DNA of 64,000 nt, taken from contig JAFREE010000102.1 of the NCBI GenBank assembly GCA_019400425.1, positions 1 through 64,000 of the forward strand, in the 5' to 3' direction. Every line of letters starts with the position of its first letter. Positions within the stretch are counted from its first letter, which is position 1. Position numbers and translations under genes: made by a program. The DNA comes from Hymenochaete sp. R1 (Eukaryota; Basidiomycota; Agaricomycetes; Hymenochaetales; Hymenochaetaceae). The notes under the pieces are model-generated. The model did no database searches, was not told the origin of the DNA, and saw nothing but the letters and a program-made list of their open reading frames with translations. Shown piece after piece: positions 1 to 64,000 of this stretch.

Positions 1-57
1 TCTGGAAATAAGTTTAGAATAAATTTCGGAGTTTTAGACAGATATGTCTGTCTCACA

Positions 58-3000
58 TTTCGTTGATGTCTGATGTGATTCGATTCGGATTCGCTTCCTG
101 CTGAGACGCCAGCGTCTGAGCGGCATTTCGTGAACATTCTTCTTTGGCCGAATGAACCGTGTCTCCGTTGCCCCGTGAAATGAGCGTTCCATCAACTTTT
201 CCCCCCGTTAGAACCTTACTGAAAATACAATGCAGCTAGGAACCGCTACGCACTAAAAATGGAAACCTCGACGTTCCAATATCTCAGATCGTCTTTCCTC
301 GGACTGCCCCTCTGATCGATATGGTACCGCCCCCTCCCAACCTTGTCATCGAGGAATTTTAGGAAGACGGGATAGAAGCTCAACTGTGGGAATAGTGTTT
401 CGTCGCTGTTGACTAGGGGGAGTGATTAAGAGGAATAGGCGAGTATCAGTAGTGGCGAAGAAATGTTATGACTTGGCTCACAGATTTTCGCAAGAGCACC
501 GCGAGCAGCAATTTCCTTCGCTCCTTTCTTCGACCTGCCTTTACCTCGACCGAAATCCTGGCCGTTCACTGCGCAATTTGCAAGGAGTAAGAAGCATCCA
601 AGCCTCACCTCGCACTTCTCGGAAAGACAACTTACCTTGACAGATAGCCACGAAATCGAGGAAAACCTCGCCTTGAATGATGTCATAACTCAATTTGGAT
701 ATCGCGCCTTTTTGCTCCAGTTCGTGAAGTGCACTTTGAGCTGCTAATTTCAAGCAAAACCTGGTGAGCCTAGGTGGTCATTCGATGCTATGTTCAAGAA
801 CGTACATTTGTTCTGAAACCTCAATATCGCGTCTAGGATTGGAAACGGCGGAGAAGGTAAGGAATCAATCGTGGGCATAGGAATCTGGATTTGCATTTCT
901 TCTTCGCTGATGCATTCTCCGGATTGTGAAGATGAAGATGAACTCTCGTTCTCCGATGTCTCCAAGTCGGTCTTACTCGATTGCGAGCTCGTGTCGCTGG
1001 CATTGTTTTCGCCGAACTCATAACTAAAGCCTTGTAAGTCAAAGATTCAGATGAGCCATCGTAGTTGGTTTGTATGAAAAATGGTCTCACCAATGCTTCG
1101 GGGTATATAAATATCGATACATAGAGAACCACACATCACTTCCAGAATAAATCAAGTCACTTCGCCGTAGTAACAGTAGTAAGTTATCAGAAGCGAGGCT
1201 GATCTTAGAGAAAGTAAACAAATGGTTATGAATCGCAGAAACTCCAGCTGCTGCTCTTATAATGTATCAGCCACATCGCCAAAAGTATAGACGTTGGAAG
1301 CGGCAGCCATGGCGCACTACGCCAGGTTCAGAAAGTGGTCGTGGTTGAGTCACCTAAATTGAAGCGATAGTCAATGCTATTGTCTGACGCAAGGTGACTC
1401 AAGAAAAAAGATTCAAGTTATTCGTGCGTTTTTGTCTGTGTTAGTCAATGGAATATAACTATAAATATCGTACCAATGTGAGTTAGCCGTCGGCAGACGA
1501 TGAGGAGTTTGGAGTCGTGCTCATTCATGTGACAATTACACTCATCAGAATTCGCTTTTTACTGCATATAGAAATGGATATCGAACTTAATCGAAGTCCT
1601 GGTATCCCGCCGAAATCCGCGTATCTTCTAAGAAACACTCAGCGGAAACGGAAAACCCAGGCCCAGTTCGGTGACGCGCTTAAGCGCTGACGCCAGGACA
1701 GTGCTTGTTTGTTTCCACGCTTTGTCGCGCAGCTCTTTGCAAAGCGTGGGAACGCATTGCTAGCATAGTTACGGAAATTCCAGTAATATTCTGGCATTGA
1801 TATCGCCAGCGATAACAATTAACATGAGTCACTGAACTGGGCCCCAGTAACCTTCGATCGATCGGGACGCGGGTTCTGCGGGTCAATCTATGAAATGATT
1901 GGCTCTCAAGCGTGAGAAAAGGTATAGAAAAAGACTGACTCATTCAAGCTAATTCTCGCAAAGCTGCAGCCGACTTTGTGGCGTCTCTCTTTAAGTTAGC
2001 CCCACAATGCCCATCTTCGTCTACATTCCCCGCTGTGAATTAGAATCGCATGATCCTTGGCAGCAACAACGACACGTTGGACTCAGACGCCGATCTTTTT
2101 CCGACTCAGCGATTCCATCAACAAAGTCGTCGTTATTATCGTATCCAATACACATCCGATGAGTAGCATGGTACTACTCTTCTAAGAAATGCTTTGTATC
2201 TGCGTGCGACATCGGTATTTAATAAGTAAAAATATCCAAAATATCTGCCCTGTTTATCTGTTATCAAGGTATCTCTGAACAGACTATCTGGTAGGGGAAA
2301 ACTTGCAGGGGTCTGTCCAGAGCACGGCGAGAACTTGAAGACGGTGCGTAACTGGTTGTCTCAAATGCATCGCACCAGGCGAAGTACTGTGAAAGGCAGT
2401 CTTCTGCGGGTGAACTCTTCTGGGCCCATCCGCCCCTGAAATCACAAGTTTGAGTTCTAAATGAACAAGACGAATTATGGTCTTCCCATAAAATAAGTTA
2501 GAGATAAGGAAACTTGAAGGAGACATAACACTAGCCTGTGACGCCTCGAATGATCACCGTGACTGCAATGACTGCGGGTACCAAGTAATTGTCTTTCTGC
2601 AACTCGTCAAGGAGGGAGGTAATGCGCGATCTGTAGCCTGGGCTAGCAGATGGAGTTAAACATGAAAATAATAACGCACTTTAGAGCCGCCATCTTCTGT
2701 CGTTTCTTCGTAACAATGGTCCAACGGCATAGGCAACATATCGTAAAGAGTGTCTGCTTATGTTATTTGAAGTCTAGTCCAAGGTACTCTTTGGGGTACG
2801 GAGTATTTGTCACCTCTTTCCCCTTGTTATACAAACAGGGCGGTATTTCGTAGTTGTGATTGCTCCCAAAAGGCACTTGTCCCTAAAAAAAAGTTGCTGT
2901 AGACTACCGGTTACATAGTATATCAACAATTGACTTAGGTTCATCGAGTTTGCCAGCTCACCAAAATTAAACAACCATAAGACTAGATGTTGCTCTTGTA

Positions 3001-3197
3001 AGTTGGCTTGAGATGTACGGATCCGTCATCATTTTCAGGAGTCTATATAAGTTAAACACTGTTGATGAGAAGACAGTCAGTAAACATTTTGGACCAAAAA
3101 CTTGAAAAAGCAGCTTCACGTTCCTAATAACAACTGCACGCCCATTTTTATAGTTGATTTCACAGGATAACGCTGACTTCACTGCCAGTGCAAACAC
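58..3197 (-). pseudogene. decayed tandem copy of the kinase-dsRBD fusion gene
   Basis: This is a broken paralogue of the neighbouring gene at 3326-7001, in the same orientation and exon order. The kinase ATP-lysine segment (AVKSALS) is recognisable near 3190-3100. The coding sequence then jumps straight to the late kinase motif (TYKSNI-stop-SYGCLIL against TYKSDVWAFGCLIL in the intact gene) near 3010-2970, so most of the catalytic domain, including the HGD and DFG motifs, is deleted. The glycine loop and start codon are also absent. The C-lobe end (2880-2690) contains an in-frame stop. The first dsRBD (about 2180-1950) has a stop after HFLEE. The second and third dsRBDs (about 960-60) are well preserved, but a one-base loss after the last intron (near 217) shifts the frame. 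The conserved C-terminal helix (AKEECSRNAAQTLAS) shows that this copy was once coding. A short dsRBD-only product from the preserved 3' half cannot be excluded. Confidence 0.85.
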
Positions 3198-3325
3198 TCA
3201 TTTTAAAACGCATAACCTCATTTCCTCTTTAATACGCATGGCTTATCAGCGCTTCGTCCTGTCATGACAGGCTTTCATTGCCTCACCCATCTCGCACACC
3301 AGCTCCAAATTTGTCAAGGTTCTAA

Positions 3326-6300
3326 TCACTCCATCCCTCGAACACGACTCGGATTCGCTTCCCACCGAGACGCCAGAGCTCGAGCGGCATTTCGTGAACA
3401 CTCTTCCTTGGCCAACTGCGCCGTGTTTCCATTGCCTTGCATTATGAGCATTCCGTCAACTATTTGCCCCATCAGAACCTTCTCTGATAAAAATGTGAAG
3501 TTGCCAGTGGACAATATCACGTACTAAATATATCAACCTCGACGTTCCAAAATCTCAGGTTGTCCTTCCTCGGACTGCCTTTTTGGTCTATGCGATACCT
3601 CTTTTTCCCAACGCTGTTGTCAAGAAATTTTTGGAAAATAGGATAGTATCTGAATTGTGGGAAAAACGATTCATCTTCATTAACTGAGGGAGGCAAGTAA
3701 GCAGAGAGGCCGAGTATCTGCGGCAAGGAGGAAGGCATATCGCATTGCAGCTTACAGAGTTTCTCCAGAGCAATGTACGCAGCAGATTCCTTCGCTTTCT
3801 TCTGTGACTTGTTCCTGCCGTGGCCATAGTCCTGGCCATTAACTGTGTGGTTAACGAACGCGCATACTCGTTAGGCTCGTGCTACGTCGTCTTCAGCTGA
3901 AAGACAACTGACCTTGACACGTAACGCTGAAGTCAGGGCGAACCTCACCCTGATTGATCTTGTAGTTCAGCTTGAATCCGGCGCGCCCCCTCCTCTGCTC
4001 TAGTTCGTGGAGCGCGCTTTGTGCAGCTGTTGCAGACAGACCCAATGAGTAAGGGTAACCTTCGAGATTAGACTAAAGAACGCACACTTATTCTGATATT
4101 TTAACATTGCTTCCAGAATCGGAAACGGCGGGGTTGATAATGCGTCAAGTGAAGACGTTTGCGCCTGTTGTTCTTTTTTAGAGCCATCCTGAGACGACGA
4201 TAAGGCTGACGACTGTGACGGGTTTTGGCTCTCCGATGTATCCAAATCGTTTTCGCTAGACTGCGAATTGGTGTATCTCGTGTTGTAGTCCTTGCAACTT
4301 CGTAACTCATCCTCCGAGCCTGAATAAATGGAGATATAAATTGGTCCTCGTAGACAGGCTTTTACGAGATTCGTACGCACCGCTGCTTCTGGATACAAAA
4401 TGTTCGACCGACGGTGAACAGCACATCTCTGCTTGCATGGATGAGATGACACTGAATCAAATACACGTAGTACTGGAAGTAAATAAGCAGAATGTGGGGT
4501 CAATCATTTGGTGCTAGTTAAGTACACAAACAATGCGCGGCAGCTCGAGTTAAGGCTCCTATAGTTTTTTGGCCATACTACGGAAAGTGTTAGTTATTAG
4601 AGGTATCAGTTACACTGCGCCGAACATATGCAACTCATTTCATAGCCACGTCTACGAAATATGTCGTGGCTGGGTCACATGAAGTTCATAGACCGAGATG
4701 ACAACTGTGACAAGCTGGCCAAACCAATGTCGTTTCTTCGAATCGAAGGAGGGTTCCGACAATTCGCACGTCCACGTCGGCGCTCGTTGTTAGATGGCAT
4801 CTATGATCATTCGAGTTTTTCGAAGGGAGATGACCGCCTCATGTTTGTAATGTTACTGATTCCAAAAATCATAGCATACTGTACATGGAAATGAATATTG
4901 CAGCAGCGATACTCGGCCAAAATCCGCGTATCTAGGAACCACTCAGCGGGAACGGAAAACCGTTTACCTTCTTCAATTGGAACGCGGGCTCCGTGTCTAG
5001 GGAAATAATTTTCAAGAAGTTCAGTTGTCAGACTTGGGAAATATGAAGGAGGCGACTAACTTATTCGGGCTAATGTCCGCAAAGCCGCCAATTTCGTAGC
5101 ACCTTTCTTGGCCCGCGGTGCCCACCCCCGCCCATATTCTTCACCATTCACTAGAATTGTATTAGGTTTGGTAGTACCTAAAACGCGCCGGGCTTACAAA
5201 TGGCAATTCTTTCAACACCGTCAGGGATGTCGACATCGTCATCGTAGTCGATACGCATTCGAAATGTACGACAGTACTCGTTCAAAAAATGTTTTGCATC
5301 TGCGCGCGATATCAGTCTTACCAAGTGGATGCTGCATACGCTCTCACTGACCAGTGTGCATCTCATCGAGATATGTCTGAATAGCCTTTTCAGATGGGGA
5401 TAAGATCCTATTCTGCATACAAGAGGACGACGTGCGACTTGTTGTACTATCGACTGTGAATGTATCCTCCGATGGCGAAGGTGACCTTCTATCGATCAAA
5501 AAGTCTCCCGAATTCCCATAAAACCGTAAAGGGAAACGAGATAGATCATTATCTTTCACAACTGTTATTAATAAATCAAGGGAAGATAGGCTAGGAATAT
5601 CACATACTGGATATATCGCTACCCGACGATGACGCCTGCGACTGCAAAGAGATCGTCTCGACGCCTGCTTGAGCTACGAAACTTTCTTCTTGCAACTCGT
5701 CGTGAAGTGAAGCGATATTCGTTCTGAATACTGGGTTAGACGCCGATGTACAATATCACGCAAAGCACATACTTCAGAGCATCCATCTTCGGTCGTTTCC
5801 TCGGATCGAGTTTCCAACAGAAACAACAACAAAGAGCAGATAACGTTTGTCTGTACCATTCAAAGTCCGGCCTATGACACTCTTTTGGAGGCGGTATTTT
5901 GGGAATTTCTTCCTTCTTGTATAGGCAAATCAGTATTTCGCGATCGCGCTTGTCATAATAAGGTAATTGTCCGGAAAAAAATTGCTGGAAGTCAAGTGAA
6001 TACTATATCATTGGCAACAACTTTTTGTTGACTCACCAGTATCAAACATCCGAAGGCCCATACGTCACTCTTGTAGGTCGGCTTAAGATGGGCGTTATCG
6101 TTGTTGTCGTTTGCAGAGGAGTCACTGGCCAAGATGAGCTCGGGAGCATCAAAGCGACACGCTCGATTTCCGTCATGGGAGCTAGAATCATTCGCGACCC
6201 CATTTTCGTCTAGAATCCTCGAGAATCCAAAGTCACATATAAGCAAGTGGCCGTCATCCGCTACCAGAACGTTGTTCTCCACATCCCATAGATAAGTCTC

Positions 6301-7001
6301 TCACGTCGCTCCATGAAACTCGCTCACTCACTGCCTTCAGATCTCCATGTATCAATTTCTTGGAATGAATATATGCAAGGCCATTCGCGATGTCCTCAAC
6401 CTGACGTTGGATAATAGTTCAGTAGCAGAACATCAGTAGAAGCAAGTATCAGGTACCATTGTACGGATATTAGCTGAAGAATCGCTCCGCGCGAATTTAT
6501 CAGCGGTTCCTCTTTCCATGAACTTCGAGACCAGACTCGGAAATGGTTCATTTTCTAAGCACATAATGCCACAGAACTTGAGGACGTTCAGATGCTCCAG
6601 ACGCAGCCAAATTTTCACCTCTCTTATGAGTTTCTATTTCGAAAAATTAACCGAAAAGGCGATCAATAAATGCTTTGATTCAAAGAGAAAGAGAACTTCA
6701 CCTTCCTGATGACTTCTGCGCGCCCACTTCCGAAGTCGCTCTCAGAGTACAATACTGACTTCACTGCGCAAATGTCTCTTTTCGTTACATTACGTTCCAA
6801 GACATTGCGCGTGGCGCGGTACTTGTGAACAACTCCGTATGTACCTCTGCCAACGCGGTGGTTCGCTTGATTGAAGGGTTTCAGAGCATCTGTGAGATCT
6901 GCGGCTCCCAGCCCCTGGATTTCTTCGCGTAGTAAGGACACGGAGGAAATACGAGCTGTGAGCCCTGCAATACCGGGGGCACGACTGTCTGGAGATAGCA
7001 T
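3326..7001 (-). CDS. protein kinase fused to three C-terminal dsRNA-binding domains
   Basis: Thirteen exons splice by GT-AG introns into about 769 residues. Residues 1-330 form a protein kinase: glycine loop GRGTYGVV, lysine motif CAVKS, a loop of the HGD type (HGDLKANN, keeping the catalytic Asp and the metal-binding Asn), CDFGFS, an APE motif (DAPELI), SDVWAFG and the closing LDPRKRP. All catalytic residues are present, so activity is expected. A Ser-rich linker follows. dsRBD1 lies at about residues 432-495 (HFLNEYCRTF ... KKGATKLAALRTL), dsRBD2 at about 570-640 (ALHELEQ ... NKSQKKAKESAAYIALEKL) and a weaker dsRBD3 at about 670-760 (IFQKFLDNS ... AKEECSRNAARAL). The last exon joins through a GTACGT donor. 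Start ATG at 7001 opens just before the kinase fold. dsRBDs bind RNA duplexes; by analogy with PKR this could be an RNA-activated kinase, which is inference. Its substrate is unknown. The closest relatives in view are the decayed copy downstream and the gene at 12516. Confidence 0.82.
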
Positions 7002-7603
7002 AGAGGGGGAACTCGTATCAATTGTTGCAGTACCGTGAAAGGTAAACGAGAACGAGGTGATTTATATATGCACATCCATCACGCTTCTCAAGGTGAGTGA
7101 GTGTATGTGATGAACGGAGGATGGCTGAAGCTGAAGTTGAATCGAAGATAGCTGAGAGTTCGATCTTAGAAACATGTGTTGTCCCTCATTCAGGACAGCG
7201 GATATGTAACAAACGTATCGCATACAGTTACTTCGAAGAAGCGCCAGTAACGGCATTGCTTCAAAGTTCGAGAGAGGCGCCCGTTGCAGTGTCTATCACC
7301 TTGATGCGCGACCGTATAATGTTCCGAATATGCCATTGGATTCTAATTTTGGCTGGGACTGGTCAGCCTCCTTGTTTATATACAAGCCCTCCTTACGTCT
7401 GGATCTATGCATTCTAGTCCAAGTTGGACCGCATTCCTCGAAGTAGCTGATCACTGTGGGAATCGAGACTGTATTGGGGGCTGACATGCCTAAAAGAGAA
7501 TAAGATTGCCGCCCTTCCTCCCATTTCGTCCCTCCTCGCGTAAACTGCGAGGTCCGGTTCCTTCACAATACTGCCGTCATCCTTGCGATTTCCAACTTCC
7601 GAG
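7002..7603. other. divergent intergenic region, kinase gene / alginate lyase gene
   Basis: About 600 bases separate the start codons of two divergent genes and must hold both promoters. A TATA-like stretch (TTTATATAC) lies near 7374-7382, more than 200 bases before the lyase start. I see no gene here; the short open stretches on both strands have no recognisable features. Confidence 0.5.
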
Positions 7604-9961
7604 ATGAAAACAGTAACCATTTTGGCGCTATTCGCAGTCTGCCTTGACGGCGCACTCGGTAAGTTCGATCGAATCTATTTTCAATATCACAAGAGGCTGA
7701 CGTTTTGCCCTTGTCAGCGGACGGGAATGACTGGATCAATCCCGCATTCGTCGCAAAGAAGAGTGGGGTACAAAATGCGCAGGATCGCATAGTCGCCTAC
7801 GCAAAGAGTCTGGGAAGTAAAGGGCCATGGAGTAAGTCTATTTATCTTCAATCAAACGTGACATACCTTCTCAAAGGGCACAACGCGCAGCGGTATATGG
7901 TGATTCCAAAATTCTTCCCCCCAATGGCGATAAGCTCGACTATTTAAGCTGGGCGCCATAGTAAGCAAAGGCCAGCTTTCTGATCTGGCCATTCTCTAAC
8001 CTTTGTTTAGCCACTGGCCAGATTGCAATTGGTGCACAGGACCACGCTCTCATCTTGGAACCGGTGGAAATCATACAGACTCCAACGGAGCCGACACTAA
8101 CAGCACCGAAAGTAGCACTGGTAGTGACGGCGACGACGGCTATTACGGAGATGATTATGGGGACGGTGAAGATACTGACAATGGCGAAGAGTATGGAGAT
8201 GATGGGCAAGGCGACTCCGGTGATAGCGTCGGCGATACGGCATCGAATGCCAACGAGGATGAAGGCAAAAATACGTTGATAACATTGCCCATTCCAGTGC
8301 CCTCTATCCCTTGGAAACATCGGCGAATGGTGAAGCGTGTTCGCCAAATGATCCATCCTATTCATGCGCGCTCCGTCCTCGGGTCCAGTCTACTCCCGAC
8401 CGTTGAATCAACTGTGGACACGATAGATTTTGCGTTACCGACAGATGCGCCAAACCTAAATGAACCAACAACAACGGACAATGTTGCAAGCGGAACGGGT
8501 GGTGCAGCTGAGAACGCCCGTAAAACCAGCAAGCCTGCTCCAAAACCAAAGACATCGACTCAGAAACGTCCACCAACGAAAACGATGAACAATGATAAAT
8601 GCACACCTTCTCCGTCGAAAAGTCTGGCGCCATCTGCCAGTAAGTTGGTTCCAATTTCTGTGAATTAGGTTGCTGATACTGACAATTATTTGATCGAAAG
8701 CATGGACAACATGCCCATATGTAACCCGCGACGGGAAGCTGAATCCTGATGTACGATCTTTGCCCGGTGTAAACAATATCGTCGCTGTTTCGCAGGCTGT
8801 TATCTATAACGCCATGGCCGCTGTATTCTCCGGGTCTGACTCGTATGCGATGAGTGCGGCGACCTTCGTGAACGCCTTCTTCCTCGACTCAAAGACGGGA
8901 ATGCATCCGAGGATAAACTACGGACAAGTCATCCGTGGGCCGCAAAAGCAGGTGGGCCAGTATCTCGGTGTTCTCGACTTTCGAGGCATGGTTAAGGTCA
9001 TAAACGCCATCGCGATTATGCGAGCAACTAAGTCTCCTTCCTGGACGGGTGCTTTGGACAAGCAAATGGCCTTGTGGACTACGCAGTACGTGAGCTGGCT
9101 CCACTCAAGCTCACAAGGTCAACGAGCGTTGTCCGCTCCGAAGTAAGTACATTTGCGCAGATCAAAGCATGAGCTGACAAATGCCCAGCAATCACGGAAG
9201 TTTCGCCGCCAACCAACTTGCTGCAACTGCTATTCTCGTAGGAAACACGAAGGACGCAACTGCCGCATTGCAATCCTACTTCACAAAGCAATTTCAGGAC
9301 CAAATCGCCGCATCGGGCGAGCAGCCGTACGAAGCAGTGCGAACACGTCCTTTCCATTATCGTTGCTTCAACCTTGAGGCCATGATCGTGAGTTTTGATC
9401 TCTGACACCGCGAGTCGGAGAGCCATCATCTAACCCTTCTTCTAGACGAACGCAAAGCTCGGAGATCAGATCGGTTTGGACTTTTGGGACGCGCAGTCCA
9501 AGTACGGGGCAAACATCCAAAGAGCACTGGATTTCGTTATGACGAAGGGACCCGGTACGGAGGACATCACGGACATCTTTCCTCTCGTCGCGGCAGTGGC
9601 TGCTGCATATGGGGACCCTGTCGGAAAATACGATTCGTACCTCAAGAAAAATGATCCCCGTTACCAGACTGCGCCGTATTACTTCTACAACCAGCCAGCA
9701 GCCCTGTCTCAGGCGCCGACCTCGAAGCACGCAAGGAAGGAGATTCAGCAGAACGAAGATCAACAACACTTCTCAGCGTCAAATACCATCCCGGTGCCGA
9801 CTGAGGCTGCTGCGCCGCTCCCCACTCCAACAATTCCTTGGGAATGTCCCGCAGCGTTTGCGACTGCGACTGAAGTTGAGCTTGATGATGGCGTCTATGT
9901 GACATGCGACGAGTTGAAGTATTTCTATGGGTACGAAGAAACGGCAAAACAGAGTTCTTAG
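7604..9961 (+). CDS. secreted alginate-lyase-fold polysaccharide lyase (PL38-like)
   Basis: Seven exons (7604-7658, 7718-7831, 7891-7960, 8011-8639, 8701-9142, 9189-9387, 9446-9961) give 674 residues with clean GT-AG joins. A signal peptide (MKTVTILALFAVCLDGALA) is followed by the family N-terminus (SWAPYHWPDCNWC), a long variable linker, and the catalytic half with CPYVTRDGKLNPDVR, the NNHGS motif and RPFHYRCFNLEAM. These match the alginate-lyase superfamily (alpha/alpha toroid) as found in basidiomycetes and in PL38 glucuronan lyases; the Asn-His of NNHG and the His/Tyr of RPFHY are the expected active-site region. The likely role is beta-elimination cleavage of uronic-acid polymers outside the cell. 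The linker (about residues 90-285) is unusual: a strongly acidic Asp/Gly/Glu tract, a basic stretch and a Pro/Lys/Ser/Thr tract. The C-terminal tail (after about residue 590) is low complexity. Substrate is not deducible from sequence. Confidence 0.88.
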
Positions 9962-10050
9962 CATGTGGTAGTGCACAGAATAGTTGACATTAATGAGAAT
10001 ATCGTATCAAGTTCATACTCAAACAACCCACATACTGTAGTGCCCTCAAT

Positions 10051-10895
10051 CTATCGTACGAACAACTTTTTGCCCCTAATCGGCCTGGCAGCTCCAACTC
10101 TGCCTGATTCATCCTGGTATTGACGGTAAGCTTCACGTAGATGGTCCGGTGAAAGAGGGCCCGTCTCCCCTCTCCGTTGTTGCACCTTCCGTGCCTTCTC
10201 GACAATTTCTCCAACAAAGACCTTCCCAAAGCCGGCTACAATCTGAGCCACGGGAGCTGAAACTTGGTGTCCCAGTGTAGATTGAATGACCTTGAACGAC
10301 GTCATTGACTTAAAGCAACGACACAGCACAATGAATATGCTCACTTTCCGTACAGCTTGCTTTGGCAAGGCGTTCCGCCGGTACGCTTCGTACCTGTCGT
10401 ACTGGTCGGCGTTGAAGTTATCCATAAGCACTCTGATAGGGAGGTAAGCATTTTCAGAACGACCCATAAGTCCTTGCAAACAAACTTCAGATTGTCCTTT
10501 GTCTGGCTTTGCCACGACAACTGCGCCGAATAGTCGTCATCCGCCATGTCCGGCAAGAGCTCTTCATCTCCTTCTACACCTTCTCCATCGTCGTCGAGAT
10601 TTACCCTTCCTACATTGACTGGCGGTATACCACCAACAGATGTAGGTACATTAATGGACTTTTCGACAGCTAATGGATCCGAGCCATTCGCCTGTATCGG
10701 GGATGCCCATCGGACGTCATTAGAAGGGCCTGCTTGGAGTTCTCCTGCAACAGATGGCACTGTGCTTGCTGCACGAGATTTGCGGCCTCGTTTGCCTTTC
10801 TTCTTCTCGCCGCCAAATGAAATAACAGAGCGATTTGGAGTCGATGCACGAAATGAGGCACCTGCACTTTGTTCGCGAAAATAAGGTGAAGTCAT
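10051..10895 (-). CDS. TAF11: TFIID subunit TAF11 (hTAFII28-like histone fold)
   Basis: Three exons (10895-10486, 10432-10345, 10290-10051) give 245 residues. The N-terminal 130 residues are a disordered, partly basic region (KKKGKRGRKSR) ending in an acidic patch. From about residue 135 the TAF11 histone fold is clear: FNADQYDRYEAYRRNALPK, then VIQSTLGHQVSAPVAQIVAG and FVGEIVEKARKVQ, ending with LSPDHLREAYRQY. TAF11 pairs with TAF13 inside TFIID and contacts TBP/TFIIA at promoters of RNA polymerase II genes. Length and domain position are typical. The start ATG lies only 64 bases from the start of the divergent zinc-finger gene. Confidence 0.93.
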
Positions 10896-10959
10896 CGTGG
10901 TTGAGAGGCAAGAGTCAAATGATGTGCCGCGCTACAGCACCGCTTCAACTAAGACCACG
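10896..10959. promoter_or_regulatory. very short bidirectional promoter/5' leader region
   Basis: Only 64 bases separate the TAF11 start codon (10895, minus) from the first ATG of the zinc-finger gene (10960, plus). The zinc-finger frame stays open leftwards to within a few bases of the TAF11 start but has no upstream ATG. Core promoter elements must therefore lie here or inside the opposing 5' coding sequences. No TATA box is visible. Confidence 0.45.
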
Positions 10960-12012
10960 ATGTCGATGTCACACAGCGGCAGCGGTAGTAGAGAACAGTC
11001 AAAAGAACCTTTTTTGTCGACGACAACTAGCCTCACAAATGACATTGCAACACAATCGGTCTACGAATCTGGCGCTGATACACGCGCAGCGACTCCCGCA
11101 GCCTCGGAGGACGTGAACGTCGAGGACGACTCGGACATTAGAACATGCCTCTGGGACGATTGCAACAGGACATTTGCGCAACACGATGAATTCGTAAAAC
11201 ACTGCGCAGAAGGTTCGTATAATCTATCATTCAACAGACATCGAAATAAATATATGACATTTTCAGTGCACATTGGATCAAGGAAGTCGGTTTACACTTG
11301 CGAATGGACAACTTGTCACCGGAAAGGATCTCAACAAGCATCTCGTTCAGCTCTCGTATCGCACATGAGGGGTCATACAGGCGAGAGACCCTATGTTTGC
11401 TCTGCGCCAGGTTGCGGTTCCTCTTTTACTCGTCAAAATGCTCGGGCAAAACATATGAGACAACAGCACAACAGATTGACATCTCCTAGCTCTAGCGGTA
11501 AACGGCGGACACGCAAAAGGAAACGCGGAGACGAACAAGATACAGAAGGAACTCCTGGTCTGAAGGTCGAGGGCAGTGTCTCAACTGAACTCAGTTCAGC
11601 TGCTTTGCTTCCAAACGACGACGAAGGCGCTAGCGAACGAATACATACAGAAAGGCCAGTGGACGGGACAGGAAGTGCGGTGCTACCTATCCAAGTGTAT
11701 CCAGACGACTTGTCTGAAGCGGTGCCAAATGGGGTACAGGATGAAGAAGAGATCCCTGAACATTTATTAGAGTACTTGGATCCCAGGACTGGAAGCATCC
11801 TTGGACGTTCTCCAGCATTCGTCCAATACATTATCATGAAGGCCAAATATCACTTTGCTCTGGAACAGCACGAACAACTCGTAGAAGAGCTCCGCATCAT
11901 GCGCAACGAAGAACAGTTTGCCCGAGAGCAAAAGGAAGCATTGTTAGATGAGGTAATCTCAGCCCACTTAGGGTACGTTGGGAATAGCGCCTCCTCGAAT
12001 GCCTCTGCATGA
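10960..12012 (+). CDS. C2H2 zinc-finger transcription factor
   Basis: Two exons (10960-11212, 11267-12012) give 332 residues. The middle carries three C2H2 fingers: a first CLWDDC...H finger split by the intron, a second CEWTTC finger ending HMRGHTGERPY (canonical inter-finger linker), and a third CSAPGC finger with KHMRQQH. The C-x4-C spacing resembles GLI/ZIC-type and fungal Zap1/PacC-like fingers. A strongly basic segment (GKRRTRKRKRG) directly follows and probably serves as a nuclear localisation signal. The C-terminal part is acidic and ends in a helix rich in Glu/Gln (LVEELRIMRNEEQF) that may dimerise. DNA target and regulon are unknown. The start is the first ATG in frame; translation of TAF11 runs away from it on the other strand. 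Confidence 0.85.
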   Translation: MSMSHSGSGSREQSKEPFLSTTTSLTNDIATQSVYESGADTRAATPAASEDVNVEDDSDIRTCLWDDCNRTFAQHDEFVKHCAEGSYNLSFNRHRNKYMTFSVHIGSRKSVYTCEWTTCHRKGSQQASRSALVSHMRGHTGERPYVCSAPGCGSSFTRQNARAKHMRQQHNRLTSPSSSGKRRTRKRKRGDEQDTEGTPGLKVEGSVSTELSSAALLPNDDEGASERIHTERPVDGTGSAVLPIQVYPDDLSEAVPNGVQDEEEIPEHLLEYLDPRTGSILGRSPAFVQYIIMKAKYHFALEQHEQLVEELRIMRNEEQFAREQKEALLDEVISAHLGYVGNSASSNASA

Positions 12013-12028
12013 TGCTCAAACTTGTTTA

Positions 12029-12244
12029 CTAGTCCGCAGGCGGAATATCTTCTCCAGCCCTCTCATCCAGAGATTGAACCGGCTTTTCCGGTCGCGGCGT
12101 CATGAGCTTCGCGAACAAAGAATTGTAAGGATTGCAAATGATACCCTTCACAGTGTGCATCGGAATTCCGATTGTTAAATTATGCTGTGTATATTGTGGC
12201 ATGTTTGTTCCAGCGCTTTCTCTTCGAAAATACATGTACGGCAT
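12029..12244 (-). CDS. small hypothetical protein (71 residues) or terminal exon
   Basis: A frame opening with ATG at 12244 encodes 71 residues with a composition that looks protein-like (IGIPMHTVKGIICNPYNSLF, then a Pro/Lys-rich tail). It converges on the end of the zinc-finger gene with 16 bases between stop codons. It may be a small gene or the last exon of a slightly longer one; a possible upstream exon near 12350 could not be joined with confidence. No family recognised. Confidence 0.3.
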   Translation of the reverse strand: MPYMYFRRESAGTNMPQYTQHNLTIGIPMHTVKGIICNPYNSLFAKLMTPRPEKPVQSLDERAGEDIPPAD

Positions 12245-12515
12245 CTTTCTAATCTAAGCGTCCTTCTTGTCGTTCTGCCTCGCTTGATCGGTGTGGTAGT
12301 GGTGAACTACAGGCGCTGTCCACGTACTCGGGCAATCTCCTTGCTTACCATATTCTTCATCTCATCATTAAATCAAGGTTCGACCTTGTGACACAGCTCG
12401 TAATTATTCAATGAGGCGATTCCTAACTTTCTCACAGACCAACACGTCCACATTATATGAAGTTGGGCTGAACGTTTTGGACGCCGCGTTCAGGTTTAGC
12501 AATTTGATACTCAGG

Positions 12516-14797
12516 ATGGAGCCGTCAAGTTCTCAGGCTGTAGAATACAGGATTCCGCCGGAAGTCTTCGACTATACGGAATATCTTAGCGACTTATCTG
12601 GAGAGGAGAGTTGTGGGGCGTTTTGCTCTGTGCATCGAGCTGGGTTGGGCGATAAAGGCCGGAAGTTTCTAGCTGTGAAAGTGCCAAGACGTTGGTCCTT
12701 TAGGAATGACGAGGATCTCATACAAGTTGAGTGGTTTTCTAGTGGATTTGGTTTAGGGGCGTCATACTAATCGATCATGACAACGGACAGAACTTTAATT
12801 ATGAGATTGATTCCTGGGTGAAGGTCGGGTACCACGAAAATGTCTTACGATTGTTTGGGATAGCATACTCCGAGAAGAATAGCCCCAAGGCTCAACCATG
12901 TTTCCTTTCGGAATGGCAAGAGAACGGTTGTCTCAGTACATATATGGAAAGTGCTAGGGATGATACCTGCCTTTTGAGCATGGTAGCAATTTTGATACAT
13001 TAGCATTTCTCAACCATTCATTCTGACATTGTCATAAAGCTCTTGCAGGTTTTAAATGGCCTCACGCACATACACAATCTTGATGTGATCCATGGGGATT
13101 TACGTGGGGTATGCAAAGTCACTCAGAATCTAACCAATCTCATAAATGCTGACCACGGTTCAGGGTAATATCCTTGTGTCGAAGAACGGAATTCCGAAAA
13201 TAGCAGACTTCGGTCTCTCCAAACTTGACGGGCGGGAATCCTCAAAATCTGTCGGAGGAAAGGGCACACTACGTTGGATGGCTCATGAATTGCTTGCATG
13301 CATTGAAAAATCTGAAGTCCCTCGGGTTAGTGAGAAGCGCACGAAGGCTAGTGATATATGGTCGATCGGCATGACAATGCTAGTGAGCACATTCACTTTG
13401 CTTAGAACTTCAACGCTCGACTCATGTTTGGCCCGTATCAGGAAATTCTGACCGGAAAAGAACCTTATTCCAAAATCTACTATGATTTCTGGGTGGTGCA
13501 TCACGTCACTCATGGAGACAAACCAGATTATCCGGGCCCCCAACACAAGAAATGGAGGGTTTACGACGAAATTCTTCTCGCTCTTTGCCACTCGTGTTGG
13601 CATCTGGATCCAAGAAAGCGTCCAAACGTAGGAAAACTTCATTCGGATATTCGGTAAGCCCTTAAAGTTACAAACTTTCGATGATATCTAGAATAAATAT
13701 TGTAGACAGTTGAAAGCCGACTACGACGGCGGCAAACTAAAGTCATTCACAAACGAGCGGATATTTTCTGTAAACGCAGGCTCAATGTTACACGCAGGAA
13801 ATACTCCGGAGGAATCCGAATGTGGCGCGTCTATTTCTACCAGCCAACCTGAGAGTATCCGCATCATCTCTCAACCTACAAGCTTCAGTAGTTTTGAGAA
13901 TGCCGGAGAGAGATCATCATCGCCTACTGCTTTCTCCCCGTCAACAGACGAAAGATCTGTATCTGTTCCTGATTCGGCTTCAAACTCTGGAAGTACCGGG
14001 GACAACCTTTCCGTCTCAGAAGACTATTTCTCAGAATCGGAGACCCCAGCTGTCGATTTCGTTGGTCTTCCCGTTCCACCTTCGCCAGATTCTGTTGACA
14101 GCCTCCCAACTTGTACGTTTTTAGTTCGTTTGTGATTGATGGTGAGCTAACTTTGTCAAATACAGCTTGCAAATCGACTCTTCTTAACTTGAAAGCCAAG
14201 GGGATTTTGAATTATACGATGAAGTCTGAGGATGAGGGAACGCTCGTAGCCCAATGGAAGTGCAGTCTAAAAAGTATGTACATGCACCTGTATTATTCAC
14301 CGCTACTTATGTCGGGTGATGTTGCTAGTAAACGAGGAGATAAAATTTCAAAGCAAGGGAAATAACAAAGGTGAAGCTGAAGAAGAGGCTTGTCGACAGG
14401 CTTTGAGTCGATTATGTATGTCTTTTTGTTCTCTCTAGGTCATCGATGTTTATTTATACTTCGATCACTGCAGGCTTGGAGAACGACGCGATCAAATCTT
14501 CGTTCCCTCGCTATTCTAAAATTTTCCGAAAGTTCCTCAATGACAATTCATTGCAGACCCGCATCGTCTTAACTCCTGAAGCCGCTGGGTCTACTCAAGC
14601 CACTTTTTGGAGGTTTGTAGCCAAATGTACGTTTAACAGAACGAGTCAATATGTTCCATGGCTCACTGAGAATCAATCATATAGTAGATAACGTTGAGTT
14701 CGCGCAGGGTGATGCCCAAAGAAAAAATGAAGCTGAGGACATGGCCGCTGCAAACGCGGCCCGCGTCTGGCGCCATTCGGCACCAGAATCAACGTGA
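12516..14797 (+). CDS. protein kinase fused to two C-terminal dsRNA-binding domains
   Basis: Ten exons (12516-12725, 12791-12982, 13040-13108, 13164-13382, 13442-13653, 13706-14112, 14166-14273, 14329-14415, 14474-14626, 14685-14797) join in frame to 589 residues. The kinase covers about residues 20-300: a weak glycine loop (SGEESCGAFCSV), LAVKV, HGDLRGGNILV, ADFGLSK, RWMAHELL in place of the APE motif, SDIWSIG and LDPRKRP. A Ser/Thr-rich linker follows. dsRBD1 is at about residues 438-500 (CKSTLLNLKAKGILNY ... KGEAEEEACRQALSRL) and dsRBD2 at about 512-585 (YSKIFRKFLND ... RKNEAEDMAAANAARVW). Domain order and linker match the gene at 3326-7001, but sequence has diverged strongly, so this is an older paralogue. 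An alternative in-frame ATG at 12411 would add 35 residues. Ligand, substrate and biological role are not known. Confidence 0.85.
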
Positions 14798-15515
14798 ATT
14801 TTTTTCCTCCAGTAACTCTTCCTACAAAGGTCATAGACTGTTCACTGTATCTGTATATCTTGATCTTTACACTCCTTGGTACTTGTGACATTGTTTCAGC
14901 GGTTGCTTTCGAATAAGCTGTGCGCACAGCTATCTATCTCCCGTAATGGGGCTTATCTTTTTTATGTATCATATACAGTAAAGTTACTAGTACTTATTTG
15001 ATAGAATTCGTTTGCAATGACGCAACAAGTACGAAACGAGATAGAAGCTTGCTCGAAGCAGTGTGTGCAATGCTTTAGATCTTTCCAAAAACGAATCAGG
15101 ATGGTACCGCTGTCGAACCTGCACCAAACTTATAAGGCTTATGGCCGGGCAGGTCGTTTTGTGAAAAGTCTTCGTAGCTCGTAATCAACATTTTTGTAAA
15201 TCGAGTTTGTACGTCCGAAGGTATTGCATGAACGAGCACCGGGAAGAAGCATTACTAATAATACTGATGCCGAGCCCCACCATACAAAACTGACGGGAGC
15301 TGTCAGTCTTGCGAGCATTCAGACAATGAAATTGGAACCGGCAATGAGTCCATACCTTTTCGCTGCTTTTGCTATTAAAAGATCATTAAAAATCTTTGAA
15401 AATTGGGTAAAGTAGTGGTATGTCAATTGTATCCATCCTTGCATAAAAATATTGATGTGCGAATTAAAGCAGTCTTCCTGCAGCGACCTTCGAGGAAAGA
15501 AGGCAGAAAAGAAGG
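14798..15515. other. intergenic region between convergent genes
   Basis: About 720 bases hold the 3' ends of the plus-strand kinase-dsRBD gene and the minus-strand YPP1-like gene. I see no further gene; short open stretches on either strand have no recognisable composition or splice pattern. Confidence 0.5.
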
Positions 15516-18500
15516 TCATAGACACCAACCGATAGCACTCCCAGCATCCCTCAAACCCCTGACTTCCGAAAGCCCCAATGCAAACACTAAACATTCTCTT
15601 TGCCGATCTCTCCGGCCCTGCATCCCGTACGCTTTCGCCAAGAGATACCATGCTTCTGCAACGTCCCAACCTGACGCACGTGTGAGCGCCTCAAGCAGAC
15701 CGACGGCGAGGTGCACTGCACCATAGTTCGATGAACGTAGCACGGGTGATGACGAAACTAGATAAAGGCGGCAGAGATGTATTGTCGCAGGGACGTCGTC
15801 CTGGGAGATGAAAAGTGCTTTGTTAAAGGCCTCAACTGCCCTGTCGTCATCTCCCCGAGCGGAGAAGTACTGTCCCAACTACAACAAAATCCCAAAGTAT
15901 GCTTCTGAGTCACGTTGGAGCACGGTGGAATGAAAAGAACTATCACACCTGAACCCAAACAGCTTCATTCTCTTCGTCTAATTGCTCCGCTTCCTGTATA
16001 GCTCCGCGCGTCTGATCAAGTTTCTCCAACCTTCGGAACGTCGCGGCGGACATGAGCCATAGATCGCTTAATAAGCGACGCTCACGCGCGTTCCTAGCAT
16101 TCCGTGCACCTTGGCTTTCTTGTTGCGAAAGGTTCGAAGCTGCTGCGGGAAGCGGGGGTGGGGGAGAAGCATCACAGGTTCTTTGTGATCGCGAAGACCG
16201 AGGAACGCGAGAACTGAAGGATAATCGCCTACGGGAATGGATAGAAGAAGCTTGATACGGACCGCCTCGGGCCAGAGCTGCATGAAAATCTATAATATTT
16301 GACAAAGTTAAAAAAGACGAACTAACATCGGTTCAGTACGAACACTTACTTGGTGTTGATACGGAGCGGCTGAGGTTCACGCTGCTTCTCGAGACTCCGT
16401 GGCCGATTTTTTTCGAGATACTCGTGATCCTATTCTGCTGCTTATGCACTTGGTTCTTAAGCATTTGCTGCATGCGCTTCGTCTTCCTATCTCGTTCAGA
16501 TCGTTGGCTCTCTCCTGATATTCGGATATGCTCCTTCTCTTCCATCAAGGACGTGGGCAGTTGAGTTCCTTCTGCAGTCATACTCTCCCCATTTTGACGT
16601 TCCATTAAAGGGTGGGAAGTTGTCTTGATGGTGACAGTGTCAACTGAAGGTTCCGTGACCATTGATGTGTCGTTGGAAGCCGGAACATCGTTTGATTCCT
16701 TGTCACGATGGCGTAGAGATCCCTTCTCGCTAGAATGGTTGAAGGAAGGACTGGGAGTCCGTCTTGTATCTACCGAGACCCGAGTAGACGCTGTCGAAGA
16801 ATAATGAGCTTAGAAATTATCCAGATTCACCGTGGGTAAGCTTACTAGTTTGTCCATTCATGTCACGCCTTTGAGAGTACCAATCAGACACCTCGAGCCA
16901 ACATGCTTCTACGTTATCTGGACCTTCGGTCAGCTCCGTGATCATGATCTGAGTCATCCGAAGCTGGAAGGAATATTCGAACAAGTCCCTTGGCGATGGC
17001 GGTGGATAGTCTGGTAACGGCTTCAAGAATGTTGAGGCGGGTAGAAGGCCATGGTGAGTCGAATCAAATAGGGACTTCGAGTATGCTTGAGGTTGGTCAT
17101 CGATATTGCTTTCACCTTTGGAAGGACAAGCTACTGGAGTCTGTCCACCGTTTGACGCGAAATCGTCTGAGATGACGCCAGACTCCGAGAGAAGTTCCGA
17201 TTGCGTGCGGCGTTCAACATCATCTGTGATCTCGATCGCTGCCTCAATTACTGCCTTCGCCTTTTCCCACTCGCCTTGCTTTGCGAGCAAAAGGCCGAGT
17301 AAGTGCCAGTAGCGAATCTCGTTCTGGTCACCTTCTACCGCAGCTCTGCACATCTTGACAGCTTTCTCTAAGTCTCTCTCGGGGATGGACCGAGAAAGAG
17401 ATAGAGCAAGGTGGAAGAAGGCTGAAGATGTTGGATTGCGTTCGATAGACCTTGAAAGTAATTGGATCGAAGAAGACAGTAGAAACCGCCGGGTAGCAGG
17501 TTCATTCTCTGTACTTTCAGCATAAGTAAATTGTTTAAAAGGCCTTCCATGTTACATTCTCACCTCTTGTAGCCAAGATGGAGTTACAAACGCCTTCGGC
17601 CAGGTCGACACTCGCAATAAGCTCTCGACTCAGGTTTGCTACCCGTTCGCGAGCATACTCTATCAACTTCTGTGCTTCTCGAGCATCCGCAACGCTACCA
17701 GGTATCCGACAAAGCATGCGAGACCCCTGTATCAGGGTGCCAACCCAGAGTGAATCTAACTCGGTGGCTGACGTATCATGTGTGTCGTTTCCGTGAACGT
17801 CCATCGTACCAGTCTCACGAGCCTTTTTTACGACTTGCACATACAATCGTAGGACACGCTTCGCTAAATCATTGTCGCCAGAAACGTGCGCGAGGCGTGT
17901 CATATGACGAAAGACGCGAGGTGAATTGAAGGTAAGTCGCGTTGCCCACCATAAAATCTGCGAGATCAAGCAAGGGTCAAGCAAAGTAAATCAGAAAAAG
18001 TACTTCGGCGTACATCAATAACCCACGAAGCTCGGTCTCCTTGTGCACCCCCTACCTCCCAGAGGGCAACACACAAGTCGACAAATTCTTCCACGGCATG
18101 GTTGTGTTCTCCGGCTCTCGGAAAGGTTGTGGTCGCTTCTAGGATTGATCGATATTCTTCCACGATGCTCTTAGCCTCGTTATACCAAAATATCCTATTC
18201 GGAAATGATGCCGACTTAGGTGTAAGGTGTATGAGAACTCGAAGGAACACGGAGCAAATACTTATGCGATGTTCAGGTTGAAAAGACGATGGCCAATTTG
18301 AGCTGTGTGCCGCATACGTTTCCAGAGCGATGTGTGTTGACTCCAGGCTGCGATGCTGACTCGATAACGCGATGTTACGCCAAAGTAAACGTTCAACCCA
18401 TGCCCATAACTCGCCATGACGCGTGAATGACTCCATATTTGCATGACCTGCGCGATGAAGGGAATGTTTTGATACTGTGAACGTTCGTAGAAGAATGATC

Positions 18501-19327
18501 CCTTTGTCGTAGGATGAGAGGGCTTGCGAAGGCGAGCCGGGGGATATTCGCTCGTGAGCCATACCTGCAGTTCATTGTGAACAATAATATTTAAATATTG
18601 GAAGTGCAACCCACCTTCCAAACAAGCTGCTCTTACGGCTTCCATAAGTTTCCAAACATTCGATCCTTCTAATTGAGTTAAAGAAATGGGGGCGGAAGTG
18701 GGATCCGGAGTACTCTTCTGGTCCTCTGATGTGACTACAAGTGTAGGGTTGGATGACTGGAGCTGGCTTGCAAAAGTGACCCCTGAGATGTAGTCCAGAC
18801 ATTCCGATGGTCTGTCCAACGCGTAAGCAAAAAATGCGGACACGCTTCTCACGAACTAGAATTGAGCTACTTGTATTAGACTGCAATGTAGAGCCAAATA
18901 AAAAGACGTACATCAGTGCTGGAAGCAAGACTTTGTAGTTTCTCGTACGCCTTTTGGGCATCATCTCTCCTCTCTTCCTTCAACAAGCATGAATCACCCA
19001 AGTCGAACATGCCATGGTGACTGACGTGTTTCTCGCTCGGATCATTAGTCGGGGATCGCGTTGTCGCAAGTAAGATCGAGAGGTAGTGCGCTTGCTCCGC
19101 GGCTTCGGGCGTTTCTGCGAGAAAGCAGGGGTTAATATTGATGGTCTCGCCGTATACAAGTCCCACATACCCTTATCCTTGCAGTGTTTCTTTGCTTTCC
19201 GGAATAGTTCATGCCACGAGATGAAGCCGCCCTTGTCGGTCTTAGCGGGTGCACTGGCGTTCCATTCTCCAGCCGTCAAGGCAGCTTGGATTTGCGTTTC
19301 GTAATGTCCGCCTTTGTAATCTACCAT
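15516..19327 (-). CDS. YPP1: TTC7/Ypp1-type TPR protein (PI4-kinase complex scaffold)
   Basis: About nine exons with canonical short introns give a protein of roughly 1,100 residues starting MVDYKGGHYETQIQ. It is almost wholly helical. TPR-like repeats are visible in the middle (NEIRYWHLLGLLLAKQGEW then KAKAVIEAAIE) and at the C-terminus (LGQYFSARGDDDRAVEAFNKAL, followed by AEAWYLLAKAYGMQGRRDRQ). A long Ser-rich, charged linker lies between them (about 16900-16050). Order and spacing fit fungal Ypp1 and animal TTC7, which anchor PI4-kinase III alpha (Stt4) with Efr3 at the plasma membrane and support endocytosis. The assignment rests on fold and arrangement rather than a unique motif. The gene is divergent from the coiled-coil gene at 20217. 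Confidence 0.75.
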
Positions 19328-20216
19328 TAAATCAGCATCAGATGTTGCGTTTGGGAGCCTATGATATGGAGGAGTTCAGAGGCAAAGGGCTTCCACTATT
19401 CCAGTGACAGTGAAAGCAAAAGCGTAAATTCTGAGCGAGCGCGAATGGTGTGGTTTCTTCGTCGATCATCATCAAGCTTTGCAGATTTTTGGCTCTCTCT
19501 CCTCTCCTCCTCTCAAGACACCATGACTATAAATCACTGAAACGAAGCCCCGCAAGCGTCATGTCCCGTATGAAGTATCAAGGTAGTCAAACCGAGCTCA
19601 AATCGTATATCATAATGCTTGGTCGAGCATTAATCCAGGAAATTTGTCGGCACAAAGGAACCATCGTTTCAATCCCGCCACATATGTTCAGTAGCCGCCG
19701 GCGCAAACTACGATAGTAAGGTTACCGTTCGTCTCTAATACTGTCCTTTTTTGTGAGTTCCGAGGCCTTCGCCCAACTTTGCACCTCTAACTTTCTAATT
19801 TGATCTCTTATGACCATATATTGACGGAAGCATCTCTCAAAACGCAAGGCATATTTGCAGATTCATTCCAATTAGCCGGTATTATCACTTAAGAATAGGA
19901 CCTCGCATATCAAAGTATGCAGGTCCGAGGACACCCTCGGTATGACTCCAGCGAACTGTTTGCTCTGCGTACGCATACGCGACATGGCAGCGGGTGCTTT
20001 GAATATTGTACTTGAATGAATTTACTTAAGAGGTGGCCCTTTTCACGTTCGTCCACCCCCATTCATCCATTTCTTTCTCAACTTCACAGCGTTTCTGCGC
20101 TTACTAGAGCATCAAGTGAAAGGCCCACCATTGGTTCTCGGAGTAAACACTTAAGGTTGGTCGATTTGCATCCCCAGCCTTCTCTCACTACTAAGCCTGG
20201 TGTAGAAGAGTCAACC
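19328..20216. other. divergent promoter region
   Basis: About 890 bases lie between the divergent starts of the YPP1-like gene and the coiled-coil gene. A frame in register with the latter is open from an ATG at 20016, so part of this stretch may be coding at its 5' end. Nothing else gene-like is visible. Confidence 0.45.
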
Positions 20217-21653
20217 ATGCCTCCCAAGCATCAACTTCCTCATGATGACGCCTCTCAGGTATCCCCAGCCTTATCAAAGCCTGCTTCAGTAAAAGGTAAG
20301 CATAGAAGGAACTCTTCCTCCGAGAACGACGAGGACGCCAAACGCTCGAAGCGTGCTTCTGGGTCCGGTTCCCGCAAATCCCGCGTCTTCAAGCAGATTG
20401 AACTGGAAGACATCGTCGCCAACCCCTCACAAATCGATCCCAACGACCGAGATCTCCCGGATGTCATTCGCCGCTACCTCGCGTACCAACAAGAGCGTTA
20501 CCCCGACGAAACACGTACTCAACATTTCGGTCGTGACTTCCTCGAGACTTACCACAATCGCTGGCAGGCAATGCAGGGCATTGTCGATGCTTGCGATGGC
20601 GACATCCCCAAGGCCAAACAATCCGCATTCCGCAAGAAACTGATGCAGTCCATGGCAAAAGTCCAATCCGGTCTCGGGACTTATGTTAGGAAGAGGTATA
20701 CTCCTGCAAATTTTGCGTCCGAGCTTGATGCGTACAAAGACAAATACGATATTTACCCTGACCAGTATCTCAACGGTCTCGCGCTTCAGAATTTACACTT
20801 TTCCGGCATGGATGCTTCACAGCCCGGCATAGGCGGTGGTGCCCTCGTCTCAGAGGTTGCCAAACGCAAAGACGCGCGCGAACTCGAGAACTACCGCCTT
20901 GCGTTCTACCTCGGCCATTTACCGGACGAACAACCCGACCAATCTGAAACGCTAGAGCAGACCAAGAACGAAGAGATTCGACGCCTCTTGAGAGAAATGA
21001 AAGCTGTCCGAGGCACGCAAGCTCAGCTCCCATCCGTCCTCCACCGTATGTACAACAAAGCCCAGGTCCTCCGCCAACTAGACGCCATCATGCAGAAAGC
21101 GCAGACCTTGTACAACGGGTTCGTAGACTCTTGGAAAACTCTGGCTCGAGAAAATACCGGACTAGAAGGCCGTAACGCACAGAAAGCACCGGACACGCTC
21201 GACAGATCTCTGGAGGAGTGCCGTATCCTGATGGGCAAACTTCATCGCCGAATTCTGAACACGCGCAGCGAAGCGCGCGGACTTGTGGAGAATGCCGATC
21301 AGGAATTGGATGACGCACGTGTCGTATTACAGGTCAAGACAGAGACATACCAGGAATTAAAACAGATTCTCCAAAACCAACACTCCTCTCGCTCCAGTGC
21401 TGATTCCTCGGCTGCGAAGCAGGAGTTTCGACTCCGAAATGAGGCTGGGGTGCTGAGCCTTGAAGAAGTGCAGGCACGTCTCGTAGAGCTCAAGGGTGAA
21501 CTCGACTTGATGTTACCTGAGGAGAAGCTAGATGAGATACAGGAACAGTTGAGGTATCGTGACAAAGGACCTGGATCCTCATTGCCTGGCATGACGCCGA
21601 AGACGCCCGGAAGCTCCTCCTTGACTCGTGTTGGGACGCCAGCGGGACATTAA
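20217..21653 (+). CDS. uncharacterised coiled-coil protein, intronless
   Basis: A single exon gives 478 residues from the ATG at 20217 (MPPKHQLPHD). An upstream in-frame ATG at 20016 would add 67 residues that look like untranslated leader, so I prefer the shorter form. The N-terminus is Ser/Lys rich with a basic patch (KRSKRASGSGSRKSR) like a nuclear signal. The middle is acidic and helical, and the C-terminal third is a long coiled coil (about residues 300-445, many Leu/Glu/Lys heptads). The last 30 residues are Ser/Thr/Pro rich. I do not recognise a family. The absence of introns is unusual beside its intron-rich neighbours. Confidence 0.75.
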   Translation: MPPKHQLPHDDASQVSPALSKPASVKGKHRRNSSSENDEDAKRSKRASGSGSRKSRVFKQIELEDIVANPSQIDPNDRDLPDVIRRYLAYQQERYPDETRTQHFGRDFLETYHNRWQAMQGIVDACDGDIPKAKQSAFRKKLMQSMAKVQSGLGTYVRKRYTPANFASELDAYKDKYDIYPDQYLNGLALQNLHFSGMDASQPGIGGGALVSEVAKRKDARELENYRLAFYLGHLPDEQPDQSETLEQTKNEEIRRLLREMKAVRGTQAQLPSVLHRMYNKAQVLRQLDAIMQKAQTLYNGFVDSWKTLARENTGLEGRNAQKAPDTLDRSLEECRILMGKLHRRILNTRSEARGLVENADQELDDARVVLQVKTETYQELKQILQNQHSSRSSADSSAAKQEFRLRNEAGVLSLEEVQARLVELKGELDLMLPEEKLDEIQEQLRYRDKGPGSSLPGMTPKTPGSSSLTRVGTPAGH

Positions 21654-21968
21654 TTGTAGGATTGATGCGCAACTTATTGTCTATACACAACTGTAAATAT
21701 TCATAGAGTAACAAAGACTAGACGTTCATCTAGAAATGCCCATAAGGAAAGCACGCACGAAGTCTCAAAGTTGACCGAAAGCCAAAATTCCTAGTTGTAC
21801 AACAAACCTGACTGATCACCACCACTCGTTCCCGTCCATGAGTACACGCTACAGGTAAATGTATGATAAGAAATTGATCAAGAAAGCAGAAGCAAGATCC
21901 TTGAGGAAAAACAAATCTGATCTAATAACACAAAATCTTCTAACGCGCCCGTTCCATCTTCTCCCTTA

Positions 21969-24541
21969 TTATTTTTGAATCCTTTCCATCGATCCACATC
22001 CGGATCCGGATCCTGACGGCGATGACAACGACCCACTTTCGTCTTCATCATCCGAATCATCTATCCCAAACAAAGCCCCAGTCTTCCCTACATCTTCAAC
22101 CTCTCCTTTTTCATTCAGTTTCTGATCATCGACTTCAACCTGCGTTTTCACGTCGCTTCCACTTCTCCCATCGTTGACTCCATTCGAAGGTGTGTGCAAA
22201 GAAATTTGAGACGTGCTCCGCATTGGTAATGATACCGCAGCTCGCTCCCGCTCCCGATGAGACCCAATAAAACGCTGCCTTTCTGGCTCTGCAACACCCA
22301 ACTCGAGGTCAATTGCCATACCCGATTCTGAATCCGAGTCTGAATCGCCATTGTCATCGGCGTTCGCTGCATGGTTATTCTTGGGCTGGTTTGTCGCCTT
22401 TTTCATGATCTTCGGGGTGAGTGAGTTAGTGATATGACCAATCGGAGAAGGACAGTCAGAGGTAGAGAAGGAAAGCGAAAACGCACAGCGATGTAGATGG
22501 CGCATGCCATGATGATGAGCGTCCCAAGGACTGAGAGCACGGAAGGAATGGTATGGAAGAATATACGTTCGAGAATCGTAACATAAATGATCTATGAAGA
22601 AAGAAAGATTTGAACGAAAAGATAAGTACTGTATTTTGAACGACGAGCAAGTATCAGAAAGAAAGCCGCACCTGGACGTAAATAGCCATCGCCCCTCTTC
22701 CGGCAGTCTCCCGCTGCAGACCCATCGTCAACAACGCTTGCGCAAGGAATCCGAGGACGCCGATCATAACGAGCATCGCAAGCCATTCGATGCGCCGAGG
22801 GAGGACAACACGTTCTTCGAGAACAATCATCCTGGAACGATCAAAATTGAGTGAAAGAATGAGTTGAAGTCATTTAGGGTTAGGAACTGAAGCACTTACC
22901 CAATACTCGCAGTGAGGACACAGTATACAGAGAAATAGGACATTGAATGGAGTGTATGTGCCCGTTTTCCGATTGCTCGCATGGAGGTATCTTTTTTTTT
23001 TTTGAAAAATATGAGATGAGAAAACATGCCGACAAGATACAATCATATATATGAAACACTCACATGCTCCCGTCGCTCCGAGAACACCCAGAAGCGCGAC
23101 CCTAGTATTCATGCGGATTAACCTCCACCCTTGAGACTACAAACTCATATAATGATACACACCCAACGGCCACGAGCCTTTGTTGTGGCGTTCCCTTTTC
23201 AGATGGGTCCGAATCATCTGGAATAGACGAAGACGGCTCCGAGCTGCTGCTCCCAAAGATCGCTTCCGGTCGCGCAATTAATACCACACCAAGGAGACTC
23301 AAGACTAATTAGAGCAATAAAAGACGACCCATTAGCAAGTCAGAGATGACGAGCATGTAAAAAAGAGAGGAGACGGGCAACGAAGTCTACTCACATCCAG
23401 CAGCAGCCTCCTTTTTGCTGAATGACTCTTTAAGAAAGAGGAAACCGGCCAAAGCAGTAGTGAGTGGAGAGAGGAACGTGAGGACCGTCGCGTCCGACAA
23501 CGACAAATATTGCAAGGAATAGTAAACGCCGAACAGTCCAAAGAACCTATCGAGACGCAACATCAAAAAGCAAAGGCGAAGATAAACAGAAAGATCAACG
23601 TTCGTTCAAAGTCATTACCGCGTGCCCAGAATTAAGTGGAGAACTTACCCGGTAAACCCGCGAAACGCAAGCAAATGCCTGACACCTTTCGGGCCCAAGA
23701 TCGGGTCTGGGACTTTTCTCAAGAGTCTGGTCAGGACGAATCGTGGATTCAGGGGTGTCGCATTCAGTAAGCAGGTGGATGAATGGGCGAAGAGAAAGAG
23801 ATTAGACCGAGCCGCCAAGTTTATGGACAAGGGACTTACAGGTAGGATACACAGCATAAGTAAGTTATCCCCTAAAATCAAATGGCCAAGGAATACGATG
23901 TCTTAGCTCGATGACGTTGGGAGGGACCACAAAAACAGGGATGGATACTGAAGAGCTCGGTGCGAAGGTGTAGAAAATAACGTACCATCCGAACCACGAT
24001 AAGCTTCAACACCACAAAAAAGACAGGATAGAAATCAGTTTATCTATCATTCACATGTACAATATCAACAGAAAAAACGCACCTCCAACGTCGGCACAGG
24101 CACGTCCAAGCTATTCAGCTTCTTGACCGCAACATTCATGAGCGCAAAGAACAACTGAGAGGCTGCGACGAGCAATAGCCCCGCATTCGTCTTCACGAAG
24201 TCTACGCATTTCCTCACGGGCGTACACTCGAGAACGGGGTCTATGAAGTCGAGTATAAAGTCTGCAACGGGTTGACAGCAATTCGCGAAAGACGATAACA
24301 GTGAGCTAGGAGGTGATTTCATTCCCGGCTCGTTATCGAGTTCAAAATCGAGTTCCGAATCCATATTACGAGAAGGACGGCTTTCTCGACGTCCACTCCC
24401 GGGCCCATTTTGATTCGCGGAGAAGAGAAGCGCGCTCGGTCGTTCACTGGGTCGTGTCTGTCGTTCTTCAAGCTCGTCATCCCCACCACGAATGTGTCCA
24501 CGATCTTCTAAAGGTAGGGGATGATATTGATTTGCTGTCAT
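21969..24541 (-). CDS. EamA/DMT-superfamily membrane transporter (SLC35G-like)
   Basis: Several exons from ATG 24541 (MTANQYHPLPLE) encode a hydrophilic N-terminal tail of about 140 residues, then hydrophobic helices typical of the ten-helix DMT fold. Examples are LLLVAASQLFFALMNVAVKK, LSDATVLTFLSPLTTALAGF, GFLSLLGVVLIARPEAIFG, a Ser/Asp-rich loop, MSYFSVYCVLTASIG, WLAMLVMIGVLGFLAQALL and a final helix. The ATVLTFLSPL and LIARPE motifs are those of EamA transporters in the SLC35G/YPL264c group. A long acidic Ser/Asp tail (DSDDEDESGS) ends the protein. Solute is unknown. ATG 24541 is the first ATG of the open frame. Confidence 0.8.
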
Positions 24542-25224
24542 GCTATCACCCGATACTACTTGAAGTCCCACCAAGTCAGCGTCAGCGTCGGTTACACGTT
24601 ATCTGTACCACCAAAGCCGAATCCGAAACCAAGGAAAGGCGAACGTCGTCGAAATGACGGTAGAGTGATGAGTGGTGGGAGTGCAAGGAAGATAAAGACA
24701 GCCATCATTCATCCAGGAATAAAAAGAAAATCCACCGATGAGAAAATGCCTCCCCCGGAAAGATTCAAAGAGTCTTCGGGCGGAGTAAGATAACTTGACT
24801 GTTGCATGCCTTGCTTGTGGCCGAGACTCCTTTTCTTGGCCGCGTCCTCGGCATAGGCGGGCCGAGAGGCCGGTTAGTCGGACTTCGCGGACTGACTTTA
24901 GCCAGTCGGTCGAGGTTTGTGGTCGTGTGCCCTCTCGAACGCACTTAGCTTGGGAGACTATCACCGAGTTTTTGTGTTTTGAAATTCAGTGCAGAAAGTA
25001 TTGAAGAAAGGAAAAGGAAAATAAAAATCTACGCAGCGTCCTCGAAACGAAATACTAATACAACATAACAAGTCATTAATTTATGTAAAGTCCGCACAAT
25101 ATCGAGGTCTTCAAAAGACAGTACGAAAAAGAACTGAGACCGGAAAGCAATAGTGAAAGCAAATAAGAGAGTAACAGAAGTCTATCTATCTGAGAGATAG
25201 GTATTGCCCGAGAAGCCTCAACAT
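24542..25224. other. intergenic region
   Basis: About 680 bases between the transporter start and the DUF3433 gene stop, holding the transporter promoter and the neighbour's 3' region. No gene or repeat seen. Confidence 0.5.
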
Positions 25225-28200
25225 TCACGACTCCCGCCTCCCGTCCGTCTCCCCAGGCAACGCAAAAGGTTCAACGTGATACCCCGCCTGAGCCAACGGA
25301 GCTGATACCGACTCTCTTCCTCTCACCGACCCTCTCCCATGCGAATCCGAGCTCTGTCCACCTACCGTCTTCTCCGTCTCCGCATTACCAGATGCGACGG
25401 TGACCTTCGCAGTCGAGTCCCGACTCAACGGTGGCTTCTCCCTTTCTCCGTCATCCCCAACCTTGTCCCTATACCCTCCTCCAGTACCAGCACCCCCAAA
25501 TCCTTCATACCTCCCCTCTTCGTCCTCCCCATACTCTCGTCGATCCCCTCCATATCCATTCCCATACCCAGGTGCATCACCCGCCACCACCGCTCCCGTC
25601 CTTCGGTCGAGCCTAAACCTCAACGGCGCCAACTTCGTCGCGATCCCCGCATCGGTGTCGAGCGGGTTGAGGAGAGTGCCGAATCCGGAGTGGGAGGTGA
25701 GGGCGACAGCGGAGGCGATGGAGCCTGGTGGAGCGGCAAGGAAGACGGACTTGCGCATGTTGCGGTGGACGAGGCCGACTGTGAGCATGAGGATGCCCAT
25801 GATGATAAGGAGGGTGGCGAGGAAGTGAGCTGCGAGGGGCCTGATATGGTTGATTGAAATAATGGATGCACATGTCAGTGGCTAAGATACAATCAAATTG
25901 GTAAGAGACGACGCACTCGATGGTGAGACGGGGCTTGAGGGAAATGAGGGTTGCAGGCAGAGTTGTATTCTGTCTTATGAAATACGTGTTCTTAGCAACG
26001 AGAGCCAAATGTTGCGTCTGCGTCCAGTTTCAGTTATCAATAAACTTCCCAGCTATCGAAATCTTCGACGACACTTACGTAGATTCTCGATGTAGTGTCA
26101 ACGAACCCATCTAGGGAGTTGAAAGCGTTCGGTGCAAGTGTTGCGTTGTTTGTCACAGATAGAAGAATCGCCCCAGGTACAGCTTGCGACGTCGCATTTG
26201 CACGCGAGTTGATAAACGCATCCGGGTTCTGGTCAAAAATCACACTGCGGAGGAGATAGAATGTTAGCAATTTGAGTTTCTGACAGAAAGAAAAACAAAA
26301 CACGATAAAAACAGAGATGTTATTTACCCATTGAATGGCACACCTTGCTGGGGTGCACCAGTAACGTTGTTCGCCTCCTCGAATGAATTAAGGATAGACA
26401 CATTCCCTAGCAAATTGTCATTCAAAGATAAGTTCGCCGTAACGTTGAACACCTCCAACGTCGGTGCGCAGAATACGCCTGATCCCCGCGGCCGACCACT
26501 ATCCACCCCGCTAAAGAACCAAAAGAACACTGGCAAGAACGTGCTATTCTGGCCCATCCCCGAATTGGAGCTTCCGAGCAAACCGCAATTATCGACGGCG
26601 CTCACCCCATATTGCTGAGCAGAGCTGTTCGGGTTGAAGGAGACGCTGGTCGAACAGCCTGTGGTAGAGGCCGAAGAGGCAAACGCGGGCTTAGAGGTTG
26701 CATTTATGATGAAGCTGGCAGGGTTGGCGGTAGAGAGGTTGATAGATGTTGGAGCGGAGCAGGTGGCGTTCGTGCGGATACCCGTGGTGTTGGCAGAAAG
26801 AGTGCCGTTGAGGTACGAGCCGACGGGAGCCTACGAGAAAAATCCATTGAGTATGCGAAGTGTTTTGAACCTGATGAACATCGACTCACAGTAAAGTCGG
26901 CAGTAGCCCAACTGTTATGGACGAATGGAGGATCTAAGAGGCCGTTCGTCACGGCTGCCAGCACATACTAAATTTACAGTCAACGGGTCCATTAAGCCAC
27001 TGATCAAAATTAAGAAGCATGCGTGTTGATCAACTCACACCTGCCGCAGCTAAGAATGCCGTTAACTGGAACCTATCCGGGTCCAATCCCAATGTCCTCA
27101 AGCTTGTCGCACTTGCCGGTTGTTCATTCTCAATCTGCGTCACATCGAAAATTGACCCAGCAAGAGGTTGAAACAGCAGACTGGCCAACCCTGCGAGTGC
27201 GGCCATGAACACGACCCAATTCCGCTTCGAGAAAGCCAGGATAACGGCATATAGGGAGCTTAATTGGTTTTGGAATGTTAATTGGAGAATGCCAAGAAAA
27301 TGGCAAAAACGAACTTCGTTGATACCTTGATACAATGTCAGTGCACGGCCCATTCCTAACATTGATACAGATCACTCACATAGTCCAAAAGCAAAGTATC
27401 GTCCGCAGTCGCATTGCCTCGCGCAAGGTTGATGTACGGCTTAAATATAGAACAAATAAATCAGATGAGATTTATTCCGATTACTAAGAGGGAAGGAGTC
27501 CCCGGTCACAGATCCGCATCGTGCATGGCAAGTCCAGAGAGACCGATTGCCCAACAAGCGTATGAAGAACTCCTTCGCTGGCCCAGAAGCTGACGAGGGA
27601 TGGCACATGGGAAAGGCGCCTCACCTGATACCGTTTCACCAGCCAATTCTTCGACTCCCAAAGTAATACCAGTGGCGCCACGAATAGAATCGGAATAAAT
27701 GACTATGACGATGTTGAATCAACTAAAGCCCACTCTAAATTAGCCTTGGAAACCGAAATGAACTCACTGTGAGGAACTGTTGTGAAGCGAACTTGAACAC
27801 GTTCTGCTCGGGAACTTCGAACCCTGTAACCGCCAACGACCAAAAACGTAACGCAGTAACGATTGTGAGGATGGGATACCAAACACCCGTCAGACATGCG
27901 TCCATTTCACATTATTACAGAGCTCGATGTACACACACCATTATTTTTTTGCGAAATATGTGTCGCCACTTCCAACGCTATACCCAAGGATGTCATGAAG
28001 ACCGCTGCAGGTACGATGATCCATAATGTCATTTGAGGCGGTTCCTGCAAGTCAAAACAATCGCAAGATGAGTCGTTACACCACAAAAAAGCAAGCTTGA
28101 CGAAAACGAAACACGTACATAAGACTTTGGCTTTTCTTCTCTCTTGATAGTTGGGATAAGATGCGTGGACTCCCTGAAGTTCCTTGTAGCCGCCGTCTGC

Positions 28201-28229
28201 GGTGGCGAAAGTAACCTCTGGTCAGCCAT
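25225..28229 (-). CDS. DUF3433 multi-spanning membrane protein
   Basis: About ten exons from ATG 28229 (MADQRLLSPPQ). The first membrane segment (MTLWIIVPAAVFMTSLGIAL) is followed by GVWYPILTIVTALRFW, a segment with FVAPLVLLWESKNW, LYAVILAFSKRNWVVFMAAL and the DVTQIENEQ stretch. A long extracytoplasmic part is rich in N-glycosylation sites (NATCS, NSTF, NVTAN, NLSL). A late helix HFLATLLIIMGILMLTVGLV precedes a cytoplasmic tail of about 170 residues with Gly/Tyr-rich low complexity (GYGNGYGGDRREYG). The organisation fits fungal DUF3433 proteins, which include Neurospora SPRAY, linked to calcium distribution and polar growth. Function here is not known. Splice joins in the glycosylated region are approximate. 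Confidence 0.75.
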
Positions 28230-29153
28230 GGCTCTGGCTCTGCACGTCCTAACGTCACTAAAATGAGACTATAGTCGGTGTCCGCGCTTGCGTCGTCGAA
28301 GGTCGTGGTCGGATCCCAAAATGCGCACTGTGCAAGAAACACGCTGTCGTGGAGGGCAGAGGGAGAGGTTATATATGAGGCATGCGACAACGGGCTATTC
28401 TGGAAAGAGTTGATGGATGGCGAGTAGGGCTGAGATCAAAAGCCCACGATATTGATTGCTGTGCACGTATCGCTTGTTGCCCAGTGCTCGTCTCCTCCCA
28501 GCGTCTGGATCTGTCTCCGTCTCCTTCCCTCAGCGGGAGTGCACGCTTAACGTTTTCTGATCCGCTACGCTCCCGCACGAAAGTTGCAAGGCGAGGGATG
28601 TGTAGCTACAAACATCTAGAATCGTTCGAGCCTGAAAAGCATGTTGAGCGCCAGGCAGCCTGTGCCAAAGAGCGCGGGCTAATCACTGGAGCGCGCGGGT
28701 CGTTTGTGCCGTAAGTTTGTGGGTGCACCTCTTTCCGAAATTGGAAGGACGGCGCCTCCCCTTGTCTCAAAGCACCCACAGCGATTAATATTGATCCGGG
28801 TTCGAGCGAATGTATATAACACGCAAAAGTGAGCTGGGCGCGTCAGTGTTCGAAAATATTAGCTTGTGGGCTCGTATGGCTATGTGCTCAGATTATCGTA
28901 GAGTTCTAAGACTGGCCCTAGGATGCCTCAACGAAAGAATTCTCGAACAATTTTTCTGATAGAGATATTAAGTTCAAAGTCCGTAGAGAGAGTAAAGAGC
29001 GACAGAATTGTGATGTAGAAATAACGAGACTAATTTGTAAAGAGCGTCATGTTTGAAGGAGGTGATTGGAAGGGTACGGAATTTGACCGAGTATATGTGC
29101 ATCTTAAACTCGGAGCCTCTACCGACAATATGGAAAACAAATATCAATCCACC
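28230..29153. other. intergenic region with duplicated 3' flank
   Basis: Holds the DUF3433 promoter on the left. From about 28855 onwards the sequence is the 3' flank of the repeat-protein gene and is repeated, diverged, at about 31605-31800 (shared blocks around TAAAGAGCGACA and CAAAGTCCGT). No gene seen. Confidence 0.55.
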
Positions 29154-30208
29154 TCAAAGCCTACCGAGGTCCTTTCCGCCTTGCTGAGCTTGCCCTTCAC
29201 TATTCGTCTGAGGTGGGATCGGCGAACCAGGGCCCTTTGGCGGGACCCGCTGGCCCTTCTCCTGGCGCTTACCATTGCCATTGCCGGTACCGTTGGGGTC
29301 GTCCGGATGCCCCTCCAGCGGTGGGTGCGGGGATGGATCCTGCGTCCCCTTCGGGTCAGGCTTTCCCTGGCGCTTTTCATGTCCACCGTCCGTCGTAGGA
29401 GGATGTGGAACATCAGGAGATTGAGGCGACGGCTGCGGCTTGCCTCTCTCTTGACGCTTCGCATGTCCGTCATCAATTACGGGAGGCGAATGTGGGTGAC
29501 TACTATTTGGCGGGTCATGCGGGGCTTGACGCTTGAAGTGACCATTTCCATCTGGATGCTGAGGTGCCGGAGAACCCTCATCCGGCGACGAAGGAGAAGA
29601 ATGAGAACCATTTGGCTTATCATCGCGTTTGGAATGATCAGCAGAATGCTGGAGATCGGGGCCACTTTGATGCGGAGGGGGATTTGGAGCGCCCTTCGAG
29701 TCGTCCTTTCGCTTCGTGTGATCGTCGCCGGACGATGTGTGGCCTCCAGGAGCCGCCTTAGGAGGCAACGGCGGACTTTGGTGATCCTGGCGTTTCGTGG
29801 GGCCTTTGTCTCCACTCACCGATGTAGGAGGATATTGCGGAGGGGGGAATGGGGGGTGAGTGCCATTCTGCTGTTCTTGACGCTTGGAGTGCCCTTGCTT
29901 GTCGTCTGTTTCCTGACGGGTTGTATGATGGCTAGGCGAAGTGTGAGGCGGTACCTTAGGATCATTCGAGCCTCCTTGACGCTTTGAGTGATCGTTGACC
30001 GCAGGAGGTGTAAGGTGGCCCGAGTGGCCTGTATTAGGTGGTTCCTGCAGGTTGGAAAGGCTCGCCGAGTCGAGCGTGACAGGCGCCTATACATACAGAG
30101 TAGAACATCAAGACTAATTTTTCTGGGCTACGGTTCGAAGGAAAGACATACCGGTATTGCCATGGCGGCTGCTACGAAGGCCAAAAGAACGGACTTCTTG
30201 AAAAGCAT
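29154..30208 (-). CDS. Kex2-processed secreted repeat protein 1
   Basis: Two exons (30208-30152, 30086-29154) give 329 residues. Exon 1 encodes exactly the signal peptide (MLFKKSVLLAFVAAAMAIP), split off by a short intron. Exon 2 is a string of about ten imperfect units of 20-35 residues, each closed by a processing site preceded by a Gly/His-rich tag (NDHSKRQ, QGHSKRQ, GPTKRQ, DDHTKRK, NGHFKRQ, DGHAKRQ, GGHEKRQ, NGNGKRQ; one site reads HHTTRQ). Lys-Arg pairs are cut by the Golgi protease Kex2, so the precursor should release several Pro/His/Ser/Gly-rich peptides. This is the design of fungal KEX2-processed repeat proteins (KEPs), a group that includes pheromone, repellent-like and dikaritin precursors. 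No tailoring enzyme such as UstY lies nearby. The peptides are hydrophilic and lack Cys. Its role is unknown. The tandem paralogue is at 31871-32993. Confidence 0.85.
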
Positions 30209-30325
30209 GATGAACGAATCTGGGAGGCTTGAGAAAGTGGCTTTGACGAAAGTTTGATAGAGAACGAGCGGGTAGGGAGAAGTAGGTCACTGTCTAATGC
30301 TTTCTTCCTCTCGCATCCCCTTCGT

Positions 30326-30333
30326 CTTATATA
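30326..30333 (-). promoter_or_regulatory. TATA box of repeat-protein gene 1
   Basis: TATATAAG on the minus strand, 118 bases upstream of the start codon. The paralogue has a TATA box at the same distance, which supports it. Confidence 0.55.
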
Positions 30334-31286
30334 CCATTTAGAGAGTCATAGCTCTCATTGGCCAGACTGCAGTCTTGCGGAGGTAAGTCCTACCGTCCTC
30401 CCAAATCCGTTCTTTGCATGCCGTGTGTCTTCTTCCGCAGCAAACATATACGCCGTCTCCGTCCGCCCATGCCCTTTTTTCAAGAGAAAATTTGCAAAGG
30501 GCCTCGGGGATACAGGCTTCTTTGGCAAGCCACGTCTTTTGGTCTTCGAGGTAATCGTATGTTTCTCGGAGCCTTGTACGAGCCGCAGCACACACAGCAA
30601 GTCGGCTGGCAAGCTTGGAGGCTGTGTGTTCTTCTCGGCTCAATCAAAGCAAAGACGATAGCTTCTTCTTCGTCGACGCGACGCGCCCATACGCAGATTC
30701 GCGCGACCGTTTGCTTGTCTGCAGCGATTCCGGGGGAATGAATTGGAAATCCTCTGTCCAAGACTTTCCAGGTCTATTCCCGCTAGTACGCAAGCCCGAG
30801 ACGCAAGTTTCAGAGGCTGATGCTCTAAACGACGCAGCAGTCCCGAGGGTACCGGTTGGTGTGAAATGTCTAGTATCAGAGCGGAGGACTTGAGCAGTAT
30901 TAGGTTGTCCGAAAATTGAGCCAGAGGTTCGTAAGTACAGCTCTCTCCTTTGCAGGTAGGATAAGTTGTAATGTCCAATCCTTGGCCGTTGGCGCGTTTC
31001 ACTGGTAGGGAAGCATAAAAACTTCAAAGTGTCCGTCTGAGAGAAGAGTTGACTCGACTCCGAGTCGAATGCGAGCCGATATATTGCTATTTTGGGAGCA
31101 AGCGTCGATCATATATCATTTGTAGTTGATTACCAATCAACGCGCGCCAGGGATTTCTCTTTTCCGAGTTTCCGCCATCGCCACCCTAGACTTCTTGCAC
31201 CTATTCCCAGCATTGCGTTTTTTCTCCCCAAAACCCACAGGAAGTAAGTATATATTCAGGCCCTCAAAAGCAAGTCTTTTAAATCA

Positions 31287-31364
31287 ATGAATCTTGACTA
31301 CGATGAATCCGAGATCGGGGTTGTGACATGGGATGAGGATAAGGACAAGGGCGGTCTTATATAA
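31287..31364 (+). pseudogene. truncated 5' copy of DPH3
   Basis: An ATG-initiated frame of 25 codons (MNLDYDESEIGVVTWDEDKD...) aligns with the first 20 codons of the intact DPH3 at 34062 ([20 protein letters not shown]). It then loses the similarity just before the zinc-binding CSL domain and stops. The upstream region is also shared, so this is the cut end of a tandem duplication unit. No zinc ligands remain; a functional protein is unlikely. Confidence 0.8.
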
Positions 31365-31870
31365 CACAGTTGTCTAGTCATATATCCTCAATCCCGTACA
31401 TACATTTTGGTTGCGCACAACAAAGAAATGGCCCGAAGGCGTACTCCCGATGCGTGGAATGCGTTTGAATTGCACAAAGTCGAGTTAATAGACCTCGCGA
31501 GCTATTCAACTTATAGTTAGTCCGTAGTGTTACCATCGTATCTCAAGGTACCCGCAGCGATTGAGGCCTTTCAAGCTGAGAAAGCATCAGAGACAAACTA
31601 AGATTCTCGAAAAATAGTAGCTTGCGGACTCTCTTGACTATGCGCCGAGATCATCGCAGAATCCACACCCAACATTTTTCTAAATAATCATTAAATCCAA
31701 AGTCCGTTTAAAGTAAAGAGCGACAAAACTACGGCGTAGGAATGTGAAAACTAATTCAAAGAGCGTTATGTTCGAGAACAAGAGTTTAGAAAAGAGAGAA
31801 ATCCAATCGAATGCGTATGCATCTTAAACTTGAATCTCTAACGATGGTTAGTAAGCACATCAAAGCTGCC

Positions 31871-32993
31871 TCAAGCCCTGGGCTGACCACCAGTCGCCTG
31901 CGGAGGCGGGGGCGGCGGAACCGTCGAACTAGATCCCTTCGGCGGGCCCTGCTGATCCCCATTCTGGCGCCTTCCATTGCCATGCGGGGAAGGAGAACCT
32001 TCCGGAGGCGGAGGTGGGGGCGGACTTTGCGTTCCCTTCGGGTCGGCCCCACCCTGGCGCTTTGCGTGACCACCGCCCGTAACAGGCGGAAGATCAGTCG
32101 ACTGAGGCGGAGGTGGAGGCGGAGGCGGGGTGCCGTTTCCTTGACGCTTCGCGTGATTGCCGTCTCCATTCACGGGAGGGGGACCGTTAGTGGACTGAGG
32201 AGGCGGAGGTGGCTGACTGCCGTTTGGCGGGCCTTGCGGGTCTTGACGCCTGGAGTGACCGTTTCCGTCCGGATGCTGAGGTGCTGGGGAGCTCTGAGGT
32301 GGGGGAGGCGGCGGAGACTGTCCACCATTTGGCTCTTGGCGCTTAGCATCTCCCTGAGGTGGCTGGGACGCCGGCGAACCTTGGGGAGGCGGCGGAGGTG
32401 GAGACTGAGAACCCTTTGGTTTATCCTCACGCTTAGAGTTTCCAGGAGGAAGCTGAGACACTGGAGGAGGGGGAGGGGGGGATTGAGATCCCTTTGGCTT
32501 ATCCTCACGCCTGGCATGGCCAGCAGGGGGTTGAAGAGCTGGGCTACCTTGAGGAGGCGGAGGAGGCGGGGGCGTACTATTCGAACCATCCTGGCGTCTA
32601 GCATGCCCATTGCCTGCCGGAGGCTGGCCTCCGGGAGTCGTCTGGGGAGGAGGGGGCGGCGGACCTTGCGGGTTTTGGCGCCTAGCGGGACCTTTGCCTC
32701 CATTCCCTGGTACGGGAGAGCTCTGCGGAGGAGGCGGGGGCGGTGGCTGAGTGCCATTCTGCTGGCCTTGACGTTTTGAGTGGTCGTTACTCGCTGGGGG
32801 CTGGAAAGGGGCCGGGGTGCCCGTAGGAGGAGGTCCTTGTGGATTGGCGAGGCTCGTCGAATCGGGCTTAGGAGGCGCCTACACAGAGGAAAACGGTAAG
32901 GCTGTGTTTGTTGGCTTATAATCATAAAAGACGAACCGGCATGGCCATGGCAGCAGCTACGAAAGCCAAAAGAACGGTCTTCTTGAAAAGCAT
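31871..32993 (-). CDS. Kex2-processed secreted repeat protein 2, proline-rich
   Basis: Two exons (32993-32937, 32878-31871) give 354 residues with the same plan as the paralogue at 29154-30208. A signal peptide (MLFKKTVLLAFVAAAMAMP) fills exon 1. Exon 2 has about ten units ending in dibasic sites (NDHSKRQ, KGPARRQ, NGHARRQ, AGHARRE, GNSKRE, GDAKRQ, NGHSRRQ, GNHAKRQ, GGHAKRQ, HGNGRRQ). The units differ from paralogue 1 by runs of six to eight prolines (QSPPPPPPP) between the sites, and several use Arg-Arg rather than Lys-Arg. Expected products are secreted polyproline-helix peptides of about 20-35 residues. The opposite strand is open over most of the gene and reads as Arg-rich, but this follows from the proline codons and is not a gene. 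Confidence 0.85.
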
Positions 32994-33109
32994 GATGAAC
33001 GAGCTGAGGAGACTGGTTAAAGACTCTAAAGATGATTTGTTTGAAAGTCAAAGAGATGAAATGAAGTAGGTTGTTGTTTGATGGTTTCCTCCTCTTGCAT
33101 CCACGAACT

Positions 33110-33117
33110 CTTTTATA
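33110..33117 (-). promoter_or_regulatory. TATA box of repeat-protein gene 2
   Basis: TATAAAAG on the minus strand, about 117 bases before the start codon and therefore at the same spacing as in the paralogue. Confidence 0.55.
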
Positions 33118-34061
33118 CCCCTCGTCGGCCAACCCGCAGTCTGAACGTGGAGAATCCTACCTCCCCCCAATGTCGTTCATTGTCTTCTGTATGTCGCCTT
33201 CCGCAGCAAAAATGCACGCCGTCGGAAGCAGCCGCCTTGACCCTCATTTCGCGAAAATGAAAGAGAGCACCAAAGGCTTCTTTTTTGGTGCGCTGCAACT
33301 GTTTTCGGTTCACCGTATGTTTCTCGGAGGCTCGGGAGGCCGCAGCAAGTACACTGCCAGTTTTGATCATATCGTGCATGGTCGGCTGGAGCGCTTGAAA
33401 GTCGAATGTTTTCTCGCTTCAAACGAAACAAAGAGAATAATTTCTTCCGTCGCCGTAGGCATGACGTCTCTATTTTTGTCGACGCGACCCGCGCAGCAGA
33501 GTTGCGCAAGCGGCGCAACAATATTAACGTGCACCTGCCGAGCTTGAAGCCTTTCGTCCGAAATATCCTACTCTAGACCTGTGTACGCTAGACGTAAGTC
33601 CGAAACGCGAGGCTCGAGGACTTTTGTGTCAGACGACGCAGTAGTTCCATGGGCGCCGTTTGGTTCGAAAGGACAAGTTTCAGAGCCGAGGTACGTGAAT
33701 TATGATGTCTTGTGCTCTCTATTTGCTTCATGGAGACAGAAACAAAGGTTAGATACTGTGGTCGTGAACTTTCAGTTCTTCGTTTCCAAAAACTTGAAGC
33801 ATCTGTAGTAGGGTAGTGGAGTGGGGAATCTAAACATAGATTCGTCTGGCTCTGATGAACCCACACGTTGCTATTTTGGGTGCAAACGCCGATCATGAGT
33901 CATTACCAATCAACGCGTACCAAAGATTTTGTTTCGCCACTTTCCTTTTCGCCCAACCTCACACTTCCAAAGGTTACATCTATCATCAGCATCGCATCGC
34001 TCTATATCCCAAAATCAACCGAAGTAATACCCAATCGATTAAAGTCAACTCTCGCAACACA

Positions 34062-34581
34062 ATGGGTCTTTACTACGACGAAATCGAGATCGAGGATATG
34101 GCCTGGGATGAGGATAATGGCGTCTTTCATTACCCATGCCCATGCGGGGACAGATTCGAGATCACCCGCAAGCAGCTAGCAAACTACGAGGACGTCGCGA
34201 CGTGTCCAAGCTGCAGCCTTATTATTCGTGTCGTCTACGATCCGGTGAGCCCTGCATTCACCTATGTTGCTCAGACACTCAGCTCCAGAGCTTCGTAACT
34301 GACACTGGATTGTACAGCTGGATTTTGAGGATGACGCGGACGAAGACGAAAACGAGGAATCGGAAGAGGGGGATGATTCGGAGAGCGAGTCGGACGAGGC
34401 GAAGGACGAGGATGTTAAGGATACCGAATCGGAGATGAAGAAGCGAGGAAAAGACAACGTCGGCGGGCCGGGAATCGACGAGGATGACGATGACGATGCA
34501 TTCAAAGATGCGTTGGAGAACCTCCATATAGGCGAATCTGCGAATCACGACGCTATGAAGAACCCTGTTGCCGTTGCTTGA
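34062..34581 (+). CDS. DPH3: diphthamide biosynthesis protein 3 (CSL zinc finger) with acidic extension
   Basis: Two exons (34062-34244, 34318-34581) give 148 residues. Residues 1-60 are the DPH3/Kti11 CSL domain with all four zinc ligands: [11 protein letters not shown] and [12 protein letters not shown], followed by VYDPLDF across the intron. DPH3 supplies electrons to Dph1-Dph2 in the first step of diphthamide formation on elongation factor 2, and also takes part in Elongator-dependent tRNA wobble modification. Usual length is about 80 residues; here a second half of about 85 residues is added, very rich in Asp/Glu/Ser ([14 protein letters not shown]) and ending in a short helix ([13 protein letters not shown]). 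It is divergently arranged with repeat-protein gene 2. Confidence 0.93.
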
Positions 34582-36517
34582 CACAAAGGTGTAACGATTC
34601 ACTCTTAGGGCTGAATGCTGCGGTGATCCATCCAGTTGAAGTCGTGATCATGGGTTTATTCACTATATTGGTTGAGTATCATTGCCATGCAATATATCAT
34701 GGTCCGACGATGAAACTGGGCTGGGAGAAGAATGCGTAACTCGTCAGTTCCTATATTTGTTGTATCTTAGCGCTGTACCATCTGAAAACTTTATTTTCTG
34801 CTGTTCGATTGTTCTTTTTGAGCGAGCATCAAGCATCGATCATCGAAAGCTGCATACGGCGGAGTACCCCATGCACCTCCTTTACAGGCGTCCGTACCAC
34901 GATCAACTCCGTCAAGCTCATCGGCCGCCAACAAAGAAAAGCAGTAGGCACTATACCCGACAATAGGTCATCACCCAGACTCAGAAGCTCAATCAAGTAT
35001 CAACCAATCATCCAACCCCACGCATCTATCAAGCGCTCATTAGTTCCCCATCATCGCAATCGACAGAATCTTCTGTCATGTGCCTGTGCTCTGTTCGAGT
35101 TCTTCGCCTTCTTCGCCGCTTCCGCATGAAGGTGCGTGGGTACAGGTATGTGCATGCATCTGTTGCTTTGCTTTGTTGGGAAGAGAAGGGAAGAGAAAGG
35201 ACTATCCCCAAGATAGCAATGTCGATAGTATTGGCGTCCGCAACTGGCAGACAAGCGCTCATACATGTCTGATACATGTCCATGTCCATGATCATATGTT
35301 GCGTGCGATACAAGCGACGCTAATGCATCATCGGGGTTGTTCCTCATTCGTCTACTGACTTGCTATGTAAGTGATATGTCTCGTCTCGCTTCCTTTCTTC
35401 GCTGCTCTCGTTGCGTACCATAGTTGACATCCCCTTCAAAATCGTGCACCGTAATCACAGAAAACCTCTGTCCGTCTGATGTTCCAACGAGCAATCGAAG
35501 CCTCGTCTCACACAGAGAAAGATCACCAATGACGAAGAAGAAAAAAACATCATTGTGATGTTCCTTCCTTGGTGACTTTCCAGACAGAGTATAACAACCG
35601 GTAAGCCGAATCCAAATCCATGCTCCGTCCCCAGTCCCCATACAACACTGATACCAAAAAAAGTTTGAGATGATAGAGTTCCACACCAATCAGACCCAGA
35701 CTGGACGTATCCACCCCTCACGCCACCTTCATCTCTTCTCACAACGCTCCAGCCCCAGCCCCTCTCTTATTTTTGGGTCGAATCAGTCATTATATCGAAA
35801 TCGAACCCGAATACGACGTATCCAGCACATCCGGTACCTTGGTGTTCTTGGGCGTCCCGCCCACTCTCTTCGACGCTATTGCCGTGGGTAATGCCACCCA
35901 TCCCGAGTCCGGGTCGAAGCCTCATCTTCGACTCTTCGAGCGCCCGCACCAGCGCAGCGCTATCAAGAGAAATTAGAAGCTGATACGTGTCGTTGCATTC
36001 GTTCGCTTCGTTCGATCTATCAGTGTTCGTCAACGTCGTTCAGAGAGTGGCTAACGGCGCCGGTGTCTTTTTTTCCGTGGTCCATACACCGGCGTGTACA
36101 TGCAAGGGAAGCCAGTACTTTAAAGTTGAGCCTAAGTTTAGGTTACCAGTTTGCACTAGTACCACGCCGATGTAAGTGAAACGTGATCGCCTTTCCTGTG
36201 AAGATGATCTTGAGCCGTTCACAGTTTCTCGGTTTCTCGGTTTCTCGGTTCATTGACGGTATTAGGGCACCCACATCTTCTTTGATGGATCGTGCTTGAC
36301 CGTCCATCGGCTTGCTTCTCTCGCGAGACATCGCCTGAAAGTGGGAGCGTGGAGAGAGAAGGAAAATGGAAGCGTGTGCTCAGAGTCAGAGCTTCTTACC
36401 AGTGACCAGTGATTAACGATTAGCGATTGCCTTTGCAAAGACCACCTCGTCATAGAAAGTAAGGAACGCACCTATCTCGCCTCCCAAACAACTCCGAGAT
36501 TCTATAACTTTAATTCA

Positions 36518-36533
36518 CCCCCCCCCCCCCCCC
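36518..36533. repeat. poly-C tract (16 bases)
   Basis: Sixteen consecutive C on the plus strand in non-coding DNA. Homopolymers of this length are prone to sequencing error and replication slippage, so the exact length is uncertain. Confidence 0.8.
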
Positions 36534-37189
36534 TCACTTTCGATGATGATATCGATCCGATCTTCTATGCACAACGCAGGTCCCGGGACGCATGCATACG
36601 CTATGGAAGAATCACCATGGAAGACTTCTCCCCCGTCGGTATTTCAGAAAGTACGGTACGTTGGCTTCCCCCTGTTATAATCACAATAATACAATTCTAG
36701 TAGCAGTTTACTATCAGCAGAGTCGGATCTCGCAAGCCCAAGCTGAGAGGGTCTGAGTCTGAGACGCCCCTCCGATGAAGCCGCGGCGCGCCCGGCCCAG
36801 CCCGGCCCCGGTCAAACCTTAGGTCGCCGAGACTCCCCTGATTTCTTTCGCCAACAACAACGCCCGAGTGCCCGGGAGAGAGGGGCTCGCAGCTCAGCTC
36901 GTAGCGTGCTGGAGGTCCCAGTCGCTTCACTACTACAGATACAGGTAGAAGTAGGGCTTATGCGATGCGCGCGCATGTCTTAGACATGGACATGGACAAG
37001 TCCACGGTTCACGGAAATCGGGTCTGGTCTTCTACTCATCCAGTCTTCAGCTTGGTCCACCTTACCGCCGGCAACCCCCAAAACCAAAGTAAACCAAACA
37101 AAGCGGACGACCATTCGAAAGGAAAGAGCGATAACAGAACATAGAACATAGAACAGCGTTAACGTTTACGATTATTCGGACGAACGAAC

Positions 37190-37213
37190 GGGATGGGATG
37201 GGATGGGATGGAT
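37190..37213. repeat. GGGAT pentamer microsatellite
   Basis: Four to five perfect tandem copies of GGGAT followed by GGAT, in non-coding DNA. Confidence 0.8.
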
Positions 37214-38833
37214 GGTTCGCCAGGGACCCCCGTAAGCACCTCGACTCGGACTCACTCGATGTCTACTTTTGTGCTTTTTCGACTCACGACTCACGACTCG
37301 CACGGGCTCACTATACTGGTAATACTGTATACGAAGCCAAAGCTACTGGTATTATTATTAATGGGCACTGGGCAGCGTTCCTTATAGTCCCTTAATCAGC
37401 GTCACACCTCGAAGAAGAGAGAGAAAAAGACGCCGACTTCCGACTTGGTGGTCTTGAGCTTCTTCTACGAGTTGAAGCTCAAGCTTCAAGGTCTCCCCTT
37501 CCCCTTTTCCCGACTTCTCAACTCCGACTCCGACTCCGAGTGCGTCGTGACCGTGAGTCAGGCCCCAAACCTGGTCCTGGTTCGGTTCTGTTCGTAACGC
37601 GGCGGGTCTGCACGCACGAATACATATTAATATTACATGTGATATCGGATAAGGGGCGGGGTGGGGGGCAGGGGCAAGGGAACGCGTTTCGGCGTTGTTG
37701 CCAGTGGTACACTTTAAAAGTCGCGTGTTCGCCGTATAGCAAGATATGAGCTTGATCGAGCTTGAGCTTGTTACCTCGAGATCAAGTAAGTCACAGGTCC
37801 TCGAACCGATAGACGACTCGGGAGTTGAAGCGGGGACATCCGCTTCCGCTTCCGGGAACGCATCTCATCTCATCTCGTTACGTTACTTTAATACTTATCG
37901 GATATCCGCCTGAGAGTCTGCTTTGCTATTCAGAGTGGTAAAGTGCATACCACGCCACGGAGGTGTATTTTGGATGCCCCTGGCACTGGCACTGGCACCA
38001 GCATTGGCCTTTGTCCGTGCGGATTGGATTTTTCCCATTTCCCATTGACCGAAAAGATCGTCCGCGTCCGCGGCCAAAGGCGGGCGTTGAAGTTCTCCCG
38101 ATCAAAATCTAAACATAGGGAGCTGAACTGAACTGGTAACTCAAACTTGACAAGTCACAAGTGTCCCACCCCCGTTCTAATGCAGAGCTGCGCTTCGACT
38201 TCTGTCTTGGGCGTCCATCAGCACGTCCACACTCGGACTCGCACGTCCCATACGTCCATGTCCCACATCCCACTTCCGAGATAGGGAGGTACCAACAGCA
38301 CCAACAGAATTTTACGATAGTTGTGCCAGTGTACACATGGAGCTTCTTCGGGATCCATCTTTGATGCTTTCACAGCACACAACGTTTACACCACCCGAAC
38401 ACTGGACAGGCTGATACTGATACAGTAGTGGAGTCCACGTTTTGGCGCACAGCTGTCGCCGGACAACCCGCGTGCACAACTATAACTATACTACTATAAT
38501 ACTATAATACTATGTATGTAGCGGTTGTCATCATCCATCCCCGGTGGCAATCAAAACCCTGTTTTCGTTAAATTTCAAATTCCACATCCACTCACTGGCA
38601 GGCAGCTCATCTAACGCACTTTGTTAACTTTGTCATCAGCCAGCGACTATTAAACTCAGCCCCTACAGATCTCGACCCTCTTCACGACCCTGCATCTCTT
38701 TACTGCCTCCCTCCCTCCCCTACTAGCGTCTTTCCTTCTCGCCCGTCGTTTCACCCGCCCCGCCAGGGTCATCACCGCTCGCGCCCTCGATCTCCTCGAT
38801 CTCGTGCTCTTCGATCCTCGATCAGACAAAATC

Positions 38834-41469
38834 ATGGCAGAGACGGACGCGCCGGTGCCTACCCAGATCCAGCTCTCGTACGTCCTGCCGATTTCACTTC
38901 ACCTCCATTCATCCCGATCTACGATAGTCGGACTCAATTATTGATGATGATATTGATGCGAATGGTGAATGGGGGATGGGATATGCGCAACTGACATCTA
39001 CGTTTGCATTTGCATTTACGTTTACATCTTCATCTACATCTTCATCTACCGTATAACGCTTTCGTGGGATGTAGCATCGGTCCTATGGTAAGATCCTTGA
39101 ACGCCTTATTCTCTTCAATCTCAAATTCGAAGTCTGTACAGCGTACTGACGATCCTTTTCTCTCTCCAGTTGATCGGGAGCCTTGTCAGTTATGCGCTGT
39201 TCGGCATCTCCATCATGCAGCTTTGTGCGTTCTCGTTCCATGCGATCTAGAGTTCATGTTGTTGACACGAAGTACCCAAACTCGCGCTGCCTTTCGTTCA
39301 TACGCATATGCACTGGCAGACCTCTACCACCTAAACTTTCCTCGAGATCCCATACGGCTTAAATTCTTCGGTACGTCCCACACACTTCACCGTCCACTCT
39401 ATACGCATATACGCACGACCACAGTACTGACTCCTACCACCCCCTCCTCCCTATTTTCTTTTCCGCAATACTGTAGTCTACCTCGTCTTCAACCTGGACG
39501 TCTTCCAAAGCATCGTGATTGCCGTCATGTGCTGGAACTCCCTCATCTCAGGCTGGGGCCGCGAAGTGAACCTCACGTTCCCTGGCTGGAGTTTCGGCGC
39601 GGTGCCCTGCGTCTCTGGGATTGGTAAGTCCTCCCTCATCCCTCCCATCTCCTCCTTTCCCCTTCTTTTTCGTTCCCTTTTTCTTCTTTCAAACTCTCCC
39701 TCGTATCATCCTGTACGAGACAGCGAGCGGATCCGCTTCGTCCAAATTTGGGGCTAGGGGCTTGGAGCTTTTCTTTCAATCTTTGGATCTGCTGCAGAGA
39801 TGGAGACGGAGACGGAGATCACGATGATGGCTGACTTCGGTGTTTAATTTTTGAATCCGACGTAGTCGGATCGTTTGTCCAGGCGTTTTACGCGTGGAGG
39901 ATCCATATGCTGGGCCAATGGAGGGTGATTCCCGTCATAGTCATGTTTGTAAGTGACGTTCTTCTTCACGTTTTCGGAGCTTGGTGACCTTGTGGGAGTC
40001 GTCTGACCGTGACTGCGTTCTTTCTTATTCTTTTTTTTAAAATTTTATCTTATTAAAAAAATTACCTTGGATACAGTTCTCACTTATGCAATGTGCTGCG
40101 TCGTTGTCTATTGGTATCGGCGTGAGTCCCATGGTCCACTTCATGGTTCAGGAAAGAATACTGATTGTGGAACTTTTGGAATCTAACTTGCGTTTATTGA
40201 TACGGATAGTTCGTGCCCCTGAAAAACATCGCACTTCTCCACAAACCAGACATGAATGCGCGCACTATCGTGAGTACACTCAATCTAACTTCATAGAAAG
40301 TTTTTTCTTACAAACATGGGGTTTCGATACTTTTACTGTAGATTTGGCTGGGAGGTGCAGCGTTGACTGACGTGGTGAGTCACTCTACCCAACCTAACGT
40401 GTCAATCCTTACCCTCAAAATCTAATCAAAATGCTCACATACCACTACGACGCCTACTCTACCGCATACAGATCATCTCCTGCTCCATGCTTTACTGGGT
40501 CCGTCGTCACTTTCCAAGCTCATCCGTCTCGAGTGCTTACTTATTTTCGTCCACCCCTCACCCCCCTCTCTCTTTCCCCCGTGCGCATCTACTGTAGTTA
40601 TACGGCGCCAGAAAGTCTGCATTCGGACAGACGCAACGCCTCATCAACCGCGTGGTCCGCCTGACGGTCGAAACGGGCGTCGTCACCGCTGCTACGGCCG
40701 TCTTTGAGCTTATTTTCTTCCTGGCGTTCCCGCCGACGACTGGGTTGCATCTACTTGCGTACGTTGAGTTCCCTTTTTCTTTTTGTTGGTTTGTTGGTAC
40801 GAGGGCTGAGATTCGATGTTTTGATGTTTTGGCGCTTGGTTTAGTGCGTGCTCCTTGTGCAAAGGTAATAGGCTCTCTTTTCTTTATACTCATAATTCTT
40901 GAACCCCCGCCTCGCCCCGCCCCGCCCCACTGTTGCTTGTCGCTCACACACCACCTTTCGCTCCTCTCCCCAGTCTACTCAAACGCCCTCATGACCTCCC
41001 TCAACTCCCGCCCCGCCGGCTCCTTCGGCGGACCCAACCCGACATCCAACACCCTCGTATGGAGCTCCGCCACCTCTCCCCGCACCGGCACCGGCACTGG
41101 CTCGCGCTCGCACACGACGCATCAGCTCGACACGAACGTGTCGACGGTGGGGACCGGGACCGGGACCGGGACGAAGGGGACGGGGTTGGGAATCGTGCAT
41201 ATCCATACGAAGACGGAGATGGAGACGTTTGGGGAGTTGGAGGGTGATTCTGAGTCGAGGGATCAGGTTAGTACGAGGAAGACTGTGAGTTGTTCTTAGC
41301 TTTTTTTCTTATAAAAAAAAAGTTCTGACGACATCCATTCGTTTTCCCCTTTGTGCCCTGTACTATTCATTCGAAACAGAATGACAGTAACGAGGATATC
41401 GAGTTAGGTGCACAGTATCCCGTCTTTACCGTGGACGGGAAGAAGTCGAGGGGTCTTGGGGAGGTATAA
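38834..41469 (+). CDS. DUF6534-family seven-helix membrane protein
   Basis: Many short exons, beginning MAETDAPVPTQIQLS and including a 13-base micro-exon (39075-39087, coding IGPM), then LIGSLVSYALFGISIMQL, VYLVFNLDVFQSIVIAVMCW, VGSFVQAFYAWRIHML, VIPVIVMF-FSLMQCAASLSIGIG, IWLGGAALTDV, IISCSMLYW and the DUF6534 core. That core has QRLINRVVRLTVETGVVTAA, FELIFFLAFPP and YSNALMTSLNSRP. It predicts seven membrane helices, as in the many DUF6534 proteins of Agaricomycetes, which are of unknown function. The cytoplasmic tail carries Gly-Thr repeats (GTGTGT and neighbours, 41080-41180) encoded by near-perfect CCGGGA/GGCACC tandem DNA, and ends FTVDGKKSRGLGEV. The stop at 41469 is reached in frame after a last short exon. 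Confidence 0.83.
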
Positions 41470-42628
41470 TCGGTCTCGGATACGTCCTTCGTCCATCGTA
41501 CTGGTACTTCAACTCGGTTCCCTTCCTTCTTTAAGCTTCTTTCCTATCCTATTTACTCTCGCCCCTCCATCTCTCTCTCTCTCTCTCTTGCTTTGTTTGT
41601 TTGTTGTTTGTCTTGGTTTGTTTTGAATTGTTTTCGTCGTCTGCCTGTTGCCTGTTGTCTGTTGTACACCGTGCTCTCTTTACGATGACGGACATAGTCC
41701 GGCTCATCGTTTTCACTAAGGGTGGAGTATGAGGAGGGGGGGGAAATTCCTGCCTATTTCGGATGGACGAGAGAGTTGTACACTTCGTGCTTGCTCAGCA
41801 TGTCTCAGTTTGTCTTTCTCAGCAAACTTCCCATGCCCGTGCCCGTTCTCTGGCTTCATCCTCCATGCTTCCTCAGCAATGTCTCATTCTGTCATAAAGG
41901 CTGTCGTTATCATGATTCCTCAGCAATTATTCTCTCCCTCTGTTCATTCACGTGCCTTCGCGTCGTATGCAATCGTTCCTTCATCCCTCCTTACACGCAT
42001 ACGACCTTCCAAGTCTACTGCTGCTTCCAATTCCATCCTTCGCCCTTACCATATTCTTCTTTATTCCGCGCTCTCCGTGACGCCCTAACCCTCTCCCCCT
42101 CTCTTCAGCCACCTTAATGTCTACGCCCGCACGAGTTGTTCCCACGAAAGCAGTGGATGCAAGAATTGGTTAGGGCTTGCTTGCAACAACGGTTCGGCAA
42201 TTTGATGAGTGCCACAAGTTAATAAGCGCCTTACGTTGTTAGAACGTCGTCGTCGTCAACGTTATTTCGACTGTGCCACTTCTCTGGCTGGCGGTGCTGT
42301 GTCTGTGTAACGTATATTAGTGTTTAACTATTAACTACCTTTCCCATCTCTGTTCTACTTTACTTTCTTCCTCGCCATCACTCTGCCTGTTTGCTTAGCC
42401 GTGCGCATGTCTTTGCGCCATCTTCACTGACTATGTATTCTCTTTTCTTTAATACCACTCTATCATGAAATATTTTGCTGTTTCGAGTGTTTCAATTGCA
42501 AACAAGGTCCTCACAAACGCTTGCGTGTGAAATTATTGCTCGCTTTCACTGATAGACCTGGGATGACCTCCACCCTCGCATTTGCATTCTTCCCACAGTC
42601 CTTTCTTACATCGTCTACCATGAACTAC
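41470..42628. other. intergenic region, pyrimidine-rich
   Basis: About 1.16 kb downstream of the DUF6534 gene, rich in C/T with a TC dinucleotide run near 41570-41588 and TTGT repeats at 41595-41625. No gene seen. If the left end of the Helitron lies outside the companion genes it should be in this stretch, but no terminus could be identified. Confidence 0.45.
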
Positions 42629-43957
42629 TCAAACGTACAAGTGCCTAATTCCGTTCATAATTTCTTCGTTCCTCTGTTCAACCAATTCGTCTTCTGGCTC
42701 TCTAGGCGGCTCCATTTCGCTATCCTCTGTATCAACCCCGTTTCTCACACTTGCCTTGACTTTCTTCATGTGCGGCGTACTCTCGCCTTCAACCGATGAC
42801 TTCTGATAAGCGAAGGTATCGTCCAATCTTTTCCTCTTTACAGACTTTCCTTTCTTATCGTCCATGACAGTCTTTACAGTCATTTCGCGCCCTTGTATTG
42901 TTGCTGCCTGTTGTATGGTAAGTCGTGGGTTTTTTTCTATTCATTTTCGGCTGCTTACCCAAGTGAACGATTTGTTCAGCAAATTGAGCGACCGCATTAC
43001 GGCTTTCAGTCGGTATCGATCTCCCCCGACGCGTATGGCAATGAACGATGCTTGAATCTCCACCATATCTCCCTGCTTGAAATTGTTAGGCTTCGCCTTT
43101 CGTGTCATGCCTACGCTCGAATCTATGAGCTCTATATGGTTTTCCTTCAAAAACACAAGCCTATCCGATCTTCGTATGGCTCCGTTGGGGTCGAATCCTT
43201 CGGGTATTTCGACTTCGCTGTCAAGTTGTACTGCGTTCGATTTCTGAGATGCTTGCGTTGCAATTCTCGTTGTGAATGGCAATGCAATGTGGTCTCCCGT
43301 CAATTCTGGCGTCCAATCCTCCATACCAAGATCCCCGATTTCTCGTTTGAACAACTCCTCGATGCCCAATATCACCTCCACACTCTTGCCAAACGTCGTA
43401 CTGCCCAGCCCCGTAAGTGTTAGGCGATGTTCGGGAACGCCCTTCGAGTTTCGTTCGTTCGGTACACTAAAGTTGTATGTCAACTGATTTTGCTCCTCTC
43501 TCCCGTGGACCTACTTACAATTTGGGTACGAAAAACGAAACTTTTCCAATTACGCCTTGTAATTTGAAACGAGCTTCGGTCAGCTTCGGTCCCTCCCTAT
43601 TTTCCCCTTCGCAGCCGCCGTTGATTTCATACAGTCGATATATATTTGGGGATCCTCCTTTCTGCACGACCAAGTTTTCTGTCTGGAACGGAGTAAGCGT
43701 TTCGTATATGACAATGCTCAATTTTGCTTTCCTCGATAGTCTTCACGAGACTCCAACATCCCTCTTGGCCCGTGCCAAGTGCCTGATGAAGTCGTCTCTC
43801 CACCTCCGTGCCTAATCAGTGAGCCTTTTATTTCCTCTGTCATTGCCATGCACGCCAATGACTCACTCGCTTTATCGATATCGTAGTTCGCCTGCATGAA
43901 GCTCTGTCGAGAAAGTATCCGACATTTCCTTTTCATTTTCTGTTTTATATCCCACAT
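42629..43957 (-). CDS. Helitron-linked protein, possibly OB-fold, N-terminal half uncertain
   Basis: The minus strand holds successive open stretches. 43721-43515 has IYETLTPFQTENLVVQKGG and YRLYEINGG; 43483-42950 has LTLTGLGSTTFGKSVEVILG ending FKQGDMVEIQASFIAI and YRLKAVMRSLNLLN. A GT-AG intron then leads to a Lys-rich C-terminal exon (KKGKSVKRKRLDD ... EEIMNGIRHLYV). The GD-VEI-SF ... LRSL pattern near the end looks like the last strands of an OB fold, which would fit a single-strand DNA-binding helper similar to the RPA-like proteins of plant Helitrons; that is inference. The join near 43500 is one base out of register with the best donor and acceptor, and an in-frame stop lies near 43752, so this copy may be damaged. 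Adjacent and divergent to the gene at 44447. Confidence 0.4.
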
Positions 43958-44446
43958 TCCCGTGTTCGTCGTTTCCGTCTCCCGCTGACATCTTCCAGCA
44001 CTGAGTCATCACTTTCTCTACTGATCTCCTGATTCACAGTTCCGTGACATCGGTTGCATCAATCTTTTGGTCTCGTCTCGGATGTGGCTTGTGTTTATAG
44101 AACCACGACTGCCGCGAACTTCCTTCCTGTCCGGATGATTGTGAACCTGATCATGGTCAGTGTCTCGGGTACCTTTTCTCCTTTGTGTCTAAGTCCCCTA
44201 TACCGACTTCTTCCGGATGTTTCAACGTTCCGCGCTCCTCTTTGTCATTCATCCAGGGACACGGCTTGTGTCATTGACCTGAACAAGCGATCCCTTCTAT
44301 GTGCTCTTCACTCTCGGAACATGAAAAACCTTTCTTGTCGTCTATAAATATGTCGCGTTTTTATTTACTTTTCATCACTCTCAATCCCCCACCCTGTTAA
44401 GTTATACTCTATCTACCCTCAATATACTTTGTCTTTTCAGAGCGAC
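43958..44446. other. divergent spacer between two Helitron-linked genes
   Basis: About 490 bases between divergent starts; presumably promoters. A TATA-like TATACTTT lies about 25 bases before the 44447 start region. No gene seen. Confidence 0.4.
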
Positions 44447-46169
44447 ATGGTTCGGCCGGCAAAAAAACAGCGCGAAGATGTCGATTCTCAAGAGCCTGCG
44501 TCCAAACGCTTACACCTTGGGTATAGTCCGTTTAATGGTGTTGAACTTCAATGGTTTTAATTTATGCAGGGCCGATGTATTCGACTCGGAAGGCGTTTCC
44601 CAACGTTCAACTGATTCTGGGTTCGTCCTCGCCTCCTTTCTGGTATTTGATCAAATACATCGCTAACGTAGTTTCTCACTTACAGAGCGTCTACTGCCAC
44701 TCTTCAGGATGCATCGTAAGTTATGTTTTTCTTTACCGTTCTTCTTCTCACTGTCCTTCAAGGTCGTCGCTTCCTTCTAACACGTCTCCTACGACTCCCG
44801 TGTTCGTTCACGTCTTTCTGTTTGTCAACGATTTCTCTCTCATTTCATATTTAAGTCAATCCCGGCTTTCGTCACCCCCGCCCATTCCGTTCAAGCAATG
44901 TTTCCCCGACGATCCCGTTGAAAAGGCTTTCGTGGAACGTCTTTTATCCGCTAGGTTCGTTCGAACACAGTTTTGTCCTGCAAATGTCTTTCTCATCCAC
45001 TTGGACTGCAGAGACTCCGGAACTGATGATTGTTGGGATCCGAATTTGTTGGAGCCTTCCCTTTATAACGATTCCCCTGACGAGTGCCGGGAGCATTTCC
45101 CCCCTCTGCCGTGCGGGTTTCTTTTTCTTATGTGCTCATTTGTTCTGATTACTTACCCTTTACTGTAGTCTACGTCTGTTTGTGAGCTGGAACAATGACT
45201 CTCACTCTCAAACCGGATGTTTCGTGGCCGACTCGTTGCTTGACGTTTCGGACCCTGTTCAATCTTCTGTCCGTCTTCAGTCAGTGTCAACGTTTCATAT
45301 TTACCAGTCTGTACATTCTTGACAAATTCTTTTATTCCCTTTCGTTCAGGTTGTATCGCAACCTTTTTTTCTTGAAGCCCGTCGGATCTCTCGTAAATTA
45401 CATTACGGCTGACCCACTCAAGATGTGTAAAGTGGAAATGAAAGGTTCGGAATGTGTAGGTATTCACAAATACTTCATGGACGAAAGTGTACATTGGAAG
45501 ACTCCTGGAAAGTTGGCCGAATTCGTCTCCCTCGGGTGCGTGGCAAATTCCTCTCTCACTCAACTTCGTGGCAATGGGCGCAACGTGAAGAGCATATACG
45601 TCCACCTTCCTTCCCTCGCCCTCGACCGTCTTCAATCCTTAGTGTATGTTGCATTCAAGTGGGGGTTGGATCTTGGCGACTTCAAGGCGCAGATTGATGA
45701 TAGAGGTCTGGAATTTACTACGAGAGGTTCGTTTTCTCCCTCACCATTCCGCACTTTCTTACAATTATCAGGTGAAATGGGAAATTCGCGAGGGACCAAA
45801 TCCCCTAAACGTAGTCAACCCGTATCGCCGGCGAAGGCCGCACCCCTCGATCGCACAAAACGTGGGTCTGTCTTTTCTCTTCCCGCATCGGCCGCAATTC
45901 CTATGTACGACGGTCGCTCGACGGTCATGCGGCTCAATTCTGAGACTCCGTACGAAACTCTACCTCGGCTCCCCCCAAATGAAGAACTTCAACGTGGTGA
46001 TTGTATTTGGTTTGGATTCCACTGTAATCGTTACGACAAAAAAGACGGCTCCCACAATGTGTCTCTCAATATTATGTGGATCGTACTTCTCCATCGCGGC
46101 GGTGAAGCAGCATGGAAGTCGATCACAGCCGACACCGTTCAGAGTGAAGGTGGCCACGATGATCTTTAG
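44447..46169 (+). CDS. Helitron-linked protein of unknown function
   Basis: Several exons join in frame: MVRPAKKQREDVDSQEPASK (basic, nuclear-signal-like start), a Ser/Thr-rich linker, RDSGTDDCWDPNLLEPSLYN, LRLFVSWNNDSHSQTGCFVA, then a long exon from about 45352 (LYRNLFFLKPVGSLVNYI, MKGSECVGIHKYFMDE, KTPGKLAEFVSLGC, SLALDRLQSLVYVAFKWGL, DDRGLEFTTRG). The tail is basic and Ser/Pro rich and ends with a second ordered part (GDCIWFGFHCNRYD). Splice phases agree throughout, so this copy appears intact. I do not recognise a domain. Its position directly before the Rep-helicase on the same strand suggests a transposon companion protein rather than a host gene. Confidence 0.6.
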
Positions 46170-46495
46170 ATTCAAATTATACATAGTTCTTTTCTGCATT
46201 CGAATCGATTCATCTTTTTGTATACTACTACTTGTATATGTTCCTTAATATATCTAAGACATTCTTACGTAACAGTTCCGTCTTTGACCCTATCTGTCGT
46301 GGTACCGGTGTCTTGCTTTACTGGATATCGAAAGTCAGTGTCTTCTGTTCCGACTGCCAAGAGACTGTGTACTGACTCCTGTTTCGTTGAGCTACACATT
46401 CACATATAAACCGAGCGTCTCGTACATCACTTCAGCATCATTTCATCCTCTCGTGCGTCTTTCTTCAATCGTTATATCTCTTCCTTGCTTCATAC
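46170..46495. other. spacer before the Rep-helicase
   Basis: 326 bases between the companion gene stop and the Rep-helicase start, T/C-rich near the start codon as in many fungal leaders. No gene seen. Confidence 0.5.
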
Positions 46496-49400
46496 ATGTC
46501 CGACGCCTGTCGTACTTCCAAGAGAACAAGATTTCTCACTCCCAAGACTCAGGTCTTGTATAGTGGTCATGAACCACCGTTATTATCCGAGCAAAGCTCG
46601 TCTGCTTCCCGGAAATGGGTGCATTCTTTCAAAGACTTAAAAGCAAATCTTATCCAGCCCGCACCTTCGTTTATTGATTCGGATCGTTTTACTTTTGTAC
46701 AATGTGCCCGGACGACCGCTGATATCTCCCATTCAACGATGGAGTCTACTCTTGTCATTCGAGACATCCCTATCACGGTTTTAAAGCGATTCCAAATCCA
46801 CGAACTTCAGCAAGTTTTTTCATCCCTCGGTGTTGCGCACACTGTCGGTGCTCGTCCCACTAAACAAGTCATATTGAATGACCTTCTCAGCCTTCGTGCT
46901 CGGTTTTCCAATTTGTTGTTTGTATTCAAGGCGAACTCTTTCCATACTACGTTGGATCGGTGTTCTTCTTCTTTCTCGTACACTTCCTTGTCTCAGTTTT
47001 CAACTACTCCTGTTGCGGACCATCTAAAGTCGCAACCATTTTCATTTCGCGGTATCACAAACGTCGAAGATAATGAATCGGTACGGGAGTCCATAATGGT
47101 GGTCCAGGGAGCGCCTCCTCAACTTCTCTCCCGTCTTACTTTGCCTTGTTTAAGGGCCATTGCCTCTTTCTTCGAAATATCATTGGTTAATTCAAAGTCT
47201 CGTTATCATACGCTAAAAGATTTGAGATCCCGAACTAATGAGTCTTCTCCATGTAGGATCGTCTTTTCTTGTTCGACTGTGTTCACCATACTTGCTGCTG
47301 CAGACGTCGATTTTGACTATCCTCCATCTCAGCTGGGATTCGATCTTTTGGAAGACTTTATTAACAATTGGTGCGACGCGGTAAGTCCACGTAACATTGA
47401 AGAATGCGGGTGTGGAGCTTGCGGCCAATTACGACCCGTTATCGATGTTGTCAACTTCGATCGCCTCCAAGACCTCGACCTCTCACCTCTTTCCAATGAC
47501 TTTCCCGATACAACACCATGCACTCGTGCTCCTCGTATGTCCTCCTCCGATCCCATACAACCATTACCTGGGCCGGTTTTGGACTGGTCCTGTAGAGGGA
47601 TATGCAAGACGTGCATTTCTCATATAAAAAAAGATCGATGTCCGCCACTTGCGCTCGCCAAAGGTCTATGGTTGGGTCCTGTTCCCGATGTTCTTCGTGA
47701 TGTAAATTATGCTGAACGATTGATTGTTTCGAGGCATCAACACAACGTATTCTGTGTTAGGGCCAAGTCTGGTAGACTTAGGACAAAAGGTAATGTAATT
47801 CTCGTCCCATCTCCAGTTCGAAAGGTTTACAACATCCTTCCCCCACCCAAAAAAGATTTCAAAGAAATCTTTGCGTTCTGTTTCACTGGAGAGACATTCC
47901 CGTCTTCTGATTTACTAGACAGAATGCCCTTCCTCGTTCGGAAAGACAAGGTTTTTGACATTCTTACATTTCTCAAGCTCAACAATCCGGAATATGCAGA
48001 TCTTGAAATAAGTCTCGAAAATCTCGAAACTTACTCTGACAACCAGATTCCTGTTCAACCGAGGTGGACTCAAACTCTTGATGCAGGGAATCGAGATCAT
48101 CTTGCGACTGCTGTGCACGATTCCGCTATTGAAGAAGGAGTGACGTCCGCCACTGACGAAATCGAAATTCCCTTCACAGTTACAGGTATTTCATATGACA
48201 CTTACTCGCAAGCTTCTACCGATCCCATCGCATTAAAGGCCTTTGCAATACAAACATTGGTTAGAGGTCAGATGGTCGTCGGTATCGGTAGAGGCGACGA
48301 ACCGGTAAAAACGTTTGACAACGAGCATCTCCTTACTCAATCATATCCATGGCTATTCCCCTATGGCTACGGAGGAATCGGTAACGAACGTGGTGTTGGT
48401 CCGCGCTTGACTAACTCTGAATGGATCAAGTGGCTTCTCTTTTACCACGACAAACGTTTCCAGCTCGATGGTGAGTTTATCATCCTTTGCTTTAATCTCT
48501 TCCAGATCAGACAGTGTGTCACTAGGGGTAATCTCATGTCCAAAAGGAGCTCCTTTGTAGATGTCTCTGAACGTCTCAAAAACATAAATCTGTCCGTTCT
48601 TTCATCTATTGTTTCTCGTATGAAAGCCGGCGAGAGGGTAACAGCCCAGACTCCAGAAGAGCAGGCATGTTTCCATCTTTTAAGTGATGTAGATCTCGTC
48701 GGTAACTCAGTTTTCGCTTCCGTGTCCTCGAAAAAAACATTGCGGAGCCAGATCTGGTCTGTCATTTGCGCCAGAGGCGCTCCGACGTGGTTTATTACAA
48801 TCACACCACCTGATGGGAAGAATCCCATCTCCCTTTATTACGCGGATACCAAAGAGTATTTTCATCCTCTACCTCTCAATGCTAATACCCGTTACTCCAT
48901 AGTTGCTAAAAACCCCGTCGGCGCCGCGCGGTTCTTTCATCTCATGGTACAACTTTTTACTCGACATGCATTGCAAGGGTCAGAAGAAAAAGGCGGGTTG
49001 TTTGGTAAGACCTCTGCTTACTTTGGGACGGTCGAACAACAGGGTAGACTGACTCTTCATCTTCATCTTTTACTCTGGATTGAGGGGGCGCCGCCCCTTG
49101 AAGAAATACGGCAGAAGCTGTTGTCAAGTGACAGTCAGTTTCAACAAGAACTCATTTCTTACTTTGAATCGTGCCATACAGGCGATCTCATGACAGGTTC
49201 GTACTCCGACGTCCTTCAGCGACGAGCTCAGAATGAAGCTCCTGGATACGATCCCGTTCAGGATCTTCCCCGTCCAGTACCCCCGAAATGTGCCGCATCT
49301 TGCGTGGATGGCTGTTCCGGTCCCCTGTGCCTCGCCTGTTCCAATAACAAGTCCTGGTGGCAATCCTTCCCAGCTGAGGTCGATTCCATTGTAAGTCGCT

Positions 49401-52400
49401 GCAACTTTCATACCTGTGCTCCATTTTCGTGCGGAAAAGATCCCCGCGATTCTTCCTCCAGATGCAAGGCCCGCTTTCCCAGACCCACTCATCCGGATTC
49501 AACAATTACAGATGACGGTGTCGTTGTTCTGAAAAAAACCGAATCCATGATGAACACATATAATCCAGTTCTGTCATACCTTCTGCGATCAAATACCGAC
49601 GTTACATGCCTCCAATCAGGAACTGCTTTAAAGGCTGTCGTTATGTACGCAACTAATTACATCACCAAGACTCCACTCAAGGCCGCTGTTATGTTCGATA
49701 CCATGCTCGACCAACTTACAAAGAACAAGATTCCTTCTGACGTCGACGACGACCAACAATGTGATGCAAGTCGACGGGTTTTGACGAAAACTGTCAACGC
49801 TCTCACTGCCAAACAGGAAATCGGTAGCCCTATGGCGGCTGCCTACTTACTTGGCCATCCCGATCATTATACCGATCACGAGTTCGTAAATTTTCCTTGG
49901 AAACAATTTGTCGCCGTCACAGCTCACAAAATGCACAGTTCCGTTGATACAAATGACATCCCTTTCTCTGATTATGACAGTCAACGCCTTTTCATAACTA
50001 AGGATGGGGATTCTTTCGTTCCGTATCACGTCGTAATGGATTATATGTATCGTCCCATAGAGCTCGAGCATATAAACCCATATGATTTCATTCTCCTTTA
50101 CAAAAAGATTCCGCTTCCGTTGAGCAAGAAGAAGGGTGGCATACTGAAAGGTCAGCTTTCTCATGATCGTAATTCGTCTGCCGTTCCTCTCCCTGATCCC
50201 GAACTTTCTTGTACGAGTTCAGTTCTCGGCAAGAGAAAACGTCGGATGACATCGAAGATGCAACAACTTCAAGCTTCCACGACTGATTCCTTTGACGAAC
50301 ATTCTCCCTCAAAAGCCGACCGGCTGCTTCGTTTTACTCCTGATCACCCTCTTTTCAAAACACATGGTATCTCTATGCTTTCCTCCAATGCGAAACGAAT
50401 CCCTAATTTCTTAAAACACCCACCATCTCAATCTTCTTCTGATGCCGAATATTTCTACCTCTCCATGCTAACAATTTTCATGCATTGGAGAGACGGGTCC
50501 GACATCTGCTCCTCGGGCAGTACATTGAGCGAAACTTACCATTCTCATCACTTCACTGACCGTCAGCGCCAACTCATCAAGAACTTTAATGTCAGAAACG
50601 AATGCCTCCGCTCCGCTGATGACTTTTTTGCGCAACGTAAGCAGGCTCCTCTCTCTTCCGATGACATACCTGCTGTTTTGGCTGATTATCGTGTTGAGGA
50701 ACTGCATGCCGACATGGATGAGGATATCGTACAGAACGATCAAGGTGATGACGATGTATCGCATCTCCTTCTACCAACAAATACTTCCCTTCTTGAACAA
50801 CAACGAGCCGTTCACATTACAAATATTCTTAACCACACAGGCTGGTCGTCTCTTCGTCAAGACAACACAATCATTACTGGTGTCGGCGATGAGGATGATA
50901 ATCGGCCGTCATTTCTCGGTCAGCTTCCATCGTATTGGAAAGATAAACTGACAAAGGTTCGTGACGCTGTTGTTCATTCTATTCAATATGGGCCGACTCA
51001 TGCACCTCCTTCACAACCAAACACGTTACATGATGACGTCGTTCCTCTCCGATTCGGTGAAGACAATCCTTTCAGATTTCCTCCGCATTATGACCCACGT
51101 GCAATAATGGACTCAATATGCAGCACATTTTCTCTCAACGCACAACAGGAACGAGCGTTCCGAATTGTCGCTCAACATTCCTTGCATGCAGGTGGAGACC
51201 AGTTACGCATGTATATTGGCGGAATGGGTGGCACGGGCAAATCACAGGTCATCAAATCTTTGAATGAATTCTTTCGCGAACGACGCATGGGTGACGCCCT
51301 TTCCCTTTTAGCACCAACAGGCGCTGCAGCCGTTTTGTTGGGAGGGTCGACTTACCATTCCTTCCTTGGATTTAATAAGGGCACTTCCGATGATGAGTAT
51401 TCATTCTCTTCACCGAACGCACTTGCCGAACTTGATTCTAAGATGAAGAATGTTAAATACCTGTTCATTGATGAGGTTTCAATGATTAGCTTGCAGAGTC
51501 TTCAGAGTATTTCAGAGAGACTGAATCAGGTACGGAATAGTACTTCTACTTCGCCTTTTGGGGGATTCAATGTCATCTTTGCAGGCGACTTTGCGCAGTT
51601 AAAACCCGCCATGGGCTCTCCCATTTACACTACTCTTGCAAAGATACGGCATGGGATCACTCCTGCAAGGATTAGACCTTCCAAATCAATAGAAAAAGCT
51701 ACGGAGGGTAAAGCCCTATGGAATCAGGTAACAACGGTTGTAATGCTAACGCAAAATATGCGTCAGACTTCTCAGTCGATCAACGAGTCCAAATACAGAA
51801 ACTTACTAGAACACTTACGCATGCGTGCATGTACAGACGACGACATCTCATTCCTTCGCTCTTTGCAGGCTGATAGTTCTCAAGAGAAACGGGTTTTCGC
51901 ACGGTCTCTTCCCCGGAACTTGTCAATAATCACTCCTTTCAATGTTGAAAGAGACACTATCAATTTAATCGGTCAATCCTTGTTATCTGCTGAAATGGGC
52001 AAGCCCCTCATAAAATTCTACTCTATTGATCGCCCTGTCAAGCACCAGCAAACATCTGCAGACCCATTCTTAAAGACTGGTCATATATCCATCCGTGAGC
52101 AGGACGAACTGTGGAACCTTTTACCGGGTAAAACGCAACATATACCGGGTTCTCTTTCTATCTGTAAAGGGATGCCTGTCATGATTCGGAAAAACGATGC
52201 TACCCAACTTGGAGTAACAAATGGTGCTGAGGCGTTCGTCGTCACATGGGATTGTCATGAATTTCGACAAGGTATGTACACTTTAGATACCTTGTTTGTC
52301 GAGCTACGCGATCCTCCTCGTCCCATTTATATCCCAGGCCTGCCCCCCAATGTCGTTCCGTTAGTCGCACGAGAGGAACAAGTTGAGTGTCACTATCCTA

Positions 52401-53821
52401 GCAGATACAAGCGCCACGTTCGTCGGCGCCAAGTTCCCGTCGTTTTAAATTTTGCCATGACTGATTACTCTTCTCAAGGCCGAAGCCGTGAAATCAATGT
52501 TGTATACTTACGTAATTGTAGGACCCACCATTCTGTTTATGTAGCATTGTCCCGGAGCACTTCTGCTGAAAAAACTCTTATCCTCGACGGCGTGAACGAG
52601 AATCTTCTCAAAGGCGGATTGGGCGCTGATCTGCACCGCGAGTTCCAGCACATCAATAAACTGGATCGAATAACACTTTACAGATACGAGTCTCTCTTTA
52701 TCCAGGATGTCCCTTCACCCACTCGTATAGCTTTGTTTCATGCTTTTGATAAGTATTTGTCCGCCCGAGGCATCGGAGACGGCGAAAACCGTCGCGCGCG
52801 ACTTCTGGCTCAATCAACAGGATCGCTAACACATCACCATCCGCGTCAGTTGAACAATTCTTCTACAGGACGAAACGTTGCTCAAAGACAGCCGCGTGAC
52901 GACGATATCCAATTTCCTGTGCCGCGTGTCCATTCTGAAAATCCTTCATACGTTGGTTTGCGATGGGACTCTCGAAACCAGTCTTGTGCGTACGATTCTG
53001 TGTTTTCGACGATATACAACTGCTGGAAATCTTTGCACGGCAAAAACATCGATGAAAGGGACAAATGCTTACGACCGTCTCTCCTCCAAAACTTCGTTCA
53101 AATAGACAGAGATGGATGTTCCTTTGAAGCCGTCCGGGACAATGAGCGCAAACTCATGCACTCCTTCGACAGTTCATTGTTTCCTTTCGGAAACGTGATG
53201 ATCGAGTCTCCACCCGTTGCCCAATACGCGTTCTCCTCAAACCATACCTATGCCATCCAAATCGTCTCCTGTTCCATATGCGAGACCACGATTTCTGCAA
53301 AGGTGAATGCTTGTTTTATCTCAGATTATGGCAAGTACGTTCGATTCAATGAACAAACGTCTCACTCCAATGCATCGTTTAATACCGAGGCCTGGGTAAA
53401 TTACTATCTCCGGAACTTCGCGTCAACTTGCACTGCTTGTGGTTCTTTCGTGGAAATACCGTACCGTGACGTTTCTATTTGCTTTTCGTTTTGCAGTATG
53501 CTATGTATTGAACTGCCTGATACATCACAAGACTTGCGTGTTTGTTTGTCTATCACAGTTGATGACCCGTCGCATTCTAATTCGCAAGCTACGTACCGAT
53601 TGGCTGGAGCGGTCTACTATCGTGATCAACATTTCACGTCCGCACTCTTTGATTCAAAACGGGAGACATGGTGGAGTGACGGAATGCTCCAACATGGCAC
53701 TTACGTTACGTCGGGTTCATCCCTGTTGCATGTCTCGGGACTTCAAAAGTCCCCTATTCCTGGACAGTTCCCCACTTTAATTTTCTATACCCGTGTCGCG
53801 GATGCTGCATCTCCTGATTGA
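46496..53821 (+). CDS. Helitron Rep-helicase (RepHel) with C-terminal USP-like protease domain
   Basis: One uninterrupted frame of 2441 residues, notable among intron-rich genes. In order: an N-terminal region with no clear domain; a Cys-containing DUF6570-like part (about residues 360-520, CRGICKTCISHI and GLWLGPVPDVL); the Helitron-like N / Rep domain (about 650-1060) with the HUH motif in TLHLHLLLWIEG and the catalytic tyrosine motif YATNYITK; and a Pif1-type helicase (about 1550-2090) with Walker A GGMGGTGKS, LAPTGAAA, Walker B LFIDEVSM, GDFAQLKP and VYVALSRS. The C-terminal 290 residues have a Cys box (RNQSCAYDSVF), a possible zinc ribbon (CSIC ... CTAC) and a His box (AGAVYYRDQHFTSALF), the layout of a USP-type deubiquitinase. 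Rep nicks and rejoins single-stranded DNA and the helicase unwinds it during rolling-circle transposition. All key motifs are intact, so the element may be autonomous. Confidence 0.93.
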   Translation: MSDACRTSKRTRFLTPKTQVLYSGHEPPLLSEQSSSASRKWVHSFKDLKANLIQPAPSFIDSDRFTFVQCARTTADISHSTMESTLVIRDIPITVLKRFQIHELQQVFSSLGVAHTVGARPTKQVILNDLLSLRARFSNLLFVFKANSFHTTLDRCSSSFSYTSLSQFSTTPVADHLKSQPFSFRGITNVEDNESVRESIMVVQGAPPQLLSRLTLPCLRAIASFFEISLVNSKSRYHTLKDLRSRTNESSPCRIVFSCSTVFTILAAADVDFDYPPSQLGFDLLEDFINNWCDAVSPRNIEECGCGACGQLRPVIDVVNFDRLQDLDLSPLSNDFPDTTPCTRAPRMSSSDPIQPLPGPVLDWSCRGICKTCISHIKKDRCPPLALAKGLWLGPVPDVLRDVNYAERLIVSRHQHNVFCVRAKSGRLRTKGNVILVPSPVRKVYNILPPPKKDFKEIFAFCFTGETFPSSDLLDRMPFLVRKDKVFDILTFLKLNNPEYADLEISLENLETYSDNQIPVQPRWTQTLDAGNRDHLATAVHDSAIEEGVTSATDEIEIPFTVTGISYDTYSQASTDPIALKAFAIQTLVRGQMVVGIGRGDEPVKTFDNEHLLTQSYPWLFPYGYGGIGNERGVGPRLTNSEWIKWLLFYHDKRFQLDGEFIILCFNLFQIRQCVTRGNLMSKRSSFVDVSERLKNINLSVLSSIVSRMKAGERVTAQTPEEQACFHLLSDVDLVGNSVFASVSSKKTLRSQIWSVICARGAPTWFITITPPDGKNPISLYYADTKEYFHPLPLNANTRYSIVAKNPVGAARFFHLMVQLFTRHALQGSEEKGGLFGKTSAYFGTVEQQGRLTLHLHLLLWIEGAPPLEEIRQKLLSSDSQFQQELISYFESCHTGDLMTGSYSDVLQRRAQNEAPGYDPVQDLPRPVPPKCAASCVDGCSGPLCLACSNNKSWWQSFPAEVDSIVSRCNFHTCAPFSCGKDPRDSSSRCKARFPRPTHPDSTITDDGVVVLKKTESMMNTYNPVLSYLLRSNTDVTCLQSGTALKAVVMYATNYITKTPLKAAVMFDTMLDQLTKNKIPSDVDDDQQCDASRRVLTKTVNALTAKQEIGSPMAAAYLLGHPDHYTDHEFVNFPWKQFVAVTAHKMHSSVDTNDIPFSDYDSQRLFITKDGDSFVPYHVVMDYMYRPIELEHINPYDFILLYKKIPLPLSKKKGGILKGQLSHDRNSSAVPLPDPELSCTSSVLGKRKRRMTSKMQQLQASTTDSFDEHSPSKADRLLRFTPDHPLFKTHGISMLSSNAKRIPNFLKHPPSQSSSDAEYFYLSMLTIFMHWRDGSDICSSGSTLSETYHSHHFTDRQRQLIKNFNVRNECLRSADDFFAQRKQAPLSSDDIPAVLADYRVEELHADMDEDIVQNDQGDDDVSHLLLPTNTSLLEQQRAVHITNILNHTGWSSLRQDNTIITGVGDEDDNRPSFLGQLPSYWKDKLTKVRDAVVHSIQYGPTHAPPSQPNTLHDDVVPLRFGEDNPFRFPPHYDPRAIMDSICSTFSLNAQQERAFRIVAQHSLHAGGDQLRMYIGGMGGTGKSQVIKSLNEFFRERRMGDALSLLAPTGAAAVLLGGSTYHSFLGFNKGTSDDEYSFSSPNALAELDSKMKNVKYLFIDEVSMISLQSLQSISERLNQVRNSTSTSPFGGFNVIFAGDFAQLKPAMGSPIYTTLAKIRHGITPARIRPSKSIEKATEGKALWNQVTTVVMLTQNMRQTSQSINESKYRNLLEHLRMRACTDDDISFLRSLQADSSQEKRVFARSLPRNLSIITPFNVERDTINLIGQSLLSAEMGKPLIKFYSIDRPVKHQQTSADPFLKTGHISIREQDELWNLLPGKTQHIPGSLSICKGMPVMIRKNDATQLGVTNGAEAFVVTWDCHEFRQGMYTLDTLFVELRDPPRPIYIPGLPPNVVPLVAREEQVECHYPSRYKRHVRRRQVPVVLNFAMTDYSSQGRSREINVVYLRNCRTHHSVYVALSRSTSAEKTLILDGVNENLLKGGLGADLHREFQHINKLDRITLYRYESLFIQDVPSPTRIALFHAFDKYLSARGIGDGENRRARLLAQSTGSLTHHHPRQLNNSSTGRNVAQRQPRDDDIQFPVPRVHSENPSYVGLRWDSRNQSCAYDSVFSTIYNCWKSLHGKNIDERDKCLRPSLLQNFVQIDRDGCSFEAVRDNERKLMHSFDSSLFPFGNVMIESPPVAQYAFSSNHTYAIQIVSCSICETTISAKVNACFISDYGKYVRFNEQTSHSNASFNTEAWVNYYLRNFASTCTACGSFVEIPYRDVSICFSFCSMLCIELPDTSQDLRVCLSITVDDPSHSNSQATYRLAGAVYYRDQHFTSALFDSKRETWWSDGMLQHGTYVTSGSSLLHVSGLQKSPIPGQFPTLIFYTRVADAASPD

Positions 53822-54065
53822 CTTCCGAGACATGCAAACCCGCGTACCATTCAACAATTCGGTCCCGGTCCCAGAACATCTTTCTTGACTGGCAACGCCA
53901 ACCTCACTTAGCGCCCCTGGTAAAGGTTAGTCGCACAATTTGTCTAAGTATACCTCTTTTAACACTTATACAGCGACAATCTGCAATTGAGGGGTTAAAC
54001 TGCCCTTGACCGACGAGGCCACGCAATTGTACCGAAAGACTTGAACATTACACACTTGAATTACT

Positions 54066-54197
54066 GGCGGTATGTTAATGAAAGGTACATACCGTTCTAT
54101 GGAAACGTCGCTATCAAATGTCTCGGTTCTCCCAGACATTCCTGTTCCCGGTCAGATTCCTGCTTTCGTGTTTTATACCCGTGTCGTACAAACGTAG
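54066..54197 (+). pseudogene. 3' end remnant of a second Rep-helicase
   Basis: A 43-codon stretch ending in TAG reads GGMLMKGTYRS ... VPGQIPAFVFYTRVVQT. It aligns with the last residues of the intact Rep-helicase (DGMLQHGTYVT ... IPGQFPTLIFYTRVADA). Upstream of it no further similarity is visible, so only the terminal piece remains. It lies 245 bases after the intact copy's stop. Confidence 0.75.
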
Positions 54198-54283
54198 ACT
54201 CCTATGTGCTATCCGAGACCTTGCCTGACAATGAATAAATAGTGTTAGCCAATGCCTGTAATCATGTTTGTTTTACCAGCACA

Positions 54284-55050
54284 ATGCAACTTCTTTACCC
54301 TCGAATTGTTGATCTCCACGGCAAAGTTCTTGTCTCCCCTTTCTCTGGACAACATCTTGGTCCCGCTCGACCGCTTCAATCCGAATCTCGGCCCATCATT
54401 CTCAAAGTGCGTTTCTTTTTCGTTCCTGCATTTCCATTACTAACACAACTCAGATATGCAACGAATATCAACAGGAATGTTTCATTGAAATGTCCAATTC
54501 CATGCCTATGCTTTTTCTCCAACTTGCGATAGCCATGTACTTCGACATACCTATTCGTTGCTTCGATTGTGCGTACGAAACCACTGTCATCCGTGACAAC
54601 CATACACCGTTTGGTTTGAATATCCCTGATAAAGGTAACAGTCAGAACATCGTAAAGACACTTCATCCTCGCTCATACTTCTCTGTAGGTGTTATATGGG
54701 TTCGGGAAATTAAGATTTCCCTAACGGTATGTTAAATAATCCTTCACATGACATAGCTAATGCTCATTGTTAAAAGATAGAATATGTGAACGGTTACTGC
54801 GAACACATCGATACCCATACCAATCAGCCATTCATCAAAATTCAGGCCTTATCGTCCCTCAATTTTGGAATCAGCCTCCGCCGCCTGTCTTTTTCTGTGC
54901 ACGGAAAACACATAGAAGACACTGACACACCTTCCTCGCTCGGACTGACATCGGGAGGTATGTTTAAGATCAAGTCATCCTTTCGCTCGTTAACTTAACT
55001 TTTCAGACACCATATGGGTCAAAATTGATCCGCGATGCTTTGACGATTAG
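54284..55050 (+). CDS. tandem SUMO-like-domain protein
   Basis: Four exons (54284-54406, 54454-54726, 54777-54957, 55007-55050) join in frame to 206 residues. Two ubiquitin-fold domains of the SUMO type are visible. Domain 1 (about residues 36-105) carries IILKICNEY, MPMLFLQLAIAMYFDIPI and IRDNHTPFGLNIPD. Domain 2 (about 128-200) carries FIKIQALSSLNFGISLRRL, FSVHGKHIEDTDTPSSLGL and GDTIWVKI. The D-x-HTP/DTDTP-x-x-L box followed by D-TI-V is characteristic of SUMO and of the SUMO-like domains of Rad60/Esc2/NIP45. There is no C-terminal Gly-Gly, so the protein is unlikely to be conjugated and would rather bind SUMO enzymes. An acceptor-like CAG just before the ATG leaves open an upstream exon. 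It lies between Rep-helicase remnants and other captured material on the Helitron strand. Confidence 0.65.
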
Positions 55051-57108
55051 GTATCTGGTGCGCTGGAATATTAGGGCTGCGGTTTTAGAAGCATACACTC
55101 ACGTATAATTTGGTTCTCGAATGTCAATGTTAACATTTTCTCACCTAAATAAACATCCCAATCTATTCACGGTTTAACTACGTGCCGCGACATGTACATT
55201 ATCTCTACGAAAATAGAAAAGATCGGTCACATGACTTGTGTTCGATTGAAAGAAAACCCTACTTTTTCCATACCCACCTATTCATTTCCTTCACGTTGCG
55301 TACTAGATTAGTGCCGCCGTCGGTTTTCGATGCCTGTTTCAAACGAATACCTGTAAAATCAAAATGAGTTGTTCCTTTATATTTTACTTTCGCCAAATAT
55401 GCTCACCTCGTATTCTCTCTTCAGCGTCATTGGTAATCAAATTACCAACAATGACCGTCGTGACACCCCTTCCGGAGCCAGTGATATATACGTGCCTGTG
55501 GACAAATTATAGGCCTGACCCTCTGCATTACCACCCTTCCATTAACCACCCTCGTCGTCCACGTCTTTGCTATCTTCCTGACATGAATCCTACTGGCCAA
55601 GAACCCTCTCAATGACCGGTTATAGAAATGTAAGACACAGTCAACCTGGCGAGCGAAATGAAAGAAGGATAGTTTTCAAATACATCGTAAGTCAACGTAT
55701 CAAAACTTGCCTGTTTGCTGTGCCTAATGTTCATAATACCTCCTTGTGTCGTCTATAGATTCAACAGTGCAAACCCCGACAGATTTCACTCGACTCCATT
55801 TTGTGGCTGTCACTGGCTATGCACTATTGAGTACAGTCGCCTCAGGGTTCACACCGCCGCAGACACGAACGGGCCCGTATTCAAAAATAGGCGTTTCCAG
55901 ATCCATCTTGGTTTTTTCGAGGACGTGCAATCTCGCAAGCAGATGCAAAATCTGATAAAACGCAGACCATTAAAATTGAGTTCACTCGGTACGAATCGAT
56001 GAACGTTATTACAAATTGTCACCTACTTTGACCAGGTCACTGTAGAAATGGTCGCAACAAACAGAAACCCAAAGTCGTCAAATACGCATGCGATGCTCGG
56101 CACTCGAATCCGTCGTATCCGTAACAGGTACTTTCTATCTGTGTATACACGTCAGCAATGGCCAGAACATTTCAAAAACTTTCCGTTTGTATGTCAACGT
56201 ACAACACAATTGTGTCGTGCTTACAGAAAGTCCAACAGGCTTTGAACGTATTAGTTTCCCAGGCCGCCAGGGCGTAAGTTGTTATTTATTACCTGAAAAA
56301 GTTGCCGCTAAAAGTATGCATGCAGATGTGCCATCCACAGCGCGAGGAACAAATTCTTCGTTAAAGAAAACGCTTGAGAGGGTAATCGCGCGTACCTAGC
56401 ATTTTTAACACCCAAACCTGGGCTGCGCGTATGGAGCACTTTCAACATCCAGAACTTACTTGCCAACCTTTCCTTCCCAGAATGTCCTAAATTTGTTTTT
56501 CCTCACCTTGCAGAAACCCTTTCAGTACAAGCCTATCATCAACGCCCAAATATGACTTCAAAAACTGAAAACATCTGGTGGCTTGGTTTTGCTTGTTACC
56601 GCATGTTCCGGTCACTCACTTCGCTCATGCTCAATCTGGCACCTCTCAATCTATCTCCTCCAAGTCCCTGTTCTTTGTCTGGAGGACCTCAACGGATTTC
56701 TACAAAAAACTCCAATCGTCCATGACGGATTCATTATTGTCTCCGGTGTTTGAAAAGTTCAAGAAGCTGTTTTTTAAAATACTGAAGGCGTTTCTGGTCT
56801 CTATCAAAAACTTGGTCACAATTATAGGAGATCCAATCCGAAAAAATGACTTAACTAATATTGACACTTGTGAAATAACGTAGATCCTTTCGCGGTTCGC
56901 GGTCGTGGTCTTCAATCGCATTGTATACAGTGACCGTCGACGTCGTACCCAGGTATGTCTCCTACTTCTGCTTTTTGTTTCATTCTAAGTTAATTCCATT
57001 CTACTCTTTGTCAAAAGAAAAGAATAGAAAAACAACCCGAAAGAACTTGTAAGTGGCTAGGTGTTACCTTGCAACGTATGGCCGAAATTTCGTCCAAATA
57101 GACACTTC
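55051..57108. other. uncharacterised stretch with short spliceable frames
   Basis: About 2 kb between the SUMO-like and ubiquitin-like genes. Several plus-strand pieces look like exons: 55756-55985 (RFQIHLGFFEDVQSRKQMQN), 56048-56400 (NGQNISKTFRLYVNVQHNC or, in another frame, FQKLSVCMSTYNTIVSCLQK) and 56640-56880 (SPVFEKFKKLFFKILKAFLV, helical and basic). I could not join them into one model or name a family. They may be further captured fragments. Confidence 0.3.
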
Positions 57109-57357
57109 ATGTATATTTTTGTTAAGTGTCTGACGGGGAAGACCATTTCGCTGGAGGTCGAGTCCTCGGACACTATCGATAACGTCAAGTCAAAGGTCCA
57201 AGACAAAGAGGGCATTCCTCCAGACCAGCAGCGTCTAATCTTCGCTGGATTTCAACTCGACGACGACCTCCTTCTTCTAGACTACAACATTCAGAAGGAA
57301 TCTACCCTCCATCTTGTCCTTCGTCTTAGGGGCGGCTCGGAAGCCAAGAATGTCTGA
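57109..57357 (+). CDS. divergent single-unit ubiquitin with Lys48 replaced by Phe
   Basis: An intronless frame of 82 residues: one ubiquitin unit ending LRLRGG followed by six extra residues (SEAKNV) that a deubiquitinase would normally remove. Most of ubiquitin is conserved exactly ([32 protein letters not shown]), with Leu8, Ile44, His68 and Val70 of the binding patch and Lys6, 11, 27, 29, 33 and 63 kept. Changes cluster in one loop: Lys48 becomes Phe, and residues 51-57 become DDDLLLL instead of the usual polar turn. Other changes are Gln2Tyr, Thr7Cys, Thr14Ser, Ala28Ser and Ile30Val. Normal ubiquitin almost never varies, so this is not a standard housekeeping copy. The frame is open for 16 codons upstream of the ATG, so a fusion to an earlier exon is possible. 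Lies on the Helitron-linked segment. Confidence 0.8.
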
Positions 57358-57412
57358 TCGCTGCTGAGAGCGAGACACCTCAGACTATCTATACTCTACC
57401 TCGGAGGTCTCT

Positions 57413-57520
57413 CTCCCTACCCTTCGACGCCTACACTCTCATTCTCATCTCCCTACTCGACGGCGCCTACACTCTCATTCTCATCTCCCTACCCGACGAC
57501 GCCTACACTCTCATTCTACT
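57413..57520. repeat. 36-bp tandem repeat, three copies
   Basis: Three near-identical 36-base units starting at 57413, 57449 and 57485, each opening CTCCCTAC and closing CACTCTCATTCT, directly after the ubiquitin-like gene in its 3' region. Pyrimidine-rich on the plus strand. Not in an obvious reading frame. Confidence 0.9.
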
Positions 57521-58705
57521 CTTCCTCAACCGTTCTTCTTTGAATTGTCGCTCACGTATTTCTCATCCTTCTGCCACATCTTTTCAGCATCTGATCCATA
57601 CAATCGTTCCTTCTACCTCAATATTCTTCCTTCTCGCTATGTTGCTCGTCGTGCTTTGTGACTTGTTTTCGCATCGAACGAACTCTCAGAATTCTCGGTC
57701 TCATACATCCCATATTCATTTCTTGGATTGGTACCTGGTAAGTAAAGCGGAGAAGAACGATCATAACTCAGTGTCGAGTGTCACAAACAATTTAGTTCTA
57801 ACTCACGGTACTTTCATTAAATTAAATAGTTGTTACCGGCTTTGTTGTTTTGCAGCGTATATGCAAAATCTTGTAATGAATTCCACGTTTACTGAGGATC
57901 GACTGGCTCGCGCCTAAAAAACCTTGAGGTTCTATAATTAATGAGTATACCGACGGAATAAGTTATTTCATTAAAAAAAGGAACTGCTCATCCCGGTCCC
58001 ATTTGGCTACGACAACAATTACCTCCTAACCAATTTGTCTCTTGAAAACGGAAAACGTGTCGAAATCGTCGATGCGCACAGATCGACATGTTTGGGCGGT
58101 GTTGGCGCAGCCCTGAACCGACTCATCACTCTCTTTGACACCTCCATTATCAATGGCGCTCGTCTTCATATCTGGCCGCGTAGCAAGTTGCACAAGCGCG
58201 TTCGAACTGTCGTATTTGCTCAATGTCAAAGCCCATTAACCAAACCGGACAACCCGAGCTTACAGCAATTCCCTGAACGAATACTTAAAATGGATGGGGG
58301 GCGTCCACGCGCGAATTTCTAGACACGGGTGAGCCCTGGCGCCGAGAGAGGTTTCAAAGCCGTTCTGCGTCGAAGACGTTGCGTTGATGATGGTGGTAAT
58401 CAGAGACGGTGGAACCAATGGAAGTTTTGCTAAGTCGCTCCTCATCATCTGCTATCTATACAATGAATCGCCGTTCCGCGTTTTATACGCATTAGTTCAG
58501 CGATCCCGTTACCCATTCTCAATGGCGAAGCAACCCAACTTTCGTTTGAACGAATACTATATTATGCTCATCCGCTGGTGATGTGCAATAAACGCCTTTT
58601 CGCTTCTAGACTTCATTATGACGAAGCTCTTGATGATGTACGTCCCAAGCAAACCTTCCTGAGTTTCTATCAATATTTCTTATTCGTGTCTCTCTCTCAT
58701 TCGCG
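57521..58705. other. stretch with an unassigned open frame
   Basis: About 1.2 kb. A plus-strand part at about 57985-58310 reads LIPVPFGYDNNYLLTNLSLE ... AALNRLITLFDTSIINGARL and looks protein-like, but has no start codon or recognisable family. It may be another captured exon. Nothing else seen. Confidence 0.3.
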
Positions 58706-58982
58706 GCCATTGCCTTCCTTATGGATGAGCTACGGTCCCAGGACGTCCAGTTGCGTTTGAATGCCATACATCGCCTTTCGGCAAGTGCATCGGCTCTCGG
58801 ATTTCACCGCGCGCGCGACGAACTCATCCCATTGCAAAACTCCGTCGACGATGAGGACAAAGTCCTTCTGGCTCTAGCAGAAGACTTACGCAGGATCTTC
58901 GATGATTATTTGGGAGGACGAAAGGTCGCGCATGTACAGCTTGGACCTTGCCGCCCTCGAGAAGTCGCTTGTACGTGACAAG
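58706..58982 (+). pseudogene. captured fragment of PP2A scaffold subunit A (HEAT repeats)
   Basis: Reads IAFLMDELRSQDVQLRLNAI, then RARDELIPLQNSVDDEDKVL and LALAEDLRRIFDDYLGG ... AHVQLGP. This is the well-conserved N-terminus of the 65-kDa A subunit of protein phosphatase 2A (Tpd3/PPP2R1A). A small deletion after LGP shifts the frame; the continuing LAALEKSLVRDK is found in the next frame. Only the first HEAT repeats are present, so it cannot scaffold PP2A. It is followed within about 45 bases by an unrelated gene piece. Confidence 0.8.
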
Positions 58983-59026
58983 GTATCATGCACTATGAAC
59001 AACTGACCCGATCACAAACGTATCAG

Positions 59027-59465
59027 ACAACATTTCGCAGACGGTTGTATCTATGACGATGAGATCATGGGTCCCATGCCGATCTGACTACCCTATCCTG
59101 GGATCAAAGTGCGTTGTCTATCTAAACACATCCGCCCTACGGTTGACTGATCCAAACCTGAAAGTCGAGCTTGCCATGACGCGCATCCTCGGTGCAACGC
59201 CAGCCTGGATGCGTCCTCCTTACGGTAACTATAACGACCTCGTCCGACAGGCTTCCGCTATCCGCGGACAGCAAATCGCTGTCTGGAACTTTGACTCGGG
59301 CGACTCTTCGGGCGCCTCTGCCGATCAGAGTAAGCAGGCGTACCAGTCCGTTGCCAACCAGCGTCCGAACACGCTTTTGGCCCTCAAAATGAGACCGAGG
59401 AGTCGACGGTGCATGACGTGCTCCCGTATGCGATCCAACAGCTTCAGGGTAAAGGATACAGCTGT
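59027..59465 (+). pseudogene. captured fragment of a chitin deacetylase (CE4/NodB domain)
   Basis: Pieces of the fungal NodB domain occur in order but out of frame: [22 protein letters not shown] (with the usual SHTWSH metal-binding motif partly deleted), then [20 protein letters not shown] and [21 protein letters not shown] one-base loss follows where the family has LNHETE (the sequence resumes [20 protein letters not shown] in another frame). N- and C-terminal ends are missing. Not functional as an enzyme. Confidence 0.82.
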
Positions 59466-59483
59466 TGCGGACTGTGTGGGTTG

Positions 59484-59841
59484 GCAGTCACCTCGGCGTC
59501 CCCGCGCAGAACATCGTAACCTCCTCCGTCATGTCCATCCCCGCCTTCATCGCCATCTCCAAAATGCGCGTCCCGGAGCTGGAAGAGCCCATCACGCGCG
59601 GGCAAGTCGTCGTCGACCGCGGCGTGGAGAGCACCCACCCGCGAACGCTCTGCACGCCTTCTCCAAGGGCGCGTCGTTCGGGTTCATGGTCGCCGGGAGC
59701 ATCCTCACGAACGTGTTGACGATTTTGACTTTGGTAGCGACGATTCATAGGTTGCTTGAAACAATTGGACCTGACATAGTGAAGGTAGAATTGATCAATG
59801 CGTATATCCAGATACTTAAGGACAACGAGGCGGAAGCTTGA
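59484..59841 (+). pseudogene. captured fragment of a concentrative nucleoside transporter (CNT)
   Basis: Reads [20 protein letters not shown] then [20 protein letters not shown], and after a frameshift near 59630 [20 protein letters not shown] and [20 protein letters not shown]. These are the conserved central parts of SLC28/NupC-type proton- or sodium-coupled nucleoside transporters. It follows directly on the chitin deacetylase piece with no intergenic sequence, so the two are fused at DNA level. Both ends are absent. Confidence 0.8.
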
Positions 59842-62800
59842 AATGCATGCGAAGGTACTCTTCATATTTTGGCGTTGGAATCTGTTGCGCACTTGACGTA
59901 GGAGACGGTCAACCCGGAAGGGAAACACTTGACACAGCTTGCTCATTGCAACCTCGGCATGAAGACCATTTTCGAACATGGCTCGTTCTCGGCGTCTGTG
60001 AATACGGTATTCCTCGAAGCGTATGACACGACTACTGTTTCGAACACCGTTACCTAGATTTAGTGGGTCCATCCTGACGGTGATTTTCATTCACATGAAC
60101 ATCCGTACGGAATATGGAACATAGCTTTGCGGAACACAGAAGCTCAGCGTCACGTCCGGGTCCGTTACAATAAAAGCATTGTTCAACATTCCCTTCATGG
60201 CGCTCAAGCTATATAGCACATTTCTTGCAGATGATTCCGCTGCATGTCGGCGTACCTTTGAGTAATAATACCCGAAATATGTTATATACCGGTCTATATG
60301 TCATTTATAACAATTATTGAGGCACTGTTCAACAATGACAATGAACACGCGTTGTCTGTGACTCTTTTGTCACCTAACCGTCATCGTTCCTGCCGCGCAT
60401 AGCGGCCATAGCCATCCAGTAAATTCTTACCCCGACCCCGCTCTCTTTCTCTGAAGCTGTTTCATTTAAGATTAATGCCAAATGATCATTATATTGACCA
60501 TCGTGATATCACCCACTGGCACGAGCATGACTGTCGTTCTCGTTCTCGTTCCTTGGGGGAAAATCTGTAGCGTTCCAATTCTTTCTTGTTTCGTTTTATT
60601 TCGTTTTGTTTTGGTACGCCTTTCAAAGTTGTAAAGTTTGATAACACTGGTACTGAGTGAAGAAATCCTCGATAACTTGCCTCCTCTTAAGCTTGAGGGT
60701 TAGTGAAGGCTAAGCTCCCCTCACCGTCCCAGCAGTGTCCCAGTCCCCTCATCTCACCTTCCCATCATTCCCCGGAACGGAACGACAGCTGGCGGGTGCG
60801 CGACCCCGACCCCGGCTCCTTAGTAGAACATTAGAAATCAAATATTAAATATTAATCAAAATACCCCGCCCTTTCCTAACTAGCCTAAGCCTAAGCAACC
60901 CTTACCTCCCTTGCCTTACCTTAGTAACCCTACCCGTCACTGTCACCCGTCCCTCGACGCCACACGGAGGGTCCATTTCATTTCATTCCTGGAGTCCAGG
61001 AATCTAGGTCCTTTATCGTTACGCTCAACGTTCCATTCAATTTCGCTTTCGGTTAAAAAGTAGTGATTGATGATTGGTAGCTCTAGTAACTAATAAACGA
61101 TTGGGGGTTGGTTGAGTTGACGAAACTCTTAAGGAGGGGGCGGGAGGGAACCGTACTACTATACTTCAAGTTCGCGTACTGGGTGGGCGAATCTGTGATC
61201 CTGACTCGAAATATGGACGACGGACGACGCTCAGACTTGCCGTAGGCCGGGTTCACTAAAAGCTGAAGCTGAAAGGTACATACTAAGATACTTTGGCGGT
61301 TGGTACAAGTTACTGGATTGCGATGCCTCCGAGTCTGCCTCTGCATGGATCAAGTGGGTGCCATAGATGTGGACTGAGACAGTATATATGTACACTGCGA
61401 TAAGAATGCAGGCTGAGGTAAGAGGTAAAACGAAGTGAGTGGTGTACAAATACTACAAATACTAGTACGCACTTGGACCTTTGGATCTCGTCACACAAAC
61501 AGACCGTCCTATTCGATGGGACGGCGTGTTGAACGCATTATCAGGTGGCTATAGCGTATTATTATTATTAATCTTGTGTGCAAAGCATAAGAACAGATAA
61601 GCAGAGTACTAGAACTGGTACAGAGGGCTAGGAGCCGTGCTGTACCATTATCATTTCCAAATGCCCAGCCACTTGATCGAGGTAGTTCATCAATCCGGCA
61701 GTGGTTACCAATCCCACTCGACCTATCAATATTGTAAGCTATGCATAATTCATCATTGCCAATCATTGGCAGTGTTCACTACAGCACTTTATGCTCTTCC
61801 GGGTCCGCTGAGTACTGGTAACTATTAAATGCGTCGATGCGGTAGTGAGGGGCAATGATTCGAATGAGCGTTGAATGCGTTGGCTGTTGATTGAGGAAGG
61901 AGTTAGGACTCCTGGTACCCCCTTGTTCATCTCCATTTGGGTTTTGCAAGAAGTTCGGAACTGAAGGGTCGAGAGTGCGGCTTGGTCTTGGAAGTTGGTT
62001 GGAAGAAGCGAAGGGGAAGGGGCGCGATGGCCCGACGAGCCGCGAACCGACGCGTCTTGTTTGTTTATTCGTCGATCCGTGCCTTTTTGTCGACGTTGAC
62101 GAATCACGAATATTCAAGTCATTGGTTGATTTATAACCCCCACACGACTCCCCATGATTTTCGAATGCAGCTGGATACAATACCCAGGATAACCTATGCT
62201 CCCTGGTTATCTGGAAAGGGTGTCATGGGGCGCCGAGGAGCCTCAGGCGTCTTCCGCCAATTTTTTTTTTACGCAATACTGGCAAATCCGTACGATAACG
62301 ATAGGGTGATATACTGATAGGCGCTCTGCTAGCTTGATTATGGCGCTTATTATCTAGAATCACTGATATTATCAGATCAGATCCCATGACCAAAACGTCT
62401 ACTAGCTTCCTCCCAATGGACGCCAGCTGACCTTTCGTTGGTTCTGGCGGTTGGCAAGATCCGTGTCGTAAAACGTCTTTCGATTCGCGTTATTTCGAGA
62501 GCTTCGTCACTCCGATTGAACGATGTGCAGGGGTTTGTTTCTCTCGGACATCGTGACCTCAGATATTCGCAGTAAGTGTTGTCAAGACAGGGTCGAAAGA
62601 AGACCCAGCCCAACCAGCAGCGTTTATAAATCCAACCATGTACCTACGTGTCCTTCTGCAACAAGGACCGGCGCTTACCGGCGTCTCCCGAGAAGAAAGT
62701 TTCTCAATCCTCTCCATCTCAATCTCCAGCCGCGCACATGGATTCTGCTTCCGGATCCGAACCCTACGCATCGCGTGAGTTCGATTCTTCCGGATCCCGA

Positions 62801-64000
62801 GCTCAAAGTCATCGTGACGATGGCATGCACGATTGTTATGTTATTGCACTTACCAGAAGGAGGCGTACGTTTGGACCTAAAAATAACTCCCCAAAAGCAC
62901 GCGAAGCATTCCACGTTCCATGTGAATATGGATACTGCTCAGAGATGACGCATCGTCCGGGGTAGACGAAGCGCCCATTCATCCGAATTCCGCACAACTC
63001 GGACCCACTGCGAAGTAAGAGAAGCGTAGTGCGTTCCGAGAGTGGTCCGAGAGCGAGAAGCCATTGGATTGGATTGGAAGCCAAAATGCATGACGCTGCT
63101 GATTCGATGACATGGACACTGGTGGGTTCATGAGTCACTCACACACACATACCGCTTTTCTCCTTTTTACAGTTCAGTCGGTCCTCGCGTCCGAAAACCT
63201 TGACGCCTGCCGTAGATCTTTCATTGTCATTGTACAGAAAACGCAGATGGACATTACATTGATTCATATTGGTCGATTGGGTAAGTCTCAATGATGCCGA
63301 TGCTGAAAAATTTCTACAAGTAGTACCAGTATATGCAGCTCTGCCACGGCGGATGGCTTGGGCTTGGTTTCCCGTCTTCCACCTTCATGCGATCGGCGAT
63401 ACATCGAAGATAATACATCAGTGAGGCCTCACTACCATAGAAGCATATAGTCGGACGTTCGTCTCATAAAAGGTCCTACGATTCATAACCTAAACCTTTC
63501 GAGTCGACTAAAGCCCGTCGTTGCCCGTATCTGCACACCGAGCGCATCATGTCCATCTCAACCCGGTCCCGGATTCCTTCAACACGAACCCTGTCGTGGC
63601 GTCACGATCGCAATCGTCCTCGGAAGGGTTTATGTTCGCGTTTCCAACCTTGAACCCTCAGTTTGATTTCTTAACTTACATTCGAGTCTATGAAAACACA
63701 CTGACTCGGACTGACACCGTGAAACATCGCATGTTGCAGCATCAGAGCGATATCCAGCCAGTATGTCCAAGACATCCAGCCACGATCACGAATCACGATC
63801 ACGAAATCTCCCGACCCCGCCACAGAACTATAATTCTTATTTAAAGGTGAAGCAGTGATGGTCCTTTATGTTGCTTTACCAGAGATGACGACTCGGATAT
63901 CTGTGATAAACGCGAGACGGTGAGCTTTGAGCTCAACAATGGACAATTACTTTGCGATGGCCGTGTTCCTAAGGCCAAGGGAAGTTTCCGATTTCCTCTT
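59842..64000. other. interval without recognisable genes
   Basis: About 4.2 kb. A short plus-strand frame at about 59925-60057 (TIFEHGSFSASVNTVFLEAY) may be one more captured exon. Beyond it there are scattered short frames at 61.8-62.3, 62.5-63.0 and 63.5-63.85 kb with no family, start context or splice pattern that I can support. T/G-rich simple sequence (TTTCGTTTTATTTCG) lies near 60590-60615. The right-hand edge of the window may enter a gene, but this cannot be judged. Confidence 0.35.

Follow-up and report, generated by a model that had tools for sequence, protein, structure and literature searches.

The DNA analyzed here, a 64,000-nt window of contig JAFREE010000102.1 from Hymenochaete sp. 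R1 to which all coordinates below refer unless another contig is named, carries on its minus strand a predicted gene that runs from an ATG at 7001 to a stop codon at 3326 and comprises 14 exons with an open frame of 755 AA. In the predicted product, a kinase domain (residues 47-335) is followed by three segments resembling double-stranded RNA-binding domains, designated dsRBD1, dsRBD2, and dsRBD3. A dsRNA-regulated kinase is our best reading of this locus, in which the activation by dsRNA, the substrate, and an antiviral role are what we infer. In full, and with a confidence somewhat short of an even chance, we propose a TK/TKL-like kinase with intact motifs and a C-terminal dsRBD1, putatively controlled by dsRNA, with dsRBD2 and dsRBD3 either in the same protein or in the product of an adjacent gene.

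The splice sites of the model were picked by hand. All 13 introns have GT-AG ends, and 12 of them are 41-72 nt long, intron 9 being 741 nt; the first-pass annotation had counted 13 exons, and the analysis gives 14. Exons 1-5 (5773..7001; 7001-6702, 6633-6457, 6400-6332, 6276-6037, and 5984-5773) encode the N-terminus and nearly the whole kinase domain, approximately residues 1-333. They are followed by an in-frame, open linker in exons 6-7 (5352..5723; 5723-5608 and 5561-5352) and by dsRBD1, approximately residues 441-506, in exons 8-9 (5061..5299; 5299-5198 and 5150-5061). Introns 5, 6, and 7, which lead from the kinase to dsRBD1, measure 49, 46, and 52 nt. The kinase and dsRBD1 are joined in one frame through short introns under a one-gene and a two-gene model alike, and of the three dsRBDs only dsRBD1 is securely linked to the kinase. 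Beyond a gap of 741 nt (4320..5060), which is intron 9 or a boundary between two genes, exon 10 (4086..4319) encodes an acidic and serine-rich linker, exons 11-12 (3756..4026; 4026-3913 and 3842-3756) encode dsRBD2 at residues 587-650, and exons 13-14 (3326..3683; 3683-3525 and 3483-3326) encode dsRBD3 and the stop codon. Some 1.7 kb away from where the kinase gene starts, an open frame on the plus strand contains an alginate lyase domain (PF05426, E 2.2e-24; 8694-9143). A Helitron-like transposon was also found in the window (46391-53818, plus strand), with a 2476-AA uninterrupted frame (stop to stop) carrying Helitron_like_N, DUF6570, and PIF1 helicase domains.

The kinase domain is complete, with the glycine loop, AVK, HGD, DFG, and APE all present; the HGDLKANN, DFG, and APE motifs reported at first pass were all recovered in the spliced protein, the last of them within DAPEL. 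Residues 47-335 matched PF07714 at E 1.4e-35, over nearly the full length of the profile (positions 4-257 of 258), and PF00069 at E 8.1e-35. The 60 PDB matches listed of 2461 were mostly EGFR, Eph, RIPK1, and Src and included no eIF2-alpha kinase, nor was an eIF2-alpha kinase found by name among the at least 19 proteins matched in a search with the whole protein. Judged from its sequence, the kinase looks TK/TKL-like and, because it does and no eIF2-alpha kinase occurs among the matches listed, it is probably not a rearranged PKR.

The motifs DLKANN, EEIP, and CWKLDPRKRPKM were compared by eye with the descriptions in a published survey (PMC3937382), in which the non-TK motif set consists of the lack of an AARN-type loop, a proline at the fourth place of motif 3, and CW(X)6RPXF. 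By eye, the kinase examined here appears to resemble the FslK/TKL kinases described there in lacking a TK-type (AARN-type) motif before APE and in having proline as residue four of motif 3 (EEIP). It also seems to share CW(X)6RP with them, but this is followed by KM, with M for the F of CW(X)6RPXF. Set against the published motifs by eye, those of our kinase seem to fit the TKL/FslK description, a fit that covers FslK and TKL alike. According to the same survey, 16 of 241 FslK members of Agaricomycetes have an extra domain and most have none (PMC3937382); the extra domains of those 16 may include dsRBDs. In the genome, the stretch from HGD to exon 4 gave 27 other matches at E 0.001. An expansion of TKL kinases has been reported in Laccaria (PMC2838846), and in the main text of that report neither 'dsrm' nor 'double-stranded' occurs.

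The three dsRBD segments were tested separately against the Pfam dsrm profile (PF00035), the curated cut-off of which is 23 bits. dsRBD2 scored above it (41.2 bits, E 2.5e-10), and dsRBD1 (19.1 bits, E 0.0019, profile positions 2-64 of 66) and dsRBD3 (13.1 bits, E 0.15) scored below. With the whole protein as a query, two stretches passed, the best at residues 587-650. Of the arrangement first proposed, a kinase in front of three dsRBDs, the Pfam searches suggested along with it thus bear out the kinase (PF07714/PF00069) and dsRBD2 (dsrm), and leave dsRBD1 and dsRBD3 sub-threshold as segments. The best PDB match of dsRBD2 was PKR (E 3.2e-6). In the register of PKR dsRBD1 its lysine motif reads SQKKAK vs. 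SKKEAK, so that the full consensus ascribed earlier to the second dsRBD is not quite there: most of the motif is kept, and the first motif lysine is Q.

For dsRBD1, inspection by eye revealed an acidic RNA-contact loop and T at the third motif lysine. The segment gave no PDB match at E 1, and in the genome it was matched only at the two C5 copies (E 10). The weakness of dsRBD1 counts against a dsRNA-regulated kinase. The dsRBD3 profile retrieved no dsRBD from the PDB, the only matches being two glutathione transferases at E 0.4, which counts against it, and by eye this segment is without a lysine cluster. Alignment of dsRBD3 with the dsRBD2/dsRBD1 set by hhalign gave E 4.7e-5 with a probability of 68%, and its homologue on contig C238 scored 24.9 bits, above the dsrm cut-off; both results lend dsRBD3 support.

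A decayed tandem copy, recognized by alignment and by a stop in its dsRBD1, lies directly downstream of the intact gene (1..3230, minus strand). As compared with this copy, codon positions 1+2 are identical at 312/483 sites in exons 5-9 vs. 113/240 at position 3 (p 1e-5), and at 364/491 vs. 121/246 sites in exons 10-14 (p 3e-11). The bias is weaker in the linker between the kinase and dsRBD1 (exons 6-7; 125/213 at positions 1+2 vs. 46/106 at position 3, p 0.012); in exon 10 the identities at positions 1, 2, and 3 are 49/75, 51/75, and 25/75. Exons 1-4 were omitted from these counts because the tandem copy is deleted or aligns poorly in that part: no site could be aligned in exons 2 and 3 and 17 in exon 1, while the identities in exon 4 are 71/122 for positions 1+2 vs. 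26/62 for position 3. For the 192 codons compared in exons 10-13, pN/pS was 0.35, and the synonymous sites were close to saturation. Codon usage adds moderate support, since the modelled frame is the best one in all 14 exons when stops are penalized and in 11 of the 14 when they are ignored. Conservation by codon position shows that the protein sequence of these parts has been under selection, and it supports the prediction that the gene is coding.

In the tandem copy, most of the N-terminal half of the kinase, including the HGD and DFG region, could not be aligned, and dsRBD1 is interrupted by an in-frame TAG. The equivalents of exons 10-13 are still open, and the last junction, as judged by eye, keeps the frame only with a 31-nt intron. 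A third copy, on contig C238 (L023, from 1414 to about 2180), contains a dsRBD2-dsRBD3 pair that shares 35% identity with the intact pair, with several introns at matching places (by eye). At one junction, where the joined frame ran into a stop, there is by eye either an intron of just 26 nt or a frameshift, and in the 1.4 kb upstream, to the contig end, no match to the kinase or dsRBD1 was better than E 3. Given this junction and a start 1.4 kb from the contig end, the C238 copy may be a relic. As the kinase was lost from the tandem copy and none was detected upstream of the C238 pair, dsRBD2-dsRBD3 may not need the kinase. With one copy intact-looking and two damaged or partial, the state of the latter makes the family look like one that gains and loses copies, as we infer.

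Whether all three dsRBDs share a single transcript turns on intron 9, with its 741 nt vs. 41-72 nt in the other 12. We consider three dsRBDs in one protein and a division into two genes about equally likely. The three-dsRBD protein proposed at first pass therefore holds as far as the kinase-dsRBD1 join, and its connection to dsRBD2-dsRBD3 hangs on a 741-nt intron that is possibly intergenic. Two neighboring genes, duplicated as a pair, come close to an even chance and are allowed by our best explanation; there would then be no three-dsRBD protein. Gene A, the kinase with dsRBD1, would end soon after 5061, and gene B would encode a two-dsRBD protein from an ATG at 4426. The candidate first exon of gene B, placed by eye (4381..4426, minus strand), would have its donor at 4380, with a 61-nt intron leading in phase to exon 10; in the tandem copy, an ATG and a donor align with these (by eye). 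Besides the exceptional length of intron 9, the two-gene arrangement is favored by codon scores (stops penalized) that between about 4700 and 4520 stay below zero whichever of the three frames is read, by a conserved block within the gap, by the better conservation of exons 10-14 than of exons 5-9 at codon positions 1+2 (p 0.0014), and by the dsRBD pair on C238, upstream of which kinase and dsRBD1 were undetected. Yet the exon 9 donor and frame join exon 10 in phase, a chain of introns of at most 90 nt can span the gap (with a poor score and without a control), and the C238 copy, with its 26-nt or frameshifted junction 1.4 kb from a contig end, may be a relic.

The conserved block itself (4916-4961 vs. 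1609-1657 in the tandem copy, minus strand) is 86% identical over 49 alignment columns, despite the near-saturation of synonymous sites nearby. It had no match in the genome beyond the tandem copy and may have a regulatory function or represent a short exon. A repeat or transposon as the source of the 741-nt gap is disfavored, the tandem copy being the sole other genome match.

PKR (eIF2AK2), the vertebrate dsRNA-activated kinase, likewise combines a kinase with dsRBDs, and it is the protein that dsRBD2 matches best in the PDB. In PKR, the dsRBDs precede a C-terminal kinase, whereas here they come after it. The number of dsRBDs varies in PKR as well: one study describes a Tetraodon PKR1 with three dsRBDs, including a weak one (PMC2291453). 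To describe the protein as PKR-like parts in reverse order, as had been done, is an overstatement, since only the dsRBD half, through dsRBD2, resembles PKR. The kinase half differs from PKR and the other eIF2-alpha kinases in looking TK/TKL-like, and since eIF2-alpha kinases are absent from the 60 PDB matches listed (of 2461), an origin independent of PKR, also suggested at first pass, is favored.

In PKR, as described in the same study, the dsRBDs aid dsRNA-driven dimerization, which precedes trans-autophosphorylation (PMC2291453). By analogy, clustering on dsRNA could activate the kinase described here: dsRNA would gather two or more kinase copies via their dsRBDs, and mutual phosphorylation of the clustered kinases would be followed by that of a target further downstream. 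Since the kinase seems to belong to a different type from the eIF2-alpha kinases, eIF2-alpha is unlikely to be this target. dsRBD2 is predicted to be the likeliest RNA-binding module, and the lack of a lysine cluster makes a role in protein contact more likely for dsRBD3. As a separate protein, dsRBD2-dsRBD3 may be a dsRNA-bound partner of the kinase.

It is also possible, and in our estimate rather unlikely, that the dsRBDs are only modules for protein contact or localization and that dsRNA does not activate the kinase; they might, for instance, tether it to the RNA-silencing machinery. The weak dsrm matches of dsRBD1 and dsRBD3, in which much of the lysine motif (read by eye) is missing, would suit such a role. 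In the silencing cofactor TRBP, the last of the three dsRBDs lacks the lysine motif, as dsRBD3 does here; TRBP-like silencing cofactors are not known to have a kinase domain. TRBP is a three-dsRBD component of RISC (PMC3261181), and the protein predicted here would share that number of dsRBDs if the single-gene model holds. The Piwi, RdRP, and RNase III matches of the genome point the same way. dsRBD2 argues against a pure contact function, being a good dsrm match with most of its motif kept, an argument that counts only if dsRBD2 is in the same protein or complex as the kinase.

Counted exon-wise, and thus not as genes, the genome (G000) gave 14 matches for Piwi, 16 for RdRP, and 7 for RNase III; a fungus without RNA silencing was rejected on these grounds. 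The Piwi matches are on six contigs (C161, C72, C101, C223, C272, and C271) and those of RdRP on seven (C291, C201, C290, C199, C326, C120, and C18), which suggests an enlarged RNA-silencing set. With these components present, the kinase would act beside RNA silencing rather than replace it, and its coupling to RNA silencing is a fair alternative. The dsrm search of the genome at E 0.001 gave four matches. One of them belongs to the tandem copy; by eye, the match on C275 falls in a frame resembling RNase III, and the two on C246 fall within or next to a frame resembling a DEAH helicase. Other kinases with dsRBDs were not found among these four, in a search that intron-split domains escape; other split dsRBDs may have done so, as the intron-split dsRBD2 of the intact copy was itself missed.

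That the locus belongs to a decaying gene family, the intact-looking copy being a survivor without a conserved role, is in our view unlikely. The tandem copy is broken and the C238 copy may be, and for the dsRBD part no relative was found in protein searches of limited reach. But all 14 exons are open in the intact copy, and the pN/pS of 0.35 together with the codon-position bias reflects selection through much of its history. As for chance, that the dsRBD segments should be artefacts of splice-site choice is very improbable: the splice sites were hand-picked and Pfam is weak for two of the three dsRBDs, but the E of 2.5e-10 already disfavors a chance origin of dsRBD2, the same exons are retained in the tandem copy and show codon-position bias, and C238 encodes the dsRBD pair in the same order.

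The search of 5.8 billion sequences with the whole protein returned at least 19 proteins at E 0.001 (among 7994 candidates scored), with 18-39% query coverage; these have kinase domains and no PF00035 among the domains listed. With the dsRBD region as a query there were 0 matches at E 0.001 among 3326 candidates, and with a shorter dsRBD query, for which dsRBD-only proteins were admitted, 0 at E 10 among 115 candidates. Such searches require shared 5-residue words and similar length, so that their reach is limited and absence is not implied. In the open-access literature, the titles and abstract openings of the matches listed mention no fungal kinase with dsRBDs. A review of fungal kinases treats PKR as vertebrate-specific and states that, of the four eIF2-alpha kinases, GCN2 alone is conserved in fungi.

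There is also a broader view, which we regard as possible and would not call probable: in fungi, a TK/TKL-like kinase and C-terminal dsRBDs may have been combined, independently, into a kinase activated by dsRNA. This would provide a dsRNA-triggered signaling branch that runs parallel to RNA silencing and does not involve the eIF2-alpha pathway, in a family with fast turnover. A fungal kinase with a dsRBD of its own would represent a case convergent with PKR that uses a different kinase type, and fungal signaling in response to viral or transposon dsRNA, beyond silencing, would become directly testable.
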